Below are positions 1 through 64,000 of a stretch of 64,000 nt of DNA, piece after piece; the stretch's first letter is position 1; each line of letters opens with the position of its first letter. The position numbers and the translations under genes are program-made. The stretch comes from Streptomyces parvus (lineage in GTDB: Bacteria > Actinomycetota > Actinomycetes > Streptomycetales > Streptomycetaceae): contig NZ_CP135079.1 of the NCBI RefSeq assembly GCF_032121415.1, positions 4,278,001 to 4,342,000 of the forward strand, in the 5' to 3' direction. The notes under the pieces were generated by a model, which ran no database searches, was not told the DNA's origin, and was given only the letters and a program-made list of their open reading frames with translations.

Positions 1-142
1 GACCGTGAGCTGGCAGGCCACCCCGTACTACTACGGCAACGACCTGCCCTACCTGATGGGGTGGCTGCCGCTGGTGCTCGCGGGCGCCCCGCTGCTCTCC
101 GCCGACGCCTTCCTCGCCGCGCGCCGCCGCCGCAGCATGTAG
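1..142 (+). CDS. 3' end of a DoxX-like membrane protein (partial)
   Basis: The reading frame is open from the window edge to a TAG at 140-142. The visible 46 residues contain one hydrophobic segment (around LMGWLPLVLAGAPLLSADAF) followed by an Arg-rich cytosolic tail (RRRRSM). The aromatic loop (TPYYYGNDLPY) before the last helix resembles the C-terminal end of DoxX/DoxD-type integral membrane proteins often found beside PspC genes in Streptomyces. The assignment is a family resemblance from a short fragment only. Its 3' end overlaps the convergent small membrane gene on the other strand by about 94 bases. Confidence 0.5.
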   Translation, partial: TVSWQATPYYYGNDLPYLMGWLPLVLAGAPLLSADAFLAARRRRSM

Positions 143-312
143 GCGGCCCAGGTCACCGTCGCGGCCAGCCACAGCCCGCCGAAGAACAGCGGCAGGAAGA
201 ACGTCCACGGAACCTCCCAGGCCCCGGCGGCGTCCGCCGCGTACCCGGCGGCCAGGCCCAGCATCACCAGGCCCGCCACCGCCCTGCCGGGCCGGAATTC
301 ATGACGCAGCAC
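49..312 (-). CDS. small two-helix membrane protein, 87 aa
   Basis: GTG start at 312 overlaps the end of the upstream PspC gene (stop 299-301), so the pair is probably translationally coupled. The protein has two hydrophobic segments, about residues 10-28 and 35-57, an aromatic loop between them and a basic segment (RRRRAARK) followed by a Ser/Ala/Gly-rich tail. I do not recognise a named family. Its 3' part overlaps the convergent DoxX-like gene; the overlap lies in the polar tails of both proteins, so both can be real. Its operon position behind a PspC/LiaF-like protein suggests an accessory role in envelope stress sensing, which is inference. Confidence 0.6.
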   Translation of the reverse strand: MLRHEFRPGRAVAGLVMLGLAAGYAADAAGAWEVPWTFFLPLFFGGLWLAATVTWAAYMLRRRRAARKASAESSGAPASTSGSHPIR

Positions 313-1651
313 GGGTGACCTCCACCTGTCCGATGCCGACTTCCACTGCCAGTTCGACCGTCCCGGCGGGCGCCGTGCCCTTCGGCGGCGGCAGCGTGCG
401 CTCGGTCGACCCGCCGTTGTTGATCCGGACCTGGACCCGCTGCGCCTCCTCCAGACGGACCTCTCCGAGACCCGCCTCGGCGCGCACCTTCACTGTCACG
501 TTCGCCGGGACGACGACGGCCGCCCGCCCGGCCGCCACGTCGAGCTGCGTGCGCACGGTCCCGCCCTCGGGGACCTTCAGGCCGGACAGGTCCAGCCGGG
601 CGTCGCCCGTGCGCAGTTCGTAGCGCGCCTGGACGGCGGTCACCGATGCGGGCCGCCACTCCTGGCGGGCCCACGAGGTGTCGATGTCCTTCGGCAGCAC
701 CGCCGCGCCCGCCAGCAGGCCCGCCGTGACCATCGCCATGAAGACCGTGCCGAAGCCGGTCCGCCCCAGCAGCGACGCGATCAGCAGGCCGAGTCCGAAG
801 ACGGTGAGAGCCGCGACCAGACCGATCTGCAGGGCGGTGCCCAGCGGCTGGTGCTCCCAGCTCAGCCCGGTGCCCAGACCGCCCGCCACCAGCGCCGTCA
901 GGAAGACCGGGCCGCCGATCGAACGCGGCCCGCGCGGCACGGGCGACGAGGGCTGCGGCGCCCGGAACGGGGCGTCCGGAGTGGGCCGCCCGGCCGCCAC
1001 CTTGGCCCGCGCCGCCTCCGCGTCGGTGTCCGGCGGCCCCCAGAGATAGCCGGAGCCGACCGGGCCGGTGGTGCCGTCCTTGACGATCGGGTCCCGCCAC
1101 CACGAGGGGCTGCCCGGCGCCGGCGGGGCCTTCACCTCCGGCGGCGGCGTGCCGAGCCCGCCGGTGTGCGCGGGCCCCGAAGGGGCGGCAGGTGCGCCGG
1201 GCGGGGCCGCCGGGTCCTCCGGATCCGCCGTCCGCCGGGACTGCGTCCACACGGAGAAGCCGACGACGGCCACGGTCAGCAGCGCGGCGAACGCCAGCAT
1301 CCCCCGGTTGTGCAGCATCGACAGGAAGAGACCGCAGCCGATCAGCGCCAGCAGCAGCGCCACCAGCGACGCCCCGTCGACCCGCCCCGACAGCAGCTTG
1401 CGCGCCTCGTTCTCGTCCTCGTTGTCCGCGGGCAGCAGCAGCCACGCGAAGCCGTAGAAGATCAGACCGACGCCCCCGCTCGCCGACAGCACACCGAGCA
1501 CGATCCGGAAGATCACCGGGTCCACGTCGCAGTACCGGCCGAGTCCGCCGCACACCCCGGCGACGACCTTCTGCCGCGGGGTGCGCCGCAGCGTCGGCTT
1601 CGGCGCCTCGGGAGGCGCGACGCCGGGAGCGGTGTTGGAGGGAGCGGTCAT
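299..1651 (-). CDS. PspC-domain / LiaF-like membrane protein, 450 aa
   Basis: Start chosen at ATG 1651, which follows GGAGG by a short spacer; an in-frame upstream extension to 1792 would be atypically Pro/Arg-rich. Residues about 15-75 form a PspC domain with the GVCGGLGRY signature followed by a hydrophobic helix, then two further helices (about 85-130), a Pro/Ala-rich linker, two to three helices (about 230-310) and a C-terminal soluble beta-rich domain (about 320-450) resembling the cell-wall-active antibiotic response/LiaF domain. It is divergent from a PspC-containing histidine kinase (200-bp gap), the arrangement expected of a LiaFSR- or PspC-type envelope-stress system in which this protein would modulate the kinase. 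The role is inferred from family and context. Confidence 0.85.
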   Translation of the reverse strand: MTAPSNTAPGVAPPEAPKPTLRRTPRQKVVAGVCGGLGRYCDVDPVIFRIVLGVLSASGGVGLIFYGFAWLLLPADNEDENEARKLLSGRVDGASLVALLLALIGCGLFLSMLHNRGMLAFAALLTVAVVGFSVWTQSRRTADPEDPAAPPGAPAAPSGPAHTGGLGTPPPEVKAPPAPGSPSWWRDPIVKDGTTGPVGSGYLWGPPDTDAEAARAKVAAGRPTPDAPFRAPQPSSPVPRGPRSIGGPVFLTALVAGGLGTGLSWEHQPLGTALQIGLVAALTVFGLGLLIASLLGRTGFGTVFMAMVTAGLLAGAAVLPKDIDTSWARQEWRPASVTAVQARYELRTGDARLDLSGLKVPEGGTVRTQLDVAAGRAAVVVPANVTVKVRAEAGLGEVRLEEAQRVQVRINNGGSTERTLPPPKGTAPAGTVELAVEVGIGQVEVTRAAS

Positions 1652-1854
1652 GCCTCCATGGTGACGGGCCGGACCGCCCGCCGGGACCCGCCCCGACCCT
1701 GGACGGTCCCTGATATTGCCCGCGTACGCCCCTGAAGGGCCGGGCCGAGCGGGGAGGGGCACCCGCACCGGGCCGCACGCGGGGGACAGCATCAGGGTCA
1801 GTTCGGGGGCTGACCCTGATGCCGCCCCGCGTCCGCGCGTGTGACGATCGGGGT

Positions 1855-3141
1855 ATGCCAGCCGCCACCACCCGAGCCGCCAGCTCCCTCGCCGCCGACC
1901 CGGAGGAGCCGCCGGTGCGCAAGCTCTACCGCAGCGCCGACGGCCGGCTGCTCGGCGGCGTAGCGCGCGGGCTCGCCGGACACCTCGGGCTCCCGGTCGC
2001 CTGGGTGCGGTTCCTCTTCCTCGGGCTGTTCTTCACCGACGGCCTCGGCGCCGTGCTGTACGCGGTGTTCTGGATCGTCGTCCCGCTCGGCGTCGGCGGC
2101 GTCGACGCCCCCCGCTCGGTGTTCGAGGTCTCGGCGGACGGCCGCCGCAAGCTCCGCAAGCCGGACAAGGGCCAGTTCGTCGCCCTGATCGCGCTGCTCG
2201 TCGGGGCCGCCGTGTTCGTCGCCAACGTCGACATGGGCAGCGAGGCCGACCGCTACATCTGGCCCACCCTCCTCATCGGCGCCGGCTCCGTCCTGGTCTG
2301 GCGGCAGGCGGACAACGCCCGCCGCGCCCGCTGGATGGAGGTCGGCCGCCACCGCAAGCTGCTGCACCTGGCCCGCGGCCTCGCCGGGGTCGCCCTCGTC
2401 GGCCTCGGCCTCGCGGTCTTCCTCGTCGTCCGGGGCTCCGCCGCCCAGCTCGGCAACGTCCTCACGGCCGCCATCGCCGTGCTCACCGGGATCGCCCTGC
2501 TCGCCGGCCCCTACCTCGTGCGGATGACCCAGGACCTCTCCGAGGAGCGCCTGATGCGCATCCGTGCCCAGGAGCGGGCCGAGGTCGCCGCCCACGTCCA
2601 CGACTCCGTGCTGCACACCCTCACCCTGATCCAGCGCAACGCGGACGAGGCGGGCGAGGTCAGACGCCTCGCCCGCGCCCAGGAACGCGAGCTGCGCAAC
2701 TGGCTCTACAACCCGGAGGGCACCGGCAAGGACGAGGACGACGAACCGGAGACCCTGGCCGAGGCGGTCAAACGGGCCGCCGCCGAGGTGGAGGACAAGC
2801 ACGGCGTGCCTCTGGAGGTCGTCGTCGTCGGCGACTGCCCCCTCGACGAGAAGCTGTCCGCACAGATGCAGGCCGCGCGCGAGGCGATGGTCAACGCCGC
2901 CAAGTACGGTGGCGAGGGCGGGGCGGTCCAGGTCTTCGCGGAGGTCGAGGGCCGTACGGTCTTCGTGTCCGTACGGGACCGGGGTCCGGGTTTCGACCTG
3001 GACGAGGTTCCCGGGGACCGCATGGGCGTACGAGAATCAATCATCGGCCGGATGCAGCGCAACGGCGGGACCGCCCGCCTGCGTTCGGTGCCCGGCGGGG
3101 GCACCGAGGTCGAGCTGGAGATGGAGAGGGCGAGCGAATGA
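1855..3141 (+). CDS. PspC-domain sensor histidine kinase, 428 aa
   Basis: Start taken at ATG 1855 (MPAATTRAASS); another in-frame ATG at 1819 adds 12 residues. An N-terminal PspC domain (about residues 22-80, LLGGVARGLAGHLG) is followed by about four more membrane segments up to residue 225. The dimerisation/phosphoacceptor helix contains HDSVLHTL with the acceptor His at about 249, typical of the NarL/LiaS-type HisKA_3 kinases. The ATPase domain has the N-box (REAMVNAAKYGG), G1 box (VRDRGPGFD) and G2-like GMGVRES segment. It overlaps the response regulator gene by 4 bases (ATGA), so the two form a co-translated two-component pair. Signal is unknown; envelope or antibiotic stress is likely from the PspC/LiaF context. 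Confidence 0.9.
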   Translation: MPAATTRAASSLAADPEEPPVRKLYRSADGRLLGGVARGLAGHLGLPVAWVRFLFLGLFFTDGLGAVLYAVFWIVVPLGVGGVDAPRSVFEVSADGRRKLRKPDKGQFVALIALLVGAAVFVANVDMGSEADRYIWPTLLIGAGSVLVWRQADNARRARWMEVGRHRKLLHLARGLAGVALVGLGLAVFLVVRGSAAQLGNVLTAAIAVLTGIALLAGPYLVRMTQDLSEERLMRIRAQERAEVAAHVHDSVLHTLTLIQRNADEAGEVRRLARAQERELRNWLYNPEGTGKDEDDEPETLAEAVKRAAAEVEDKHGVPLEVVVVGDCPLDEKLSAQMQAAREAMVNAAKYGGEGGAVQVFAEVEGRTVFVSVRDRGPGFDLDEVPGDRMGVRESIIGRMQRNGGTARLRSVPGGGTEVELEMERASE

Positions 3142-3833
3142 CCGAGAACACCGAAGCCACCGGGGGCCCGGAGCGACGGGTACGGGTCGTGCTCGTCGAC
3201 GACCACCGGATGTTCCGCACCGGGGTGCAGGCCGAGATCGGCCGCACCGAGGAGACCGGCGTCGAGGTGGTCGGCGAGGCCGCCGACGCCGACCAGGCCG
3301 TCACCGTCATCACCGCGACGCGCCCCGAGGTCGTCCTCCTCGACGTCCACCTCCCGGGCGGCGGCGGCGTCGAGGTCCTCCGCCGCTGCGCCCCTCTGAT
3401 GGGCGCGGTGGAGAACCCGGTCCGCTTCCTCGCGCTGTCCGTGTCGGACGCCGCGGAGGACGTCATCGGCGTGATCCGGGGCGGTGCCCGCGGCTACGTC
3501 ACCAAGACGATCACCGGCACCGACCTCGTCGACTCCGTCTTCCGGGTCCAGGAGGGCGACGCCGTCTTCTCCCCCCGCCTGGCCGGCTTCGTCCTCGACG
3601 CCTTCGCCTCCACGGACGCCCCGCCGGTCGACGAGGACCTGGACCGCCTCACCCAGCGCGAGCGCGAGGTCCTGCGGCTGATCGCCCGCGGCTACGCCTA
3701 CAAGGAGATCGCCAAGCAACTGTTCATCTCGGTGAAGACGGTGGAGTCGCACGTCTCGGCGGTGCTGCGCAAGCTCCAGCTCTCCAACCGGCACGAACTG
3801 ACCCGCTGGGCGACGGCGCGACGGCTGGTCTGA
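3138..3833 (+). CDS. NarL/LuxR-type response regulator, 231 aa
   Basis: An N-terminal receiver domain has the acidic pair D21-D22, phosphoacceptor D69 (LLDVHLPGG) and the conserved Lys in GYVTKTITG. The C-terminal LuxR-type HTH (about residues 165-225) is complete: LTQREREVLRLIARGYAYKEIA, then KTVESHVSAVLRKL. The start codon overlaps the kinase stop codon. It is the cognate partner of the PspC kinase. The gene ends 15 bases before the convergent NlpC/P60 gene with no room for a conventional terminator. A target could be the divergent PspC/LiaF gene, as in LiaFSR systems; that is inference. Confidence 0.92.
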   Translation: MTENTEATGGPERRVRVVLVDDHRMFRTGVQAEIGRTEETGVEVVGEAADADQAVTVITATRPEVVLLDVHLPGGGGVEVLRRCAPLMGAVENPVRFLALSVSDAAEDVIGVIRGGARGYVTKTITGTDLVDSVFRVQEGDAVFSPRLAGFVLDAFASTDAPPVDEDLDRLTQREREVLRLIARGYAYKEIAKQLFISVKTVESHVSAVLRKLQLSNRHELTRWATARRLV

Positions 3834-3848
3834 GGCCGCGGCGGGCTG

Positions 3849-4928
3849 CTACGCCACCCGCGTCGCGCCCGCGAACGGCATCTGGTCGATCGGCGCGATG
3901 CGTACCGGTGCTCCCGGACGCGGGGCGTGGATCATCTGGCCGCCGCCGATGTAGAGGCCGACGTGGCTGATCCCGGAGTAGAAGAACACCAGGTCGCCGG
4001 GGGCCAGTTGGGAGCGCGGGATGCGCCGGCCGGCGTTGATCTGGGTGTAGGTGGTGCGCGGCAGGCTCACGCCCGCCGCCTTCCAGGCCGCCTGGGTGAG
4101 GCCGGAGCAGTCGAAGGCGTTCGGGCCGGTCGCGCCCCAGACGTACGGCTTGCCGATCGCGCCGTGGGCGAAGGCGATGGCCTGCCCGGCACGGGAGTCG
4201 GGGGCCGAGGCCGGACCGCTGCGGGCCGTGGAGCGGTCGGCGTGGCCCGGGCCGCCGCCGTGCCGGGCGTCGGCGGAGCGCTCGAAGTCGGCGCGCTCGT
4301 CGGCGGTGAGGGTGTCCAGCAACTGCCGGGCGTCGGCCAGCTTGGCCCGGACCGCGGTGCGGTGCTCGCGCAGTTCGGTGCGGCGGGCGGCGAGGCGTTC
4401 GGTCTCCTGGTCGGCGCGGGCCTTGACCTGGGCGATCCGGGAGACCTGCCGCTTGATGCTCCGCAGCAGCCCGGTCTGCCGGTCGCCCGCCCGGTCGAGG
4501 TAGGAGGCGCGTTCCAGATAGGCGTCGGGGTCGGAGGAGAGCGCCAGTTGCAGGGCCGGGTCCAGGGTGCCGGAACGGTACTGCGCGGTGGCCAGCGAAC
4601 CGAGCGCGTGCCGGGCGGTGTTGAGGCGGCCGGTGCGGCGGGCGGCCTCGTCGGTCAGGGCGTCGACGGTGCGGGTCGCGGCGTCCGCCTTCTCCTTCGC
4701 CCCGTTGTACTTCTCGGTGGCGACCTCGGCGTCGTGGTAGAGCCGGTCGACCTTCGCCTTGACCTGTGCCGCGGTGGGAGCCGGTTCGGCGGGGGCCGCG
4801 CCCGCCCCGGTGACCGAGCCGGCGGTGGCCGCCCCGGCGAGCGCCAGGGTGGCGGCGGTGCGGGCAGCAGGGCCGGTGAGCGGGCGCTGCTTGGGTTTTC
4901 GATGAGCTGACCTGCGGTGCGCTGCCAC
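3849..4928 (-). CDS. secreted NlpC/P60 peptidoglycan endopeptidase, 359 aa
   Basis: GTG start at 4928, with a purine-rich SD (GAGGAAGGA) about a dozen bases upstream. A basic N-terminus and hydrophobic stretch (about residues 20-45) ending in GAGAA|PAEP indicate a Sec signal peptide. Residues about 50-215 are predicted coiled coil (RipA/CwlO-like N-terminal hinge). The C-terminal NlpC/P60 domain (about 245-359) has catalytic Cys274 in FDCSGL, His322 in ISHVGLY and third polar residue His334 in MIHAP. Expected to cleave the D-Glu/meso- or LL-Dpm stem peptide bond outside the membrane. It is a paralogue of the gene at 5537-6724, separated by a small membrane gene, but I see no riboswitch upstream of this copy. 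Confidence 0.93.
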   Translation of the reverse strand: MAAHRRSAHRKPKQRPLTGPAARTAATLALAGAATAGSVTGAGAAPAEPAPTAAQVKAKVDRLYHDAEVATEKYNGAKEKADAATRTVDALTDEAARRTGRLNTARHALGSLATAQYRSGTLDPALQLALSSDPDAYLERASYLDRAGDRQTGLLRSIKRQVSRIAQVKARADQETERLAARRTELREHRTAVRAKLADARQLLDTLTADERADFERSADARHGGGPGHADRSTARSGPASAPDSRAGQAIAFAHGAIGKPYVWGATGPNAFDCSGLTQAAWKAAGVSLPRTTYTQINAGRRIPRSQLAPGDLVFFYSGISHVGLYIGGGQMIHAPRPGAPVRIAPIDQMPFAGATRVA

Positions 4929-5093
4929 GGGGGCGGCATCCTTCCTCTCGGCTGTCCGCCGGCAACGGCGGCGGGTCCGGGATGGACGCTAATCCCGGCG
5001 CGGAGAAAAGAGTCGCCATGACAGCTATTGCCCTGATGTGGCGTTTCGCCGGCCACGGATGATCGAAGTGCCGAGCAAGGCTTGCCTCACTGA

Positions 5094-5133
5094 AGAGTAA
5101 AACTCTGGCCATGGCTAGGCTCCCGAGCCATGG
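5094..5133 (+). promoter_or_regulatory. inverted repeats over the start of the 117-aa membrane gene
   Basis: Two inverted repeats lie between the divergent genes. AGAGT-AAA-ACTCT is at 5094-5106. A second has arms CCATGGCT (5109-5116) and AGCCATGG (5126-5133) with a 9-base loop, and its right arm contains the ATG start codon of the following gene. An RNA hairpin there would hide the start codon, and no clear SD is present. Regulatory meaning is inference. Confidence 0.3.
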
Positions 5134-5483
5134 ACGTACTCATCAATGTCTTCGTCGCCCTGCACATCATCGGCATCGCCTCCCTGCTGGGAGGCTTCCT
5201 GACGCAGATGAAGGCCATGGGGTCGGGGACCGCCCGGTTCACCCCCGCGATGCTGCACGGCGCGCTGACCATGCTGGTCACCGGCGTGGCCCTGGTCGGC
5301 CTCAACCAGGCCGACGACCAGACCGTGAACAACGTCAAGATCGGCATCAAGCTGGCGCTGCTGGTCGTCATCCTCGCCCTGGTCTACGTCAAGCGTGACG
5401 AGGAGAAGGTCGACAAGGGCGCGTTCATCGCGGTCGGCGCCCTGACGACCGTCAACATCTTCATCGCCACCGTCTGGACCTGA
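5130..5483 (+). CDS. small integral membrane protein, 117 aa
   Basis: Four hydrophobic segments cover most of the protein (about residues 4-25, 40-60, 70-88 and 98-115), separated by short polar loops (KRDEEKVDKG between the last two). This is a common Streptomyces protein of unknown function; no catalytic motif is visible. It sits between two convergent/divergent NlpC/P60 genes. ATG start at 5130 is within a potential hairpin. It ends just before a bidirectional terminator. Confidence 0.8.
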   Translation: MDVLINVFVALHIIGIASLLGGFLTQMKAMGSGTARFTPAMLHGALTMLVTGVALVGLNQADDQTVNNVKIGIKLALLVVILALVYVKRDEEKVDKGAFIAVGALTTVNIFIATVWT

Positions 5484-5502
5484 GCCCGGACCCGAACCTG
5501 TC

Positions 5503-5527
5503 GGGGCGGCCGGTGACCGGCCGCCCC
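5503..5527. terminator. bidirectional hairpin terminator
   Basis: Perfect 11-bp GC arms (5503-5513 and 5517-5527) with a TGA triloop lie between the convergent membrane gene (ends 5483) and the NlpC/P60 gene (ends 5537). No U-tract, as is usual for Streptomyces hairpin terminators. Confidence 0.7.
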
Positions 5528-5536
5528 CGCCCTGTG

Positions 5537-6724
5537 TCACGCCGGGCGTACGCTCCCGTAGATCGGCATGTAGTAGATCGACTCCTCGCGCACGTTCGCG
5601 CCCGGCTTCGGGGCGTGGATCATCATCCCGTCGCCCTTGTAGATGCCGACGTGGCTGATGTCGTCGTAGAAGAAGACCAGGTCCCCGGGCTGGAGGTCGG
5701 ACGTGGCGACCCGCGTGCCGACCTCGACCTGGTCCCATGTGGTCCGGGGCAGGGTCACGCCCGCCTCCCGCCAGGCCGCCTGCGTCAGCCCCGAGCAGTC
5801 GTAGCTGGAGGGGCCCGTCGCGCCCCACACGTACGGCTTCCCGATCTGGGCGCGGGCGAAGGCCAGCACCTTCTCCGCCTTGGCGGCGTAACCGCTGCCC
5901 GTCCCGGAGCCGGACCCCGGACCCGTGCCCGTACCGGTGCCCGATCCGGACCCCGAACCGCCGCCGGACCCCTCCGCGGCCTCCTCGCGGGTCTTCTCCT
6001 CGGCCTCGGCCTTCTCCTTCGCCTCGGCGGCCTGGCGGGCGGCCAGCTTCGCCGCCTTCTCCTTCGCCTCGGCCTCCTTCTTGCGCTCCAGCTCCGCCAG
6101 CCGCGCCTTCTCCTCGGCGGTCAGCCGGGACAGCAGTCCGCGCGCCTCGGTCAGCTTGGTCTGGACGTCCTTCTTGCTGGAGGCGAGGGTGGCCTGCGTC
6201 TCGGTCAGGGTCTCCAGGCTCTTCACGGCCTCCGCGCGCTTCCTGGCCGCAGAGGCCTGCTGCGTACGGAAGTCGCTCACGGCCTTCTGCTGCTTCTCCG
6301 TCGCCCGGTCCATCAGCCGGCTCTGGTCGAAGTACCCCTGCGGGTCGTCCGCGAAGAAGAACGTCGCCGTGGGCGCGATGCCGCCGCTGCGGTACTGGGC
6401 CGCCGCGTAGGAGCCCAGCGCCCGCCGTGCTTCGTTGATCTTCTCGGTCCGCTTCGCCACGTCCGCGAGCAGCGTGTCGACCTTCCTCTGCTGGGACGAG
6501 GAGGCGGCCCTGGCCCGGTTGTACTCCTGGGTCGCCGTGCCCGCCTGCCGGTACAGGGCGTCGACCTTCCTCTGCACGTCCTCGATGGCGGGCTTGGGCT
6601 CCGCGGGCGCTGCCGTGGCGCTCTGCGTGGAGAGCAAGGTCACCGAGGCCAGCGCGGCCGTCGTCAGCCCGACGGCGGGGGTGGTGGTGCGCACCTTCGT
6701 GCGCGGCTTGCGATGCGATGCCAA
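5537..6724 (-). CDS. secreted NlpC/P60 endopeptidase under c-di-AMP riboswitch control, 395 aa
   Basis: I prefer the TTG start at 6724: the AAGGAG Shine-Dalgarno abuts the ATG at 6733 (no spacer) but is 9 bases from this TTG, and the resulting MASHRKPR N-terminus resembles other Streptomyces family members. Signal peptide about residues 10-39 (ATAA|PAEP), long coiled coil about 45-250 with a Lys/Glu/Ala-rich stretch, a Gly/Ser/Thr linker (about 252-278), then the NlpC/P60 domain with Cys310 (YDCSGL), His358 and His370. It should cleave stem peptides in the cell wall. A ydaO-type riboswitch precedes it, so expression should respond to c-di-AMP, as for cell-wall hydrolases and Rpf proteins of actinobacteria. 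Paralogue of the 3849-4928 gene. Confidence 0.93.
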   Translation of the reverse strand: MASHRKPRTKVRTTTPAVGLTTAALASVTLLSTQSATAAPAEPKPAIEDVQRKVDALYRQAGTATQEYNRARAASSSQQRKVDTLLADVAKRTEKINEARRALGSYAAAQYRSGGIAPTATFFFADDPQGYFDQSRLMDRATEKQQKAVSDFRTQQASAARKRAEAVKSLETLTETQATLASSKKDVQTKLTEARGLLSRLTAEEKARLAELERKKEAEAKEKAAKLAARQAAEAKEKAEAEEKTREEAAEGSGGGSGSGSGTGTGTGPGSGSGTGSGYAAKAEKVLAFARAQIGKPYVWGATGPSSYDCSGLTQAAWREAGVTLPRTTWDQVEVGTRVATSDLQPGDLVFFYDDISHVGIYKGDGMMIHAPKPGANVREESIYYMPIYGSVRPA

Positions 6725-6746
6725 GACCGGCATCTCCTTCCGTGGA

Positions 6747-6891
6747 CCGCCTACCGGGTTAGCTGTCGGGTTCGGACGGAACGGAAGGCTGTCCTACGGT
6801 CCGCATGCGGGAGCATGGACCGATTCACCCCGGTTCTGCGTGTGGGTCCCCGGTTCCGGACTGCCATGACGGCAGGACGGATTCGGCAGAG
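6747..6891 (-). promoter_or_regulatory. c-di-AMP riboswitch (ydaO-yuaA type)
   Basis: Read on the minus strand, the leader contains the conserved blocks of the ydaO class in the right order: CGGGGACCCA, then CCGGGGTGAATCGG, then CCGAACCCGACAGCTAACC followed by GGTAGGCGG. The last block pairs with TCTGCC near 6885-6890 to close P1. The B. subtilis ydaO element has the equivalent GGGGACCCA, GGGGTGAATCC and CCGAATCCGTCAGCTAACC segments. It ends about 14 bases before the ATG/TTG of the NlpC/P60 gene, close to the SD, so ligand binding could act on translation or by premature termination. Family identification rests on remembered consensus; covariance search would confirm it. Confidence 0.88.
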
Positions 6892-7188
6892 GTGTCCGTC
6901 AGGCGCGGTTCGCCTCTGGGAGGTACGGATCACCTGACCGAGCACGCTAGCCAAAGCGCCCCACCGCTGGGAAGGACGATGAGCGATATGCCCGATACAT
7001 TTTCGTGACCTTTCCGGATCGAGGGCCCGGCACCCCCTCCGACCGGGCGCTCCTTCACGGAACGTGGACGTCCGCTCTCCGTGCGTACGGGCGAGGGGCA
7101 GGCGATTCCCCGGTGCGGGCGGCCGCTTCCGGCCGCTTCCCGGCTTCGGCACAAGGTTGTCAGTCCGTCCGCCTAGACTCGACAGGCG
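6892..7188. other. intergenic region, leader of NlpC/P60 gene and pcrA promoter region
   Basis: Together with the riboswitch this forms a 464-base gap between divergent genes. It must hold the promoter of the riboswitch transcript (minus) and that of pcrA (plus). A -10-like TAGACT lies about 10 bases upstream of the pcrA ATG but I see no well-spaced -35. No gene is supported here. Confidence 0.5.
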
Positions 7189-9627
7189 ATGAGCAGCCTC
7201 TTTGACGACAACTTCCTGACCGGCCTCCAGCCCGCGGAGGACGGCCCCCCGCCGCCCCCCGAGGACCACGCGCCCGAAGCGGTGCCGGAGGGACTCTTCG
7301 AGGGCGTCTACGACGCGCCCCCGCCGCCCCGGGACGGGTACTACCGGGACGGCCACCCGCGCCCGGCGATCGACTCCGCCGCGCTGCTCGACGGGCTCAA
7401 CACCGAGCAGCGCGCCGCCGTCGTGCACGCCGGGTCCCCGCTGCTCATCGTCGCCGGGGCCGGCTCGGGCAAGACCCGGGTGCTCACCCACCGCATCGCC
7501 CACCTGCTGGCCGAGCGGGGCACGCACCCCGGGCAGATCCTCGCGATCACCTTCACCAACAAGGCCGCGGGCGAGATGAAGGAGCGCGTCGAGCAGCTCG
7601 TCGGCCCGCGCGCCAACGCCATGTGGGTCATGACCTTCCACAGCGCGTGCGTCCGCATCCTGCGCCGCGAGTCGAAGAAGCTCGGCTTCACCTCGTCGTT
7701 CTCGATCTACGACGCCGCCGACTCCAAGCGGCTGATGGCCCTGGTCTGCCGCGATCTGGACCTCGACCCCAAGCGCTACCCGCCGAAGTCCTTCACCGCC
7801 AAGGTCTCCAACCTCAAGAACGAGCTCATCGACGAGGAGACCTTCGCCGGACAGGCCGCCGACGGCTTCGAGAAGACCCTCGCCCAGGCGTACGCGCTCT
7901 ACCAGGCCCGCCTGCGCGAGGCCAACGCCCTGGACTTCGACGACATCATCATGACGACGGTCCACCTCCTCCAGGCCTTCCCGGACGTCGCCGAGCACTA
8001 CCGCCGCCGCTTCCGCCACGTCCTGGTCGACGAGTACCAGGACACCAACCACGCCCAGTACACGCTGGTCCGTGAGCTGGTCGGCCCGGCCGGGGAGAAC
8101 GACGCCCCCGCCGAGCTGTGCGTGGTCGGTGACGCGGACCAGTCGATCTACGCCTTCCGGGGCGCGACCATCCGCAACATCCTCCAGTTCGAGGAGGACT
8201 ACCCGAGCGCGACGACGATCCTGCTGGAGCAGAACTACCGCTCCACGCAGACGATCCTCTCCGCCGCCAACGCCGTCATCGAGCGCAACGAGAGCCGCCG
8301 CCCGAAGAACCTCTGGACCAACGCCGGCTCCGGCGCCCGCATCACCGGCTATGTCGCCGACACCGAGCACGACGAGGCGCAGTTCGTCGCCGACGAGATC
8401 GACCGGCTCACCGACGCCGGCGACGCCAAGGCGGGCGACGTCGCCGTCTTCTACCGGACCAACGCCCAGTCCCGTGTCTTCGAAGAGATCTTCATCCGCG
8501 TCGGCCTGCCCTACAAGGTCGTCGGCGGCGTGCGCTTCTACGAGCGCAAGGAGGTCCGGGACGTCCTGGCCTACCTCCGCGTCCTCGCCAACCCCGAGGA
8601 CACCGTCCCGCTGCGGCGCATCCTCAACGTCCCCAAGCGCGGCATCGGCGACCGCGCCGAAGCCATGATCGACGCCCTGTCGATGCGCGAGAAGATCTCC
8701 TTCCCGCAGGCGCTGCGCCGCGTCGACGAGGCGTACGGCATGGCCGCCCGCTCCTCCAACGCCGTCAAGCGGTTCAACACGCTGATGGAGGAGTTGCGCA
8801 CGATCGTCGAGTCCGGCGCCGGACCCGCCGTCGTCCTGGAAGCCGTCCTGGAGCGCACGGGCTATCTCGCCGAGCTCCAGGCCTCCACCGACCCGCAGGA
8901 CGAGACCCGGATCGAGAACCTGCAGGAGCTCGCCGCCGTCGCCCTCGAATTCGAGCAGGAGCGCGGAGAGGAGGAGGGCGCGGGCACGCTCGCGGAGTTC
9001 CTGGAGAAGGTCGCGCTCGTCGCGGACTCCGACCAGATCCCCGACGAGGACGAGGACGGCTCCGGCGTCATCACGCTGATGACCCTGCACACGGCGAAGG
9101 GCCTGGAGTTCCCGGTCGTCTTCCTCACCGGCCTGGAGGACGGCGTCTTCCCGCACATGCGGGCCCTCGGCCAGACCAAGGAGCTGGAGGAGGAGCGCCG
9201 CCTCGCGTACGTCGGCATCACCCGCGCCCGCGAACGGCTCTATCTGACCCGGGCCGCCATGCGCAGTGCCTGGGGCCAGCCCTCGTACAACCCGCCGTCG
9301 CGGTTCCTGGAGGAGATTCCCGAAGCCCACCTGGACTGGAAGCGCAAGGGCCCGATGGCCGCCCCCGCCGGGCCCACCTCCGGCATCACGTCCTCGCTGT
9401 CCTCCTCCCGCTCCCGCTCCGGCCCCTCGGGCTTCGCGACCCGGCGCTCCTCGGACAAGCCGACGGTCGCCCTGGCCGTCGGGGACCGGGTCACGCACGA
9501 CCAGTTCGGCCTGGGCACGGTGACGGCCGTCGAGGGCCACGGCGACCAGGCCAAGGCGACGGTCGACTTCGGTGACGAGCGCCCGAAGAAGCTGCTCCTG
9601 CGGTACGCGCCGGTCGAGAAGCTGTAG
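7189..9627 (+). CDS. pcrA: ATP-dependent DNA helicase UvrD/PcrA, 812 aa
   Basis: Superfamily 1A helicase with all motifs: Walker A AGAGSGKT (about residues 89-96), Ia TFTNKAAGEM, II VDEYQDT, III VVGDADQSIYAFRGA, IV QNYRS, V TLHTAKGLEFPVVFL and VI YVGITRARE. The C-terminus has a Tudor-like RNA-polymerase-interacting segment (VGDRVTHDQFGLGTV). An N-terminal acidic/Pro-rich extension of about 65 residues precedes the helicase core, common in actinobacterial PcrA. It translocates 3'-5' on ssDNA in nucleotide excision repair and removal of RecA or stalled polymerase. Monocistronic, ending in a strong perfect hairpin shared with the convergent M23 gene. Confidence 0.97.
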   Translation: MSSLFDDNFLTGLQPAEDGPPPPPEDHAPEAVPEGLFEGVYDAPPPPRDGYYRDGHPRPAIDSAALLDGLNTEQRAAVVHAGSPLLIVAGAGSGKTRVLTHRIAHLLAERGTHPGQILAITFTNKAAGEMKERVEQLVGPRANAMWVMTFHSACVRILRRESKKLGFTSSFSIYDAADSKRLMALVCRDLDLDPKRYPPKSFTAKVSNLKNELIDEETFAGQAADGFEKTLAQAYALYQARLREANALDFDDIIMTTVHLLQAFPDVAEHYRRRFRHVLVDEYQDTNHAQYTLVRELVGPAGENDAPAELCVVGDADQSIYAFRGATIRNILQFEEDYPSATTILLEQNYRSTQTILSAANAVIERNESRRPKNLWTNAGSGARITGYVADTEHDEAQFVADEIDRLTDAGDAKAGDVAVFYRTNAQSRVFEEIFIRVGLPYKVVGGVRFYERKEVRDVLAYLRVLANPEDTVPLRRILNVPKRGIGDRAEAMIDALSMREKISFPQALRRVDEAYGMAARSSNAVKRFNTLMEELRTIVESGAGPAVVLEAVLERTGYLAELQASTDPQDETRIENLQELAAVALEFEQERGEEEGAGTLAEFLEKVALVADSDQIPDEDEDGSGVITLMTLHTAKGLEFPVVFLTGLEDGVFPHMRALGQTKELEEERRLAYVGITRARERLYLTRAAMRSAWGQPSYNPPSRFLEEIPEAHLDWKRKGPMAAPAGPTSGITSSLSSSRSRSGPSGFATRRSSDKPTVALAVGDRVTHDQFGLGTVTAVEGHGDQAKATVDFGDERPKKLLLRYAPVEKL

Positions 9628-9676
9628 GACACGCGGGAGGGGGAAGGGCCGAAGCCCTTCCCCCTCCCGCGTGTCC
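9627..9676. terminator. bidirectional terminator, 23-bp perfect stem
   Basis: Arms 9627-9649 and 9654-9676 are perfect reverse complements with a CGAA tetraloop. It begins at the last base of the pcrA stop codon and ends 15 bases before the M23 stop codon, so it can serve both convergent genes. Confidence 0.9.
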
Positions 9677-9691
9677 GCTCTCGCCGTTCCC

Positions 9692-11437
9692 TCAGGCCGG
9701 GTTGAGACCCTTGCTGCGCAGCCACACCAGCGGGTCGATCGCCGTGCCGCCGCCGGGCCGGACCTCGAAGTGCAGGTGCGGGCCGGTGGAGTTGCCCGAG
9801 TTCCCGGAGTACGCGATGACGTCACCGGCCTTCACCGGGCCCGAGCGGATCCTGGTGCTGCTGAGGTGGCAGTACCAGGTCTCGGTGCCGTCGGCGGCGG
9901 TCACGATCGCCATGACGCCGTAGGCGCTGTTCAGCTGGGTGCGTACGGTGCCGTCGGTCGCGGCCATCACCGGAGTGCCGTACGAGACGGGGAAGTCGAT
10001 GCCCGAGTGCACGGACATCCAGTTGACGCCCGCCTGGCCGTAGTAGGCGGAGAGCCCGTGCTGCTTGACCGGCAGGACGAACTTGGGGCGCAGCGCCTCA
10101 CGGCGTGCGGCCTCCTCCTCGCGCTTCTTCTTCTCCGCCGCCTGCCGCTCCCGCAGGTCGATGCGCTCCTGGGTGCGGCTCGCGCGCTCGCGGAAGTCGT
10201 CGCTGCCCTCGGAGAGCTGCGCCAGCTGGCTGTCCAGCCGGTTGTTCGCGGCGACCGGCTTGACCGTGCTGGGGTCGGCGACCGCCAGCGAGGTGGTCGT
10301 CTCCTCCGGTTTCTCCTCACCGCCGGGCATCCCGCCGACCGAGGCGGCCGCGATGCCCGCGACGCTCATCACGCAGGCGGAGGGCACCGCGACGGTCAGC
10401 AGGGCGGAGCGCTTGGCGGGGGTGCGGCGGCGGGCCCGGTTGCGCGGGGCGGGGGGACGGGCCGCGGTGCGGTTCACGGAGTGCGGGGCGGGGAAACCGT
10501 CCCCGGGGTCCTGCTCCGGCTCCGGCGCGGTGTCCGGTGCGATGTCGTGGGCGAGGGCGTCGAACTGGGCGGTGGAGGACGCGTCGGCCGCCGGTTCACC
10601 GGCCGTGCGGTCCGCCTCGGCCGGCCCCTCGGGCGCCGTCGCGTCGGCCTGCTGCTGTTCGTACGGCGAGTGCGACGTCTGTTCGGGCTCGTACGCGGCG
10701 TCCCCGGGCGTGGCGCCGGAGTTCCAGGCGGTCGCGTCGTAGGCGCCGGTGTCGTACGCGGCCGTGCCGTACGCGCCGGTCTCGTAGGCCCCGGTGTCGT
10801 AGGCGCCGGGGGTGAAGGCCGTGGTGTCGTAGGACCCGGTCTCGTAGGCGTCCGCCCCGTAGACGCCGCCGGTCGCGTACGCGGTGTCCGCCGGATACGT
10901 ACCGGTCTCGTAGGCGGACGTCTCGTACGTCCCGGTGCCGTATGCCCCGGTCGCGTACGCCTCCGCCCCGTACGCGGCGTCCGTGCCGTACGGGGCGGAG
11001 GGGAAGCCGGTGGTGGGGAACGCGCCGGTGTCGGCGGTCGCCCACTGGCCGGTCAGGTCCTGGTCGTCGACCTGCTGCCAGGCCCCGGAGGTGTCCCACT
11101 GCTGCGCGGCGTGGGGCTGCTGGGCGTGCTCCTGGACGTGCTCCTGAGGGGCGTAGCCGTCGTGGGCCGGCGTCTGCTGGGCGCCGGTGCTCCACGCGGA
11201 GGCGTCGTACTGGCCGCTGTGGTCCGGCTGTCCGGTCGCGTACGCGGTGGCGAAGCCGTCGCCGTAGGTGGCCTGGCCGTAGCCGGCGTCGCCGTATCCG
11301 GCGGCGGGGTGGCCGACGTCGTAGCCGGTGTCGTGGCCGCCGGGGAGCGAGCCGAAGAGCGGGTCGGTGTCGAAGCTGCCGGTCGATCGGTCGTCGTACC
11401 CGACATGCCCGGCGTGGGGGTGCTGGTCGTTCACCAA
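9692..11437 (-). CDS. membrane-anchored M23 family metallopeptidase with Tyr-rich repeats, 581 aa
   Basis: Domain order: a long cytosolic low-complexity N-terminal region of about 330 residues; a basic segment followed by one transmembrane helix (about 338-362); a predicted coiled coil (about 385-440); and a C-terminal peptidase M23/LysM-free lysostaphin-like domain. Zinc ligands are visible as HSGID (about residue 474) and HLHFEV near the end. Expected to cut peptidoglycan cross-bridges or stem peptides outside the membrane. Residues about 150-236 consist of repeated units of the type YETGAYDTGAY, encoded by imperfect DNA repeats at 10730-10985. The repeat region is cytosolic by topology. 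It converges with pcrA. Confidence 0.9.
   Translation of the reverse strand: MVNDQHPHAGHVGYDDRSTGSFDTDPLFGSLPGGHDTGYDVGHPAAGYGDAGYGQATYGDGFATAYATGQPDHSGQYDASAWSTGAQQTPAHDGYAPQEHVQEHAQQPHAAQQWDTSGAWQQVDDQDLTGQWATADTGAFPTTGFPSAPYGTDAAYGAEAYATGAYGTGTYETSAYETGTYPADTAYATGGVYGADAYETGSYDTTAFTPGAYDTGAYETGAYGTAAYDTGAYDATAWNSGATPGDAAYEPEQTSHSPYEQQQADATAPEGPAEADRTAGEPAADASSTAQFDALAHDIAPDTAPEPEQDPGDGFPAPHSVNRTAARPPAPRNRARRRTPAKRSALLTVAVPSACVMSVAGIAAASVGGMPGGEEKPEETTTSLAVADPSTVKPVAANNRLDSQLAQLSEGSDDFRERASRTQERIDLRERQAAEKKKREEEAARREALRPKFVLPVKQHGLSAYYGQAGVNWMSVHSGIDFPVSYGTPVMAATDGTVRTQLNSAYGVMAIVTAADGTETWYCHLSSTRIRSGPVKAGDVIAYSGNSGNSTGPHLHFEVRPGGGTAIDPLVWLRSKGLNPA
10730..10985 (-). repeat. imperfect 15-bp repeats coding for YxTGA units
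   Basis: Within the M23 gene, a short unit (GTACGCGGCCGTG / GTAGGCGCCGGTG variants on the plus strand) recurs at 15-base multiples and encodes Tyr-x-Thr-Gly-Ala-type pentapeptides, about 14-16 degenerate copies. The periodicity is obvious at protein level (YDTGAYETGAYGTAAYDTGA). Confidence 0.8.
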
Positions 11438-11640
11438 CGTCTCTCTCGCCTCGGCAGCAGGACTGTTCTGGGTCCCGGTGAGGGGTGTCCCAGGGGGAAG
11501 CAGTGGCCGCGACTGTACCCGGCGGTATGTGAGGACGACAATCTTCGACAGGTTTTGGGTCCGTAGGAAACGGGCAATCGGACGTCTTTCGGTGGACGGC
11601 AGACGCAGCCTTGGCCCTACGTTCGAGTGATGTTCTATTT

Positions 11641-12510
11641 TCAGGCCGCGGGCGTCGCCCCGGCGGTGGTGGCGTCGCCCTCTCCGGCCCCCGGCGCCTC
11701 AAGAGCCTCACGGACCGCGGCGGCCACCGTGGGGTGCACGGGCAGCGCGAGGTGACCGATGCCCGTGACGCGAACGTTCACCGCGTCGAGATCGGGGTGG
11801 TCGACGCACGCCGTCTCGACGGGGACCATCACCTGGTCCAACTCGCTCCAGAAGCTCACGAACCGGGTCCGGCAGCCGGGGGCGGGCCCGCGCAGCTCCT
11901 CGATCACCGAGGAGCCGCCGCGCATCTGCCGCACGATGGGGTGAACGCCCGCCCCGGGGGCGACGGCGGTCCCCCCGTGCGGGGTCCCGAGCGTCACCAG
12001 GGTGCGCACGCGCCGGTCACCGCCGAGCCGCTGTACGTAATAGCGGGCGATCAGGCCGCCGAGGCTGTGGCCGACGATGTCGACCCGGCCGTGTCCGGTG
12101 CGCGCGCAGATCTCCTCCACATGCCGGCCGAGCAGTTCGGCGGCGGTGCGGACGTCGCGGGTCAGCGGCGAGTAGTTGAGGGATGCCAGGCGGCGGCCGT
12201 GCCGGGTCAGCGCGCGGCGCAGGACGACGAACGCGGAGCGGTTGTCGATGAAGCCGTGCAGCAGGACGACGGGCGGCGCGGCGGCGGCCGCGGCCGGCAG
12301 ACCGGTCGTGGCCGGAGGTCCGGCCTCGGCGGGCGCGGTCCCGCGCCGCTCGGGGGTGAGCCCGAAGGGGTAGGCGATCAGGCGCCCGGTGAGGACGAAC
12401 AGCTCCAGCGCGGTGGCGCCGAGCAGCGCGGACGACAGTCGGGGGAGAGCCGGGAGGCGGGCGACGCGGGTGAGGTGGGTCAGCGGGGAGAGGGGAGGGG
12501 GGAACTTCAC
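11641..12510 (-). CDS. alpha/beta-hydrolase, triacylglycerol lipase-like, 289 aa
   Basis: GTG start at 12510 is preceded by AGGAGG with a 7-base spacer; the in-frame extension upstream to 12753 is Arg/Pro-rich and unlikely. Features of the lipase class: oxyanion HGFIDN (about residues 85-90), nucleophile elbow GHSLGG (Ser149), LGTPHGG, an Asp candidate in SELDQVMVP (Asp225) and His253 (GIGHLAL). An N-terminal hydrophobic stretch (about 22-50) may be a membrane anchor or uncleaved signal. Substrate unknown; similar enzymes are esterases/lipases acting on acylglycerols. Monocistronic, divergent from icmB. Confidence 0.85.
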
Positions 12511-12865
12511 GGCCTGCCTCCTGCACCGGCGTACGGAGAAGGCGGCCCCCGTCCCCGTACGCCCTTGTGGGTGGCGGGACGAGGAGTGCCGCCGGCCGGC
12601 CGGCGGCGGCCGGGGTCGAGGGGCCGCACCACCGTGCCGTGCGGCTGGCGGCGCGGTGGTGCGGCGACCTCGTAGCGGCTCCCCTCGCGCCGGGCCCCGC
12701 GCGGCCGGAACTCCGCGTGATGCCGGGGACGACGCCTGGCGAACATGTCCCACGTGTGATTTCCCCCTCCCCGCCTGCCGCGAAACTGTGGCTTGCGGGA
12801 TGCTGTGGATAACGTTCGTTCACATCCCCGTCCCTTCAGACGCGGGAGACCAGGTGGAGGCAGTG
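12511..12865. other. intergenic region between lipase and icmB
   Basis: This 355-base gap holds the divergent promoters of the lipase and icmB genes. A perfect 20-bp GC palindrome (GCCGCCGGCCGGCCGGCGGC) lies at 12588-12607. An AT-richer patch (12788-12835) near icmB could contain its promoter. Open frames here lack codon bias and SDs and I do not call a gene. Confidence 0.5.
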
Positions 12866-13279
12866 ATGGGTGTGACCGGTCCGATCCGTGTGGTGGTGGC
12901 CAAGCCGGGCCTCGACGGCCACGACCGCGGGGCCAAAGTCATCGCGCGGGCGTTGCGGGACGCCGGTATGGAGGTGATCTACACCGGGCTCCACCAGACG
13001 CCCGAGCAGATCGTCGACACGGCGATCCAGGAGGACGCCGACGCCATCGGCCTCTCGATCCTCTCCGGGGCGCACAACACGCTCTTCGCCAAGGTGATCG
13101 AGCTGCTGAAGGCCCGCGAGGCGGAGGACATCAAGGTGTTCGGCGGCGGGATCATCCCCGAGGACGACATCGCCCCGCTGAAGAAGCTGGGCGTCGCGGA
13201 GCTCTTCACGCCGGGGGCGACGACGACCGAGATCGTCACGTGGGTCAACGCCAACGTCCGCCAGGCAGCTCAGGCCTGA
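12866..13279 (+). CDS. icmB: cobalamin-binding small subunit, isobutyryl-CoA mutase type, 137 aa
   Basis: ATG start at 12866 follows GGAGG by 5 bases. The protein is a stand-alone B12-binding domain with the base-off motif D17-x-H19-x-x-G22 (LDGHDRG), the SIL segment and the GGGIIPEDD loop. Its length and sequence ([18 protein letters not shown]) match IcmB, the small subunit of coenzyme-B12-dependent isobutyryl-CoA mutase in Streptomyces, which interconverts isobutyryl- and n-butyryl-CoA and feeds polyketide precursors. The large subunit is not in the window, as in S. coelicolor where icmA is elsewhere. The subunit could also serve another acyl-CoA mutase. Confidence 0.87.
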
Positions 13280-13290
13280 ACGCCGCATCC

Positions 13291-13378
13291 GGGACGGGCC
13301 CGCGCCGCGCACGGGACGGGCCCGCGCCGCGCACGGGACGGGCCCGCGCCGCGCACGGGACGGGCCCGCGCCGCGCAC
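13291..13378. repeat. 22-bp tandem repeat, four perfect copies
   Basis: Four identical 22-bp units start at 13291, 13313, 13335 and 13357, each containing GGGCCCGCGCCGCGC. They fill most of the gap between the convergent icmB and DUF5691 genes. GGGCCC and GCGC palindromes in each unit allow alternative hairpins, so the array may act as a terminator and may vary in copy number between strains. Confidence 0.95.
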
Positions 13379-13411
13379 GGGCCGGTCCCGGGCCATCGGC
13401 GCACGTCTCTG

Positions 13412-15058
13412 TCAGGCCATCAGCTCCGCCTCCATCGCGGCGCGCAGCCGCAGGGTGGAGACCAGGCGTTGGAAGGCCTCCGACCAGTAGCCGCCGGCCC
13501 CCGGTGACGCGCCCTCCTGCTCGTCCTGCGCGGCCGTGAGGACCTCCAGTCGGTCGGCCTCGGCCGGATCCAGACAGCGTTCCGCGAGGCCCATCACCCC
13601 GCTGAAGCTCCACGGATAACTCCCGCCGTCCCGCGCGATGTCGAGCGCGTCGACCACCGCACGCCCGAGCGGCCCGGCCCAGGGGACCGTGCACACCCCG
13701 AGCAGCTGGAACGCCTCCGACAGGCCGTGTTCCGCGATGAACTCGGCGACCCAGGAGGCGCGTTCCCCCTCGCCCAGAACGGCCAGGAGCTTCGAGCGCT
13801 CGGCGATCGAGGCCGTCCCGGGACCGCTCGCCACCGGCTCCGACGGACGCCCGAGCAAGGCCCGGGACCACCGCGGGTTCCGCTGCCGGACCGCCGCCCG
13901 GCACCAGGCGGTGTGCAACTCGTCGGCCCAGTCGTCGGCGACGGGCAGGGCGACGATCTCTTCGGCCGGACGCCCGCCGAACCGCTCCTCCCAGACGCCG
14001 AGCGGGGTGGCCTCCACCAACTGCCCGAGCCACCAGGACCGTTCTCCCCGGCCCGTCGGCGGGACCGCCATGACGCCGTCGCGCTGCATGTCCGCGTCGC
14101 ATTCGTGCGGCGCCTCCACGGAGATGGAAGCGACATCCCCCGTCCGGTCCGGGTGCACGCAGGACAGCGCGCGGGCCGCCATCCGTGCGGCGAGGGCGGA
14201 ACCGGGCAGGGCGGAGAGCAGTTCGGCGGCGGTGGCGCGGACATTGCGGCTGCGGTCGGAGAGGGCCTGCTCCAGGAACGGCTCGTCAAAGCCGCTCAGC
14301 CCCGACCGCAGGGAATCCAGGAACATCAGCCGGTCCTCGGCCCGTTCGGTCGGCCAGGTGGTGGCGAGCAGGGCGAGCGCGGCGGGCGGATCCTGTGCCC
14401 GTACGGCGTCGAGCAGCGCGACCCGCTCCGCGAACAGCCCCTCCTCCCACAGCCGGGCCACCGCATCCGGGTCCGTGAGGTCGGTCTGCGGCGCACCGCT
14501 CGCGGCGCCCCGCAGGGCGAACTTCCAGTCGGGGTTCAGCCCGGCCAGCCACATCCCGCGCGGCCCGGCGAACGCGAGCGCCTGCGGGCGCAGGTCCGTC
14601 CGCGCGCGGGCGGCGTCCAGCAGCGGGGGCAGCAGGGCCGCCGGGGCGCGGAATCCCCTCCTGTTGGCGATGGCCAGCCACTGCGGGATGAGTTCGGTGA
14701 GGTCGGGCGCGGTCCCGCGCCGCCCGGCGCCCGAGGGCGCGGAGCGGTCGGCCAGCAGGTGGGCGAGCCGGTGCCGGGCGGCCTCCGGGAGCGCAGGGCG
14801 CGGATCCGGGGCGGCGGGCTCGGGCCGGGCCTCCGGCACGGCGGGCAGCAGGCCGGCCCGCCGCCGCACGGTGTGCAGCGCGGCGGCGTCCAGCAGGGCC
14901 GCGGGGGCATCGGCCGGTCCGGGGTCGCCGCGTGGTGCCGGAGGACGGCGGTCGGTCCCCAGGAGAGCGGAGGTGACCAGCTCCTCCCAGGGGAGGGAGT
15001 CGACGGACGCGGACGCGGACGCGGTGGTGGGTGCGGTGGGGCTGGTCGTGTGAGGCAT
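13412..15058 (-). CDS. DUF5691 family protein, 548 aa
   Basis: ATG start at 15058 with a GGGAGGGGAAAGAG leader. The protein is soluble, Ala/Leu/Arg-rich and mostly helical, with HEAT-like helical pairs in the middle (for example DRSRNVRATAAELLSALPGS around residues 265-290). N-terminal motif LPWEELVTSALLGTDRRPP is typical of DUF5691 proteins that occur beside SWIM and MoxR/VWA genes. No catalytic motif is recognisable. It lies 125 bp downstream of the SWIM gene on the same strand and probably shares its transcript. Role unknown; possibly a scaffold in the MoxR-VWA complex (inference). Confidence 0.8.
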   Translation of the reverse strand: MPHTTSPTAPTTASASASVDSLPWEELVTSALLGTDRRPPAPRGDPGPADAPAALLDAAALHTVRRRAGLLPAVPEARPEPAAPDPRPALPEAARHRLAHLLADRSAPSGAGRRGTAPDLTELIPQWLAIANRRGFRAPAALLPPLLDAARARTDLRPQALAFAGPRGMWLAGLNPDWKFALRGAASGAPQTDLTDPDAVARLWEEGLFAERVALLDAVRAQDPPAALALLATTWPTERAEDRLMFLDSLRSGLSGFDEPFLEQALSDRSRNVRATAAELLSALPGSALAARMAARALSCVHPDRTGDVASISVEAPHECDADMQRDGVMAVPPTGRGERSWWLGQLVEATPLGVWEERFGGRPAEEIVALPVADDWADELHTAWCRAAVRQRNPRWSRALLGRPSEPVASGPGTASIAERSKLLAVLGEGERASWVAEFIAEHGLSEAFQLLGVCTVPWAGPLGRAVVDALDIARDGGSYPWSFSGVMGLAERCLDPAEADRLEVLTAAQDEQEGASPGAGGYWSEAFQRLVSTLRLRAAMEAELMA

Positions 15059-15183
15059 CTCTTTCCCCTCCCGTGGCAGGGATGCGCGGATGTCGGACAG
15101 GAGCAGCGGACGGAAGCAGGGGACAGGGCGGCGGTGGGTGTGGGGCGGAGCGTAGGCCCGGTCTGCCGGCCCACCCGCCCGGG

Positions 15184-16614
15184 TCAGACCAGTCGGACGA
15201 CCGACCCGCCCGTGGCGCCCCCGCCTTCCACCCCCTCACCCGGGTCCCAGGCCGCGAACGGGTCGAAGCCGCGGTGGCCGATCTCGCCGAACACCGTGAC
15301 CGGGCCGCCGCCGGACAGGGCGACGAGCTTCCACAGGCCCGGCCGGGACAGCGCGGCCGGGGCGAGCGGCAGCGCGGATCCGGTGCGGGCGCCGGGGTGG
15401 GCGTCCGCGTGTGCGTCGGCCACCTGCCAGCCGTCCTTGGACGGCACGGGTATGACATCGCGCAGGGTGACCGGCCAGGCGTCCAGCCAGGGGTCGTCCC
15501 GCAGGGCGTTCCCGTAGACGGCCGGCGCGGCCGCTGCGGCGATCCCCGGCGGGGGACCGGCCGCAGCCGTGGCCCCGAACTGCTCGCCCAACTCCGCCCG
15601 GAGCTGCCCGCCGCCCGGATACGGCGTCAGCTCGGCGTCGATCGTCGCCCCCACCGGCAGCGCCTGCGCCGGGGGCCGGCCCGCCGCGCCGAACGAGAGC
15701 AGCAGAGCGGTGCGGCCCGATCCCCGCCCGTACAGCCAGATCCGGCGGGCGACGATCTTGCCGTCCGGGATGTCGTACTGCGCGAGGACCAGCCAGTGGT
15801 CGCGGACCGGGGGGCCTTCGGCGGACAGGGGCAGCCCCACTCTCGTCCGCACGGTCGCGGCCAGCGGATCCGGCAGCCGGTCCCGGCCGAGCCAGGCCGC
15901 GTCCAGCAGATGGAGCAGGCCGCACTCCTCCAGCAACCGGACCGGCCAGCCCGGCCCGGATCCGGTGATCGCGCCCAACTCCCGCACGCGGGCGGCAAGA
16001 CCGGGGGCCTGGGCGTCGACCATACGGGCCGCTGTCTCCTCCCACAGGCCGTACCCCGAGCGGTCGGTCGCGGCCAGTCCGCCGCGCAGCAGATCCGCCA
16101 GACGCTGCTCCAGCTCCTGGGCACCGCCCGTGACCCGCTCCGCGCGGCGCTCCGCCCGCTTTCTGGCGGCGGCCGGGTCGGCGGGGCCCCGCACGCTGCC
16201 GCCGCCCGCCGCGGGACTGCTCGTGCGCGCCGCTCGTGCGCGCCGGCCCGCGAGCCACTCCTCGGCCCAGTCGGCCGGCTCGGCGGACCGGAACGCGGCG
16301 TCGTCGGACGCCCGCAGCAGCAACAGCCCCAGCGCGTGCTTGCACGGGAACTTCCGGCTCGGGCAACTGCACTGGTAGGCAGGGCCCGTGGGGTCGACCA
16401 CCGTCCGATACGGCGTGCTCCCGCTGCCCTTGCACAGGCCCCACACCGCACCCGTCGCGTCGCACCCCGTACCGGACCACGGACCGGCCGCGCCGAGGCG
16501 CGTGCCCGCCTTGCGTGACGCCGTGTCAGGAGCCAGTGCCAGCACCTGTTCCACCGACCAGCGCGCCACCGGGGCACCGGCGGGCGAGGGCTCTCCCCCG
16601 TGAGATAGCTGCAT
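15184..16614 (-). CDS. SWIM zinc-finger protein, 476 aa
   Basis: Start placed at ATG 16614 (MQLSHGGEPS), with a short GGAG upstream; in-frame GTGs on either side make the start uncertain. The SWIM motif is intact: C82-x-C84-x6-C91-x-H93 (CSCPSRKFPCKH), followed by a hydrophobic GLLLL. Residues about 115-155 are basic, and the rest is an alpha/beta region with no known enzyme motif. SWIM domains bind DNA or protein. The E. coli YehQ protein has the same domain and lies next to MoxR and VWA genes (yehL, yehP), as here. Upstream of DUF5691 on the same strand and divergent from the lipoprotein-AAA genes. Confidence 0.88.
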   Translation of the reverse strand: MQLSHGGEPSPAGAPVARWSVEQVLALAPDTASRKAGTRLGAAGPWSGTGCDATGAVWGLCKGSGSTPYRTVVDPTGPAYQCSCPSRKFPCKHALGLLLLRASDDAAFRSAEPADWAEEWLAGRRARAARTSSPAAGGGSVRGPADPAAARKRAERRAERVTGGAQELEQRLADLLRGGLAATDRSGYGLWEETAARMVDAQAPGLAARVRELGAITGSGPGWPVRLLEECGLLHLLDAAWLGRDRLPDPLAATVRTRVGLPLSAEGPPVRDHWLVLAQYDIPDGKIVARRIWLYGRGSGRTALLLSFGAAGRPPAQALPVGATIDAELTPYPGGGQLRAELGEQFGATAAAGPPPGIAAAAAPAVYGNALRDDPWLDAWPVTLRDVIPVPSKDGWQVADAHADAHPGARTGSALPLAPAALSRPGLWKLVALSGGGPVTVFGEIGHRGFDPFAAWDPGEGVEGGGATGGSVVRLV

Positions 16615-16776
16615 GTCTCCGACGGTAGGGGGCGCCACTGACAATCCCCTCGGACCTGCTCCGACCTGCGAAGCCGCGATCCGGGGGAGATTTGACTTTG
16701 CCCTGCCTCTGGGTTTCTCTGCGGTCTCCGCGTACGGAACGGATCCGTGCCCGGGCCGATCCAGGGGGGATCCCAG

Positions 16777-17202
16777 ATGAACCGCACCACCCGCACCACC
16801 CGCGCCCTCGCGGTCGCCGTCCTCGTGCTCGGACTCGGGGCCTGCTCGGCCGAGTCCGTGGACGAGGCGGTCGGCAAGGCGGTCGACAAGACCGTGGACG
16901 AGACCTACGAGGTCACGTACGAGGTCACCGGCACGGGCGTCGACGAGATCACGTACCACGGGGGCGGCGGCGAGGCCATGGAGCCCGAGCTGGAGACCGT
17001 CGCCGAGCCGCCCCTGCCGTGGAAGAAGACCGTCAAGCTGCGCGGCATCATGCCGCCCGCCGTCACGCCGATCGCCCTGGAAGCGGGCGGCGCCGACGTC
17101 ACCTGCTCCATCACCTACCAGGGCAAGGTCATCAAGGAGGCGAAGGGCGAGGGCATGCTCGCGGCGGGCGGCTGCATCGCCGTGTCGCCGATCGTGGGCT
17201 GA
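16777..17202 (+). CDS. MmpS-family lipoprotein, 141 aa
   Basis: ATG start at 16777 behind AGGGGGGA. Signal peptide with lipobox LGAC; mature lipid-modified Cys23. The mature domain carries the pattern of MmpS transport-accessory proteins: YEVTGTGVDEITY, an aromatic LPW followed by Lys residues, and VTCSITYQGKVIKEAKGEG with a second Cys in GGC near the end (likely disulfide pair). MmpS proteins are periplasmic/outer-leaflet partners of RND transporters, but no MmpL gene is in the window. It is embedded between the SWIM and AAA genes; whether it belongs functionally to the cluster is unknown. Confidence 0.75.
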   Translation: MNRTTRTTRALAVAVLVLGLGACSAESVDEAVGKAVDKTVDETYEVTYEVTGTGVDEITYHGGGGEAMEPELETVAEPPLPWKKTVKLRGIMPPAVTPIALEAGGADVTCSITYQGKVIKEAKGEGMLAAGGCIAVSPIVG

Positions 17203-17211
17203 CCGCCGATC

Positions 17212-17235
17212 CGCCCCGGCCCGCCGGCCGGGGCG
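17212..17235 (+). terminator. hairpin terminator after the MmpS-like gene
   Basis: Perfect 10-bp arms CGCCCCGGCC / GGCCGGGGCG with a 4-base loop begin 9 bases after the stop codon. Confidence 0.6.
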
Positions 17236-17267
17236 ACGGGCTTCCGGGGAGGGGCCACGCGCTCGCC

Positions 17268-17298
17268 AACGGGCTCTGACCTGCGGTCAGGGCCCGTT
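17268..17298 (+). promoter_or_regulatory. hairpin/operator-like palindrome upstream of the AAA gene
   Basis: Arms 17268-17281 (AACGGGCTCTGACC) and 17285-17298 (GGTCAGGGCCCGTT) pair over 14 bp with one G-T, loop TGC. The core CTGACC-TGC-GGTCAG is symmetric and lies 59 bases before the ATG of the MoxR-type operon, so it could be a repressor site, an attenuator or a second terminator. Confidence 0.4.
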
Positions 17299-17357
17299 GT
17301 CAGTGGCATGGTGCACGGTGGTGTCCACATCGGGTCGACCGATCTGGAGGGGGAGCC

Positions 17358-18482
17358 ATGACCGTGTCCAACACCACCGCGGCCGTCGAACCGGAGGCCG
17401 GCACCCAGGCGCTGCGCCCGCACGCGGAGGACGCGTTCGCCGACGAGCTGAAGGCGCTCGCGGCCGCCGACGACCGCCCCAGGCCCGCCCGTTGGCGGCT
17501 GTCCCCGTGGGCCGTCGCCACCTACCTGCAGGGCGGGACCCTGCCGGACGGGACGGTGATCACCCCGAAGTACGTGGGCCCGCGCCGCCTGGTCGAGGTG
17601 GCCGTGACCACGCTCGCCACCGACCGGGCGCTGCTCCTGCTCGGCGTCCCCGGCACGGCCAAGACCTGGGTGTCCGAGCACCTCGCCGCCGCCGTCAGCG
17701 GTGACTCGACGCTGCTCGTGCAGGGCACCGCGGGCACGCCCGAGGAAGCCGTCCGCTACGGGTGGAACTACGCCCAGCTGCTGGCCCACGGCCCCAGCCG
17801 TGAAGCCCTGGTGCCCAGTCCGCTGATGCGGGCCATGTCCGAGGGCATGACCGCCCGGGTCGAGGAGCTGACCCGCATCCCCGCCGATGTGCAGGACTCG
17901 CTCATCACGATCCTGTCCGAGAAGACGCTCCCCGTCCCCGAGCTGGGGCAGGAGGTCCAGGCCGTCCGCGGGTTCAACCTCATCGCCACGGCCAACGACC
18001 GGGACCGCGGCGTCAACGAGCTGTCCAGCGCCCTGCGCCGCCGGTTCAACACCGTGGTGCTGCCCCTGCCCGAGACCCCGGACGCCGAGGTCGACATCGT
18101 GTCCCGGCGCGTCGACCAGATCGGCCGCTCGCTCGACCTGCCCGCCTCCCCGGAAGGTCTGACCGAGATCCGGCGGGTGGTGACGGTCTTCCGCGAACTG
18201 CGCGACGGGGTGACCACCGATGGGCGCACCAAGCTCAAGTCCCCCTCCGGCACGCTCTCCACCGCCGAGGCGATCTCCGTCGTCACAGGCGGCCTCGCGC
18301 TCGCCGCCCATTTCGGCGACGGCGTTCTGCGCCCCGGCGACATCGCGGCCGGCATCCTCGGCGCGGTCGTCCGGGACCCCGCGGCGGACCGGGTGGTCTG
18401 GCAGGAGTATCTGGAGACCGTGGTCCGCGAGCGGGACGGCTGGAAGGACTTCTACCGCGCCTGCCGCGAGGTATCCGCATGA
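17358..18482 (+). CDS. MoxR-type AAA+ ATPase (YehL-like), 374 aa
   Basis: ATG start preceded by GGAGGGGGAGCC. Residues about 45-90 form an N-terminal helical segment; Walker A is GVPGTAKT (96-103); a Walker B/GAFTR-like region carries VEELTRIPADVQDSLITILSEK; sensor 1 is LIATAND; and the arginine finger segment is ALRRRF. C-terminal lid about 255-370. This composition fits the MoxR branch of AAA+ proteins, specifically the YehL-like group that pairs with a VWA protein. MoxR proteins are thought to remodel or activate protein complexes. The next gene overlaps by 4 bases, and a third also overlaps, giving a tightly coupled three-gene operon. Confidence 0.9.
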   Translation: MTVSNTTAAVEPEAGTQALRPHAEDAFADELKALAAADDRPRPARWRLSPWAVATYLQGGTLPDGTVITPKYVGPRRLVEVAVTTLATDRALLLLGVPGTAKTWVSEHLAAAVSGDSTLLVQGTAGTPEEAVRYGWNYAQLLAHGPSREALVPSPLMRAMSEGMTARVEELTRIPADVQDSLITILSEKTLPVPELGQEVQAVRGFNLIATANDRDRGVNELSSALRRRFNTVVLPLPETPDAEVDIVSRRVDQIGRSLDLPASPEGLTEIRRVVTVFRELRDGVTTDGRTKLKSPSGTLSTAEAISVVTGGLALAAHFGDGVLRPGDIAAGILGAVVRDPAADRVVWQEYLETVVRERDGWKDFYRACREVSA

Positions 18483-20890
18483 GCGGCGCCGCCGTGACAC
18501 CGCGCCGTACCGCGAACGGGCCGGCCGCCGGGCCCTGGCTCCTGGGGGTGCGGCATCACGGCCCCGGGTCGGCCCGCGCGGTCCTCGCCGCGCTCCGGGC
18601 GGCCCGCCCGGCCGCCGTCCTCATCGAGGGGCCGCCCGAGGGCGACGCGCTGGTGCCCCTGGCCGCAGACCCGCGGATGCGTCCGCCCGTCGCGCTGCTC
18701 GCGCATGCCGTGGACGATCCGGGGCGGGCCTCCTTCTGGCCGATGGCCGCGTTCTCGCCCGAGTGGGTGGCCATCCGCTGGGCCCTCGACCACGACGTCC
18801 CCGTCCGCTTCATCGACCTGCCCGCCGCCCACTCCCTCGCGCTCAAGGAACCCGCGCTCAACGAGCCTGGGCGGGGACCGGAACGCGCAGCCGAAGAGGA
18901 GGAGGTCACACCGGTCGTCGACCCGATCCGGGTGCTCGCCGAGACCGCCGGATACGACGATCCCGAGCGCTGGTGGGAGGACGTCGTCGAACACCGGTCA
19001 CCCACGGGAGGGAGTGATACCGGAGCGACCGACGGCGACGGCACACCCCCCGAGGGCCCGTCCGGCGACGCCCTCGCGCCGTTCGGCGCGCTGGCGGAGG
19101 CCATGGGCGCGCTCCGCGAGGCGTACGGCGACGGCGGCCAGCCGCGTGACGCGGTGCGTGAGGCGTACATGCGGATCCAACTGCGTACCGCACGCAAGGA
19201 GTTCGGGGACGGCTTCGCCGTCGTCTGCGGCGCCTGGCACGTCCCCGCTCTGGCCGCGCGCACCACCCTCGCCGCCGACCGCGCCCTGCTCAAGGGCCTC
19301 CCGAAGGTCAGGACGGATCTGACCTGGGTGCCGTGGACCCACCGCCGGCTCGCCCGGCAGAGCGGATACGGGGCCGGGATCGACTCGCCCGGCTGGTACG
19401 GGCACCTCTTCGAGGCGGCCGACCGGCCGATCGAACGCTGGATGACCAAGGTCGCCGGACTGCTGCGCGACGAGGACCGGTTCGTCTCGACCGCCCATGT
19501 CATCGAGGCCGTCCGGCTCGCCGAGACCCTCGCCGCGCTCCGGGGCCGCCCGCTGGCCGGCCTGGGCGAGACGACCGACGCCGTACGGGCCGTCATGTGC
19601 GAGGGGTCCGACGTCCCGCTCGCCCTCGTCCGGGACCGGCTGATCGTCGGCGAGAGCCTCGGGGAGGTGCCGGACACCGCCCCCGCCGTCCCGCTCCAAC
19701 GGGACCTGACCCGCAGCCAGCGCACCCTCCGGCTCAAGCCGGAGGCTTCGGAACGCGAGCTGGACCTCGACCTGCGCAAGGAGACCGACGCCGCCCGCAG
19801 CCGCCTCCTGCACCGGTTGCGCCTCCTCGACGTCGGCTGGGGCGACCCGGTGGCGGGGCGCGGCGGCACCGGCACCTTCCGGGAGAGCTGGCGGCTCGGC
19901 TGGGAACCGGAACTGCACGTCCGGGTCGCGGAGGCGGGCGTATGGGGCACGACCGTGCTCACCGCCGCCACCGCGAAGGCCGCGTCGCAGGCCGTGGCAG
20001 CGACCGCGCTGTCCGATGTCACCGCACTCGCCGAGCACTGCCTCCTGGCGGGACTGCCCGACGCGCTGCCCGTCGTGATGAAGGCCCTCGCCGACCGGGC
20101 CGCTCTCGACGCGGACGTCGGCCACCTAGCGGACGCGCTGCCCGCCCTGGCCCGCTCCCTGCGGTACGGGGACGTGCGCTCCACGGACACGGCGGCGCTC
20201 GCGGAGGTCGCCGCCGGACTCGCCGAGCGGATCTGCGTCGGCCTGCCGCCCGCCTGCACCGGCCTCGACCCGGACGGCGCCGAGGCGCTGCGCGGTCAGG
20301 TGGAGGCGGTGCACGGCGCGATCGGCCTGCTGGACACCGGGGCGGAGCCGGGCACGGGGCTACGGGGGCGCTGGGACGCCGTCCTGCACAAGCTGGCGTC
20401 ACGGGACGCGGTCGCCGGAGTCATCAGAGGCCGGGCCACCCGGCTCCTCCTGGACGAAGGACGACTGGCGGAGAGCGAGGCGGCCAGGCTGATGGGCCTG
20501 GCCCTCTCGCCCGGAACCCCGCCCGCCGGTGCCGCCGCCTGGATCGAGGGGTTCGTCGGCGGCGCGTCGGGCGGCGGCATGCTGCTGGTCCACGACGAGC
20601 GGCTGCTCGGCCTCGTCGACGCCTGGCTGACCGGTGTCCCCGCCGACCTGTTCACCGATGTGCTGCCGCTGCTGCGCCGTACGTTCTCCGCGTACGAACC
20701 GGGCGTGCGGCGCACCCTCGGCGAGCTGGTCCGGCGCGGTCCCGTCCCCGAGGGCGCCCGCCGCGACGGCGCCGCCCCGGCGACCGGAGGCTTCGGCCCC
20801 GGTCTCGACCCGGCCAGGGCCGACGCGGTCGAACCGGTGCTGCGCCTGCTGCTCGGCCGCCCGGCCGGGCCGGTGGAGGCGGCCGTATGA
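18479..20890 (+). CDS. DUF5682 family protein (YehM-like), 803 aa
   Basis: ATG overlaps the AAA stop codon and the gene's own stop overlaps the VWA start. The N-terminal 260 residues contain GVRHHGPGS (G23-H26), LIEGPPEGD (Glu50) and CGAWH (G251-H254). This GxxH...E...GxxH arrangement resembles that of the EreA/ChaN/TraB fold, so this could be a metal-dependent hydrolase domain (my inference). The remaining 540 residues are helical, Leu/Ala-rich and probably repeat-like. The protein has no signal peptide or membrane segment. It is co-translated with a MoxR ATPase and a VWA protein, so it likely forms a complex with them. Function unknown. Confidence 0.85.
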   Translation: MSGAAVTPRRTANGPAAGPWLLGVRHHGPGSARAVLAALRAARPAAVLIEGPPEGDALVPLAADPRMRPPVALLAHAVDDPGRASFWPMAAFSPEWVAIRWALDHDVPVRFIDLPAAHSLALKEPALNEPGRGPERAAEEEEVTPVVDPIRVLAETAGYDDPERWWEDVVEHRSPTGGSDTGATDGDGTPPEGPSGDALAPFGALAEAMGALREAYGDGGQPRDAVREAYMRIQLRTARKEFGDGFAVVCGAWHVPALAARTTLAADRALLKGLPKVRTDLTWVPWTHRRLARQSGYGAGIDSPGWYGHLFEAADRPIERWMTKVAGLLRDEDRFVSTAHVIEAVRLAETLAALRGRPLAGLGETTDAVRAVMCEGSDVPLALVRDRLIVGESLGEVPDTAPAVPLQRDLTRSQRTLRLKPEASERELDLDLRKETDAARSRLLHRLRLLDVGWGDPVAGRGGTGTFRESWRLGWEPELHVRVAEAGVWGTTVLTAATAKAASQAVAATALSDVTALAEHCLLAGLPDALPVVMKALADRAALDADVGHLADALPALARSLRYGDVRSTDTAALAEVAAGLAERICVGLPPACTGLDPDGAEALRGQVEAVHGAIGLLDTGAEPGTGLRGRWDAVLHKLASRDAVAGVIRGRATRLLLDEGRLAESEAARLMGLALSPGTPPAGAAAWIEGFVGGASGGGMLLVHDERLLGLVDAWLTGVPADLFTDVLPLLRRTFSAYEPGVRRTLGELVRRGPVPEGARRDGAAPATGGFGPGLDPARADAVEPVLRLLLGRPAGPVEAAV

Positions 20891-22206
20891 CGACGACCAG
20901 GACGACCACGAGGACGGATCCGATGAGGCAGACGCCGGAGGAGGCCACGGAAGGGACGACCACGGCCTCGCACACCCCGCCCGACGCCGAACGGCTGCGC
21001 CGCTGGCGGATGGTCCTCGGGGCCGACAGCGCCGACAGCACGGGGTGCGCCCTCACCGGCCAGGACGCGGCGATGGACGGTGCGTTGAACGCGCTGTACG
21101 GCGGGAGCGCCGGGAAGAAGCCCAACGGCCGGGACACCGGAGGCCGTTCGGCGGGGCTCGGCGCGTCGGCGCCCTCCGTCGCCCGCTGGCTCGGCGACAT
21201 CAGGACCTACTTCCCCAGCTCCGTGGTCCAGGTCATGCAGCGCGACGCGATCGACCGGCTCGGCTTGTCGGCCCTGCTCCTGGAGCCGGAGATGCTGGAG
21301 GCGGTCGAGCCGGACGTCCATCTCGTCGGCACCCTGCTCTCGCTCAACAAGGCGATGCCCGAGACGACGAAGGAGACCGCACGCGCCGTCGTCCGCAAGG
21401 TCGTCGAGGACCTGGAGAGGAGGCTGGAGAGCCGCACCAGGGCCACCCTGAGCGGGGCCCTGGACCGTTCGGCGCGGATCAGCCGGCCGCGCCACCGGGA
21501 CATCGACTGGGACCGCACCATCCGGGCCAACCTCAAGAACTACCTGACGCTCCCGGCACCGGACGGCGGGGCGGCGACGGGGGCGACAGGGACGACCGGC
21601 ACGGCAGCGGCGACGACGGGCACGGTCGTGCCGGAACGCCTCATCGGCTACGGCCGCTCCTCCCGGTCCGCCGAGAAGGACATCGTCCTGTGCATCGACC
21701 AGTCGGGCTCGATGGCCGCGTCCGTCGTCTACGCCTCGGTCTTCGCGGCGGTGCTCGCCTCCATGCGCACCCTCTCGACCCGGCTCGTCGTCTTCGACAC
21801 GGCGGTCGTCGACCTCACGGACCAGCTCGACGACCCGGTCGACGTCCTCTTCGGCACCCAGCTCGGCGGCGGCACCGACATCAACCGGGCGCTCGCCTAC
21901 TGCCAGTCGAGGATCACCCGCCCCGCGGACACCGTCGTCGTCCTCATCAGCGACCTCTACGAGGGCGGCATACGCGACGAGATGCTCAAACGGGTCGCCG
22001 CGATGAAGGCGTCCGGTGTGCAGTTCGTGACGCTGCTCGCCCTCTCCGACGAGGGGGCGCCGGCGTACGACCACGAGCACGCGGCGGCGCTCGGAGCGCT
22101 GGGCGCACCCGCGTTCGCCTGTACGCCGGACCTCTTCCCGGACGTCATGGCGGCGGCGATCGAGAAGAGACCACTGCCCATACCGGACAAGGAGTACCAA
22201 CCGTAG
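20887..22206 (+). CDS. VWA-domain protein (YehP-like), 439 aa
   Basis: The ATG at 20887 overlaps the DUF5682 stop (ATGA). N-terminal 230 residues are helical and polar (SVARWLGDIRTYFPSSVVQVMQRDAI), then a Thr/Gly/Ala linker about 220-245, then a VWA domain from about residue 262. The metal-ion-dependent adhesion site is intact: D271-x-S273-x-S275 (DQSGS), Thr in GGGTDIN and Asp in LISDLYEGG. In MoxR-VWA pairs the ATPase acts on, or through, the VWA protein. Last gene of the operon; a hairpin follows about 50 bases downstream. Confidence 0.9.
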   Translation: MTTTRTTTRTDPMRQTPEEATEGTTTASHTPPDAERLRRWRMVLGADSADSTGCALTGQDAAMDGALNALYGGSAGKKPNGRDTGGRSAGLGASAPSVARWLGDIRTYFPSSVVQVMQRDAIDRLGLSALLLEPEMLEAVEPDVHLVGTLLSLNKAMPETTKETARAVVRKVVEDLERRLESRTRATLSGALDRSARISRPRHRDIDWDRTIRANLKNYLTLPAPDGGAATGATGTTGTAAATTGTVVPERLIGYGRSSRSAEKDIVLCIDQSGSMAASVVYASVFAAVLASMRTLSTRLVVFDTAVVDLTDQLDDPVDVLFGTQLGGGTDINRALAYCQSRITRPADTVVVLISDLYEGGIRDEMLKRVAAMKASGVQFVTLLALSDEGAPAYDHEHAAALGALGAPAFACTPDLFPDVMAAAIEKRPLPIPDKEYQP

Positions 22207-22258
22207 CGAGGGACTTGCGTGACCCCCACGGGCTCGTGCAAGCATCGGCACCGTCGTT

Positions 22259-22286
22259 GGCGGAGGGACGCATTCCGCCCTCCGCC
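22259..22286 (+). terminator. hairpin after the VWA gene
   Basis: Arms GGCGGAGGG (22259-22267) and CCCTCCGCC (22278-22286) with a 10-base loop. It lies just before the SD of the next gene, so read-through is possible. Confidence 0.5.
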
Positions 22287-22318
22287 TCCACCCGCCTGCG
22301 CACCAGGAGCCCACCGAG

Positions 22319-23350
22319 GTGACCGCAACCACCGCTGCCCGCGCAGCCGTCGATCCGCGCCCGGCGCGCGGGACGGCATGGCGTCGCGCGGTACAGGTGG
22401 TGCTGTTCCTCGGCGGGCTGCTGGCCCTGGGCCTCCTAACGGGCGGCCGCGCGGAGGCGCAGGAGCGTCCGGACCCGGGCGGGTTCACCGCCGCCGTGGC
22501 GGACGCCGTGCCGAAGGGTGCGGTTCGGGAGGGCGCGGTCCCCGAGGACCGCGTCCGCACGGCAGTCGGGCATCCGGTTCGCCCGGACGCCGACGACGTG
22601 GCCGTGGGCCCGGCCGTCGGCCGGGTCGCGGAGCCGGTGGAAGCACCGGCCGTCGAGCCGCTCGCCGACCAGGTCGTGGACCCGGTCGCGGACCGGGCCG
22701 CGCAGCACGGGCCGACGCGGCACCGCCCCGCCCGGCCCGAGGCGGTAGGGAAGGCGAGCGCGGCGCTCGCCGCGGAACCCGTCGACTCCGCAGCGCCCGT
22801 GGTCGGGGGAGCGGGCGACGCCGTCGACCGGATCGCCGGCGAGGCGCGGCGGCCGCCGGTGGCGCCCCTGCCGGGGTTCCCTCCGCTCCTCTCCGTGCTC
22901 CCCGTGCCGGCCGGTGGCCCGGACGTACCGGGTGCGCCGGGTGCTCCGGCACCGTCCGTTCCGGGCGTCGGCCGTGGTGCCGAGGGACCCGCCGCACCGG
23001 GCCACACCGGCGCGGACGCCTCGGCCGAGCGCGCGGCCGGCCAGGACCGGAGCATCGGGGCGCAGCGCCTCGCCCGGGCCGTGCCGGACCGGTCCGGCAC
23101 GGCGGACGCCGGGCACGCGCGGTTCTCCGCGCCCACGCTCCCGCCCACGCGGGACCGTGCGCCGTTCGCCCCCTGCGGCGACCTCGTGCGCACGGTGGTG
23201 GCCGATTCCCAGGGGCCGCGCGGCGGCGACCTGCACGCGGCCCCCGTCCCGGGCGGCCCGTACGCCGCGCTCGTCCGGGGCGCCGGGCTCCCCGCGACCG
23301 CCGCCCCGATCACCGACAGATCCGGCGAGATCCTCGAATTCCCCGGCTAG
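22319..23350 (+). CDS. secreted Ala/Pro/Val-rich low-complexity protein, 343 aa
   Basis: GTG start at 22319 with AGGAG 10 bases upstream. Basic N-terminus, hydrophobic core (VQVVLFLGGLLALGLLTGG) and cleavage-like AEA|QE near residue 47. The mature part is low-complexity with recurring VAEPVEAP/VEPLADQVVDPVADR motifs, a Pro/Gly region (about 185-235) and a single Cys (PCGDLVR) near residue 288. No sorting signal and no enzyme motif. I recognise no family. Its neighbour at 23460 has related Val/Ala-rich repetitive composition, so both may be surface or matrix proteins of hyphae (inference). Confidence 0.65.
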   Translation: MTATTAARAAVDPRPARGTAWRRAVQVVLFLGGLLALGLLTGGRAEAQERPDPGGFTAAVADAVPKGAVREGAVPEDRVRTAVGHPVRPDADDVAVGPAVGRVAEPVEAPAVEPLADQVVDPVADRAAQHGPTRHRPARPEAVGKASAALAAEPVDSAAPVVGGAGDAVDRIAGEARRPPVAPLPGFPPLLSVLPVPAGGPDVPGAPGAPAPSVPGVGRGAEGPAAPGHTGADASAERAAGQDRSIGAQRLARAVPDRSGTADAGHARFSAPTLPPTRDRAPFAPCGDLVRTVVADSQGPRGGDLHAAPVPGGPYAALVRGAGLPATAAPITDRSGEILEFPG

Positions 23351-23459
23351 GGCAGGCCGTTCCCCCGCCTCGACCTGCCGCGCGGGGGCGGAACAGGTCT
23401 GCCCGCGTCCGGACGCAACCTCCGGACAGCCGAACATCTTCGAAGGATCCGACACACCC

Positions 23460-24587
23460 ATGCACAAGAACATGCGCCGATCCATAGCCGTCGCCGCCAC
23501 CGCCACCGGTATGTGGGCGCTCGGCACCGCCGCGGCGAGCGCGGCCGAGCTGCCCGTGTCCGTGCCGCTGTCCACCCCGGACCTGGCGGCCGAGACCTCC
23601 GACGCGACGGACGCCGCCCCGGACGTCACCGGCGCCGAGGTGGTCAAGGACGCCGAGGATGTCGCCGACGCCAAGGCCGTCGACCGTGCCGGCGACGCCG
23701 AGGACACGGTGACGAAGGCCGGGAACACGGCCGCCGAGGCGGTCGAGGACGCCGGTGCGGCCGATGTCCGGGGCGGCCTCCCGCCGCAGGTGCGCGCGCC
23801 GCAGAACCCGGAGTTCCCGCAGGCCGCCGAGGTCCCGGAGCTCGGTGGCGTACAGCGGGCGCCCGGGGCGGGCCGCCTCCCCGACGCCCGGTTTCCCGGC
23901 GAGGGCATCCCCGACGCGAGTATCCCCGACACCCGGATCCCTGACGCGCACTTCCCCGACGTGCGGGTCCCGGCGGCGCCGGTGGACGAGATCGACTACC
24001 TCTTCGGGCCGATCGAGCAGATCCCCGGCTACGCGCAGAGCCAGGTGCCGACCGCCGTCCAGGGCGCCCTGGCCGAGGCCGGGCCCGTCGTCGAGCAGAT
24101 GTCCGACTCCGTGCTGCCGCCGCTCGCCGCGGATGCGGTCGGCGTGGCCGTCCCGGTCGTCGGGCAGGCGGTCGGCGATGTCGGCACGCTCGCGCAGGGC
24201 GTCGTCGGCGAGGTCGGGCCGTTCGCCCAGGGAGTCGTCGGCGACACCGGCGCCCCCTTCGTGCAGGGCGTCACGACCGAGGTCCAGCCGCTGGCGTACG
24301 GCGTCACCGGTGCGGCCGTGCCGTTCGCCGAGGGCGTCGTGTCCGAGGTGGGGCCGCTCGCGCAGGGGCTGACCGGGGACGCGGTCGCGCCGTTCGCCCA
24401 GGGGGTCACCGCCCGGGTGCAGCCGCTGGCCGAGGGCGTCGGGGCGCAGGCCCGGCCGTTCGCGGGCGGTCTGGCGGACACGGTCCGCGAGGACGCCCGT
24501 CCCGCCGTCGGCAACGCGGCAACCGGCGCCCAGGGCCTCACCTCCGTCGCCCCGTCCTTCGTCGCGGACGCGGCGCCCGGGCGGTAA
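23460..24587 (+). CDS. secreted repeat protein with 11-residue repeats, 375 aa
   Basis: ATG at 23460 (MHKNMRRSIAV). Signal peptide with cleavage near ASA|AE (about residue 29). Then an acidic Ala/Asp/Val segment (40-105), a Pro-rich segment, seven degenerate pentamers of the type IPDAS/IPDTR/FPDVR (about 140-171), and nine tandem 11- to 12-residue repeats with consensus P[FL]AxGVxxxVx (about 243-341). Eleven-residue periodicity is typical of long amphipathic helices lying on membranes or packing in extended coils. No Cys, no anchor, no enzymatic motif. Function unknown; possibly a spore/hyphal surface protein. It is followed by a strong terminator. Confidence 0.7.
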   Translation: MHKNMRRSIAVAATATGMWALGTAAASAAELPVSVPLSTPDLAAETSDATDAAPDVTGAEVVKDAEDVADAKAVDRAGDAEDTVTKAGNTAAEAVEDAGAADVRGGLPPQVRAPQNPEFPQAAEVPELGGVQRAPGAGRLPDARFPGEGIPDASIPDTRIPDAHFPDVRVPAAPVDEIDYLFGPIEQIPGYAQSQVPTAVQGALAEAGPVVEQMSDSVLPPLAADAVGVAVPVVGQAVGDVGTLAQGVVGEVGPFAQGVVGDTGAPFVQGVTTEVQPLAYGVTGAAVPFAEGVVSEVGPLAQGLTGDAVAPFAQGVTARVQPLAEGVGAQARPFAGGLADTVREDARPAVGNAATGAQGLTSVAPSFVADAAPGR

Positions 24588-24635
24588 CCGGACGAGCGGG
24601 GGCGCACACGGCGCACGCGCCGTAGGCGATTCACT

Positions 24636-24683
24636 GCACCGGAGCACCCGGCGCCAGGGGGCCCGGGCCGGGTGCTCCGGTGC
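24636..24683 (+). terminator. 16-bp perfect hairpin terminator
   Basis: Arms GCACCGGAGCACCCGG (24636-24651) and its exact complement (24668-24683) are separated by a 16-base GC loop. It closes the secreted-repeat-protein transcript. Confidence 0.85.
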
Positions 24684-24743
24684 CCCCACAGCCCTTCCCG
24701 ATCCCCGGCGGGCCCCGTCCGGGGGCCGGGAAGGGCCACCCTC

Positions 24744-24759
24744 TGTGACCGTTATCACC
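24744..24759. promoter_or_regulatory. CRP-like binding site upstream of sucCD
   Basis: TGTGA-CCGTTA-TCACC matches the CRP/GlxR half-site pattern TGTGA-N6-TCACA at 9 of 10 positions. It is about 180 bases upstream of the sucC start. Actinobacterial CRP homologues control TCA-cycle genes, so the location is sensible, but binding is not shown. Confidence 0.35.
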
Positions 24760-24937
24760 GCTCAGGTGTGATCTGCGATTTAGGGTCACGCGGAGCGCGG
24801 GGATAACCTGCCGGATGGACATGCCGCGTACGCGGACACCGTGTATGCCTCCCTAGTGACAGCGCAGTCACGTTGCCCTTCGCGGCACGCCCACGCAGAA
24901 GAACGAACCGCGAGACCACTAAAAGGGACGGACGCGC

Positions 24938-26119
24938 GTGGACCTGTTCGAGTACCAGGCGAGGGACCTCTTCGCCAAGCACGGTGTACCGGTGCTGGCC
25001 GGTGAAGTCATCGACACGCCTGAGGCAGCCCGCGAGGCGACCGAGAAGCTGGGCGGCAAGTCTGTCGTCAAGGCGCAGGTGAAGGTCGGCGGCCGCGGCA
25101 AGGCCGGCGGCGTCAAGCTGGCCGGCGACGTCGACGAGGCCGTCGCCCGGGCGACGGACATTCTCGGTATGGACATCAAGGGCCACACGGTCCACAAGGT
25201 GATGATCGCCGAGCTGTCCCCGGAGATCGAGGCGGAGTACTACGTCTCGTACCTCCTCGACCGCACCAACCGCACCTTCCTGGCCATGGCCTCGGTGCAG
25301 GGCGGCATGGACATCGAGGAGGTCGCGGAGAAGACCCCCGAGGCCCTCGCGAAGGTCCCGGTCGACTCCAACTCCGGCGTGGACATCGCCAAGGCCCGCG
25401 AGATCGTGGCCCAGGCGAAGTTCCCGGCCGAGGTGGCCGACAAGGTCGCCGAGGTCCTGGTGACGCTGTGGGACACCTTCGTCGCCGAGGACGCGCTCCT
25501 CGTCGAGGTCAACCCGCTGGTGAAGACCAAGGACGGCCGCATCCTGGCGCTGGACGGCAAGGTCTCGCTCGACGAGAACGCCGACTTCCGCCAGCCGGAG
25601 CACGAGGCTCTGGAGGACAAGGACGCGGCCAACCCGCTCGAGGCTGCGGCCAAGGCCAAGAACCTCAACTACGTCAAGCTCGACGGCGAGGTCGGCATCA
25701 TCGGCAACGGCGCCGGCCTGGTCATGTCGACCCTGGACGTCGTCGCGTACGCCGGTGAGAACCACGGCAACGTGAAGCCGGCCAACTTCCTCGACATCGG
25801 TGGCGGCGCCTCCGCCGAGGTCATGGCGAACGGCCTGGAGATCATCCTCGGCGACCCGGACGTCAAGTCCGTCTTCGTCAACGTCTTCGGTGGCATCACC
25901 GCCTGCGACGAGGTCGCCAACGGCATCGTGCAGGCGCTCGCGCTGCTCGAGTCCAAGGGCGAGAAGGTCGAGAAGCCGCTGGTCGTGCGTCTCGACGGCA
26001 ACAACGCGGAGCTGGGTCGCAAGATCCTCTCCGACGCCAACCACCCGCTCGTGCAGCGCGTGGACACCATGGACGGCGCGGCCGACAAGGCCGCCGAGCT
26101 CGCCGCGGCTGCGAAGTAA
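24938..26119 (+). CDS. sucC: succinyl-CoA synthetase (ADP-forming) beta subunit, 393 aa
   Basis: GTG start ([19 protein letters not shown]) with an AGGGA SD. Full-length ATP-grasp protein: N-terminal ATP-grasp lobes (about 1-230) including [17 protein letters not shown], acidic metal ligands in LVEVNPL, and a C-terminal CoA-ligase domain with the [13 protein letters not shown] power-helix region and FVNVFGG. With SucD it catalyses succinyl-CoA + ADP + Pi to succinate + CoA + ATP in the TCA cycle. SucD follows 21 bases downstream. Confidence 0.98.
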
Positions 26120-26140
26120 GGGACGAGGGACTCCAACACC

Positions 26141-27025
26141 ATGGCTATCTTCCTCACCAAGGACAGCAAGGTCATCGTCCAGGGGATGACCGGCGCCACG
26201 GGCATGAAGCACACCAAGCTCATGCTCGGTGACGGCACCAACATCGTCGGTGGCGTCAACCCGCGCAAGGCCGGTACGTCCGTCGACTTCGACGGCACCG
26301 AGGTCCCGGTCTTCGGCTCCGTCAAGGAGGCGATGGAGAAGACCGGCGCGAACGTGTCCGTCCTCTTCGTCCCGCCGGCGTTCTCCAAGGCCGCCGTCGT
26401 CGAGGCGATCGACGCCGAGATCCCGCTCGCGGTCGTCATCACCGAGGGCATCGCCGTTCACGACTCCGCCGCGTTCTGGGCGTACGCGAACGAGAAGGGC
26501 AACAAGACCCGGATCATCGGCCCGAACTGCCCCGGTCTCATCACGCCGGGCCAGTCCAACGCCGGCATCATCCCGGGCGACATCACCAAGCCCGGCCGCA
26601 TCGGTCTCGTGTCCAAGTCCGGCACGCTGACCTACCAGATGATGTACGAGCTCCGTGACATCGGCTTCTCCTCCGCCGTCGGCATCGGTGGCGACCCGGT
26701 CATCGGTACGACGCACATCGACGCCCTCGCGGCGTTCGAGGCCGACCCCGACACCGACCTCATCGTGATGATCGGCGAGATCGGCGGCGACGCCGAGGAG
26801 CGTGCCGCCGACTTCATCAAGGCGAACGTCACCAAGCCGGTCGTCGGCTACGTCGCGGGCTTCACCGCCCCGGAGGGCAAGACCATGGGCCACGCCGGCG
26901 CCATCGTCTCCGGCTCCTCGGGCACCGCCCAGGCGAAGAAGGAGGCCCTGGAGGCCGCCGGCGTCAAGGTCGGCAAGACGCCGACCGAGACCGCCAAGCT
27001 GGCGCGCGAGATCCTCGGCGCCTGA
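26141..27025 (+). CDS. sucD: succinyl-CoA synthetase alpha subunit, 294 aa
   Basis: Rossmann-type CoA-binding N-terminal domain ([16 protein letters not shown], then GGVNPRKAG) and a C-terminal domain carrying the active-site phospho-His in the segment [21 protein letters not shown] near residue 250. The [19 protein letters not shown] and SKSGTLTYQ segments are family hallmarks. Normal length. Second gene of sucCD, ended by a 19-bp perfect hairpin. Confidence 0.98.
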
Positions 27026-27051
27026 CGCAGGCCGCAGGGACACACGCATAC

Positions 27052-27096
27052 GGCGCGGGCCCGCACCCCTTTCGACCAGGGGTGCGGGCCCGCGCC
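27052..27096 (+). terminator. 19-bp perfect hairpin terminator after sucD
   Basis: Arms 27052-27070 and 27078-27096 are exact complements, loop TTCGACC. Located between convergent sucD and the HTH/sigma-like gene, so it can serve both. Confidence 0.9.
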
Positions 27097-27121
27097 GTTC
27101 GTGTACGCACCGGCGTCCGGC

Positions 27122-28345
27122 TCACCTCAGCTGGGGGACCAGCCGTTCCGGGCCGTGGGCAGGCTGCTCGTTCAGCGACTTCTGCAGCTCCAGATCCTGG
27201 GCGGTGAGCTTCTGCGGACCACCGCGCGGGGGTACGCCCCCTACCCGTTCGGGGGGCGAGATCGGGGGCTCGTAGTGGGTGGGCGCGGTGTGCAGGGTCA
27301 GCCCGGTCACGGCGATGAGCAGCGCGACGCCCCCGACGGCGGCCCGGGTCCACAGCCTGGCCTTGTTCTCGCTGCCGGTGCGCACGGCCCGGGCCGGCCG
27401 CGGTACGGGTACGTGCTCGGCGCGCGCCAGGCCGCCGAGCCGGTCGTGCAGCAGCGCCGACTGCTCGGCCGGCGCGGCGTCCGCCAGCTCGGGGAGCCGC
27501 TCGGCCACGGCGGCGCGGGCGGTCATCAGACGGCCCGCCGCCGCCGGGGTGCTGGCCTCCGTCTCGGCCGCGGTCTCCGGAAGGTCCAGGCCGACCCCGT
27601 CGTACAGGAGCAGCGTGCGCCGGTAGGCCGGGGGCAGGTCGAGCAGCGCGTCGAACAGCGCCCGCTTGTCCGGCTCGGTGGGCGGGGCGTCGGGGTGCCG
27701 GTGCGTGCGGCGCAGCCGGAGCCAGGGCGAGAGCGCGAACTCGTACGCCGCCGCGCGCACCCAGCCGTCCGGGTCCCGGTCGACGGCCACCTCGGGCCAG
27801 CGCTGCCAGGCCAGTTCGAAGGCGCGCTCGACGGACTCCCGGGCGAGGGCGCGGCGGCCGGTGAGCAGATAGCTCTGCCGGACGAGGGCGGGGGCGGCGC
27901 GGGCGTACAGCTCGTCGAACGCCTCGGCGGGGGAGATGCGCCGCTCGCCGGGCGCCTCTGCCGTGCCGCTCGGCCGATCGGGAGCCTCCGCCGTCCGGCT
28001 CCGCTCTTCGGCCTCCTCCGCGCCGGTGCGCGTGCCCGAAGCCGGGGGCGGGTCGGCGGTGGGCGCTGTCGGCGGGGCCTCGGGCAGGGGCGGGGCCTCG
28101 GGCGGGCCGGCCGCCGCCGGGGGCTCCACCGCCGGTTCGGGGGCGATGAGCTTGGCGTACAGCGCGCGCTTGCGTCCGCGCGGGTTGGTGCGCCCCGTCT
28201 CCCAGGAGCGCACGGTGGCGCGCGTGACGCCGACCGCCACCGCAACCTCCTCCTCGCTCAACGATTTCGCCTGGCGCAGTCTGCGGCGCTCCTTCGGGGA
28301 GGGCAGCGGCGGTACGGCGGCCTCGTCGGTCGTGCTCCCGGTCAT
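27122..28345 (-). CDS. HTH and sigma-factor-like membrane-anchored protein, 407 aa
   Basis: ATG start at 28345. Residues about 15-60 form an XRE/phage-repressor-type HTH (RRRLRQAKSLSEEEVAVAVGVTRATVRSWETGRTNP). A Pro/Ala/Glu linker follows, then a region (about 150-280) resembling sigma-70 region 2 and region 4 of ECF factors (AFDELYARAAPALVRQSYLLTGR, LLDLPPAYRRTLLLYDGVGLDLPETAAE). A C-terminal transmembrane helix lies at about 340-362 (AAVGGVALLIAVTGLTL), with an extracytoplasmic tail. It is divergent from the DUF6350 membrane gene. The ECF-like part is degenerate, so it may not be a functional sigma factor; a membrane-tethered regulator is more likely. Confidence 0.75.
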   Translation of the reverse strand: MTGSTTDEAAVPPLPSPKERRRLRQAKSLSEEEVAVAVGVTRATVRSWETGRTNPRGRKRALYAKLIAPEPAVEPPAAAGPPEAPPLPEAPPTAPTADPPPASGTRTGAEEAEERSRTAEAPDRPSGTAEAPGERRISPAEAFDELYARAAPALVRQSYLLTGRRALARESVERAFELAWQRWPEVAVDRDPDGWVRAAAYEFALSPWLRLRRTHRHPDAPPTEPDKRALFDALLDLPPAYRRTLLLYDGVGLDLPETAAETEASTPAAAGRLMTARAAVAERLPELADAAPAEQSALLHDRLGGLARAEHVPVPRPARAVRTGSENKARLWTRAAVGGVALLIAVTGLTLHTAPTHYEPPISPPERVGGVPPRGGPQKLTAQDLELQKSLNEQPAHGPERLVPQLR

Positions 28346-28375
28346 GGATGACCCCCGGCAGCACCGCGCTGGGTG

Positions 28376-28402
28376 AAAAAGTACATAAACGTATATTGGG
28401 CG
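28376..28402. promoter_or_regulatory. AT-rich divergent promoter region
   Basis: The segment 28376-28402 (around AAAAAGTACATAAACGTATA) is the most AT-rich stretch in the neighbourhood and lies between the divergent HTH/sigma-like and DUF6350 genes, consistent with a promoter or an operator for the HTH protein. No defined -35/-10 pair is assigned. Confidence 0.35.
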
Positions 28403-28453
28403 ACACAGCGGCTGTTCGCGCGTTACGCGACATAAGCGCGTGTCGTTGGCAGC

Positions 28454-30274
28454 ATGGGCCGCGTGACCCAAATGACGCAACGCACCCCGAAGGTGACGGT
28501 GCGACGGAACCGCACCCTCGCCCTGGTCTCCGCCCTGGTGAAGGGCGTCGTCGCCGCCGGGCTCGGCCTCGGGTCGCTGGCGGTGCTGGTCATGGTGGTG
28601 TGGATCAGCTCTCCGTACCCGGACAGCGGACCGGGCGGGGCGCTGCGCGCGGCGGCCGGGGTCTGGCTGCTCGCGCACGGCGCCGGTCTCGTGCGGCCCG
28701 ACACCCTGAGCGGCGTTCCCGCGCCCGTCGGTCTGGTCCCGTTGCTGCTGGTGATCGGCCCGGTCTGGCTGGCGCACCGCGCGGCCCGCGATGCGGTGGA
28801 GTCGCAGGAAGAGCTGCGGGAGGGGTCGCACGAGGGGGCGCGGGACGGGTCGGCCGGGCCCTCGCGGGCGGGCGCGTTCTGCGGGGTGACCGCGGGATAT
28901 CTGCTGGTCGTCGCGGGGGCGGCGGCCTACGCGCGGGGCGGCCCGCTGTACGCGGACCCGGACACGCTGGCGTTCCCGGTGGCGCTGGTGGTGGCGGGTG
29001 CGGCGGCCGCCGGGGTGTGGACGGCGGCCGGGCGGCCGTTCGGGCCCGCGCCGTCCTGGTCGCCCCTGGCCGTCCAGGAGGCCGTCGCGCGGACGCTCTT
29101 CCGCCGTCGCGCGGAGGCGGCGTTCGGGTCGGCGGCGGCGGGCCTGACGGTGCTGCTCGGGGGCGGTGCGCTGCTGGTCGCGGTGGCGCTCGGCCGGAAC
29201 GCGGGGGCGACCCAGGACGCGTTTCTCGGGCTCGCGGGCGACTGGTCGGGGCGGATCGCCGTCCTTCTGCTGGCCGCCGCGCTCGTGCCGAACGCCGCGC
29301 TGTGGGGAGCGGCGTACGGGCTCGGGCCCGGCTTCTCGCTCGGCACGGGGGCCACCGCCACCCCGCTGGGCCTCGACGGAACCCCCGCGCTGCCCCGCTT
29401 CCCCCTGCTGGCGGCGGTCCCGGACCAGGGTTCGGGCGCCCTGCCGAACTGGGCGGCCCTCGCCGTGCCGGTGGCGGCGGCGGTGGCGGTCGCGTGGTTC
29501 GCCGTACGCAGGGCCGCGCCCCTCGACGCGCCCCGCGCCCGGGCCTGGAGCCCGCGCGAGACGGCGCTGGTGACCCTGCTCGCCGCTCTCGGGTGCGGCG
29601 TGGGGACGGCGCTGCTCACGGCGGTGGCCGGGGGGCCGATCGGCACCGGGGCGCTGAGCGTGTTCGGCCCGGTGTGGTGGCTGACCGGCCCGGCGGCGCT
29701 GGTGTGGACGGCCGTCATCGGCGTACCGGCGGCCCTGCTGCTGCGCCTTTGGCGATTGCGCACCCCGGGCTGGGCCTGGCGCAGGGACGTACCGGAAGCG
29801 GACGAGCCCGCGACGGCCGAGGCCGAGGAAGAAGGGGAAGACGTCGAGGAGGGCGGTGTCCTCGCACGTCCGCGCCGGTGGTGGGCGCCCTGGCGGGGAC
29901 GGCGCGCGGCGGCGGGCGAGGACGGTGAAGCGGGGCCGGGCGGTCCCGCTTCACCGACCGCCTCCTCCGTACCGCCCCCCGGCCCGGCACCCGAAGCGGC
30001 CTCCGGCTTCGAGCCGTACGACTTCCTGCCGACCGACCCGTGGCACGACAAGGACGGTCCCTGGCACGGGAAAGAGGCCAGGGAGGCCCGTTGGGCCTCC
30101 CTGAAGCAGGGCTCCGGCGGACTGATGGCCGACTTCCCCGCCGATCGCACGGCCGACCGCGCCGGTGAGGCCGATCGCGCCGATGAGGCCGACCGCGCCG
30201 GTGAGGCCGATCGCGCCGATCCCGTCCCGGACCGCCGAGCGGCGGATCCGGGCGGGCCGGGAGCTACTCCTTGA
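28454..30274 (+). CDS. DUF6350 (PerM-like) polytopic membrane protein, 606 aa
   Basis: ATG 28454 used; GTG 28463 and ATG 28472 are alternatives and no SD is clear. About ten hydrophobic segments occupy residues 20-430, including GVVAAGLGLGSLAVLVMVVW and GPVWWLTGPAALVWTAVIG. The C-terminal 170 residues are cytosolic, acidic and Pro-rich, ending in a repeat of RAGEADRADEAD units. The family is annotated as DUF6350 or cell-division protein PerM in actinobacteria; the mycobacterial PerM is linked to divisome stability. It lies near purNH as in other Streptomyces. It overlaps the convergent membrane gene by 11 bases. Confidence 0.8.
   Translation: MGRVTQMTQRTPKVTVRRNRTLALVSALVKGVVAAGLGLGSLAVLVMVVWISSPYPDSGPGGALRAAAGVWLLAHGAGLVRPDTLSGVPAPVGLVPLLLVIGPVWLAHRAARDAVESQEELREGSHEGARDGSAGPSRAGAFCGVTAGYLLVVAGAAAYARGGPLYADPDTLAFPVALVVAGAAAAGVWTAAGRPFGPAPSWSPLAVQEAVARTLFRRRAEAAFGSAAAGLTVLLGGGALLVAVALGRNAGATQDAFLGLAGDWSGRIAVLLLAAALVPNAALWGAAYGLGPGFSLGTGATATPLGLDGTPALPRFPLLAAVPDQGSGALPNWAALAVPVAAAVAVAWFAVRRAAPLDAPRARAWSPRETALVTLLAALGCGVGTALLTAVAGGPIGTGALSVFGPVWWLTGPAALVWTAVIGVPAALLLRLWRLRTPGWAWRRDVPEADEPATAEAEEEGEDVEEGGVLARPRRWWAPWRGRRAAAGEDGEAGPGGPASPTASSVPPPGPAPEAASGFEPYDFLPTDPWHDKDGPWHGKEAREARWASLKQGSGGLMADFPADRTADRAGEADRADEADRAGEADRADPVPDRRAADPGGPGATP
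30155..30220 (+). repeat. 36-bp direct repeat, nearly two copies
   Basis: The unit starting at 30155 recurs at 30191 (30 bases identical before divergence); each half is itself an 18-bp near-repeat. It encodes the RAGEADRADEAD repeats at the C-terminus of the DUF6350 protein and could slip in length. Confidence 0.85.
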
Positions 30275-31133
30275 CGCCGAAGAACGGCTCCAGCGGCTTC
30301 GGCAGCTTGTCGTTGCAGGCCACCGAGGCGGACTTGGTCAGGGCGTCGTTCACGCAGGTGTAGTAGTCGCGGTAGACCAGCTGCACGGTGTACGACGTCG
30401 CCACGATGAGCAGCGCCAGCAGCGCGGTCACCAGGCCGCCGACCGCCGCCGTGGTCTGCTGCCTGCTGCTGACGTTCGACGGCGAGGCGGGCGAGGCCGG
30501 GGCGGCGGGCGAGCCGGGGGCGGCCGGGTTCGCGGGCGTACCCGCCGAGCCCCCGTCCACCGCCGTACGGTCCGTGGGGGAGGCGTTCTTCAGCGGGGTG
30601 CGCAGCGCGCTGATCGCCCAGTACGTCGCGAGCGCGCCCAGCAGCAGGGCGATCTCCGGGAAGTCGAAGAGGGCGAAGAAGAAGGCCCACATGCCGCCGA
30701 GCACCGCGTAACGGGCGCGCCGCTGCGCCGGGTCCGTGGGGTCCCAGCGCAGTCCGCCCGGGCCCCCGCGGTCGTTCCCGCCCTTGCCTCCCGGGCCACC
30801 GGCGCCGTTCCCGCCGGGACGGCCGCCGAAGCCGCCGCTGCCCCGGCCGGGCTGCCGGTCGCTCCACTGGCTGCCCCAGGCCGGGCGGTCCCCGTCGGAG
30901 CCCGAGCCGTTGTCGTCCTGCCCGTCAGAGCCCTGGCCCTGGGATCCGGAAGGACGGCGCGGCTGCCACGGCTGGTCCGGCCGGTCCGCGGGCGGCGCGG
31001 CGAAGGGGTTGTCCTCCTGCGGCTTCCCGGCGGAGCCGGAGTCCGGCGAGGAGGACTGGCGTTCCCGCATCAGCAGAGCGGACCGCTCCGGACGGGGGAA
31101 GCGGAAGGCGGTGCGGCGGCGTCGGTCCGGCAT
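30264..31133 (-). CDS. membrane protein with Gly/Gln-rich N-terminus, 289 aa
   Basis: ATG 31133 used (GGGGAAG about 10 bases upstream); ATG 31070 is an alternative. Residues 1-130 are low-complexity, rich in Gly, Ser, Asp, Pro, Gln and Arg (cytosolic). Two hydrophobic segments follow (about 143-180), then a Pro/Ala-rich loop (about 195-225), another helix (about 232-252) and a short exposed C-terminal domain with two Cys (YYTCVNDALTKSASVACNDK) probably forming a disulfide. Unrecognised family, common in Streptomyces next to purN. It overlaps the DUF6350 gene tail-to-tail. Confidence 0.75.
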   Translation of the reverse strand: MPDRRRRTAFRFPRPERSALLMRERQSSSPDSGSAGKPQEDNPFAAPPADRPDQPWQPRRPSGSQGQGSDGQDDNGSGSDGDRPAWGSQWSDRQPGRGSGGFGGRPGGNGAGGPGGKGGNDRGGPGGLRWDPTDPAQRRARYAVLGGMWAFFFALFDFPEIALLLGALATYWAISALRTPLKNASPTDRTAVDGGSAGTPANPAAPGSPAAPASPASPSNVSSRQQTTAAVGGLVTALLALLIVATSYTVQLVYRDYYTCVNDALTKSASVACNDKLPKPLEPFFGVKE

Positions 31134-31394
31134 GTGGTGAACGTCTTCCCCATCTCGTCATGTCCGCCCGAAGGACGGTTCGTCCGCCCGGTGGACGGCT
31201 CGCTGTCCCCTGACGCTACCTTCCGGTCCCGCCCCCGTCCCGTGGGGGCCGTCGGGTGTGCCGGTATCGTTGCTGACGGTCGGCCCGTTCGTAGGGTTCC
31301 CCGTATCGGGCGAGGCGATTGATTCGTACGACCCTACAAAGAGCATGCCGCACCTGCGTCACCACGCGGTCATCACGTGAGAAAGGGCCCCGAC

Positions 31395-32051
31395 GTGGCC
31401 TCCCCGCCCACCTCCGCCTCTCCTGCCCGGCTGGTCGTGCTGGTCTCCGGATCCGGTACGAATCTCCAGGCGCTCCTCGACGCCATCGGCGACGACCCCG
31501 AGGGGTACGGGGCGCGGATCGTCGCGGTCGGCGCGGACCGCTGGGGGACCGGTGGTGCGGAGCGCGCGGAGCGGGCCGGAATCCCCACGTTCGTGTGCCG
31601 GGTCAAGGACCACGCGACCCGCGCCGAGTGGGACGAGGCACTCGCCGCAGAGGTCGCCGCGCACCGTCCCGACCTCGTCGTCTCCGCCGGTTTCATGAAG
31701 ATCGTCGGCCCGGCGTTCCTCGCCGCCTTCGGCGGCCGGACCGTCAACACCCACCCCGCCCTGCTGCCCAGCTTCCCCGGCGCCCACGGAGTGCGTGACG
31801 CACTCGCGTACGGCGTCAAGGTCACGGGCTGCACCGTCCACTTCGTCGACGACGGTGTCGACACCGGTCCGATCATCGCGCAGGGCGTGGTCGAGGTGAC
31901 CGAGGAGGACACTCCGGAGGGCGAAGCCGCTCTCCACGAACGCATCAAGGAAGTCGAGCGCTCGCTGCTCGTCGAGGCCGTGGGGCGGATCGCCCGTGAC
32001 GGCCATCGCATTGAGGGACGAAAGGTTCATCTCGGTCATGTCGGTGAATAA
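31395..32051 (+). CDS. purN: phosphoribosylglycinamide formyltransferase 1, 218 aa
   Basis: GTG start at 31395 with AAAGGG about 8 bases upstream; GTG 31377 is a less likely alternative. Single formyltransferase domain with [15 protein letters not shown] (phosphate loop), the catalytic Asn-His-Asp set in [17 protein letters not shown] and [10 protein letters not shown]. Transfers formyl from 10-formyl-THF to GAR, third step of purine synthesis. It overlaps purH by 14 bases, indicating one transcript and translational coupling. Confidence 0.97.
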
Positions 32052-33591
32052 GCCCATCCGCCGCGCCCTGGTCAGTGTCTACGACAAGACAGGGCTCGAA
32101 GACCTCGCCCGCGGTCTGCACGAGGCGGGCGTCGAACTCGTCTCCACCGGCTCCACCGCCGGGAAGATCGCCGCCGCCGGAGTCCCGGTCACCAAGGTCG
32201 AGGAGCTCACCGGCTTCCCCGAGTGCCTGGACGGCCGCGTCAAGACGCTGCACCCCCGCGTCCACGCCGGCATCCTCGCCGACCTCCGTCTCGACGCCCA
32301 CCGCGAACAGCTCGCCGAGCTGGGCGTCGAGCCCTTCGACCTGGTCGTGGTGAACCTCTACCCGTTCAAGGCGACGGTCGCCTCGGGCGCCTCCGACGAC
32401 GAGTGCGTCGAGCAGATCGACATCGGCGGCCCCTCGATGGTCCGCGCCGCCGCCAAGAACCACCCCTCCGTGGCCGTCGTCACGAGCCCCGAGCGGTACG
32501 CGGACGTCCTCGCGGCCGTGAAGGCGGGCGGCTTCGACCTGACCGCCCGCAAGCGGCTGGCCGCCGAGGCGTTCCAGCACACCGCCGCCTACGACGTGGC
32601 CGTCGCCTCCTGGTTCGCGGACGACTACGCGGCCGCCGACGACTCGGGCCTCCCGGAGTTCCTGGGCGACACCTTCGCCCGCAAGAACGTCCTGCGCTAC
32701 GGCGAGAACCCGCACCAGCCCGCCGCGCTCTACACCTCCGGCGACGGCGGTCTCGCCGAGGCCGAGCAGCTGCACGGCAAGGAGATGTCCTACAACAACT
32801 ACACGGACACCGACGCCGCCCGTCGCGCCGCCTACGACCACGCCGAGCCCTGCGTCGCGATCATCAAGCACGCCAACCCGTGCGGGATCGCGATCGGCGC
32901 CGACGTCGCCGAGGCGCACCGCAAGGCGCACGCCTGCGACCCGCTCTCCGCGTTCGGCGGTGTCATCGCCGTCAACCGCCCGGTGACCGTCGAGCTGGCC
33001 GAGCAGGTCGCGGAGATCTTCACCGAGGTCATCGTCGCCCCGGCCTACGAGGACGGCGCCGTGGAGGTGCTGGCCCGCAAGAAGAACATCCGCGTGCTGC
33101 GCGCCCCCGACGCCCCCACCGCCGCCTTCGAGGTCAAGCCGATCGACGGCGGCGCGCTGCTCCAGGTCGCCGACCGCCTCCAGGCCGACGGCGACGACCC
33201 CGCCGGCTGGACGCTCGCCACCGGCGAGGCGCTGACCGAGGCCGAGCTGAAGGAGCTGGCCTTCGCCTGGAAGGCGAGCCGCGCGGTCAAGTCCAACGCG
33301 ATCCTGCTCGCCAAGGACGGCGCCTCGGTCGGCGTCGGCATGGGCCAGGTCAACCGGGTCGACTCCGCCAAGCTCGCCGTCGAGCGGGCGGGCGCTGAGC
33401 GGGCCGCCGGTTCGTACGCCGCCTCCGACGCGTTCTTCCCGTTCCCCGACGGCCTGGAGATCCTCACGGCCGCCGGTATCAAGGCCGTCGTCCAGCCGGG
33501 CGGATCCGTCCGCGACGAGCTGGTGATCGAGGCCGCGCAGAAGGCCGGCGTGACCATGTACTTCACGGGCACGCGCCACTTCTTCCACTGA
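32038..33591 (+). CDS. purH: bifunctional AICAR formyltransferase/IMP cyclohydrolase, 517 aa
   Basis: ATG at 32038 inside the end of purN; GTG 32044 is also possible. N-terminal MGS-like IMP cyclohydrolase domain (about 8-155; [31 protein letters not shown]) and C-terminal AICAR transformylase domain (about 160-517) with [31 protein letters not shown] and the terminal [10 protein letters not shown]. Last two steps of IMP synthesis. Standard length. A terminator hairpin follows. Confidence 0.98.
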
Positions 33592-33605
33592 TCGCCCCGG
33601 CGTCC

Positions 33606-33645
33606 GGCGGCGGCCGCACCCCTCCCCCGGGGGTGCGGCGGCCGC
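33606..33645 (+). terminator. GC-rich hairpin terminator after purH
   Basis: A stem around GGCCGCACCCC / GGGGTGCGGC with outer GGCGGC/GCCGCC pairs (one mismatch) and a C-rich 6-base loop lies 15 bases after purH. Confidence 0.8.
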
Positions 33646-33723
33646 CGTGTCCGTCGTACGGGATCGGCTCGCCGCTCTGTTCTAATGACACGGCCGTAGC
33701 AATCCCCAGCAGGGACAGTCACC

Positions 33724-35268
33724 GTGCTTGAGCTGAACAAGAGTGGAACGGACCGGTCGGGGCCGGGGCGGCTGCCGGCCCAGGACCCGGGGCCCGACGC
33801 CGCCCCGGACACCCGCCCGGCAGGCGACTCACCGAGCACGGGCCCGGTCGCCTCCGCCGACCGCGTACCCCTGCGCCCGTACCTCATCGCCGGCGCCATC
33901 CTGTGCGCGCTCTACTTCCTCTACGGGTACTTCCAGTACGCCCGCTTCGGCTCGCCCTCCTGGGACCTGGGGATCTTCGAGCAGGAGGTCCGGGCGTACG
34001 CCGGGTTCGACGCGCCGATCGTCGACATCAAGGGCCCCGGATACCTGATCCTCGGCGACCACTTCTCCCCGATCGTGGCGCTGCTCGCCCCGCTGTACTG
34101 GATCTGGCCGTCCGCCGCATCCCTGCTGTTCGCCCAGGCCGCGCTGTTCGCCCTGGGCGCGGTCATCGTCGGCCGCACCACGCAGCAGATCCTCGGCGGG
34201 CGCTCCGGGCTCTGCGTCACCGTCGCCTACGGACTCTCCTGGGGCATCCAGGAAGCGGTGAAGGCCGACTTCCACGAAATCGCGTTCGCCGTACCGCTGC
34301 TGGCCCTCGTCTGCCGGGCCCTGCTCCTGAAGCGGTACACGGCCGCCCTGCTCTGGTCGCTCCCGCTCGTCCTGGTCAAGGAGGACCTCGGCGCGACCGT
34401 CGCCGTCGTCGGCTTCCTGCTCTTCGTGTACGGCCGCCGCCTCCAGGGCGCGCTGCTCGCCGCCTTCGGGGTCGCCGCCTTCGTCGCCACCCTCGTCGTC
34501 CTCATCCCGGCGGCCAGCAGCGCCGGACGCTACGACTACTGGACGAAGATCGACAAGAACGGCGAGCAGGACGTCTCGATGCTGGACTCCGTCCTCGGCG
34601 TCCTCAACTCCTCCGTCAAGATCGAGATGCTGGTCTTCCTGATCGGCATCACCGCGTTCATGGCGCTGCGTTCACCGCTGACGCTGCTGATCCTCCCGAC
34701 GCTCGGCTGGCGGCTGCTCTCCCAGGACAGCAACCACTGGGGCATGGTCTGGCACTACAGCGCGATCCTCATGCCGGTGCTCTTCCTCGCGCTGGCCGAC
34801 GGCGTCCGCCGCAGCCGCGGATCGCACCGCCCCTGGCTCGCCTCGTACGCGAAGGTCGCCGTGCCCGTCGCCGCCGCGATCGCCGTCGCGATGACCCAGC
34901 ACCTGCCGCTGCGCGATCTGCTGCGCCCGGAGACCTACCGCACCGACGACGCCCGCAGCCAGGCGGCCCGGGCGGCGCTGGACGCCATCCCGGCCGGGTC
35001 GCGGGTCGAGACGGACATCACGCTGATGGCCCACCTCACCTCCGACCGCACTGTCTACTGGGTCGGCGGAGCCCCGGGCACCGCACCCGACATCGTCGCC
35101 ATCAACCTGGACTTCGGCTGGTCCCGCCCGATCCAGGACCCGGTGGCGTACGCCGAGCAGCTGCACCCGGAGGCGCGCTACCGGCTCAAGCACCGGGGCG
35201 GCAGCTTCGTGGTGATGGAGCGCACGACACCGGAGCCGACAAAGATCCCGGGCGTGGGCGACGGCTGA
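33724..35268 (+). CDS. DUF2079 polytopic membrane protein, 514 aa
   Basis: GTG start at 33724. After a polar 48-residue N-terminus, about nine to ten transmembrane segments follow (for example [21 protein letters not shown]). Signature stretches of DUF2079 are present: [52 protein letters not shown] and [22 protein letters not shown]. The C-terminal 110 residues form an extracytoplasmic domain. The fold and acidic/His loop motifs resemble GT-C glycosyltransferases, so a lipid-linked sugar transfer is possible (inference). Function unknown. Confidence 0.88.
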
Positions 35269-35280
35269 GCGGAGCCCCCC

Positions 35281-35335
35281 GGACATGCCGCGAGGGCCGC
35301 ACCCGATCACGGGGTGCGGCCCTCGCGGCATGTCC
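35281..35335. terminator. 24-bp perfect bidirectional terminator
   Basis: Arms 35281-35304 and 35312-35335 are exact complements with a 7-base loop, between the convergent DUF2079 and RDD genes. The longest perfect stem among the terminators in this window. Confidence 0.92.
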
Positions 35336-35356
35336 GGAAGGGGCCGGGAAGGAGCG

Positions 35357-35980
35357 TCAGTTGGCCTTGACGACCACGGACGAGCAGACCTTGTCCGCGA
35401 ACGTCTGCTTCTTCTCGTCCCACAGCGGCCACAGCCAGCCGATGTAGCAGGCGAGGCTGTCCAGGAAGTGGGCCAGGCGGCGGACGAAGGCCATGCCGAA
35501 GCCGAGCGGACGGCCGTCGGCCTCGCGCAGCAGGCGGATACCCACGGCCTTCTTGCCGATCGTCTGGCCGGTGGTGCCCTCCTGGTACAGCTGCCAGATG
35601 GCCACGGCGATGAGGCCGAGGAAGCCGATGACGGCGAGGATCGCGCCGAAGGACTCGCCGACCGCGCCACCGATGATGACGAGGATGTACGGGACCATCA
35701 TGACGAGCCCGTCGACGATCAGGCCGCCGAAGCGCAGACCCCAGTGGGCCAGCTCCGGCATGCCGCCGCCGTAACCGGGCTGCTGGCCGCCGTAACCCTG
35801 CTGCTGCGGGTAGGCCCCGTACGGCTGGCCGGGCTGCTGCTGCGGGTAGCCGTAGCCCTGCTGCGGGACGCCCTGCGGAGCCTGCTGCGGATAGCCGTAA
35901 CCGGGCTGTCCCTGCGGCGGGCCCTGGGGAGGCTGGCCGGGCTGCTGCCCGTACGGGTTGTTCGGGTCGCCGAAGCTCAT
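35357..35980 (-). CDS. RDD family membrane protein, 207 aa
   Basis: Residues 1-72 are a Gln/Pro/Gly/Tyr-rich cytosolic tail with repeated [12 protein letters not shown] motifs. The RDD domain follows (about 78-207): [23 protein letters not shown] with the Arg and Asp signature residues, two more helices, then [26 protein letters not shown] and a third conserved segment [15 protein letters not shown] proteins are integral membrane proteins, in some cases cation/H+ exchangers, but mostly of unknown role. Monocistronic, divergent from folD. Confidence 0.92.
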
Positions 35981-36115
35981 AAGGGTGTTCCTTCAACAGA
36001 CGTGTGGGGACGAGATGGCCACACGGAGGAAGGACATCGATCAGCGGCCCGCCCCCCGTACAACCGCGGCCTTCATCGTTATGAGCGGGACCCTTGTTTG
36101 TCCAGTCCGGGGCCC

Positions 36116-36141
36116 GGGACGTTGTGCAAGTGCAATGTCCC
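36116..36141. promoter_or_regulatory. inverted repeat upstream of folD
   Basis: GGGACGTTGTGCA (36116-36128) and TGCAATGTCCC (36131-36141) form an imperfect inverted repeat about 60-85 bases before the folD start. It may be an operator or 5'-UTR hairpin. Low confidence. Confidence 0.25.
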
Positions 36142-36199
36142 GCACGGGCGTGGCACCGGCAATTGGTATGCGGGCGGGGTCATCCGCGAGGATGGGACC

Positions 36200-37081
36200 A
36201 TGACTGCCCAGATTCTCGATGGCAAGGCCACCGCTGCCGCGATCAAATCCGATCTGACCGTCCGTGTGGCGGCCCTCAAGGCCCAGGGGATCACTCCCGG
36301 CCTCGGAACCCTGCTCGTCGGGGACGACCCGGGCAGCCGGTGGTACGTCAACGGCAAGCACCGCGACTGCGCCCAGGTCGGCATCGGTTCCATCCAGCGC
36401 GAACTCCCCGACACCGCCACCCAGGAGGAGATCGAGGACGTCGTCCGGGAGCTGAACGCCAACCCGGAGTGCACCGGCTACATCGTCCAGCTGCCGCTGC
36501 CCAAGGGCATCGACACCAACCGGGTCCTGGAGCTGATGGACCCGGCGAAGGACGCCGACGGGCTGCACCCGATGAGCCTCGGCCGCCTCGTCCTCAACGA
36601 GACCGGCCCGCTGCCCTGCACCCCCCAGGGCGTCGTCCAGCTGCTCCGCGCACACGGTGTCGAGATCAACGGGGCGCACGTCGTGGTCGTCGGACGCGGC
36701 GTCACCATCGGCCGGTCGATCCCGCTGCTGCTGACCCGCAAGTCGGAGAACGCCACGGTGACCCAGTGCCACACCGGCACCCGGGACCTCTCCTCGCACC
36801 TGCGCCAGGCCGACATCATCGTCGCCGCCGCCGGGGTGCAGCACCTCATCAAGCCCGAGGACGTGAAGCCGGGCGCGGCCGTGCTCGACGTCGGCGTCAG
36901 CCGGGACGCGGACGGCAAGATCGTCGGCGATGTGCACCCGGGGGTCCGCGAGGTGGCCGCCTGGGTCGCCCCGAACCCCGGGGGCGTCGGCCCGATGACC
37001 CGCGCGCAGCTGCTGGTCAACGTGGTCGAGGCGGCCGAGCGGGCCGCCGCCGAGGCCGCCGACGCCGCCGCCGCGGGCTGA
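36200..37081 (+). CDS. folD: methylene-THF dehydrogenase/methenyl-THF cyclohydrolase, 293 aa
   Basis: ATG 36200 ([15 protein letters not shown]). The substrate/catalytic region has [17 protein letters not shown], retaining the Tyr and Lys of the family, and [10 protein letters not shown] with DADGLHP. The NADP-binding domain carries [17 protein letters not shown], then VGVSRD and PGGVGPMT. Catalyses NADP-linked oxidation of 5,10-methylene-THF and hydrolysis of methenyl-THF to 10-formyl-THF, the donor used by PurN and PurH encoded nearby. An Ala-rich C-terminal tail is extra. A DUF3017 gene follows 24 bases downstream. Confidence 0.97.
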
Positions 37082-37105
37082 CGGCCGGATCCGGAGGGAG
37101 CCCCC

Positions 37106-37837
37106 ATGGGTGCTGGTAGGAGTCCGGCCGACCCCGCCCCGGCGGGCCGGGTGACGGACGAGCCGGAGGAGCCGGACCGGGCCGAGGCCGACGGGCGCAG
37201 CGGTCGCGGCGAGGGCGCTTCCGACGCGGGCGCGGGCCGCGCGGCAGCCGACGGGCCTTCCGGCACGGGCGCTTCCGGTGAGGCCGACGGGCAGCGCGGT
37301 CGCCAGGAGGGTGCCTCTGGCGATGCCGCCGACGGGCAGGGCGGTGCGGGCGCATCCGGCGGCTCCGCCGGGCAGAGCGACGCCCCGTCGGCCGATGAGT
37401 CCGCGCCGGCCGACGGGCCCGAGCCGACCGGTCGGCCTCGCCGGTCGCGGCGGTTCCCCCGGTTCACCCGGGACACCGCCCGGCCCGAGGGCGGCGGCCG
37501 GGCGGCGTCCGGTGACGCACCCGCCCCGGCCCGGCAGTGGCCGCTGCTCACCGTGCTCTGCGCGGCGGGCCTCGGCCTGCTGATCGTGGTCCTGGACCCG
37601 TTCGACCAGGCGTTCCGCATCGGCACCATCCTGATCGGCGGCGCGCTGATCACCGGTGCCGTGCTGCGCTGGGTGGTGCCCTCGGTCGGGATGCTGGCGG
37701 TACGGTCCCGCTTCACCGACCTCGTCACGTACGGGGTGATGGGCACGCTGATCGTGCTGCTCGCCCTGGTCGCCCAGCCCGAGCCGTGGCTCGACGTCCC
37801 GATCCTGGAGGACGCGGTCCGCTTCACGATCCGCTAG
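37106..37837 (+). CDS. DUF3017 membrane protein, 243 aa
   Basis: Residues 1-145 are low-complexity (Gly/Ala/Asp/Glu/Pro/Arg), much longer than the usual DUF3017 N-terminus. The family core is about 147-235: three helices with LLIVVLDPFDQAFRIGTILIGGALITGAVLR, then WVVPSVGMLAVRSRFTDLVTYGVMG. DUF3017 genes regularly follow folD in actinobacteria, as here, with a short spacer and probably the same transcript. Function unknown. Confidence 0.85.
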   Translation: MGAGRSPADPAPAGRVTDEPEEPDRAEADGRSGRGEGASDAGAGRAAADGPSGTGASGEADGQRGRQEGASGDAADGQGGAGASGGSAGQSDAPSADESAPADGPEPTGRPRRSRRFPRFTRDTARPEGGGRAASGDAPAPARQWPLLTVLCAAGLGLLIVVLDPFDQAFRIGTILIGGALITGAVLRWVVPSVGMLAVRSRFTDLVTYGVMGTLIVLLALVAQPEPWLDVPILEDAVRFTIR

Positions 37838-38380
37838 GCCCTGTCGTCGAACTGGCGCTGGGCCGTGCCCGGCGGATCAGGCCCGCGGTGTCCGTCCCCA
37901 CCCCCGAGGGGGGACGGACACCACGGCGGAACGGGGCCTACCGGTAAGAAGCCCCGGTATGCGGCGAGATGGGCTGCCTTGCCCCGTCCCGACTCCAGCG
38001 TCATGGACATGAAAGACGGGAACAAGCGTTCACTGTGGCCTGTGGCACGGAAGTGACCATTCCGGCACGGTGTGATCGCCGCGCAACGATGGCAGACTGG
38101 CACGGCACACCGAGCGGCACGGAGCAGGCAGAGCAGTGGCCGGGCAAGGACCGGCGCAGTGTTCGAGGCGCGTGAAGATGCGTACCCCGTCCCGAATGCT
38201 CCCGTGCGCCCCCTCGTCAGGAACTGACACCCTGGATTCGCGCATCCTCGTGGGTAGTCCGGTGGACGGTCCGGAACGGGCCGACGGCGGACGGACCGGG
38301 GGATGCGCGGGCCGGAGGACCGGTCGCAGCGGGGCACAGCAAGCACGTCCGGGGGACATGAGGGGGGAAGGGAAAACGCC
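37838..38380. other. 543-base intergenic region
   Basis: Holds the terminator at 37887-37922 and the upstream region of the XRE-DUF2690 gene. GTGGCCTGTGGCAC at 38035-38048 fits the reported Streptomyces Crp pattern GTG-N6-GNCAC. Several short frames exist but none has an SD plus Streptomyces codon bias, so no gene is called. Confidence 0.5.
37887..37922 (+). terminator. 13-bp hairpin terminator after DUF3017
   Basis: Arms GGTGTCCGTCCCC (37887-37899) and GGGGACGGACACC (37910-37922) are exact complements with a 10-base loop. Confidence 0.85.
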
Positions 38381-39592
38381 ATGCCTCGTTGGAAGGCACT
38401 GCCCGAAGAGCTCGACCCGCAGATCAGGGAGTTCGCCAGCCAGTTGCGCCGGCTCGTCGACCGCAGCGGACTGAACATCAACGCCGTGGCCGACCGCACG
38501 GGTTACAGCAAGACGTCCTGGGAGAGGTATCTCAACGGACGGCTGCTCGCCCCGCGCGGGGCCGTCGTGGCGCTCGCCGAGGTGACGGGCACCCCGCAGC
38601 ACCACCTCACGACCATGTGGGAGCTGGCGGAGCGGGCCTGGAGCCGGGCCGAGATGCGCCATGACATGACGATGGAGGCCATCCGCATCACGCAGGCCCG
38701 CGCCGCGCTCGGTGAGCTCGGCACGGCGGCCCCCGGCGCCCCGGCGGGCGGCCGGTCCGGCCGGTCCGCCGGCGGCGGCCGGCACGGCGCGTCCGGTTCC
38801 GGAGCACGGGTTCCCACCGCCGCGGGCCCGGCCGGTACGGACGCCCCGCCCCGCGACGCCCACGGCAAGGGCCCGTACGGCGGCGGCGCCTACGAGCCCG
38901 GCGACGACGACACGCGCCGGCTCATCCTCCCCACCCAGCGCGGCACCGCACCGGCCCCCGCCCGCCACCCGGACCGGCCGTACGACGGCGTGCCGAACCA
39001 GGGCGCGCGGCGACCGGAGCGGAACGCGCCGGGGAACGCCGACGGCGCCTCCGGCTCCGGCCGGAAGGCCGGCGGCACCGGACCGGGCAACGCCCCCGGA
39101 GGCCGCCGGAAGGGCCTCATGCTCGCCGTCGGAGCCGTCGGCGCGCTGATCGTCGTGGTCGGCGCGGTGCTGCTGGCACCGGGCGGCGACGAAGCGGCCA
39201 AGGCGACCCCGCCCCCGTCGGCGACCCCCACCACGGGGGCGACCGAGCTGCCCCTGGGCGTCGAGTGCAGCGGTGCGGACTGCGCCGGGCAGGACCCCGA
39301 GGCGATGGGCTGCGGCGGCGAGTTCGCCCGTACGGTGGCCAGCGCCGTGGTCGGCGGCAGCAAGGTCGAGGTCCGCTACAGCAAGGTCTGCTCCGCCGCC
39401 TGGGCCCGCCTCACCGAGGCGGCGATCGGCGACACCGTGCAGATCACCGGGGGTGCCGACCCCCAGAACGGCGAGGTCATGGGGGACACCGACGCGTACA
39501 CCCCGATGGTCGCGGTGAAGAAGGCGTCCGACGCCGAGGCCTGCGCCACGCTCACCTCGGGCACGAAGGGCTGCACCGGGCCGGGCGAGTGA
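38381..39592 (+). CDS. XRE-type HTH protein with extracytoplasmic DUF2690 domain, 403 aa
   Basis: ATG 38381 (MPRWKALPEELDPQI). Residues about 12-72 form an XRE-like HTH (SQLRRLVDRSGLNINAVADRTGYSKTSWERYLNG). A long Gly/Ala/Arg/Pro linker follows, a single transmembrane helix at about 250-268 (LMLAVGAVGALIVVVGAVLL), and a secreted DUF2690 domain at about 295-403 with four Cys (VECSGADCAGQDPEAMGC, KVCSAAWAR) and VEVRYSKVC. One-component transmembrane regulator architecture, common in Streptomyces. Ligand and targets unknown. Confidence 0.88.
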   Translation: MPRWKALPEELDPQIREFASQLRRLVDRSGLNINAVADRTGYSKTSWERYLNGRLLAPRGAVVALAEVTGTPQHHLTTMWELAERAWSRAEMRHDMTMEAIRITQARAALGELGTAAPGAPAGGRSGRSAGGGRHGASGSGARVPTAAGPAGTDAPPRDAHGKGPYGGGAYEPGDDDTRRLILPTQRGTAPAPARHPDRPYDGVPNQGARRPERNAPGNADGASGSGRKAGGTGPGNAPGGRRKGLMLAVGAVGALIVVVGAVLLAPGGDEAAKATPPPSATPTTGATELPLGVECSGADCAGQDPEAMGCGGEFARTVASAVVGGSKVEVRYSKVCSAAWARLTEAAIGDTVQITGGADPQNGEVMGDTDAYTPMVAVKKASDAEACATLTSGTKGCTGPGE

Positions 39593-39657
39593 CACCGGTG
39601 CGGCGGGGGGCGGGCGGTCCGGTCCGGCCGGGTCCGATAGCCTGACCGCTGGAAATC

Positions 39658-39671
39658 TCTTCACGTCAAGA
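39658..39671. promoter_or_regulatory. palindromic operator-like site upstream of mdh
   Basis: TCTTCACGTCAAGA is symmetric at 12 of 14 positions (TCTTnACGTnAAGA), about 100 bases before the mdh start. It may be a repressor site; no regulator is identified. Confidence 0.3.
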
Positions 39672-39758
39672 TTGGTCGTCAGGCCAGGCCGGGCGGAAGA
39701 GGTGTCCAGCACCAGGGTCCGGCACCAGGGGCCGGGACCCCCACCGCCAGCTGTCTAA

Positions 39759-40760
<1,002 letters not shown>

Positions 40761-40786
40761 GCCGCAGCCGCACCCGCGGATACGTC

Positions 40787-40822
40787 GAGCGCCCTCGGCA
40801 GCAGCTGCTGCCGAGGGCGCTC
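40787..40822. terminator. 36-bp perfect palindrome, bidirectional terminator
   Basis: GAGCGCCCTCGGCAGCAG (40787-40804) is followed directly by its exact reverse complement. It lies between the convergent mdh and CMD genes; its effective loop is CAGCTG. Confidence 0.9.
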
Positions 40823-40830
40823 GCGCGTGG

Positions 40831-41346
40831 TCAGCTCTTGAAGTCGCCCGGCGTGTAGTGGCCGGGGGCCAGCCGGCCGGTGACGCCGAAGCGGTTCCAG
40901 GCGTTGATCACGGTGATCGCCGCGATCAGCTGGGCCAGCTCGGTCTCCTCGAAGTGCTGGGACACCTCCGCGTACACCTCGTCCGGGACGAAGCCGTCGG
41001 TGAGCACGGTGACCGCCTCGGTCAGCGCGAGCGCCGCCAACTCCTTCCCGGTGTAGAAGTGCCGCGACTCCCGCCAGGCGCTGAGCTGGATGATCCGCTC
41101 GGCGGACTCGCCCGCCGCGAGCGCGTCCTTGCTGTGCATGTCCAGGCAGAACGCGCACTGGTTGAGCTGCGAGGCGCGGATCTTCACCAGCTCGACCAGG
41201 ACGGGGTCCAGGCCCTGGCGGGCGGCGATGTCGAGCCGGACCATCGCCTTGTAGACGTCCGGGAGCAGCTGGGAGACGGAGATCCGCTGCGGCTCCTCGG
41301 GGGCGAGGCCGGCGGGGGTGTGGTGGTGGCTGTGCGAGGTGGTCAT
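40831..41346 (-). CDS. carboxymuconolactone decarboxylase-family (AhpD-like) protein, 171 aa
   Basis: Begins with a His-rich tail (HSHHH). The AhpD-like core (about 45-120) has KIRASQLNQCAFCLDMHSKDAL, i.e. a CxxC redox pair with the downstream His and acidic residue of alkylhydroperoxidase-like proteins, and INAWNRFGVTG near the C-terminus. Probably a peroxidase/disulfide reductase acting on small peroxides or protein partners. It is divergent from a MocR-type regulator, 47 bases apart, so it is the likely regulatory target. Confidence 0.88.
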   Translation of the reverse strand: MTTSHSHHHTPAGLAPEEPQRISVSQLLPDVYKAMVRLDIAARQGLDPVLVELVKIRASQLNQCAFCLDMHSKDALAAGESAERIIQLSAWRESRHFYTGKELAALALTEAVTVLTDGFVPDEVYAEVSQHFEETELAQLIAAITVINAWNRFGVTGRLAPGHYTPGDFKS

Positions 41347-41393
41347 GGAGACGACGCTACGGCCCCGGTGGCCCCCCGGTATGGTCCATTGGC

Positions 41394-42794
41394 ATGACGG
41401 ATTCCTGGGCCACTTTCGGCGCGGACCTGCATCTGGAGCCGGTCGGCCAGGGGCTGCGCAGCGGGTTGATGGAGGCGCTGCGCGAGGCGGTGCGCACCGG
41501 CCGCCTCGCCCCCGGCACCCGGCTGCCGTCCTCCCGGGCGCTCGCCGCCGATCTGGGCGTCGCCCGCAACACGGTCGCCGACGCCTACGCCGAACTGGTC
41601 GCCGAGGGCTGGCTCACCGCCCGCCAGGGCTCCGGGACCCGGGTCGCCCAGCGGTCCGCGCCGCGCCGCACGGACCCGGCGGCGGCCCCCGCCCGGCCGG
41701 TCCGGTCCGGGGCCGGGTACGACCTGAAGCCCGGCACGCCCGATCTGTCCGGCTTCCCGCGCACCGCCTGGCTCAGGGCCGCCCGCAAGGCGCTCACCGC
41801 CGCGCCCGACGAGGTCTTCGGCTACGGCGACCCGCAGGGCCGCGTCGAACTGCGCACCGTGCTGGCCGAGTACCTGGCGCGGGCCCGCGGCGTGTACGCC
41901 GACCCGGAGCGCATCGTCATCTGCGCCGGCTTCGCCCACGGGCTCGCGCTGCTGGGCCGGGTGCTGCGCCGCCGCCGGGTCCGGGAGGTCGCCGTCGAGT
42001 CGTACGGCCTCGACCTCCATACGGACCTCCTCACCGACGCCGGACTGCGCATCCCGTGCCTGCCGCTGGACGAGCGCGGCTCCCGCACCGGCGACCTGGC
42101 CGCGCTGCGCGGAGCCGGGGCGGTCCTGCTGACCCCGGCACACCAGTTCCCCACCGGCGTACCGCTGCACCCGGACCGGCGGGCCGCCGCCGTCGACTGG
42201 GCCCGGTCCACCGGCGGGCTGATCCTGGAGGACGACTACGACGGGGAGTTCCGGTACGACCGGCAGCCGGTGGGCGCGCTCCAGGGCCTCGACCCGGAAC
42301 GGGTGGTCCATCTCGGCACCGCCAGCAAGTCGCTGGCCCCGGGGCTCCGCCTGGGCTGGATGGTGCTGCCCCGGCACCTGGTCGGCGAGGTGATGGCGGC
42401 GAAGGGCATGGCCGACCGGGTCTCCGGCTCGCCCGACCAGCTGACCCTCGCGGAGTTCATCGCCTCGGGGGCGTACGACCGGCATGTGCGCTCCATGCGG
42501 CTGCGCTACCGCCGCCGCCGCGACCAGCTCGTCGCGGCGCTCGCGGACCGCGCGCCGGGCATCGAGGTCAGCGGGATCGCGGCCGGGCTGCACGCGGTCC
42601 TCGAACTCCCCGCGGGCGCCGAGCGCTCCGTGATCCAGGCTGCCGCCTTCCAGGGCCTGGCGCTGGAGGGCCTGTCCCGCTACCGCCACCCGGACGCCCC
42701 GGCCACCCGCGACGCCCTGGTGATCGGCTACGGCTCGCCCTCCGAGAGCGCCTGGGCGGGCGCGCTGGACGCCCTGTGCCGGGTGCTGCCGTAA
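41394..42794 (+). CDS. MocR-type (GntR HTH + aminotransferase) transcriptional regulator, 466 aa
   Basis: N-terminal GntR-family winged HTH (about 18-85; LREAVRTGRLAPGTRLPSSRALAADLGVARNTVADAYAEL). The C-terminal region (about 105-465) is a fold-type-I aminotransferase domain with FGYGDPQGRVELRTVLAEYL, EDDYDGEFRYDR and the PLP lysine in TASKSLAPGLRLGWMV. MocR proteins bind PLP or its adducts and regulate adjacent genes. ATG 41394 start. It is divergent from the AhpD-like gene, whose promoter would lie in the shared 47-base gap. Confidence 0.93.
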   Translation: MTDSWATFGADLHLEPVGQGLRSGLMEALREAVRTGRLAPGTRLPSSRALAADLGVARNTVADAYAELVAEGWLTARQGSGTRVAQRSAPRRTDPAAAPARPVRSGAGYDLKPGTPDLSGFPRTAWLRAARKALTAAPDEVFGYGDPQGRVELRTVLAEYLARARGVYADPERIVICAGFAHGLALLGRVLRRRRVREVAVESYGLDLHTDLLTDAGLRIPCLPLDERGSRTGDLAALRGAGAVLLTPAHQFPTGVPLHPDRRAAAVDWARSTGGLILEDDYDGEFRYDRQPVGALQGLDPERVVHLGTASKSLAPGLRLGWMVLPRHLVGEVMAAKGMADRVSGSPDQLTLAEFIASGAYDRHVRSMRLRYRRRRDQLVAALADRAPGIEVSGIAAGLHAVLELPAGAERSVIQAAAFQGLALEGLSRYRHPDAPATRDALVIGYGSPSESAWAGALDALCRVLP

Positions 42795-42929
42795 GCCTCC
42801 TGTCCGCTTCCTTCGAGAACCCAGGTTTCGGACCGGCCGTACGTCGAACTAGTCTGACAAGAGGTCCGGTTGCGCGTGACGCGAACGAGAAGCCGGATCC
42901 GATCGCGTATCACGGGGGAGAGACCGAAC

Positions 42930-43205
42930 ATGGCCGGACGAAGGCTGAGGTCGAGCACGGTCGTGCTCGGCGGCATGGGGCTGCTCGCCCTGACGATCAC
43001 GTCCTGCGGCTCGGAGCCGGACAAGCGCTGCGCCGACCGCACGACCCAGAAGACCCTGCCCAGCTCCGAATGCCGCAGTGGCGGCAGCGGTTCGTACTAC
43101 TACGGCGGTGGCAAGGGCAGCGACGGCAAGGTGCAGGGCGGCAGCTTCGACAAGTCCGCCGTCGACCGCGGCGGTTTCGGCTGCTCGAAGTCCGGCGGGG
43201 GCTGA
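42930..43205 (+). CDS. small lipoprotein, YgiB-like, 91 aa
   Basis: ATG 42930 with GGGGGAG 9 bases upstream; an upstream in-frame start at 42870 lacks an SD. Signal peptide with hydrophobic core GGMGLLALTI and lipobox ITSC, lipidated Cys about 26. The mature part is Ser/Gly/Lys-rich (SGSYYYGGGKGSDGK) with four further Cys and ends DRGGFGCSKSGGG. The RGGFG ending near the C-terminus resembles that of E. coli YgiB (DUF1190), and the next gene is YgiC-like, as in E. coli ygiBC. Family identity is suggested, not proven. Confidence 0.75.
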   Translation: MAGRRLRSSTVVLGGMGLLALTITSCGSEPDKRCADRTTQKTLPSSECRSGGSGSYYYGGGKGSDGKVQGGSFDKSAVDRGGFGCSKSGGG

Positions 43206-43211
43206 GCGACG

Positions 43212-44399
43212 ATGGAGCGCCGCACGATCGAGCCGCGCCCCGGCTGGCAGGAGACCGTCGAGGCGCAGGGCGTCGTCTACCCGCTCACCCGCTACCCCGA
43301 CGACTCGCTCCGCCCGTACTGGGACGAGAGTGCCTACTACGTCTTCTCGCTGCCCGAGGTCGAGGCGCTGGAGGAGGTCGTCGAGGAACTGCACACGATG
43401 AGCCTGGCCGCCGCCGCGCACATCGTCGACCACGACCGGTTCGCCGAACTCGGCATCACCGACCCGCGGCTGGCCGGACTCGTCGCCGAGTCCTGGCGCC
43501 GCCGTGCCGAACTGCCTTCCGTGTACGGGCGGTTCGACCTGCGCTACGACGGGAGCGGCCCGGCGAAGCTGCTGGAGTACAACGCCGACACTCCGACCTC
43601 GCTGGTGGAGGCGGCGAGCGCGCAGTGGTTCTGGATGGAGGACCGGTTCCCCGGGGCGGACCAGTGGAACTCCCTGCACGAGCGGCTGGTCGACGCCTGG
43701 AAGCGGCAGGCACCCCTGCTGCCGCCGGGCCCGCTGCACTTCGTCCACTCCGACGGCGACGAGATCGGCGAGGACCTGATGACGGTCGCGTATCTGCGCG
43801 AGACCGCCGACCAGGCCGGCCTGGAGACGCACGCGCTGTCCGTCGAGGAGATCGGCTGGGACCGGCTGTCGGGCCGGTTCGTCGACGACCGGCTGCGCTT
43901 CATCCGCAGCTGTTTCAAGCTCTACCCCTGGGAGTGGCTGGCCACGGACCGCTTCGGCCCGCAGGTCCTGGACACCCTCGACAACGGGGGCGGCTCCGGC
44001 ACCACCTGCTGGATCGAGCCCGCCTGGAAGATGCTGCTCTCCAACAAGGCGCTGCTGGCGATCCTCTGGGAGCTGTATCCCGGCCACCCGAACCTGCTGC
44101 CCGCCTACCTCGACGGCCCGCGCGAGCTGGCCGGGCCCGACGGGGCGGGGTACGTCTCCAAGCCGCTGCTGGGCCGCGAGGGCGCCGGGGTCGATCTCCA
44201 CGGCCCCGGCTCCCCGCCCGTCCCGCGCGACGAGCCGTGCTGCTACCAGGAGCTGGCCCCGCTGCCCGAGATCGACGGCAACCGGGTGGTGCTCGGCGCG
44301 TGGACCGTCGAGGACGAGGCGGCGGGGCTCGGCATCCGGGAGTCGGCGGGGCCGGTCACGGACGAGTACGCCCGCTTCCTGCCCCACGTCCTCCTCTGA
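43212..44399 (+). CDS. glutathionylspermidine synthase-like ATP-grasp ligase (YgiC-like), 395 aa
   Basis: Starts 6 bases after the lipoprotein stop, with GGGGG upstream. Full-length GSP_synth domain: YYVFSLPEVEALEEVVEELH, FDLRYDGSGPAKLLEYNADTPTSLVE (ATP/Mg-binding Glu and Asn), WIEPAWKMLLSNKALL, YVSKPLLGREGAGV (ATP-grasp Lys) and YQELAPLPEIDGNRVVLGAW. It lacks the amidase domain of true Gsp synthetase/amidase. Likely forms a peptide or amine amide bond in the cytosol, substrate unknown. Tight coupling with the lipoprotein parallels ygiBC and suggests the two act on the same target at the membrane (inference). Confidence 0.9.
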   Translation: MERRTIEPRPGWQETVEAQGVVYPLTRYPDDSLRPYWDESAYYVFSLPEVEALEEVVEELHTMSLAAAAHIVDHDRFAELGITDPRLAGLVAESWRRRAELPSVYGRFDLRYDGSGPAKLLEYNADTPTSLVEAASAQWFWMEDRFPGADQWNSLHERLVDAWKRQAPLLPPGPLHFVHSDGDEIGEDLMTVAYLRETADQAGLETHALSVEEIGWDRLSGRFVDDRLRFIRSCFKLYPWEWLATDRFGPQVLDTLDNGGGSGTTCWIEPAWKMLLSNKALLAILWELYPGHPNLLPAYLDGPRELAGPDGAGYVSKPLLGREGAGVDLHGPGSPPVPRDEPCCYQELAPLPEIDGNRVVLGAWTVEDEAAGLGIRESAGPVTDEYARFLPHVLL

Positions 44400-44409
44400 G
44401 AGCCGCGTC

Positions 44410-45618
44410 CTACCCGGCGCTCAGCACCGCACGGAGCCGGTCCAGGCCCCAGTCCAGGTCCTCCTTGGAGATCACCAGCGGCGGGGCGATCCGGATCGTC
44501 GAGCCGTGGGTGTCCTTCACCAGCACCCCCTGCTCCATCAGCTTCTCGGAGATCTCCCGGCCGGTGCCGAGCGCCGGAGCGATGTCCACCCCCGCCCACA
44601 GCCCCCGGCCGCGCACCGCCTCCACCGCGCCGCCGCCCGTCAACAGGCCCAGCTCCCGGTGCAGATGGTCGCCCAGCTCGGCCGCCCGCTGCTGGTACTC
44701 GCCGGTCCGCAGCATCGCGACCACCTCCAGCGCCACCGCGCACGCCAGCGGGTTCCCGCCGAAGGTGGAACCGTGCTCGCCGGGCCGGAACACCCCCAGC
44801 ACGTCCGCCGACGAGACCACCGCGGAGACCGGCACCACCCCGCCGCCCAGCGCCTTGCCGAGCACGTACATGTCCGGCACCACACCCTCGTGGTCCAGCG
44901 CGAACGTCTTCCCGGTCCGGCCCAGGCCCGACTGGATCTCGTCCGCGATGAACAGCACGTTCCGCTCGCGGGTCAGCTCGCGCACGCCGGGGAGATAGCC
45001 GGCCGGCGGCACCAGCACCCCCGCCTCGCCCTGGATCGGCTCGATCAGCACCGCCACGGTGTTCTCGGTCATCGCCTCCCGCATCGCGGTGAGATCCCCG
45101 TACGGGACGATCTCGAAGCCCGGGGTGTACGGGCCGAAGTCGGCCCGCGCCTCCGGGTCGGTCGAGAAGCTGACGATCGTCGTCGTGCGGCCGTGGAAGT
45201 TGTCCGAGGCCACGATGATCTTGGCCATGCCGTCCGGCACGCCCTTGACCCGGTAGCCCCACTTGCGGGCGGTCTTCACCGCGGTCTCCACGGCCTCCGC
45301 CCCGGTGTTCATCGGCAGCACCGTCTCCATGCCGCACAGCGCCGCCAGCTCCGTACAGAAGTCGGCGAACCGGTCGTGGTAGAAGGCCCTGGACGTCAGC
45401 GTGACGCGTTCCAGCTGGGCCTTGGCCGCGTCGATGAGCCGGCGGTTGCCATGGCCGAAATTGAGCGCCGAATACCCGGCGAGCATGTCGAGGTAGCGGC
45501 GGCCCTCGACATCGGTCATCCAGGCGCCCTCGGCCGAGGCCACGACGACCGGCAGCGGATGGTAGTTGTGCGCGCTGTGCGCCTCGGCGGAGGCGATGGC
45601 GGTTTCCGTGGTCGACAC
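44410..45618 (-). CDS. rocD: ornithine aminotransferase, 402 aa
   Basis: GTG start at 45618 with GGAGA four bases away; the longer frame upstream has non-coding composition. Class-III aminotransferase: MNTGAEAVETAVKTARKWGY (cofactor phosphate loop), FHGRTTTIVSFS, FIADEIQSGLGRTGK with Asp for PLP, and the Schiff-base Lys in VLGKALGGGVVPVSAV. SALNFGHGNRRLIDAAKAQLERVTLTSRAFY is typical of RocD. Converts ornithine and 2-oxoglutarate to glutamate semialdehyde and glutamate. The convergent GspS-like gene ends 10 bases away. Confidence 0.94.
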   Translation of the reverse strand: MSTTETAIASAEAHSAHNYHPLPVVVASAEGAWMTDVEGRRYLDMLAGYSALNFGHGNRRLIDAAKAQLERVTLTSRAFYHDRFADFCTELAALCGMETVLPMNTGAEAVETAVKTARKWGYRVKGVPDGMAKIIVASDNFHGRTTTIVSFSTDPEARADFGPYTPGFEIVPYGDLTAMREAMTENTVAVLIEPIQGEAGVLVPPAGYLPGVRELTRERNVLFIADEIQSGLGRTGKTFALDHEGVVPDMYVLGKALGGGVVPVSAVVSSADVLGVFRPGEHGSTFGGNPLACAVALEVVAMLRTGEYQQRAAELGDHLHRELGLLTGGGAVEAVRGRGLWAGVDIAPALGTGREISEKLMEQGVLVKDTHGSTIRIAPPLVISKEDLDWGLDRLRAVLSAG

Positions 45619-45843
45619 GGGGTCTCCGTTCGTCGTGCGGCTGGGCGGCGGGTGGTGCCCACTTTGTATCGTCGGCCGGGACCCGCGCCGGGAAACCTTC
45701 ATCCGGCGGCGCGCCCGCCGTCGCACGCCGGGCGCGCCGGAATGTGGGGTTCGTCTCAGCCGTGCGCTCCCGTGCTCCGGGACCGTGCGGTGACGCGCCC
45801 TTCCCGCCCCGCACCGGCTGCCGGAGATGCCCCGGGCACCTGA

Positions 45844-46923
<1,080 letters not shown>

Positions 46924-47044
46924 GTCCAAGGGCCCTGGCGAGATCATGGCCGCAGGGGTCACACTTGCGGCGGAACGCGCGGGCCGGACACCCGGCCCGC
47001 GCGGCATGACCGAAAACCGACCATCGACGACGGAGGAGAACGAC

Positions 47045-47647
47045 GTGGGGACCGTAACGCTCGGCGTTTCGATCGCGGTCCCGGAGCCCTACGGCAGCCT
47101 GCTCCAGGAACGCCGCGCGAGCTTCGGGGACCCTGCCGCCTACGGCATTCCCACCCACGTCACCCTGCTCCCGCCGACGGAGGCGGACGCGGCGGACCTG
47201 CCCGCGATCGAGGCGCATCTCGACACGATCGCCACGGCCGGCCGGCCGTTCCCGATGCGGCTGTCGGGCACCGGCACCTTCCGCCCGCTCTCGCCGGTCG
47301 TCTTCGTCCAGGTCGTCGCGGGCGCCTCGGCCTGCTCCTGGCTCCAGAAGCGGGTCCGGGACGCCTCCGGGCCCCTGGTCCGCGAGCTCCAGTTCCCGTA
47401 CCACCCGCACGTCACCGTGGCCCACGGCATCTCCGAGGAGGCCATGGACCGGGCCTACGAGGATCTCGCCGACTACGAGGCCGCCTGGACCTGCGGTTCC
47501 TTCGCCCTGTACGAGCAGGGGCCGGACGCGGTCTGGCGCAAGCTCCGCGACTTCCCCTTCGGCGGAGGCGGCGGCGTGCCCGCCGTCCCCGCCCAGGGCG
47601 GCTACACCATCGAAGCGTCGTCGTCGGCCCCGTCGCTGCGGCCCTGA
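47045..47647 (+). CDS. 2'-5' RNA ligase family (2H phosphoesterase) protein, 200 aa
   Basis: GTG 47045 preceded by GGAGGAG. Both H-x-T motifs of the 2H superfamily are present: PTHVTLLPP (His38, Thr40) and PHVTVAHG (His122, Thr124). The family includes LigT/CPDase-type enzymes hydrolysing 2',3'- or 1'',2''-cyclic phosphates. Lies 121 bases behind trpS on the same strand, a conserved neighbour in Streptomyces. The C-terminus is Gly/Ser/Ala-rich. Confidence 0.92.
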   Translation: MGTVTLGVSIAVPEPYGSLLQERRASFGDPAAYGIPTHVTLLPPTEADAADLPAIEAHLDTIATAGRPFPMRLSGTGTFRPLSPVVFVQVVAGASACSWLQKRVRDASGPLVRELQFPYHPHVTVAHGISEEAMDRAYEDLADYEAAWTCGSFALYEQGPDAVWRKLRDFPFGGGGGVPAVPAQGGYTIEASSSAPSLRP

Positions 47648-47686
47648 GAGCACCCTGCCCCGGCCCGACAGGCCGGACCGGCAGCC

Positions 47687-48442
47687 TCAGAGCGGCAGCC
47701 GCCGGAACAGCGGGCGCGGCATGTGCCGCAGCGCCGCCATCACCACCCGCAGCGAACCGGGCACCCACACGGTCTCCGAACGCCGCCGCAGCCCCGTGAC
47801 GATCGCCGCCGCGACCTCCTCGGGCCCGGTCGCGAGCGGCTGCTCCGGCAGCCCCGCCGTGGCCCGGGTCCGGACGAACCCCGGCCGGACCACCATCACC
47901 TGCACCCCGGTCCCCTGGAGCGCGTCGCCGAGCCCCTGGGCGAAGGCGTCGAGCCCCGCCTTGCTGGAGCCGTAGATGAAGTCCGCGCGCCGGGCGCGCT
48001 CCCCGGCCACCGAGGACAGCACCACCAGCGAACCGTGCCCCTGCGCCTGCAGTGCGCCGGCGCACACCAGCCCGGCGGAGACCGCCCCCGTGTAGTTGGT
48101 CTGGGCGACCCGGACCGCGGCCATCGGCTCCTCCTCGTCCCGCGCCTGATCGCCGAGGACCCCGAACGCCATCAGCACCACGTCGATGTCGCCCTCCGCG
48201 AAGACCTTGCCGAGGGTGGCCTCGTGGGAGGCGGAGTCCAGCGCGTCGAAGTCGACGGTGTGCACGTCGGCCCCGCGCCCGCGCAGTTCGGCGGCGGCCG
48301 CGTCCAGGGCGGGGGAGGGGCGCCCGGCCAGCCAGACGCGGCGGGTGCGCAGGGCGATCAGCCGACGCGCGGTGGCCAGGGCGATCTCGGAGGTCCCGCC
48401 GAGGACGAGCAGGGACTGCGGGGCGCCGAAGGCATCCTTCAC
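47687..48442 (-). CDS. dprE2: decaprenylphosphoryl-2-keto-ribose reductase-like SDR, 251 aa
   Basis: GTG start at 48442 behind AGGAG (7-base spacer). Short-chain dehydrogenase with LLVLGGTSEIALATARRL (NAD-binding), VDFDALD, catalytic Ser in VVLSSVAGERAR and the Y-x3-K pair in FIYGSSKAGLDAF. Together with DprE1 it epimerises polyprenylphosphoryl ribose to arabinose via a 2-keto intermediate. It lies 43 bases downstream of dprE1 on the same strand, confirming the pair. Streptomyces lack mycobacterial arabinogalactan, so the end product is uncertain. Confidence 0.9.
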   Translation of the reverse strand: MKDAFGAPQSLLVLGGTSEIALATARRLIALRTRRVWLAGRPSPALDAAAAELRGRGADVHTVDFDALDSASHEATLGKVFAEGDIDVVLMAFGVLGDQARDEEEPMAAVRVAQTNYTGAVSAGLVCAGALQAQGHGSLVVLSSVAGERARRADFIYGSSKAGLDAFAQGLGDALQGTGVQVMVVRPGFVRTRATAGLPEQPLATGPEEVAAAIVTGLRRRSETVWVPGSLRVVMAALRHMPRPLFRRLPL

Positions 48443-48485
48443 GGAAATCTCCTGGTCAGATGGGGTGGGATTCTTTGAGCGCCGG

Positions 48486-49847
48486 TCACAGTCCGAGCCG
48501 CCGCGACAGGTCCGAGCGGAACGCCCCCGTCGGGTCCAGCCGCGCCCGCAGCTCCCGGAACTCCGCCAGCCGCGGGTACATCGCGGCCGCCGTCTCCGGC
48601 CGCATCCGGGAGTCCTTCGCCAGGCAGACCCGGCCCCCGGCGGCGGCCACCTCCTCGTCGACGCCGTCGAGGAAGAGGGCCAGGCCGGGCAGGGCCGCGG
48701 GCAGATCCAGCTCCAGGGACCAGCCGGGCGCGGCGAACGACAGCAGACCGGGATCCGCCGCCCCGAACCGCTGGAGGACGGCCCGCACGGCGGGACTCCG
48801 GCGCGCCGCGATCCGGCGCACCACCCGGTGCAGGGTCTCCTCCTGGCCGTACCCGACGGTGAACCGGTAGCGCACCAGACCGCCTCGGCCGTAGAGCGGG
48901 CGTACGTCCGGGAGGGCGTCCGACGCGTGGAAGAAGGCGGGGACGGGGCGCAGTTCACCGGTCCGCGCGCGGGGCGTGCCGCGGTAGCGGACCTCGTTGC
49001 ACAGGGCGGCCGCTGGGCCGAGGAGCCCGCCCGGCAGCGGCGGGAGGCCGGGGAGGAGGGATCTCCCCGGCGCTGCTCCGGGGCGCCGGGAGAGCCGAGT
49101 GCGCCCCGCGTGCGCCGGGCGCATATCGGGAGTCGCGTGCTCCCCCCGGGTGAGGACCCCGCGCCCGGTCGCCCGGCCCCGGGCCATCAGATCGACCCAG
49201 GCCGAGGCGTACGGCAGCCGGTCGCCGCCCGCGGTGAGACGGGCCAGCAGATCGTCCAGGTCCCCGGCGCGCTCGGTGGAGACCGCCATCAGCCCCGTGG
49301 TGACGCGCCGGAGGCGGAGCGTGGCGCCCAGGACCACCCCGGTCAGCCCGAGGCCCCCGGCGGTCGCGTCGAAGAGGGTGGTGCCCGGCAGCACCGTACG
49401 CACCTCGCCGTCGGCGGTGAGCAGCTCCAGGGCGCTCACGTGCCGGGTGAACGAACCCGCTCGCCGGTGGTCGAGCCCGGGCAGATCGGAGGCGATCGCC
49501 CCGCCGACCGTCACCCTGCCGGTCCCCGGCAGGACCGGCGGCAGCCAGCCCAGCGGCAGCAGGACCCGCAGCAGCCGCTCCAGACTCACGCCCGCGTCGC
49601 AGCGCACCACGCCGGCGGTGGCGTCCACCCCGCCGATCCTGGCCAGGCCCGACAGATCGAGCACCGAGCCGCCCGCGTTCTGCGCCGCGTCCCCGGGCGA
49701 CCGCCCGAGCCCGCGCGCGATGACACCCCGGGGCCCGCGCCCCCGGACGACGGCGGCCGCCTCCTCGTCACCACGGGGGCGGAACCGCACGGCGGTCGTC
49801 GGGGCGGTGCGGCCCCAGCCGGTCAAGGACACCGTGTCGACGGACAT
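48486..49847 (-). CDS. dprE1: decaprenylphosphoryl-ribose 2-oxidase-like flavoprotein, 453 aa
   Basis: VAO-type FAD oxidoreductase: GVIARGLGRSPGDAAQNAGG, VLPGTGRVTVGGAIASDLPG, AGSFTRHVSALELLTADGE and GLGLTGVVLGATL closely track M. tuberculosis DprE1. The C-terminal AKDSR keeps the catalytic Lys (Lys411 here, Lys418 in M. tuberculosis). At the benzothiazinone-reactive Cys387 position (GWNIC in M. tuberculosis) this protein has Glu379 (GWSLE). A Pro/Gly/Arg-rich disordered-loop region (about 240-285) differs from the mycobacterial enzyme. ATG 49847 has no clear SD. Oxidises the 2-OH of decaprenylphosphoryl-ribose before DprE2 reduction. Confidence 0.9.
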   Translation of the reverse strand: MSVDTVSLTGWGRTAPTTAVRFRPRGDEEAAAVVRGRGPRGVIARGLGRSPGDAAQNAGGSVLDLSGLARIGGVDATAGVVRCDAGVSLERLLRVLLPLGWLPPVLPGTGRVTVGGAIASDLPGLDHRRAGSFTRHVSALELLTADGEVRTVLPGTTLFDATAGGLGLTGVVLGATLRLRRVTTGLMAVSTERAGDLDDLLARLTAGGDRLPYASAWVDLMARGRATGRGVLTRGEHATPDMRPAHAGRTRLSRRPGAAPGRSLLPGLPPLPGGLLGPAAALCNEVRYRGTPRARTGELRPVPAFFHASDALPDVRPLYGRGGLVRYRFTVGYGQEETLHRVVRRIAARRSPAVRAVLQRFGAADPGLLSFAAPGWSLELDLPAALPGLALFLDGVDEEVAAAGGRVCLAKDSRMRPETAAAMYPRLAEFRELRARLDPTGAFRSDLSRRLGL

Positions 49848-50020
49848 GAGGGTGACCGTATCGTCCTGGAAATCCGGTTTGCGGCATTGGTGAATTCGCT
49901 CACCGGAACGGGTGATGGAGTGAGTGTCAGCGCAGGGTGACGGAGCTCCGCCGGGCGCGTCCGGGAGAGTCCGGGGCGGGGCCCCTGGTGTTCCGGGCTC
50001 AGGAGGGTACGCGTGACGTC

Positions 50021-50980
50021 ATGGACTGGCTGAAAAAACTCCCGGTGATCGGGCCCCTGGTCGCCCGGCTGATGGAGACGCACGCCTGGCGTTCCTACGA
50101 GCGGCTGGACCGGGTCCACTGGGCCAGGCTCGCGGCGGCGATCACCTTCATCAGCTTTCTCGCCCTCTTCCCGCTGATCGCGGTGGGCGCGGCGATCGCC
50201 GCGGCGCTGCTGAGCGACAAGCAGCTCGACACCATCAAGGACAAGCTCGCCGACCAGGTGCCCGGCATCTCCGACCAGCTCGGCATCGACGCTCTGGTCG
50301 CCAACGCGGGCACGGTCGGCCTGGTGGCCGGTGCGCTGCTGCTCTTCACCGGCGTCGGCTGGATCGGCTCGCTGCGCGAGTGCCTGCGCGCGGTCTGGGA
50401 ACTGGACGACGTCCAGGAGGCCAATCCCGTCGTCGCCAAGGTGAAGGACGCCGTGCTGCTGGTCGGCCTCGGCGGCGCGGGGCTCGTCACCCTGGCGGTC
50501 TCCACCGTCGGTTCGACGGCGGTCGGCTGGACCGCCGACCAGATCGGCATCCCCGAGGACGGGGCCGGCGGCATTCTCCTGCGGGTGGCCGCGCTGGCGG
50601 TCGCGGTCGTCGCCGACTTCCTGCTGCTGCTCTACCTGCTGACCCTGCTGCCCGGAGTGGAGCCGCCCCGGCGGCGGCTGGTGGTAGCGGCGCTGATCGG
50701 GGCGGTCGGCTTCGAACTGCTCAAGCTGTTGCTCGGCAGCTACATGAGGGACGTGGCGGGCAAGAGCATGTACGGCGCGTTCGGCGTGCCGATCGCCCTG
50801 CTCCTGTGGATCAACTTCACCGCGAAGCTGCTGCTGTTCTGCGCCGCGTGGACGGCGACCGGGAGCAAGGAGGAGGAGGGCGTGGGGCAGACGGACGAGC
50901 GGGCCGGGGCGGAGAAGGAAGCCGGGGCGGAGCAGAAGGCCGCCGGGGCCGAGGCACCCGGCGGCTCGACCCGGGCCTAG
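50021..50980 (+). CDS. YihY/BrkB-family inner membrane protein, 319 aa
   Basis: ATG 50021 (MDWLKKLP); AGGAGG lies 14 bases upstream, slightly far. About six transmembrane helices: ITFISFLALFPLIAVGAAIAAALL, GTVGLVAGALLLFTGVGWIGSLRECLRAVWEL, AVLLVGLGGAGLVTLAVSTVG, and three more through WINFTAKLLLFCAAW. The YihY hallmark LIGAVGFELLKLLLGSYM is present. Function unknown, formerly and wrongly called RNase BN. The stop codon is formed by the TA of a MITE insertion site plus the first base of the element. Divergent from dprE1. Confidence 0.92.
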   Translation: MDWLKKLPVIGPLVARLMETHAWRSYERLDRVHWARLAAAITFISFLALFPLIAVGAAIAAALLSDKQLDTIKDKLADQVPGISDQLGIDALVANAGTVGLVAGALLLFTGVGWIGSLRECLRAVWELDDVQEANPVVAKVKDAVLLVGLGGAGLVTLAVSTVGSTAVGWTADQIGIPEDGAGGILLRVAALAVAVVADFLLLLYLLTLLPGVEPPRRRLVVAALIGAVGFELLKLLLGSYMRDVAGKSMYGAFGVPIALLLWINFTAKLLLFCAAWTATGSKEEEGVGQTDERAGAEKEAGAEQKAAGAEAPGGSTRA

Positions 50981-51139
50981 GGGCTTTCGTTTGGATCAGG
51001 TCGGGTCAGAGAGCGGGGTCCGGTGCGTGCAGTTGCAAGGCGGAGGATCGAGGCAACGCGGAGCGTTGGTGATTGACGACAACGCCGCAGATGCGCGTGC
51101 CGGGGCCCGCGAGCCCGACATGATCCAAACGAGAGGCCC
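50980..51139. mobile_element. 160-bp MITE-like element with TA target-site duplication
   Basis: The ends at 50980 and 51139 form 26-base inverted repeats identical at 23 positions, both containing TCGTTTGGATCA and GTCGGG. The element is flanked on both sides by TA (50978-50979 and 51140-51141), as produced by IS630/Tc1-mariner transposases. It has no coding capacity. The interior is partly self-complementary and contains a small hairpin around CAACGCGGAGCGTTG. It sits exactly between two convergent genes and completes the TAG stop codon of each. Confidence 0.85.
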
Positions 51140-52482
51140 TAAGACTTGTCTGCGGGCTTGCCGGCGGAGCCGGCCGGCTCCGCCGCCTCCGCGGTCCCAC
51201 CCGCGTCCTTCGTCTCCGGTGCGTCCGCCGTCGGCGCGGTGCGGCCGCCCAGGCCCGGCAGCGGCCAGCGGCGGTTGACCAGGTACACCGCGGCGGCCAC
51301 GGCCACCAGCAGACCGCCGATGATCGCCAGGGCGACCCCGGCCCCGCCGGAACCCTTCCCCGTGGAGGCGTGCGTGGCCTCCGCCTGGCCCCCCGTGCCC
51401 TGGTCGGCGCCGGCGGCGGGCGCCGCACCCTTGCCGCCGGTCGAGGCGCCGGTGTCCACGGACTTCGGCGGAACGAGCTGGCCGACCGGGGTCACCTTGC
51501 CGCTGGCGGCGAAGCCCCAGTCGAGCAGGTGGGCGGCCTCCTTGTAGACGGCGTGGCTCTCCTCCGCGGACGGGTTCATCACCGTGACCAGGAGGACCTT
51601 GCCGTTGCGCTCGGCGACACCGGTGAAGGTGTTGCCCGCGTGGGTGGTGTAGCCGTTCTTGACGCCTGCGATGCCCTGGTACGGATCCACGCCGATGTCC
51701 CCGGTGATCAGCCGGTTGGTGTTCTGGATCTCGAAGGACTCGCGCTTCTTGCCCTTCTTCTTCTCGCCGGGGAAGTCGGCCGAGGCGGTCGCCGCGTACT
51801 CGCGGAAGTCCTTCTTCTGCATCCCGCTGCGGGCGATCAGCGTCAGGTCGTACGCGCTGGAGACCTGGCGCGGCGCGTCGTACCCGTCCGGCGAGACCAC
51901 CACGGTGTCCAGGGCCTGGAGCTCCTCCGCGTGCTTCTGCATCGCGGCCACCGTCTGCGGGACCCCGCCGTACATCTCGGAGAGGACGTGCACCGCGTCG
52001 TTGCCCGACCGCAGGAACACCCCGAGCCACAGGTCGTGGACCGTGTAGGTGTGGTCCTCCTTGATCCCGACCAGGCTGCTGCCCTCGCCGACCCCCGCCA
52101 GCTCGCTCTCCGACACCTTGTGGGTCTGGGTGGGCTGGAGGGCGGGCAGCACCGTGTCCGCGAAGAGCATCTTCAGGGTGGAGGCCGGGGGCAGCCGCCA
52201 GTGCGCGTTGTGCGCCGCCAGGACGTCCCCGCTCTCCGCGTCCGCGACGATCCAGGACCGGCCCGACAGCTTCTTCGGCAGCACCGGCGCCCCCGCACCC
52301 AGGTTGACCTGGGTGCCGGCCTTGCCGAGCTGCTCCCCGCCGAGGCTGGACATCGTGCTCGGCGGCTTCGGCTGTTTGTCGTCGCCCTTGTCCTTGTCGG
52401 CCGCTACGGCCGGGCTGAGGACGAAACCGGACAACAAGGCGGCGGATGTGACCGTGAGGGCGATCTTTTTCAGAACAGGCAC
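51139..52482 (-). CDS. D-alanyl-D-alanine carboxypeptidase (PBP5/DacA-like), 447 aa
   Basis: GTG start at 52482 (VPVLKKIALTVTS); longer in-frame starts are atypical. Signal peptide about 1-28 (SPAVA|AD). Serine-type penicillin-binding fold: S101-T-L-K104 (PPASTLKM), S159-G-N161 and KNG at 275-277 replacing the usual KTG, as in several actinobacterial family members. A Gly/Ala/Thr linker precedes a C-terminal transmembrane helix (about 385-407) and a short cytosolic tail. Removes the terminal D-Ala of pentapeptide stems. The stop TAG borders the MITE. Monocistronic, divergent from the SCO4848-family gene. Confidence 0.93.
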   Translation of the reverse strand: MPVLKKIALTVTSAALLSGFVLSPAVAADKDKGDDKQPKPPSTMSSLGGEQLGKAGTQVNLGAGAPVLPKKLSGRSWIVADAESGDVLAAHNAHWRLPPASTLKMLFADTVLPALQPTQTHKVSESELAGVGEGSSLVGIKEDHTYTVHDLWLGVFLRSGNDAVHVLSEMYGGVPQTVAAMQKHAEELQALDTVVVSPDGYDAPRQVSSAYDLTLIARSGMQKKDFREYAATASADFPGEKKKGKKRESFEIQNTNRLITGDIGVDPYQGIAGVKNGYTTHAGNTFTGVAERNGKVLLVTVMNPSAEESHAVYKEAAHLLDWGFAASGKVTPVGQLVPPKSVDTGASTGGKGAAPAAGADQGTGGQAEATHASTGKGSGGAGVALAIIGGLLVAVAAAVYLVNRRWPLPGLGGRTAPTADAPETKDAGGTAEAAEPAGSAGKPADKS

Positions 52483-52615
52483 GGTCGGAAACGTACAGGG
52501 CGAAGTTGGGGATGAGGACCCGGACCGGCTGACCCGCCGCAGGGAACGCCAGGACGGCCCCGTTCGGAGGCCACCCCGGAGGAAGGGGCCGGGGGACGAC
52601 GGCGATACTGGACCC

Positions 52616-52861
52616 ATGAAGCTCAGCCGCCGCGTGTCCTGGTTCCTGCTCGCGTTCGGGGTGTGGAGCTGGTTCATCTGGATCACTTTCGTCAAAAATC
52701 TATGGCAGGACGGCAGTGGCCTCGCCTTCGACGACGCGGGTGATCCGACCGGCTACTTCTGGGTGCACCTGCTGCTCGCCGTCACGTCCTTTCTTCTGGG
52801 GACGGCGGTCGGCGTGATCGGGTTGCGCGGAGTCCGGGCTTTGCGCGACACGCGCGCATGA
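52616..52861 (+). CDS. SCO4848-family membrane protein, 81 aa
   Basis: ATG 52616. Two transmembrane segments: about 8-28 (VSWFLLAFGVWSWFIWITFV) and 50-70 (WVHLLLAVTSFLLGTAVGVIG), with conserved KNLWQDGSGLAFDDAGDPTGYFWVH between. This matches the small family named after S. coelicolor SCO4848. Function unknown. It precedes the metallophosphoesterase by 24 bases and is probably co-transcribed with it. Confidence 0.9.
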   Translation: MKLSRRVSWFLLAFGVWSWFIWITFVKNLWQDGSGLAFDDAGDPTGYFWVHLLLAVTSFLLGTAVGVIGLRGVRALRDTRA

Positions 52862-52885
52862 CGACGGGAACATGGGGAAGCTCGG

Positions 52886-54280
52886 ATGGCTGCAGTGGTC
52901 TTCGCTCTGGTGGGGCTCGTCGTGCTGGCGCTGCTCGGCGCCGTGCACCGGTACGTGTGGCGGCGCTTCGTCGGTGACACGACGGCGCCCGGCAGCCGGC
53001 TGCGCCGGGCGGGCACCGTCGCCGTCTTCGTCCTGCCCCTGCTGAGCGTCGGCGCCATGACGTCCGGCCGGGTGGGCGCCCCCTTCCGGCTCCAGCAGGC
53101 GCTCGCCTGGCCGGGCTTCCTGTGGCTGGCCTGCCTGCTCTATCTGACGCTGGCGCTGCTCGTGGGCGAGGTCGTACGCCCGGTGCTCCTGCGCGTCCTC
53201 ACCCGGCGGGACGCGGCGCGGGCGGAGGCGGAAACCGGAACGGCTTTGGGAACCCTCACGGAGACTTCCACCACCCCCACGGAGGTCCGGGACGAGGCCC
53301 GTCCCCGTACCGAGGACCTGGTGACGTCCGGGTCCGCCGGAGCCTCCGCCCCCTCGGAAGCGGTGGCGCGTACGGCATCCGAGGCTCCCGACCCCGTGGC
53401 GGAACCGGAAACGGAACCGGCAGCCACCACCCCCGCTCCCGCCCTGGTCCCCCACCCCTCCCGCCGGCTCTTCGTCTCCCGGGTCGTCGGGGGCGCGGCG
53501 GCCGCCGCCGGGCTCGCGACCGTCGGGTACGGGGCCTACGGCGTGCTGCGCGGGCCGAGCGTCAAGCGGATCACCGTCCCGCTCGCCAAACTGCCCCGCG
53601 CCGCCCACGGCTTCCGGATCGCCGTGGTCAGCGACATCCACATCGGCCCGATCCTGGGCCGCGCCCACACCCGCCGGATCGTCGACACCATCAACGCGAC
53701 CTCGCCCGACCTGGTCGCCGTCGTCGGCGACCTCGTCGACGGGTCCGTCGCGGACCTCGGCTCCGCCGCCGAACCGCTGGCCGCCCTGCGCGCCCGGCAC
53801 GGCAGTTACTTCGTCACCGGCAACCACGAGTACTTCTCCGGCGCCGAGCAGTGGGTCGACCACGTCCGCGAACTCGGTCTGGTCCCGCTGGAGAACGCCC
53901 GGGTCGAGATCGAGGGCTTCGACCTCGCCGGCGTCAACGACATCGCGGGCGAGACCGAGGGGCAGGGGCCCGACTTCGGCCGCGCGCTGGGCGACCGGGA
54001 CCGGGGTCGCGCCGCGGTCCTGATGGCGCACCAGCCGGTCGTCATCCACGACGCCGTCGAGCACGGCGTCGACCTGCAACTCTCCGGCCACACCCACGGC
54101 GGCCAGCTCTGGCCCGGTAACTACTTGGCCGAGCTGGCCAATCCCACCGTCGCCGGCCTCGAACGCTACGGCGACACCCAGCTGTTCGTCTCGCGCGGCG
54201 CGGGCGCCTGGGGCCCGCCCGTCCGGGTGGGCGCCCCGTCCGACATCACGGTCGTGGAGCTGGCCTCCCGTCAGGCGTAG
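52886..54280 (+). CDS. membrane metallophosphoesterase, 464 aa
   Basis: N-terminal half has about four transmembrane segments (residues 2-30, 45-65, 75-100 and near 200-220) with an acidic Thr/Pro-rich loop between (about 110-190). The calcineurin-like domain starts at about 245: VSDIHIGPILGRAH, VGDLVDG, TGNHEYFSG, LMAHQPV and SGHTHGGQLWPGNY, the full set of two-metal ligands. Related to YkuE/UDP-diacylglucosamine-type phosphoesterases, so a lipid or cell-wall precursor substrate is plausible. Follows the SCO4848-family gene closely. Confidence 0.93.
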   Translation: MAAVVFALVGLVVLALLGAVHRYVWRRFVGDTTAPGSRLRRAGTVAVFVLPLLSVGAMTSGRVGAPFRLQQALAWPGFLWLACLLYLTLALLVGEVVRPVLLRVLTRRDAARAEAETGTALGTLTETSTTPTEVRDEARPRTEDLVTSGSAGASAPSEAVARTASEAPDPVAEPETEPAATTPAPALVPHPSRRLFVSRVVGGAAAAAGLATVGYGAYGVLRGPSVKRITVPLAKLPRAAHGFRIAVVSDIHIGPILGRAHTRRIVDTINATSPDLVAVVGDLVDGSVADLGSAAEPLAALRARHGSYFVTGNHEYFSGAEQWVDHVRELGLVPLENARVEIEGFDLAGVNDIAGETEGQGPDFGRALGDRDRGRAAVLMAHQPVVIHDAVEHGVDLQLSGHTHGGQLWPGNYLAELANPTVAGLERYGDTQLFVSRGAGAWGPPVRVGAPSDITVVELASRQA

Positions 54281-54550
54281 GCGTTGCGGGTGCGACGGTC
54301 CGGAACCCTCCGGTCCGTCATCATGAAATCCACACCGGTGCGTCACCGTCAGCTACGGAAACCCGCAGGTCGAAGGCAGGAAACAGCCTTTTCGGACAGG
54401 GCTCCCCGCCCGTGTCCAATAAAAGGCTGTGAGTGCCCCATTTACTCTTCCAGATGTGAAAATCGTGTGATTGGGTAAGCGCGAACATGCGGCGATGTGC
54501 GCGTCACAAACGCGACCGCCGAGGTGGGGCTGGTAAGGGAGAGCACGGCA

Positions 54551-56104
54551 ATGCGGTCGGTCCGGGTACGGATTCTCGCGATTCTCGCGGTATTGGTCAT
54601 AGCGGGCGTCGGTGCCTGGCAACTGCTCCCGTCGGGGGAGGCGAAGACCGACGCGATCACGGTCGGGACGTCGGACGTCGTCACCTCGCTCGACCCGGCC
54701 GGCGCCTACGACGCGGGTTCCTGGGCGATCTACAGCAACATCTACCAGTCGCTGATGACCTTCAAGCCCAACGCCGTCACACCGGAACCGGACGCCGCCG
54801 AGAGCTGCGGGTTCGTCGGGCAGAAGCTCCAGACGTACCAGTGCAAGCTCCGTGACGACCTGACCTTCTCCAACGGCCGCAAGATCACCGCCGAGGACGT
54901 CAAGTACTCCTTCGACCGGATCTTCCGGATCAAGTCGGACGTCGGCCCCGCGGGTCTCTTCCCGACGCTCAAGACGGTGACGACCGAGGGCCGCACCATC
55001 ACCTTCAACCTGTCCGGCAGGGACGCGACCTTCCCGCAGAAGATCGCCACCGGCGCGGGTGCGATCGTCGACCCCACCAAGTACGCCGGGGACAAGCTCC
55101 GTCCGGGCAACCAGGTCGACGGTTCCGGCCCGTACGTCCTCAAGTCGTACGAGCCCGGGAAGAGTGCCGAGCTGGTGCCGAACCTGAAGTACCGGGGCGC
55201 GCTCAAGAAGACCGGCGAAGCGGTCGACATCCGCTACTTCAAGACCTCCGAGGAACTCCAGACCTCCTGGGACAACGACGAGGTGGACATCGCCCACCGC
55301 CAGCTGCCGGCCGAGACGCTCGCCGACCTCAACGTCAACGACCCGGACGTGCGGGTGACCGAGGCGGCCAGCGCCGAGATCCGCAACATCATCTTCAACT
55401 CCCGGGAGGGCTCGCCGTTCGGGCAGAAGAAGGTCCGCCAGGCCGTCGCCGCCCTCCTCGACCGGGGCCCGCTGGTCCGGAAGGTCTACCAGGGCACCGT
55501 CGACCCGCTGTACTCGCTGATCCCCACCGGCTACATCGGGCACAGCACCCCCTTCTTCGACGCCTACCCCTCCTCCGACCCGGCGCGCGCCAAGCAGCTG
55601 CTGGAGCAGGCCGGAGTGGAGACGCCCGTCGCCATCGACTTCGCCTACCGCGAGGGCGACATGTACACCAAGGAGACCGCCGAGCTCCACCGTCAGCTGG
55701 AGAAGGACGGGCTGTTCAAGGTGTCGGTGCAGGCCGTGGAGTGGACGAAGTACCAGAAGGAGTACGCGGCCGGGAAGTACGACATGTACACCGTCGGCTG
55801 GTTCCCCGACTTCCCGGACCCCGACACCTTCAGCCAGCCGCTCGTCGGCACCGGCAACGTCCTGCACAGCGGCTACTCCAGCAAGAAGATGGACCAGCTG
55901 ATCGCCGCCACGCAGCAGTTCAGCGACCGCAGCCGCACGTCGAACGACTTCAAGGAGATGCAGGCGCTCGTCGGCGAGGACGTCCCGCTGCTGCCGCTGT
56001 GGCAGAAGAAGGACTACGTCGTCGCCAAGTCCGAGGTCGCCGGCTCCCAGTACCTCTCCGACGGCACCGGCACCTGGCGGCTGTGGGAACTGGCCTGGAT
56101 CTGA
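54551..56104 (+). CDS. family 5 extracellular solute-binding protein (oligopeptide type), 517 aa
   Basis: ATG 54551 with AAGGGAG upstream. N-terminal hydrophobic segment (ILAILAVLVIAGVGAWQLL) without a lipobox Cys, so it is either secreted or anchored by an uncleaved signal. SBP_bac_5 body: VTSLDPAGAYDAGSWAIYSNIYQSLMTF, DLTFSNGRKITAEDVKYSFDRIF and PYVLKSYEPGKSAELVPNLKY. The end (WRLWELAWI) is typical. It binds peptides or similar ligands for an ABC importer. No permease or ATPase gene lies beside it, so the partner transporter is elsewhere. Confidence 0.92.
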   Translation: MRSVRVRILAILAVLVIAGVGAWQLLPSGEAKTDAITVGTSDVVTSLDPAGAYDAGSWAIYSNIYQSLMTFKPNAVTPEPDAAESCGFVGQKLQTYQCKLRDDLTFSNGRKITAEDVKYSFDRIFRIKSDVGPAGLFPTLKTVTTEGRTITFNLSGRDATFPQKIATGAGAIVDPTKYAGDKLRPGNQVDGSGPYVLKSYEPGKSAELVPNLKYRGALKKTGEAVDIRYFKTSEELQTSWDNDEVDIAHRQLPAETLADLNVNDPDVRVTEAASAEIRNIIFNSREGSPFGQKKVRQAVAALLDRGPLVRKVYQGTVDPLYSLIPTGYIGHSTPFFDAYPSSDPARAKQLLEQAGVETPVAIDFAYREGDMYTKETAELHRQLEKDGLFKVSVQAVEWTKYQKEYAAGKYDMYTVGWFPDFPDPDTFSQPLVGTGNVLHSGYSSKKMDQLIAATQQFSDRSRTSNDFKEMQALVGEDVPLLPLWQKKDYVVAKSEVAGSQYLSDGTGTWRLWELAWI

Positions 56105-56139
56105 CGGGTCCGCCCCGGCCGACGGCCGGAGGCACCGTT

Positions 56140-56856
56140 TCAGTCCGACGGCCGGGGCCCCGCCCCGGCCGTCGCCGTACCCGGCAGGAACTCCACCAGC
56201 AGGCCGTGGATCTGCCGCACCAGCGGGCGCAGCACCCGGAACCGGGAGAGCGCGATGGCCCGGGCGGCGATCGGCGCGGTGCGCTCGACGAGCCGGCGGC
56301 TGCGCTCGGCCCCCTCGCTGCGGTCGTACACCCAGAAGAGCACCAGACCCATCTGCATCAGCCACATCAACTGCGGCAGCAGCGGGGCCAGTTCCGGGTC
56401 GCTCTTGACGTCCGCTCCGGCGATGCAGCGCTCGTGGATGGAGATCGCCGCGTCGCGGGCGGCCGCCGAGTCCTCCGAGAACGGGGAGAGCGGGCTGTCC
56501 GGGTCGGCCGCGTTCTTGAAGAACTGGGCGGCGAAGCGGTGGTACGGCTCCGCCACGTCCAGCCAGCCCAGCAGTACGCCCCTGATCCGTACGGTCAGAT
56601 CCCGGTCGCCCTCCAGCACCGGCCGGACCGCCGTCGCGTGCTCGTCGGCGATCCGGTCGTAGAAGCCCTGGACCAGGTGCTCCTTCGAGGAGAAGTAGTA
56701 GTAGGCGTTCCCGACCGAGACGCCCGCCTCCTGGGCGATGGCCCGCATGGTCGTCCGGTCGTAGCCCCGCTCCGCGAAGAGCCGGAGCGCCGTTTCGAGG
56801 ATCAGCGTGCGGGTCTGCTCGCTCTTCGCGGCCTTGGCCGGCCTCTTCTCCTGCAC
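56140..56856 (-). CDS. TetR/AcrR-family regulator, 238 aa
   Basis: GTG 56856 preferred because a purine-rich AAGGAAGAG lies about 7-10 bases before it; in-frame GTGs at 56874 and 56877 are alternatives. N-terminal HTH (about 15-62): TRTLILETALRLFAERGYDRTTMRAIAQEAGVSVGNAYYYFSSKEHLVQGF. The ligand-binding domain is all-helical. Third gene of an operon after a membrane protein and a DUF393 protein; two palindromes of the TetR-operator kind precede the first gene, so autoregulation of the operon is likely. Confidence 0.92.
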   Translation of the reverse strand: MQEKRPAKAAKSEQTRTLILETALRLFAERGYDRTTMRAIAQEAGVSVGNAYYYFSSKEHLVQGFYDRIADEHATAVRPVLEGDRDLTVRIRGVLLGWLDVAEPYHRFAAQFFKNAADPDSPLSPFSEDSAAARDAAISIHERCIAGADVKSDPELAPLLPQLMWLMQMGLVLFWVYDRSEGAERSRRLVERTAPIAARAIALSRFRVLRPLVRQIHGLLVEFLPGTATAGAGPRPSD

Positions 56857-56887
56857 GTTCTTCTCTTCCTTCACCACGGGCCCAAGG

Positions 56888-57322
56888 CTATCGGGGACCC
56901 CACGCGCCGCCGGGCGGGGCGGCGCACTCACGCGCCCCGGGGGCGCAGGGCGGGAGGGCCGTCGAACGGTAGCGGGCGGCGGCCAGCACGGTGCCCCGTG
57001 CGAAGGGCCGCCCGGCCGGGGTGGTCAGCCAGTGGGCGCGGGCGCGGTACTTGGCGAGCGCCCACAGGCAGACGATCCAGGCGGCCGTCTCCCGGTAGAC
57101 CTGCCCCAGATCGCCGACCACGGTGATCTCCTGGAGCGTCGCCGCGTGGTCCAGCTCCGGGAACCGCCGCCGCGCCTCCGCCGATCCGGCCGGGACGAGA
57201 TCCAGCGGCACGAGCTGCGCCTGCCGCTGGAGCCAGCCCCGCAGGTGGACGCAGAGCGGGCACCGCGCGTCGTAGAGCACGGTGAGCCGCCGTACGGGAC
57301 CGGGCCAGGGGGCCGGGCTCAC
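56888..57322 (-). CDS. DUF393 (thiol-disulfide oxidoreductase DCC family) protein, 144 aa
   Basis: GTG 57322 overlaps the stop of the upstream membrane gene (GTGA). The DCC signature is LYDARCPLCVHLRGWLQRQ, near residue 20, with the DxxC-x-x-C pattern of the family. The rest has LVPLDLVPAG, ATLQEITVVGDLGQVYRETAAWIVCLWAL. A Cys/Pro/Gly-rich C-terminus follows. Probably redox-active; partner unknown. Cotranscribed with the membrane protein and TetR gene. Confidence 0.9.
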   Translation of the reverse strand: MSPAPWPGPVRRLTVLYDARCPLCVHLRGWLQRQAQLVPLDLVPAGSAEARRRFPELDHAATLQEITVVGDLGQVYRETAAWIVCLWALAKYRARAHWLTTPAGRPFARGTVLAAARYRSTALPPCAPGARECAAPPGGAWGPR

Positions 57323-57753
57323 CGGCCGGCCGCGGGGGCGGTCCACGGGCCCTGGGCCGCCGGCGGAGTCCAGCCCTGCGGCGGGACCGGCGGGGTCTGC
57401 TCGCGCTCCAGGGCGCTGCGGCGGCGGATGCGGCTGAGCACCCACACATTGCCCAGGTGCATCACGCCGAGCACCAGGAGGACGACGCCGACCTTCACCG
57501 AGAGGGCCTCGAACAACTCGCGGGCGTCGGCCACCCCGTCGGCGTTCTTCAGATACAGCGTGACGAACCCGAGGTTGACCAGATAGAAGCCGACCACGAG
57601 CAGGTGGTTCACGGCGTCGGCCAGCTTCTCGTTCCCGTGCAGCACGTCGGCGAGGAAGATCCGCCCGTTGCGGCTGAGCGTGCGGGCGACCCAGACGGTG
57701 AGCGCCACGCTGATCAGCAGGTAGATGACGTACGCGACAACAGTGAGGTCCAT
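57319..57753 (-). CDS. three-helix membrane protein, 144 aa
   Basis: ATG 57753 with GGAGGGTGG upstream; the longer in-frame start at 57780 lies inside the operator palindrome. Three hydrophobic segments (about 3-22, 45-65 and 82-102): LTVVAYVIYLLISVALTV, HLLVVGFYLVNLGFVTLYL and VGVVLLVLGVMHLGNVWVL, then a Pro-rich cytosolic tail. No named family recognised. First gene of the TetR-controlled operon; downstream gene overlaps by 4 bases. Confidence 0.85.
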   Translation of the reverse strand: MDLTVVAYVIYLLISVALTVWVARTLSRNGRIFLADVLHGNEKLADAVNHLLVVGFYLVNLGFVTLYLKNADGVADARELFEALSVKVGVVLLVLGVMHLGNVWVLSRIRRRSALEREQTPPVPPQGWTPPAAQGPWTAPAAGR

Positions 57754-57766
57754 GCCCCACCCTCCC

Positions 57767-57780
57767 TTGAACGCGTTCAA
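57767..57780. promoter_or_regulatory. TetR operator candidate 1 (TTGAACGCGTTCAA)
   Basis: Perfect 14-bp palindrome 14 bases upstream of the membrane gene's start codon, sharing the TTGAAC...GTTCAA half-sites with the palindrome at 57805-57834. Likely bound by the TetR protein encoded at the end of the operon. Confidence 0.7.
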
Positions 57781-57804
57781 AACTGCTCTTGGGCATGACT
57801 GTAG

Positions 57805-57834
57805 CCCCCTTCTTGAACATGTTCAAGAAGGGGG
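57805..57834. promoter_or_regulatory. 30-bp perfect palindrome, TetR operator candidate 2 / terminator
   Basis: Centre TTGAACATGTTCAA with arms extended by CTT/AAG and C/G tracts to 15 bp each, no mismatch. Centre-to-centre distance to operator 1 is 46 bp. It also lies 45 bases past the end of the upstream minus-strand gene (57879), so the same DNA may terminate that transcript. Confidence 0.7.
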
Positions 57835-57878
57835 CCAGGGGGGTGGGTCCGTCAGGGGATGGGCAGCGGGCCCTTGGC

Positions 57879-58478
57879 TCAGATGCTCATGGAACGGGCC
57901 TGGTTGAGCTGGCCCATGATCGCGGGGAAGGTGTGCGGGCCCATCGCCGGGATCATCGTGGAGTGGTGCCGGCCGCCACTGGTCACCGTGACCTGGACGA
58001 AGCCGGTGGTCCGCTTCTCCTTCATCAGCAGGAACAGCAGCCCGATCAGGCAGAACAGTGCGAAGATGATCGCCAGCACGACCGCGTGCGCCGGGATCTT
58101 CTCCTCCGTACGCGACATGTCCGTGGCCGTCCACACCGCGCCCTTGAGCGGCATCGACCCGGACGGGGTGACGATCGCGTCGTTCATCACGGTGATGTCG
58201 CCGATCGACAGCACCGGCACCCCGCCCTGGCCCGGCACGCCCTGCGGTACCGGGAGGTACTGGCCGGGCATCGTCGGCTGACCGTGCTGGGGGTACCCGT
58301 AACCGGGCCCCGGCTGGGTCGCGGACTCCGGCAGCGGCTGCGGATAGCCGTACGCGGGGGCGCCGCCCGGGTTCGGATAGCCGTACGCCTGGCCGTCCGC
58401 GACGGTGGGCTGGTGGCCCGGCTGCTGGGGCGGGCCCCACTTGTAGGCGTCGTCCGCGTACGGATTCGGCTCGCTCAC
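57879..58478 (-). CDS. membrane protein with Pro/Gly/Tyr-rich N-terminus, 199 aa
   Basis: GTG 58478. Residues 1-80 are low-complexity ([11 protein letters not shown] repeats). A short polar region (GDITVMNDAIVTPSGSMPLKGAVWTATDMSRTEEKIPAHA) precedes one transmembrane helix (about 132-152, LAIIFALFCLIGLLFLLM) and a conserved C-terminal domain about 155-199 (TGFVQVTVTSGGRHHSTMIP). Recurrent Streptomyces protein of unknown function. Precedes the TetR operon and follows the sdh operon with a terminator in between. Confidence 0.8.
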   Translation of the reverse strand: MSEPNPYADDAYKWGPPQQPGHQPTVADGQAYGYPNPGGAPAYGYPQPLPESATQPGPGYGYPQHGQPTMPGQYLPVPQGVPGQGGVPVLSIGDITVMNDAIVTPSGSMPLKGAVWTATDMSRTEEKIPAHAVVLAIIFALFCLIGLLFLLMKEKRTTGFVQVTVTSGGRHHSTMIPAMGPHTFPAIMGQLNQARSMSI

Positions 58479-58550
58479 GACGATCCCCGTTCCTTCTCGG
58501 TCTTCAGCTCCGCTGAACCGTACCGCCCGCGCGGGCCCGGCGCAGCAACA

Positions 58551-58591
58551 GGCCCCGCCCCCGGCAGCGGCGAGGCTGCGGGGACGGGGCC
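58551..58591. terminator. hairpin terminator after sdhB
   Basis: Arms GGCCCCGCCCCCG (58551-58563) and CGGGGACGGGGCC (58579-58591) pair with one mismatch around a 15-base loop; it ends the sdh operon on the minus strand. Confidence 0.75.
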
Positions 58592-58619
58592 CGTCGACGT
58601 AACAGGAGTTACGGGAAGG

Positions 58620-59387
58620 TCAGAAGCGACGCGTGATGAGCGCGCGCTTCACCTCCTGGATCGCCTTGGTGACCTCGATGCCACGCGGGCAGGCGTCCGT
58701 GCAGTTGAACGTGGTGCGGCAACGCCACACGCCGTCACGGTCGTTGAGGATCTCCAGCCGCTGCTCGCCGGCCTCGTCGCGCGAGTCGAAGATGAAGCGG
58801 TGGGCATTGACGATCGCCGCCGGGCCGAAGTACTGGCCGTCGTTCCAGAACACCGGGCACGAGGACGTGCACGCGGCGCACAGGATGCACTTGGTGGTGT
58901 CGTCGAACCGCTCGCGGTCCTCGGCGGACTGCAGACGCTCGCGGGTCGGCTCGTTCCCCTTGGTGACGAGGAAGGGCATGACGTCGCGGTACGCCTGGAA
59001 GAACGGGTCCATGTCGACCACGAGGTCCTTGAGGACCGTCAGGCCCTTGATGGCCTCGACCGTGATCGGCTTGTCCGGATTGATGTCCTTGATCAGCGTC
59101 TTGCAGGCGAGCCTGTTCTTGCCGTTGATCCGCATCGCGTCGGAACCGCAGATCCCGTGGGCACAGGAACGGCGGAACGTCAGGGTGCCGTCGAGCTCCC
59201 ACTTGATCTTGTGAAGGGCGTCGAGAACACGCTCCTTCGGGTCGATCTCGATCTGGAAGTCCTGCCACTGGACCTCGTCCGACACCTCGGGGTTGAAGCG
59301 GCGGATCCGGAACGTGGCCATGATGAACGGCGAGTCGGCGAAGCCGGCCTCGGCCTTGTCGGTCTTGTCCAGGGTCGGGGTAGCCAT
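58620..59387 (-). CDS. sdhB: succinate dehydrogenase iron-sulfur subunit, 255 aa
   Basis: ATG overlaps the sdhA stop by one base (TGATG). Three cluster motifs: 2Fe-2S CAHGICGSDAMRINGKNRLAC; then CILCAACTSSCP and CTDACPRGI for the 4Fe-4S and 3Fe-4S clusters. Electron transfer from SdhA FAD to quinone. Last gene of the sdhCDAB operon. Confidence 0.98.
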   Translation of the reverse strand: MATPTLDKTDKAEAGFADSPFIMATFRIRRFNPEVSDEVQWQDFQIEIDPKERVLDALHKIKWELDGTLTFRRSCAHGICGSDAMRINGKNRLACKTLIKDINPDKPITVEAIKGLTVLKDLVVDMDPFFQAYRDVMPFLVTKGNEPTRERLQSAEDRERFDDTTKCILCAACTSSCPVFWNDGQYFGPAAIVNAHRFIFDSRDEAGEQRLEILNDRDGVWRCRTTFNCTDACPRGIEVTKAIQEVKRALITRRF

Positions 59388-61141
59388 CAGTACTTACGCT
59401 CCATCGGCTGGTAGCGGGTCGTCACGACCGGCTTGTAGTCGAGCCGGATCGACTCGGCGCCGTCGGCGGCCACCTCGCGGTACGCCATGGTGTGGCGCAT
59501 GAAGTTGACGTCGTCGCGGTTCGGGTAGTCCTCGCGGTAGTGACCGCCGCGGGACTCCTTGCGGGCGAGCGCGGAGACCGCCATGACCTCGGCCAGGTCG
59601 AGCAGGTTGCCCAGCTCGATGGCCTCCAGCAGGTCGGTGTTGAACCGCTTGCCCTTGTCCTGGATGGACACGTTCAGATACCGCTCGCGCAGCTCGGCGA
59701 TCTTGTCGACCGCCGTCTTGATCGTCTGCTCGGTGCGGAACACCATCACGTTGGCGTCCATGCACTCCTGGAGCTCCAGGCGCAGCGCCGCGACCCGCTC
59801 GGTGCCCGTGGAGTTGCGCAGCCGCGCCACCTGGTCGGCGACCAGCTGACCCGGGTTCTCGGGCAGTTCGACGAAGTCGTGCTTCGCCGCGTACTCGGCG
59901 GCCGCGATGCCGGAGCGCTTGCCGAAGACGTTGATGTCGAGCAGCGAGTTGGTGCCCAGGCGGTTGGCGCCGTGCACGGAGACACAGGCGACCTCGCCGG
60001 CGGCGTACAGGCCCGGGACGACGGTGGTGTTGTCGGCCAGCACCTCGCCCTCGACGTTGGTCGGGATGCCGCCCATGGCGTAGTGCGCGGTCGGCTGGAT
60101 CGGGATCGGGTCCGTGTAGGGCTCGATGCCGAGGTACGTCCGCGCGAACTCCGTGATGTCCGGGAGCTTGGCGTCCAGCTGCTCCGGCGGCAGGTGCGTC
60201 AGGTCCAGGTACACGTGGTCACCGGCCGGACCGCAGCCGCGGCCCTCACGGATCTCGGTGTAGATGGAGCGCGAGACGACGTCACGGGACGCGAGGTCCT
60301 TCATGACCGGCGCGTACTTCTCCATGAAGCGCTCGCCGTCCTTGTTGCGGAGGATGCCGCCCTCACCGCGGGCGCCCTCCGTCAGCAGGATGCCCATGCG
60401 CCAGATGCCCGTCGGGTGGAACTGGAAGAACTCCATGTCCTCCAGCGGCAGACCGCGCCGGTAGCAGGCGGCCTGGCCGTCACCGGTCAGGGTGTGGGCG
60501 TTCGACGTCACCTTGAAGAACTTGCCGGTGCCGCCGGAGGCGTAGATGACCGACTTCGCCTGGAAGATGTGGATCTCGCCCGTCGCCAGCTCGTACGCGA
60601 CGACGCCGGCGGACTTCTTGACCCCGTCGACCTCGGTGATCAGCTGGTCCAGGACGTAGAACTCGTTGAAGAACTCCACGCCCTCCTTGACGCAGTTCTG
60701 GTACAGCGTCTGGAGGATCATGTGGCCGGTGCGGTCCGCGGCGTAGCAGGACCGGCGGACCGGGGCCTCGCCGTGGCTGCGGGTGTGACCGCCGAAGCGG
60801 CGCTGGTCGATGCGGCCCTCGGGCGTCCGGTTGAACGGCAGGCCCATCTTCTCCAGGTCGAGGACGGCGTCGATGGCCTCCTTCGCCAGGATCTCGGCGG
60901 CGTCCTGGTCGACCAGGTAGTCACCGCCCTTGACCGTGTCGAAGGTGTGCCACTCCCAGTTGTCCTCCTCCACGTTGGCGAGCGCGGCGGCCATGCCGCC
61001 CTGCGCCGCGCCCGTGTGGGAGCGGGTGGGGTAGAGCTTCGTGAGCACGGCGGTGCGGCTGCGCTTGGTGGCCTCGATGGCCGCGCGCATGCCGGCGCCG
61101 CCGGCGCCGACGATGACGGTGTCGTACTTGTGGATCTGCAT
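59387..61141 (-). CDS. sdhA: succinate dehydrogenase flavoprotein subunit, 584 aa
   Basis: FAD-binding GAGGAGMRAAIEATK; covalent-FAD His in RSHTGAAQGGMAAAL; dicarboxylate-binding segments (HPTGIWRMGILLTEGARGEGG, RDVVSRSIYTEI with catalytic Arg) and the capping domain. Full-length and colinear with family. Oxidises succinate to fumarate. It starts 30 bases behind sdhD. Confidence 0.98.
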   Translation of the reverse strand: MQIHKYDTVIVGAGGAGMRAAIEATKRSRTAVLTKLYPTRSHTGAAQGGMAAALANVEEDNWEWHTFDTVKGGDYLVDQDAAEILAKEAIDAVLDLEKMGLPFNRTPEGRIDQRRFGGHTRSHGEAPVRRSCYAADRTGHMILQTLYQNCVKEGVEFFNEFYVLDQLITEVDGVKKSAGVVAYELATGEIHIFQAKSVIYASGGTGKFFKVTSNAHTLTGDGQAACYRRGLPLEDMEFFQFHPTGIWRMGILLTEGARGEGGILRNKDGERFMEKYAPVMKDLASRDVVSRSIYTEIREGRGCGPAGDHVYLDLTHLPPEQLDAKLPDITEFARTYLGIEPYTDPIPIQPTAHYAMGGIPTNVEGEVLADNTTVVPGLYAAGEVACVSVHGANRLGTNSLLDINVFGKRSGIAAAEYAAKHDFVELPENPGQLVADQVARLRNSTGTERVAALRLELQECMDANVMVFRTEQTIKTAVDKIAELRERYLNVSIQDKGKRFNTDLLEAIELGNLLDLAEVMAVSALARKESRGGHYREDYPNRDDVNFMRHTMAYREVAADGAESIRLDYKPVVTTRYQPMERKY

Positions 61142-61171
61142 GGTTTTCCTCTGGTCCCTCTGTCCCGGCGC

Positions 61172-61663
61172 CTAGCGGATGTTCGGGTCGAAGGTGAAGA
61201 TCACCAGCGTGCCCAGCAGGACGGTGAACACCGTGGCGGTGTACAGGAGCATCTTCAGCCAGAAGCGGGTGTTGTCCCGTTCGGCGTAGTCGTTGATGAC
61301 CGTACGGAGGCCGTTGGCGCCGTGCAGCATGGCGAGCCACAGCATCAGCAGGTCCCAGACCTGCCAGAACGGCGAGGCCCAGCGGCCCGCCACGAAGGCG
61401 AAGCCGATCTTGGAGACGCCGCCGTCGAGCACCAGCTGGATCAGCAGGTGACCGATGACGAGGACGGTCAGCACGATGCCCGACAGGCGCATGAAGAGCC
61501 AGGCGTACATCTCGAAGTTGCCGCGCGAAGCCTTGGGGGTCTTGCCCGTGCGCTTGCGCGGGGGCTCGATCACCGGGGCCGGGTTGTCGGCGTCGAATCG
61601 GCCCAGAGGCCCGACGCCCTCGACATCGCCGATCGCGGCTGCGGAAGAAGTCTCGCTGGACAT
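61172..61663 (-). CDS. sdhD: succinate dehydrogenase membrane anchor subunit, 163 aa
   Basis: ATG 61663 behind GAGG. Polar N-terminal 50 residues, then three transmembrane helices (about 52-75, 94-115 and 135-157). LFMRLSGIVLTVLVIGHLLIQ and LMLWLAMLHGANGLRTVINDY carry the conserved His residues for heme and the HGxxGLR signature. Anchors SdhAB and, with SdhC, forms the quinone site. Five bases from sdhC. Confidence 0.95.
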   Translation of the reverse strand: MSSETSSAAAIGDVEGVGPLGRFDADNPAPVIEPPRKRTGKTPKASRGNFEMYAWLFMRLSGIVLTVLVIGHLLIQLVLDGGVSKIGFAFVAGRWASPFWQVWDLLMLWLAMLHGANGLRTVINDYAERDNTRFWLKMLLYTATVFTVLLGTLVIFTFDPNIR

Positions 61664-61668
61664 GGGCC

Positions 61669-62049
61669 TCAGCTCCCGAAGACGTCGCGTACGGCGTGAC
61701 CGAGGACGGGGTACAGGGCCCCGACCATCAGCACGATCCAGATGCCCAGCACGGTCCAGAGCATCTGCTTCTGGAAGCGCGGGCCCTTGGCCCAGAAGTC
61801 CACGGCGATGATCCGGAGACCGTTCAGCGCGTGGAAGAGAATCGCGGCCACCAGGCCGTATTCGAGGAGGGCGACGATCGGCGTCTTGTACGTGGCCACG
61901 ACGTCGTCGTAGGCCTCGGGGGAGACGCGGACGAGAGCGGTGTCCAGGACATGTACGAACAGGAAGAAGAAAATGAGGACACCGGTGACTCGATGAGCCA
62001 CCCACGACCACATGCCTTCCCGGCCGCGGTACAGCGTTCCAGCCGGCAC
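61669..62049 (-). CDS. sdhC: succinate dehydrogenase cytochrome b556 subunit, 126 aa
   Basis: GTG 62049 (VPAGTLYRGREGMWSWVAHRVTG) with GGAGGG 7 bases upstream; the longer frame to 62124 would add a Gln/Pro-rich tail. Three transmembrane helices; Ser/Arg near the quinone site (WVAHRVTGVLIFFFLFVHVLD) and a heme-ligand His in FHALNGLRIIAVD. First gene of sdhCDAB, upstream gap 260 bases. Confidence 0.95.
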   Translation of the reverse strand: MPAGTLYRGREGMWSWVAHRVTGVLIFFFLFVHVLDTALVRVSPEAYDDVVATYKTPIVALLEYGLVAAILFHALNGLRIIAVDFWAKGPRFQKQMLWTVLGIWIVLMVGALYPVLGHAVRDVFGS

Positions 62050-62308
62050 GGAAGAACCCTCCGGGAGCGGGGATTGGGGTCGGCCGGCTTGACTGTCGGT
62101 CTGACCCGGCCGGGTACGGTCCACCGGCCCCGGCCATCGTAGCGACGCTTTGTCGGTTCGTTCGCGCCGGGGCCTCTGGTGTGATCAAAGAGGCAATCAA
62201 ACAGGCACGTACGGGCTAGAGAGTCTCTTGTCGGCCATGCCGGGTTCGCGTGCCCTGGAACCGCTCCTCGATCAGGCCCTGGAGTGCGCGCTCGCCGCTC
62301 GGGGTCCG
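62050..62308 (-). other. sdhC upstream region
   Basis: This 259-base gap between the sdhC start and the end of the UraD-like gene should hold the sdh promoter. It includes an AT-richer segment around GATCAAAGAGGCAATCAAAC (near 62186-62205). No full CRP-like site or other operator is evident. Confidence 0.4.
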
Positions 62309-62854
62309 CTACTGCCCGGGGTCCGCGGTCACCAGCTCGACGATCCGGCTCCGGGCGAGTCGGCGCAGCTCCTCGGCGGTCACCGCCCGCTCCTCGTCCA
62401 CCTCGTGCGTCAGCCGGACCCGGATCCCGGCCAGCACCTGGTCCACGTGCAGGGAGGGGGCGTAGGCGTCCAGGCAGATCACGAAGGCGTGGCCGAACCT
62501 GCTCTCGTACGCCGCGTGCGCGGCCCGCAGCGCCAGATGGGCGGCGCGGGGCGCGTCGTGGTGCAGGCAGGGCGCGGGCTCCGCGGCCAGGGCCTCGGCG
62601 ATGTCGCTGGGCGCGAGGTCGTAGCCCGCCTCGTCGGAGGCGGCCAGTAGAGCGCCGAGATCGGGGTAGGGGCGGTGGGCGGCCATCCGGTGGGCCCAGC
62701 GCAGACTGCCGCAGCACTCCAGGAAGGCCGCCTCGGCGGCGGCGAAGGGGAGGCTGTTGAAATGGGCCAGGCCGACGGCATGATCGACCGGCGCCCCGTC
62801 GGCGGGCGCCGCCGGGGCATCGGCCGGGACCGGGTGGCGCGGCTGCACGGGCAC
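62309..62854 (-). CDS. OHCU decarboxylase (UraD)-like protein, probably non-canonical, 181 aa
   Basis: GTG 62854 used; a CTG (about 62926) with GAGGAG 7 bases upstream is an unusual alternative giving about 24 more residues. The UraD fold is recognisable: VGLAHFNSLPFAAAEAAFLECCGSLRWAHRMAAHRPY, AAYESRFGHAFVICLDAY and EVDEERAVTAEELRRLARSRIVEL. However, the position of the catalytic His in HPRIG reads AEPAPC, and the downstream Glu-Gln pair is not evident. So it is probably a divergent paralogue or an enzyme with a different activity rather than a classical ureide decarboxylase. Neighbour of the sdh operon. Confidence 0.7.
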   Translation of the reverse strand: MPVQPRHPVPADAPAAPADGAPVDHAVGLAHFNSLPFAAAEAAFLECCGSLRWAHRMAAHRPYPDLGALLAASDEAGYDLAPSDIAEALAAEPAPCLHHDAPRAAHLALRAAHAAYESRFGHAFVICLDAYAPSLHVDQVLAGIRVRLTHEVDEERAVTAEELRRLARSRIVELVTADPGQ

Positions 62855-63299
62855 GGCCGACCGGCCGGCCGGGGGCGCGGATCGCTTCGGCAGGCCGGCG
62901 GGGGACTCGCTGGACCTGGACAGCGTGGACTCCTCGTATCAATGACAGCTGTGACCCGGTGGGCCCTGATCCCGCGAAGGGCCCGCAGGGGTACACGAAG
63001 GTCTTCCGTCCCTGAAAGACAGACGGGAGCGCAAGGAGGTTGCGCGGGGTGGGAGTGAAGAGGGAGACGAATGTGCCGCAACGCTAACGAGACCGGCCGG
63101 CGGCCGTCCGACGGACCGCGGAAGAATCACCCGAACGGGAGAGTTTCGGAACGTGTGATGGACGTCTGACCTGCGTCGGCCGGGGTTCCGTCCGGTCGCT
63201 CGCCGTCTTCGATGGGCGAGGCCACGGTAAAAATGCCAGCCTTGCACCCTATTCACTCGTTTCACTCGTCCTTGACCCCTCAACGGAGGAATCCGCCCG
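62855..63299. other. 445-base intergenic region before the GH20 gene
   Basis: Holds the divergent upstream regions of the UraD-like and hexosaminidase genes. Near the GH20 gene is a short direct repeat (TTCACTCGTTTCACTCGTCC, 63252-63271 region). I see no obvious DasR site (WGGTCTAGACCA type). A small frame at 63071-63169 is listed separately. Confidence 0.45.
63071..63169 (+). CDS. possible small protein, 32 aa
   Basis: ATG 63071 is preceded by AGGGAGACGA, a plausible SD, and the frame runs 32 codons to TGA (MCRNANETGRRPSDGPRK...). The peptide is polar and basic with one Cys and no hydrophobic segment. Could equally be leader sequence of the GH20 gene. Weakly supported. Confidence 0.2.
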   Translation: MCRNANETGRRPSDGPRKNHPNGRVSERVMDV

Positions 63300-64000
63300 A
63301 TGTCGCCCACGCGTGGTGCCCTTGTCACCGGCGCGGCTGCCACGGCCGCAGCCGCCGTCGTCCTCACCGTCGTCGTCTGGCCGGACGGATCCGGCAGCGG
63401 ACCCTCCGGTGACACGGCGTCGCCCTCCGGGACCTCCGCCGAGGCCGCCGCCCCGTCGCCCTCCCGCAGCTACCCGGTGTCCAGCACGCCGAGCACGATC
63501 CCCGCGGTGCGCGAACACACCGCGGCCCGGGGGCCCGGCTGGCAGCCGGGCAAGGACAGCACCGTCGTCATCGCCAAGGGCAGCCAGGTGCTCGCCGACG
63601 AGGCGCAGCTGCTCGCCAAGGAGCTGAAGATCCGCTACCGGGGCGCCGAGCCGGCCCGGACGGGGGACGTCGAGCTGGCGCTCGGCGCCAAGGACGCGGG
63701 CCCCACCGAGTCGTACCGGCTCACCGTGCGCGACCGCAAGGTGAAGATCACCGGCCCCGACGAGTCGGGCGTCTTCTACGGCACCCGGACGCTCAAACAG
63801 TCGCTCAAGGCGGACGGCACGGTCCCCGAGGGCGTCGTCAACGACCGGCCGGACCGGCCGCAGCGCGGGCTCAACCTCGACATCGCGCGCAAGCACTACA
63901 GCGCGGAGTGGATTGAGGACCGCATACGCGAGATGGGCGACCTCAAGCTCAACCAGCTCGGCCTGCACTTCTCCGACGACCAGGCCTTCCGGATCGAGTC
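63300..64000 (+). CDS. beta-N-acetylhexosaminidase, GH20 (5' part, truncated by window edge)
   Basis: ATG 63300 with GGAGGA 9 bases upstream. Signal peptide/anchor (GALVTGAAATAAAAVVLTVVVW), a Ser/Pro/Thr-rich linker, then a GH20b-type domain (about 75-185: STVVIAKGSQVLADEAQLLAKELK, SYRLTVRDRKVKITGPDESGVFYGTRTLKQSL) and the start of the TIM barrel with RPQRGLNLDIARKHYSAEWI and LNQLGLHFSDDQAFRIES. The catalytic Asp-Glu lies beyond the window. Hydrolyses terminal GlcNAc/GalNAc residues, e.g. of chitobiose or muropeptides. 233 residues visible. Confidence 0.93.
   Translation, partial: MSPTRGALVTGAAATAAAAVVLTVVVWPDGSGSGPSGDTASPSGTSAEAAAPSPSRSYPVSSTPSTIPAVREHTAARGPGWQPGKDSTVVIAKGSQVLADEAQLLAKELKIRYRGAEPARTGDVELALGAKDAGPTESYRLTVRDRKVKITGPDESGVFYGTRTLKQSLKADGTVPEGVVNDRPDRPQRGLNLDIARKHYSAEWIEDRIREMGDLKLNQLGLHFSDDQAFRIE

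Follow-up and report, generated by a model that had tools for sequence, protein, structure and literature searches.

A conserved five-gene SWIM–DUF5691–MoxR–DUF5682–VWA system with DNA-damage-type promoters in Streptomyces, probably a damage-response machine

The question raised by this locus is what a cluster of MoxR, DUF5682, VWA, SWIM and DUF5691 genes, arranged in two divergent arms, does for the cell. The locus lies in a 64,000-nucleotide stretch of Streptomyces parvus DNA (the window; contig NZ_CP135079.1), and a literature search returned no paper naming DUF5682 or DUF5691. Its features are as follows.

13412 to 15058, reverse strand: DUF5691 protein (548 aa; Pfam PF18944, E 3.7e-177)
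15184 to 16614, reverse strand: SWIM zinc-finger protein (476 aa; Pfam SWIM, E 3.2e-6)
16622 to 16644, reverse strand: putative RecA-NDp/PafBC-type promoter of the SWIM–DUF5691 arm, TTGTCAGTG-N8-TACCGT
16777 to 17202, forward strand: lipoprotein-like ORF (141 aa; from translation only)
17297 to 17319, forward strand: putative RecA-NDp/PafBC-type promoter of the MoxR–DUF5682–VWA arm, TTGTCAGTG-N8-CACGGT
17358 to 18482, forward strand: MoxR-class AAA+ ATPase, YehL family (374 aa; Pfam AAA_5, E 5.3e-38)
18479 to 20890, forward strand: DUF5682 protein, YehM family (803 aa; Pfam PF18934, E 4.7e-294)
20887 to 22206, forward strand: VWA protein, CoxE-type, MoxR partner, YehP family (439 aa; Pfam VWA_CoxE, E 2.5e-60)

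Pfam scans bear out the original prediction on the identity and placement of DUF5691, SWIM, AAA_5/MoxR, DUF5682 and VWA_CoxE, and the 4-base overlaps of MoxR with DUF5682 and of DUF5682 with VWA are as claimed. The lipoprotein-like ORF, which had been counted as a member of the cluster, has to be dropped. It has no Pfam or NCBIfam matches, and of the 26 Streptomycetaceae loci only 3 (that of the window, L076 and L083) carry such a gene between the arms, so its presence is incidental and it is outside the conserved system. The remaining genes travel together. Among 70 loci with adequate flanks, drawn from about a dozen phyla, 68 have SWIM, DUF5691, MoxR, DUF5682 and VWA side by side, in only two gene orders, and each of the 21 genomes (from 396 Actinomycetota) with a strong DUF5691 match has DUF5682 within a few kb. 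Rosetta-stone fusions join SWIM to DUF5691 (L005, L132) and DUF5682 to VWA (L010 and other type-3 loci, a paralogous system), and the genes flanking the cassette differ in nearly every genome. The outcome set beforehand as counting against a single system, SWIM and DUF5691 occurring apart from the MoxR–DUF5682–VWA trio in most genomes, did not materialise, and the claim of one system conserved across phyla is supported. Judged by these comparisons, the five genes form one system inherited as a unit in about a dozen bacterial phyla. With DUF5691 as a proxy for the whole unit, 188 of 199 Streptomyces genomes (94%) carry it, which makes it near-core in that genus; it appears in 1 of 50,697 phage records and 21 of 72,556 plasmid records, and a scan of viral contigs found no copies. 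A few cassettes contain additional genes, named by eye from their translations: a UNG-like gene and a REP-type transposase (L012), a TnpB-like gene (L064) and a VapBC-like gene (L044). These look like separate insertions and were rejected as parts of the system.

Clues to when the system is used can be obtained from its promoters. Both carry the element TTGTCAGTG-N8-(T/C)AnnnT, which we take to be the RecA-NDp/PafBC DNA-damage promoter, with a consensus reportedly set out by Gamulin in 2004. Measured against the pattern TTGTCRGTG-N8-TAnnnT common to known damage genes, the SWIM–DUF5691 promoter is exact (12/12 positions) and the MoxR-side promoter is one base off, the first base of its -10 being C instead of T. 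The SWIM start, ATG 16614, lies only 7 nt past the -10, so its mRNA is probably leaderless. Within Streptomycetaceae, the SWIM-arm element is present in 23 of 26 loci (26 of 26 allowing one mismatch in the 9-mer) and the MoxR-arm 9-mer is exact in 25 of 26; with at most one mismatch in the 9-mer, both promoters are kept in all 26, against a background of 0.0008 per 400 bp. Even in L072, where 6.5 kb separates the two arms, each retains its own element. The literature supports RecA-NDp/PafBC as a damage system, and UV induces SCO6735, whose promoter is of this type (PMC5087735). In Streptomyces, both arms are probably under a DNA-damage-type promoter, a new form of regulation for this system that we call from the DNA itself.

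The same element marks a wider set of genes. There are 30 matches in this 7.36 Mb genome and none in a reversed control, and two of the 30 belong to this locus. Many of the rest precede genes of DNA metabolism, including recA, uvrB, polA, gyrA/parC and those for a Y-family polymerase, a uracil glycosylase (UDG), RecD2-type and Lhr helicases and a beta clamp; non-repair genes (an ABC permease, an oxidoreductase and unannotated proteins) also stand behind it. This provides genomic evidence for a RecA-NDp/PafBC-type regulon in Streptomyces, a question that S. venezuelae work had not settled (PMC9380542). In the case of three other DUF5682 architectures, the element is found at 11 of 13 operon heads with at most one mismatch in 12 positions, so that it is present on four architectures differing in gene content and location. 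The combined P for the element is 7e-11 in other Actinomycetota and 0.84 in non-actinobacteria. At the level of sequence, damage-type promoters in Actinomycetota hold for all four architectures. Upstream of type-1 operons outside Actinomycetota, neither the NDp element nor LexA or RDRM sites were found; LexA, alpha-type LexA, cyanobacterial LexA and DdrO-RDRM sites were each rejected as none is enriched upstream of SWIM in other phyla, and LexA boxes in gammaproteobacterial loci other than E. coli are not convincing. The damage regulation may therefore be lineage-specific.

The proteins themselves suggest an ATP-driven assembly. The nucleotide-binding motifs had been described as intact; this is true of Walker A (GVPGTAKT), but in Walker B the Asp is replaced by Glu across the family (R[VIL]EELTR; RVEELTR in this locus). 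With that substitution, a MoxR-class AAA+ protein, whose weak family matches include GvpN and MadB, adjoins a VWA protein in which the predicted MIDAS motif (DxSGSM, GGGTD, SDLYEGG) is found as DQSGSM...GGGTD...SDLYEGG. A MoxR–VWA hexamer–adaptor complex with ATPase activity is predicted from the gene overlap and the DUF5682–VWA fusion. The zinc ligands expected of the SWIM protein are also present (CSCPSRKFPCKH), and 86 of 88 homologues preserve the motif. DUF5691 had no significant match in a sequence search of the PDB. Its AlphaFold model (pLDDT 80.5) is all alpha, and its best Foldseek matches are importin/HEAT solenoids, although weak (E >= 3.5e-3, TM <= 0.26), making a HEAT/ARM-like helical scaffold probable.

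DUF5682 is the candidate enzyme of the set. It consists of an N-terminal domain (about residues 19–300) followed by a long helical C-terminal part, and its model has a pLDDT of 86.3. Across 109 sequences of four types, H26, E50, S93, E95, D113, E171, R213, R227, E228 and H254 are invariant (109/109). These residues include the TIKI order G-x-x-H ... E ... R ... G-x-x-H (H26, E50, R227, H254) together with E95, D113 and E228; TIKI enzymes use 2His/2Glu (PMC6254334). A TraB profile aligned to DUF5682 with P 0.004, compared with 0.11–0.88 for controls. In a relaxed Pfam scan, ChaN (Tiki family) was matched by two DUF5682 members (best E 0.026) and was the only family besides DUF5682 matched by more than one member, while TraB, of the same superfamily as ChaN, appeared in one further member (0.041). 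Each of these signals is weak singly, yet they converge. Neither a sequence search of the PDB nor a Foldseek search of it with the full-length model, in which the helical C-terminal part dominates, gave a significant match. The hhalign comparison of TraB with Ere also failed (P 0.38), and that test is therefore low-powered. Taken together, the data are suggestive of a TIKI/TraB/ChaN-like hydrolase in the N-terminal domain of DUF5682, with a putative enzyme activity and substrate.

Given inheritance as a unit across phyla and a recA-type promoter signal on both halves in Streptomyces, the five-gene set is probably a hitherto undescribed DNA-damage-response machine. We consider it fairly likely that the machine is a damage-induced AAA+/VWA device that feeds or controls a hydrolase. 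DNA damage would switch on both arms jointly through the RecA-NDp (PafBC-type) promoters. The MoxR AAA+ ring would then work with the VWA adaptor as an ATP-driven remodelling module comparable to CoxD–CoxE and RavA–ViaA, with SWIM and helical DUF5691 as target-recognition and scaffold subunits, probably acting on DNA or a DNA-bound protein, and with DUF5682 as a TIKI-like hydrolase fed or switched on by the MoxR–VWA module. The promoter call for these actinobacterial genes is a prediction from sequence, and beyond it we infer the complex, its DNA target, any proteolysis and which way control runs. A bolder version, which we hold to be unlikely, is a bacterial AAA+-driven protease: a damage-induced MoxR–VWA unfoldase, brought to DNA by SWIM (or WGR/DUF4132) subunits, would deliver crosslinked or stalled DNA-bound proteins to DUF5682. 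If true, about a dozen phyla would have their own functional equivalent of the p97–SPRTN DNA–protein-crosslink pathway known from eukaryotes.

Other readings must be weighed against the damage-response machine. MoxR–VWA pairs of known role are mostly maturation chaperones (PMC7159879, PMC9976466), and here too MoxR–VWA could insert a metal or cofactor into an enzyme, or assemble one, with DUF5682 as a non-enzymatic client or binding subunit and damage induction reflecting the need for the client under stress. The VWA_CoxE model is the best VWA match and the weak MoxR matches noted above point the same way, but no client enzyme or metal gene recurs beside the cassette, on which ground the metal-insertion role once proposed, and enzyme maturation generally, were rejected as assignments. 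The promoters, moreover, are common to DNA-repair genes, and the strictly invariant polar residues of DUF5682 are enzyme-like, leaving this reading improbable. Alternatively, the element might be a common Streptomyces sigma-A variant, its presence incidental to a single unit engaged in housekeeping or envelope work. The non-repair genes of the regulon list are what such a reading would expect, but the scarcity of the element, the clean reversed control, the many DNA-metabolism genes behind it, the two copies at this locus and its recurrence on four architectures make it highly improbable.

Genes for defence or cell death can be under the control of damage promoters as well, and a conflict or suicide system, in which damage or phage induces the machine and the DUF5682 hydrolase halts growth or kills the cell, would fit that pattern. 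Its layout of MoxR, VWA and a third component resembles the VMAP/iSTAND ternary systems (PMC7159879). Such a role had also been raised originally, but PADLOC gave only a weak IetA ATPase match (E 0.013), no defence neighbour recurs, the cassette is near-core in Streptomyces, almost absent from phages and plasmids and not seen on viral contigs, and its five genes are fixed between genomes where conflict systems exchange effectors. A defence assignment was rejected for these reasons, and we rate the conflict reading as quite improbable.

The proposed damage-response machine can also be set beside the E. coli yeh cluster (yehF-yehH-yehI-yehL-yehM-yehP-yehQ), whose function is likewise unknown. 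PF18934 was detected in the E. coli control genome, and the models for MoxR, DUF5682 and VWA find YehL, YehM and YehP with 567, 843 and 607 bits respectively, E. coli being in the seed alignments. The label yehLMPQ-like is sound for these three and weak for YehQ, a SWIM-domain protein distant from type-1 SWIM (hhalign P 0.0008–0.0018). E. coli had been said to have the same set of domains; it shares the trio and the distant SWIM protein, but in place of DUF5691 it has DUF4132 (YehI)/WGR-type proteins. Conversely, the window cluster contains DUF5691, no DUF4132, and neither a close YehQ homologue nor a DUF4132/WGR partner. No homology was detected between DUF5691 and DUF4132, and a relationship of DUF5691 to DUF4132 or to the giant type-3 protein was rejected as homology signal is absent. 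A LexA-like box lies at yehF/molR, the head of the E. coli cluster; molR is listed among LexA-regulated genes (PMC11039860) and yehF is up in the SOS response (PMC11002266). The damage link suggests a first role for yehLMPQ, and placement among DNA-damage genes makes an unannotated cluster, with its trio also in E. coli K-12, directly testable as a repair or stress machine.

Among known systems, RavA–ViaA and CoxD–CoxE (NorQ–NorD) likewise pair a MoxR-type AAA+ protein with a CoxE-type VWA. The present system differs in having putative DNA-damage promoters, no recurrent linked client enzyme and three more fixed subunits, of which one contains an invariant site resembling that of a hydrolase. 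The vWA–MoxR ternary conflict systems (VMAP, iSTAND, bpX; Kaur et al. 2020, PMC7159879), in an account that does not mention SWIM, YehL, YehP, MolR or DUF4132, also encode MoxR, VWA and a third protein in one operon, whereas here there is a fixed SWIM/DUF5691 pair and no variable effectors; Pfam and PADLOC scans found no VMAP, iSTAND or bpX components or variable effectors in the five proteins, the bpMoxR match being below cut-off (22.1 versus 27 bits). Similarity of DUF5682 to the TIKI superfamily (TraB/PrgY/GumN, ChaN, Ere esterases, Tiki) is only suggestive: an N-terminal G-x-x-H is followed by a Glu 24 residues on, then an Arg and a second G-x-x-H, and the strand–helix order of the model is compatible with the TIKI core. 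Unlike TIKI proteins, DUF5682 is much longer, has a helical C-terminal region and is linked to MoxR–VWA in nearly all loci examined, by which TIKI-type hydrolases would gain a possible AAA+ partner.

The conserved unit in the window comprises five genes in two arms, one on each strand, as identified by Pfam scans and codon-position composition:

13412-15058, minus strand, DUF5691
15184-16614, minus strand, SWIM
17358-18482, plus strand, MoxR/AAA_5
18479-20890, plus strand, DUF5682
20887-22206, plus strand, VWA_CoxE

Both the gene set and its two 4-base overlaps agree with the original prediction. A small lipoprotein-like ORF between the arms had been counted as a cluster member, but HMMs run on all loci found homologues in just two others. 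The claim of intact Walker A/B motifs fails for Walker B, where the usual Asp is Glu; the motif reads R[VIL]EELTR, and Glu replaces Asp in every member of the MoxR family in which it was found (window 17358-18482 and homologues). MIDAS motifs are present in the VWA protein, and the CxCPSRKxPCKH of the SWIM protein is kept in nearly all homologues. The DUF5691 model is all-helical (pLDDT 80.5), with weak similarity to HEAT/ARM solenoids. Elsewhere in the window, ARAGORN places a 101-base tRNA-Leu (aag) at 33332-33432 (plus strand), within a long predicted ORF (31996-33591); this is probably a false call.

Scanning a DUF5682 alignment against 84,980 species genomes gave 80 loci, which by our own assignment of phyla belong to Actinomycetota, Deinococcota, Planctomycetota, Pseudomonadota, Bacteroidota, Acidobacteriota, Chloroflexota, Cyanobacteriota, Verrucomicrobiota, Armatimonadota and Desulfobacterota. 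HMMs made for these genes were run over all loci, with counts limited to the 70 that were adequately flanked: MoxR and VWA were present in 70/70, SWIM in 69/70 and DUF5691 in 68/70. All five genes are co-located in 68 of 70 loci from about a dozen phyla, and they form one system. A single-strand order, SWIM-DUF5691-MoxR-DUF5682-VWA, is seen in 44 loci, and an inverted SWIM-DUF5691 pair in 24, all from Streptomyces and close relatives. Since DUF5682 similarity had determined this sample, 396 Actinomycetota genomes served as an independent test. DUF5682 was present in 24 of them and a strong DUF5691 match in 21; all 21 fall within the 24, with the two genes on the same contig and a few kb apart (hypergeometric chance ~1e-31 by our own arithmetic, overstated because the genomes are related). 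In these genomes every strong DUF5691 match is therefore near DUF5682, and the separate occurrence of SWIM/DUF5691 and the MoxR-DUF5682-VWA trio, named beforehand as evidence against one system, was not what we found. Direct partnership within each pair is supported by gene fusions, of SWIM with DUF5691 at loci L005 and L132, and of DUF5682 with VWA at L009, L010 and further type-3 loci. In a Deinococcales genome, a uracil-DNA glycosylase-like ORF (L012:12264-12926, named by eye from its translation) lies between DUF5682 and VWA.

DUF5682 loci can be divided into four architectures:

type 1, the window type: SWIM-DUF5691-MoxR-DUF5682-VWA
type 2, the E. coli yeh type: DUF4132-MoxR-DUF5682-VWA-SWIM (Streptomyces L128; gammaproteobacteria L168-L170; Streptomyces L129, partial in gene calls)
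type 3: DUF4132 domain and giant protein, MoxR, DUF5682-VWA fusion, SWIM-like (L009, L010, L120-L126)
type 4: protein without a match, VWA, MoxR, DUF5682 (L130, L131)

E. coli had been credited with the same domain set as the window, but DUF5691 is absent from this control genome. Types 1 and 3 both occur in the S. parvus genome, whose second system (L010, G000:C2:6612000-6631999) encodes a giant protein of 2022 aa without a Pfam match, MoxR and a DUF5682-VWA fusion. A RecA-NDp element with one mismatch precedes the gene for the giant protein by 77 bp. In type 4 (L130:8518-15251 and L131), DUF5682 is very divergent with the invariant residues retained, and the first protein has no Pfam match.

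The 9-mer TTGTCAGTG occurs twice in the 64-kb window (chance 0.18), once upstream of each arm, with no match elsewhere in it. We take it to be the -35-like portion of the RecA-NDp promoter of actinobacteria (consensus TTGTCRGTG-N8-TAnnnT). RecA-NDp is a RecA-independent damage promoter that occurs beyond mycobacteria and is recognised by PafBC (PMC8223512), and a Streptomyces gene bearing it is UV-inducible (PMC5087735). In S. venezuelae, the mycobacterial PafBC motif seemed not to be conserved (PMC9380542). Across 26 Streptomycetaceae loci, the window among them, 25 have the exact 9-mer on the MoxR side and 23 have it on the SWIM side, the remainder having one mismatch; the background is 2 matches per 1.05 million strand-bases. 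At L072, where 6.5 kb separates the arms, each retains its own element. The 9-mer followed by YAnnnT occurs 30 times in the S. parvus genome (reversed control, 0), the window's two arms being two of these sites. First genes 3' of the elements include recA, uvrB, polA, a Y-family polymerase and uracil-DNA glycosylase, with RecD2-type and Lhr helicases, beta clamp, gyrA/parC and a DEAD helicase among the others. Such repair-type genes indicate that the element marks a DNA-damage regulon here, and a predicted RecA-NDp/PafBC-type regulon of ~30 sites (G000:C2) is readable in this genome. The same promoter precedes genes for a SAV_6107-like HEPN protein, DUF2277, DUF4253 and a pentapeptide-repeat protein (L140, L142, L144 and L147), which are candidate new damage-response genes.

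Beyond type 1, the element (<=1 mismatch in 12 positions) stands at the head of 11 of 13 type-2, -3 and -4 operons in Actinomycetota, their starts being approximate (at L130 it precedes the called start by 582 bp). Among 13 type-1 loci from outside Streptomyces, some of them related to one another, a degenerate element is enriched before SWIM (combined P 7e-11), with no enrichment in 40 non-actinobacterial loci (P 0.84). In E. coli K-12, a LexA-type CTG-N10-CAG box, AACTGGATAAAATTACAGGG, stops 7 bases short of yehF, which opens the yeh cluster and is presumably the molR of published LexA/SOS lists. molR is on a LexA-regulated list (PMC11039860), and yehF expression about doubles during the SOS response (PMC11002266). 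In Deinococcus radiodurans, DUF4132/WGR-type genes react to DdrO depletion (PMC8533742). Predicted damage regulation of these systems has support only in Actinomycetota and in E. coli, where it concerns the head of the yeh cluster. A resistance transposon interrupts the DUF4132 genes adjoining yeh in an epidemic E. coli ST131 lineage (PMC9334617), whose yeh-type system may therefore be impaired.

Several findings speak against a defence or chaperone role for the five-gene unit. No convincing PADLOC match was found for the unit, which is near-core in Streptomyces (188/199 genomes) and rare on plasmids and phages, and no client or defence gene recurs beside it. Neighbours outside the five genes vary from genome to genome, so the unit ends at five. 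Sequence shows that the five genes are a unit, that this unit is conserved and that damage-type promoters precede it. In the best reading, DNA damage would induce an AAA+/VWA machine which, working together with a DUF5682 hydrolase, would act on a DNA-linked protein or complex. We infer the physical complex, the DNA target and proteolysis; the most daring reading, a putative bacterial DNA-protein-crosslink protease, is consistent with these data.

The hydrolase nature of DUF5682 is suggestive. The 109 sequences compared, which cover all types, share fourteen invariant residues (H26, E50, P88, S93, E95, D113, W166, E171, R213, R227, E228, M231, G251 and H254), even though identity to the window protein is just 22-34% in the most divergent members. 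When 14 diverse members were put through a relaxed Pfam scan, ChaN, of the Tiki superfamily, was matched in 2 (best E 0.026), and TraB was matched as well (0.041). Profile comparison with TraB gave P 0.004, the second motif being the part that aligned; control profiles, unrelated or reversed, gave 0.11-0.88. The AlphaFold model (pLDDT 86) has the alternating strand-helix order expected for a TIKI core, then a helical region; a fold search with the full-length model gave no match. TIKI enzymes cleave by 2His/2Glu residues (PMC6254334), and DUF5682 is likely a TIKI-type hydrolase domain. Like YbaP, the TraB-family protein of E. coli, it carries G-x-x-H ... E ... R ... G-x-x-H in the same order and approximate spacing.
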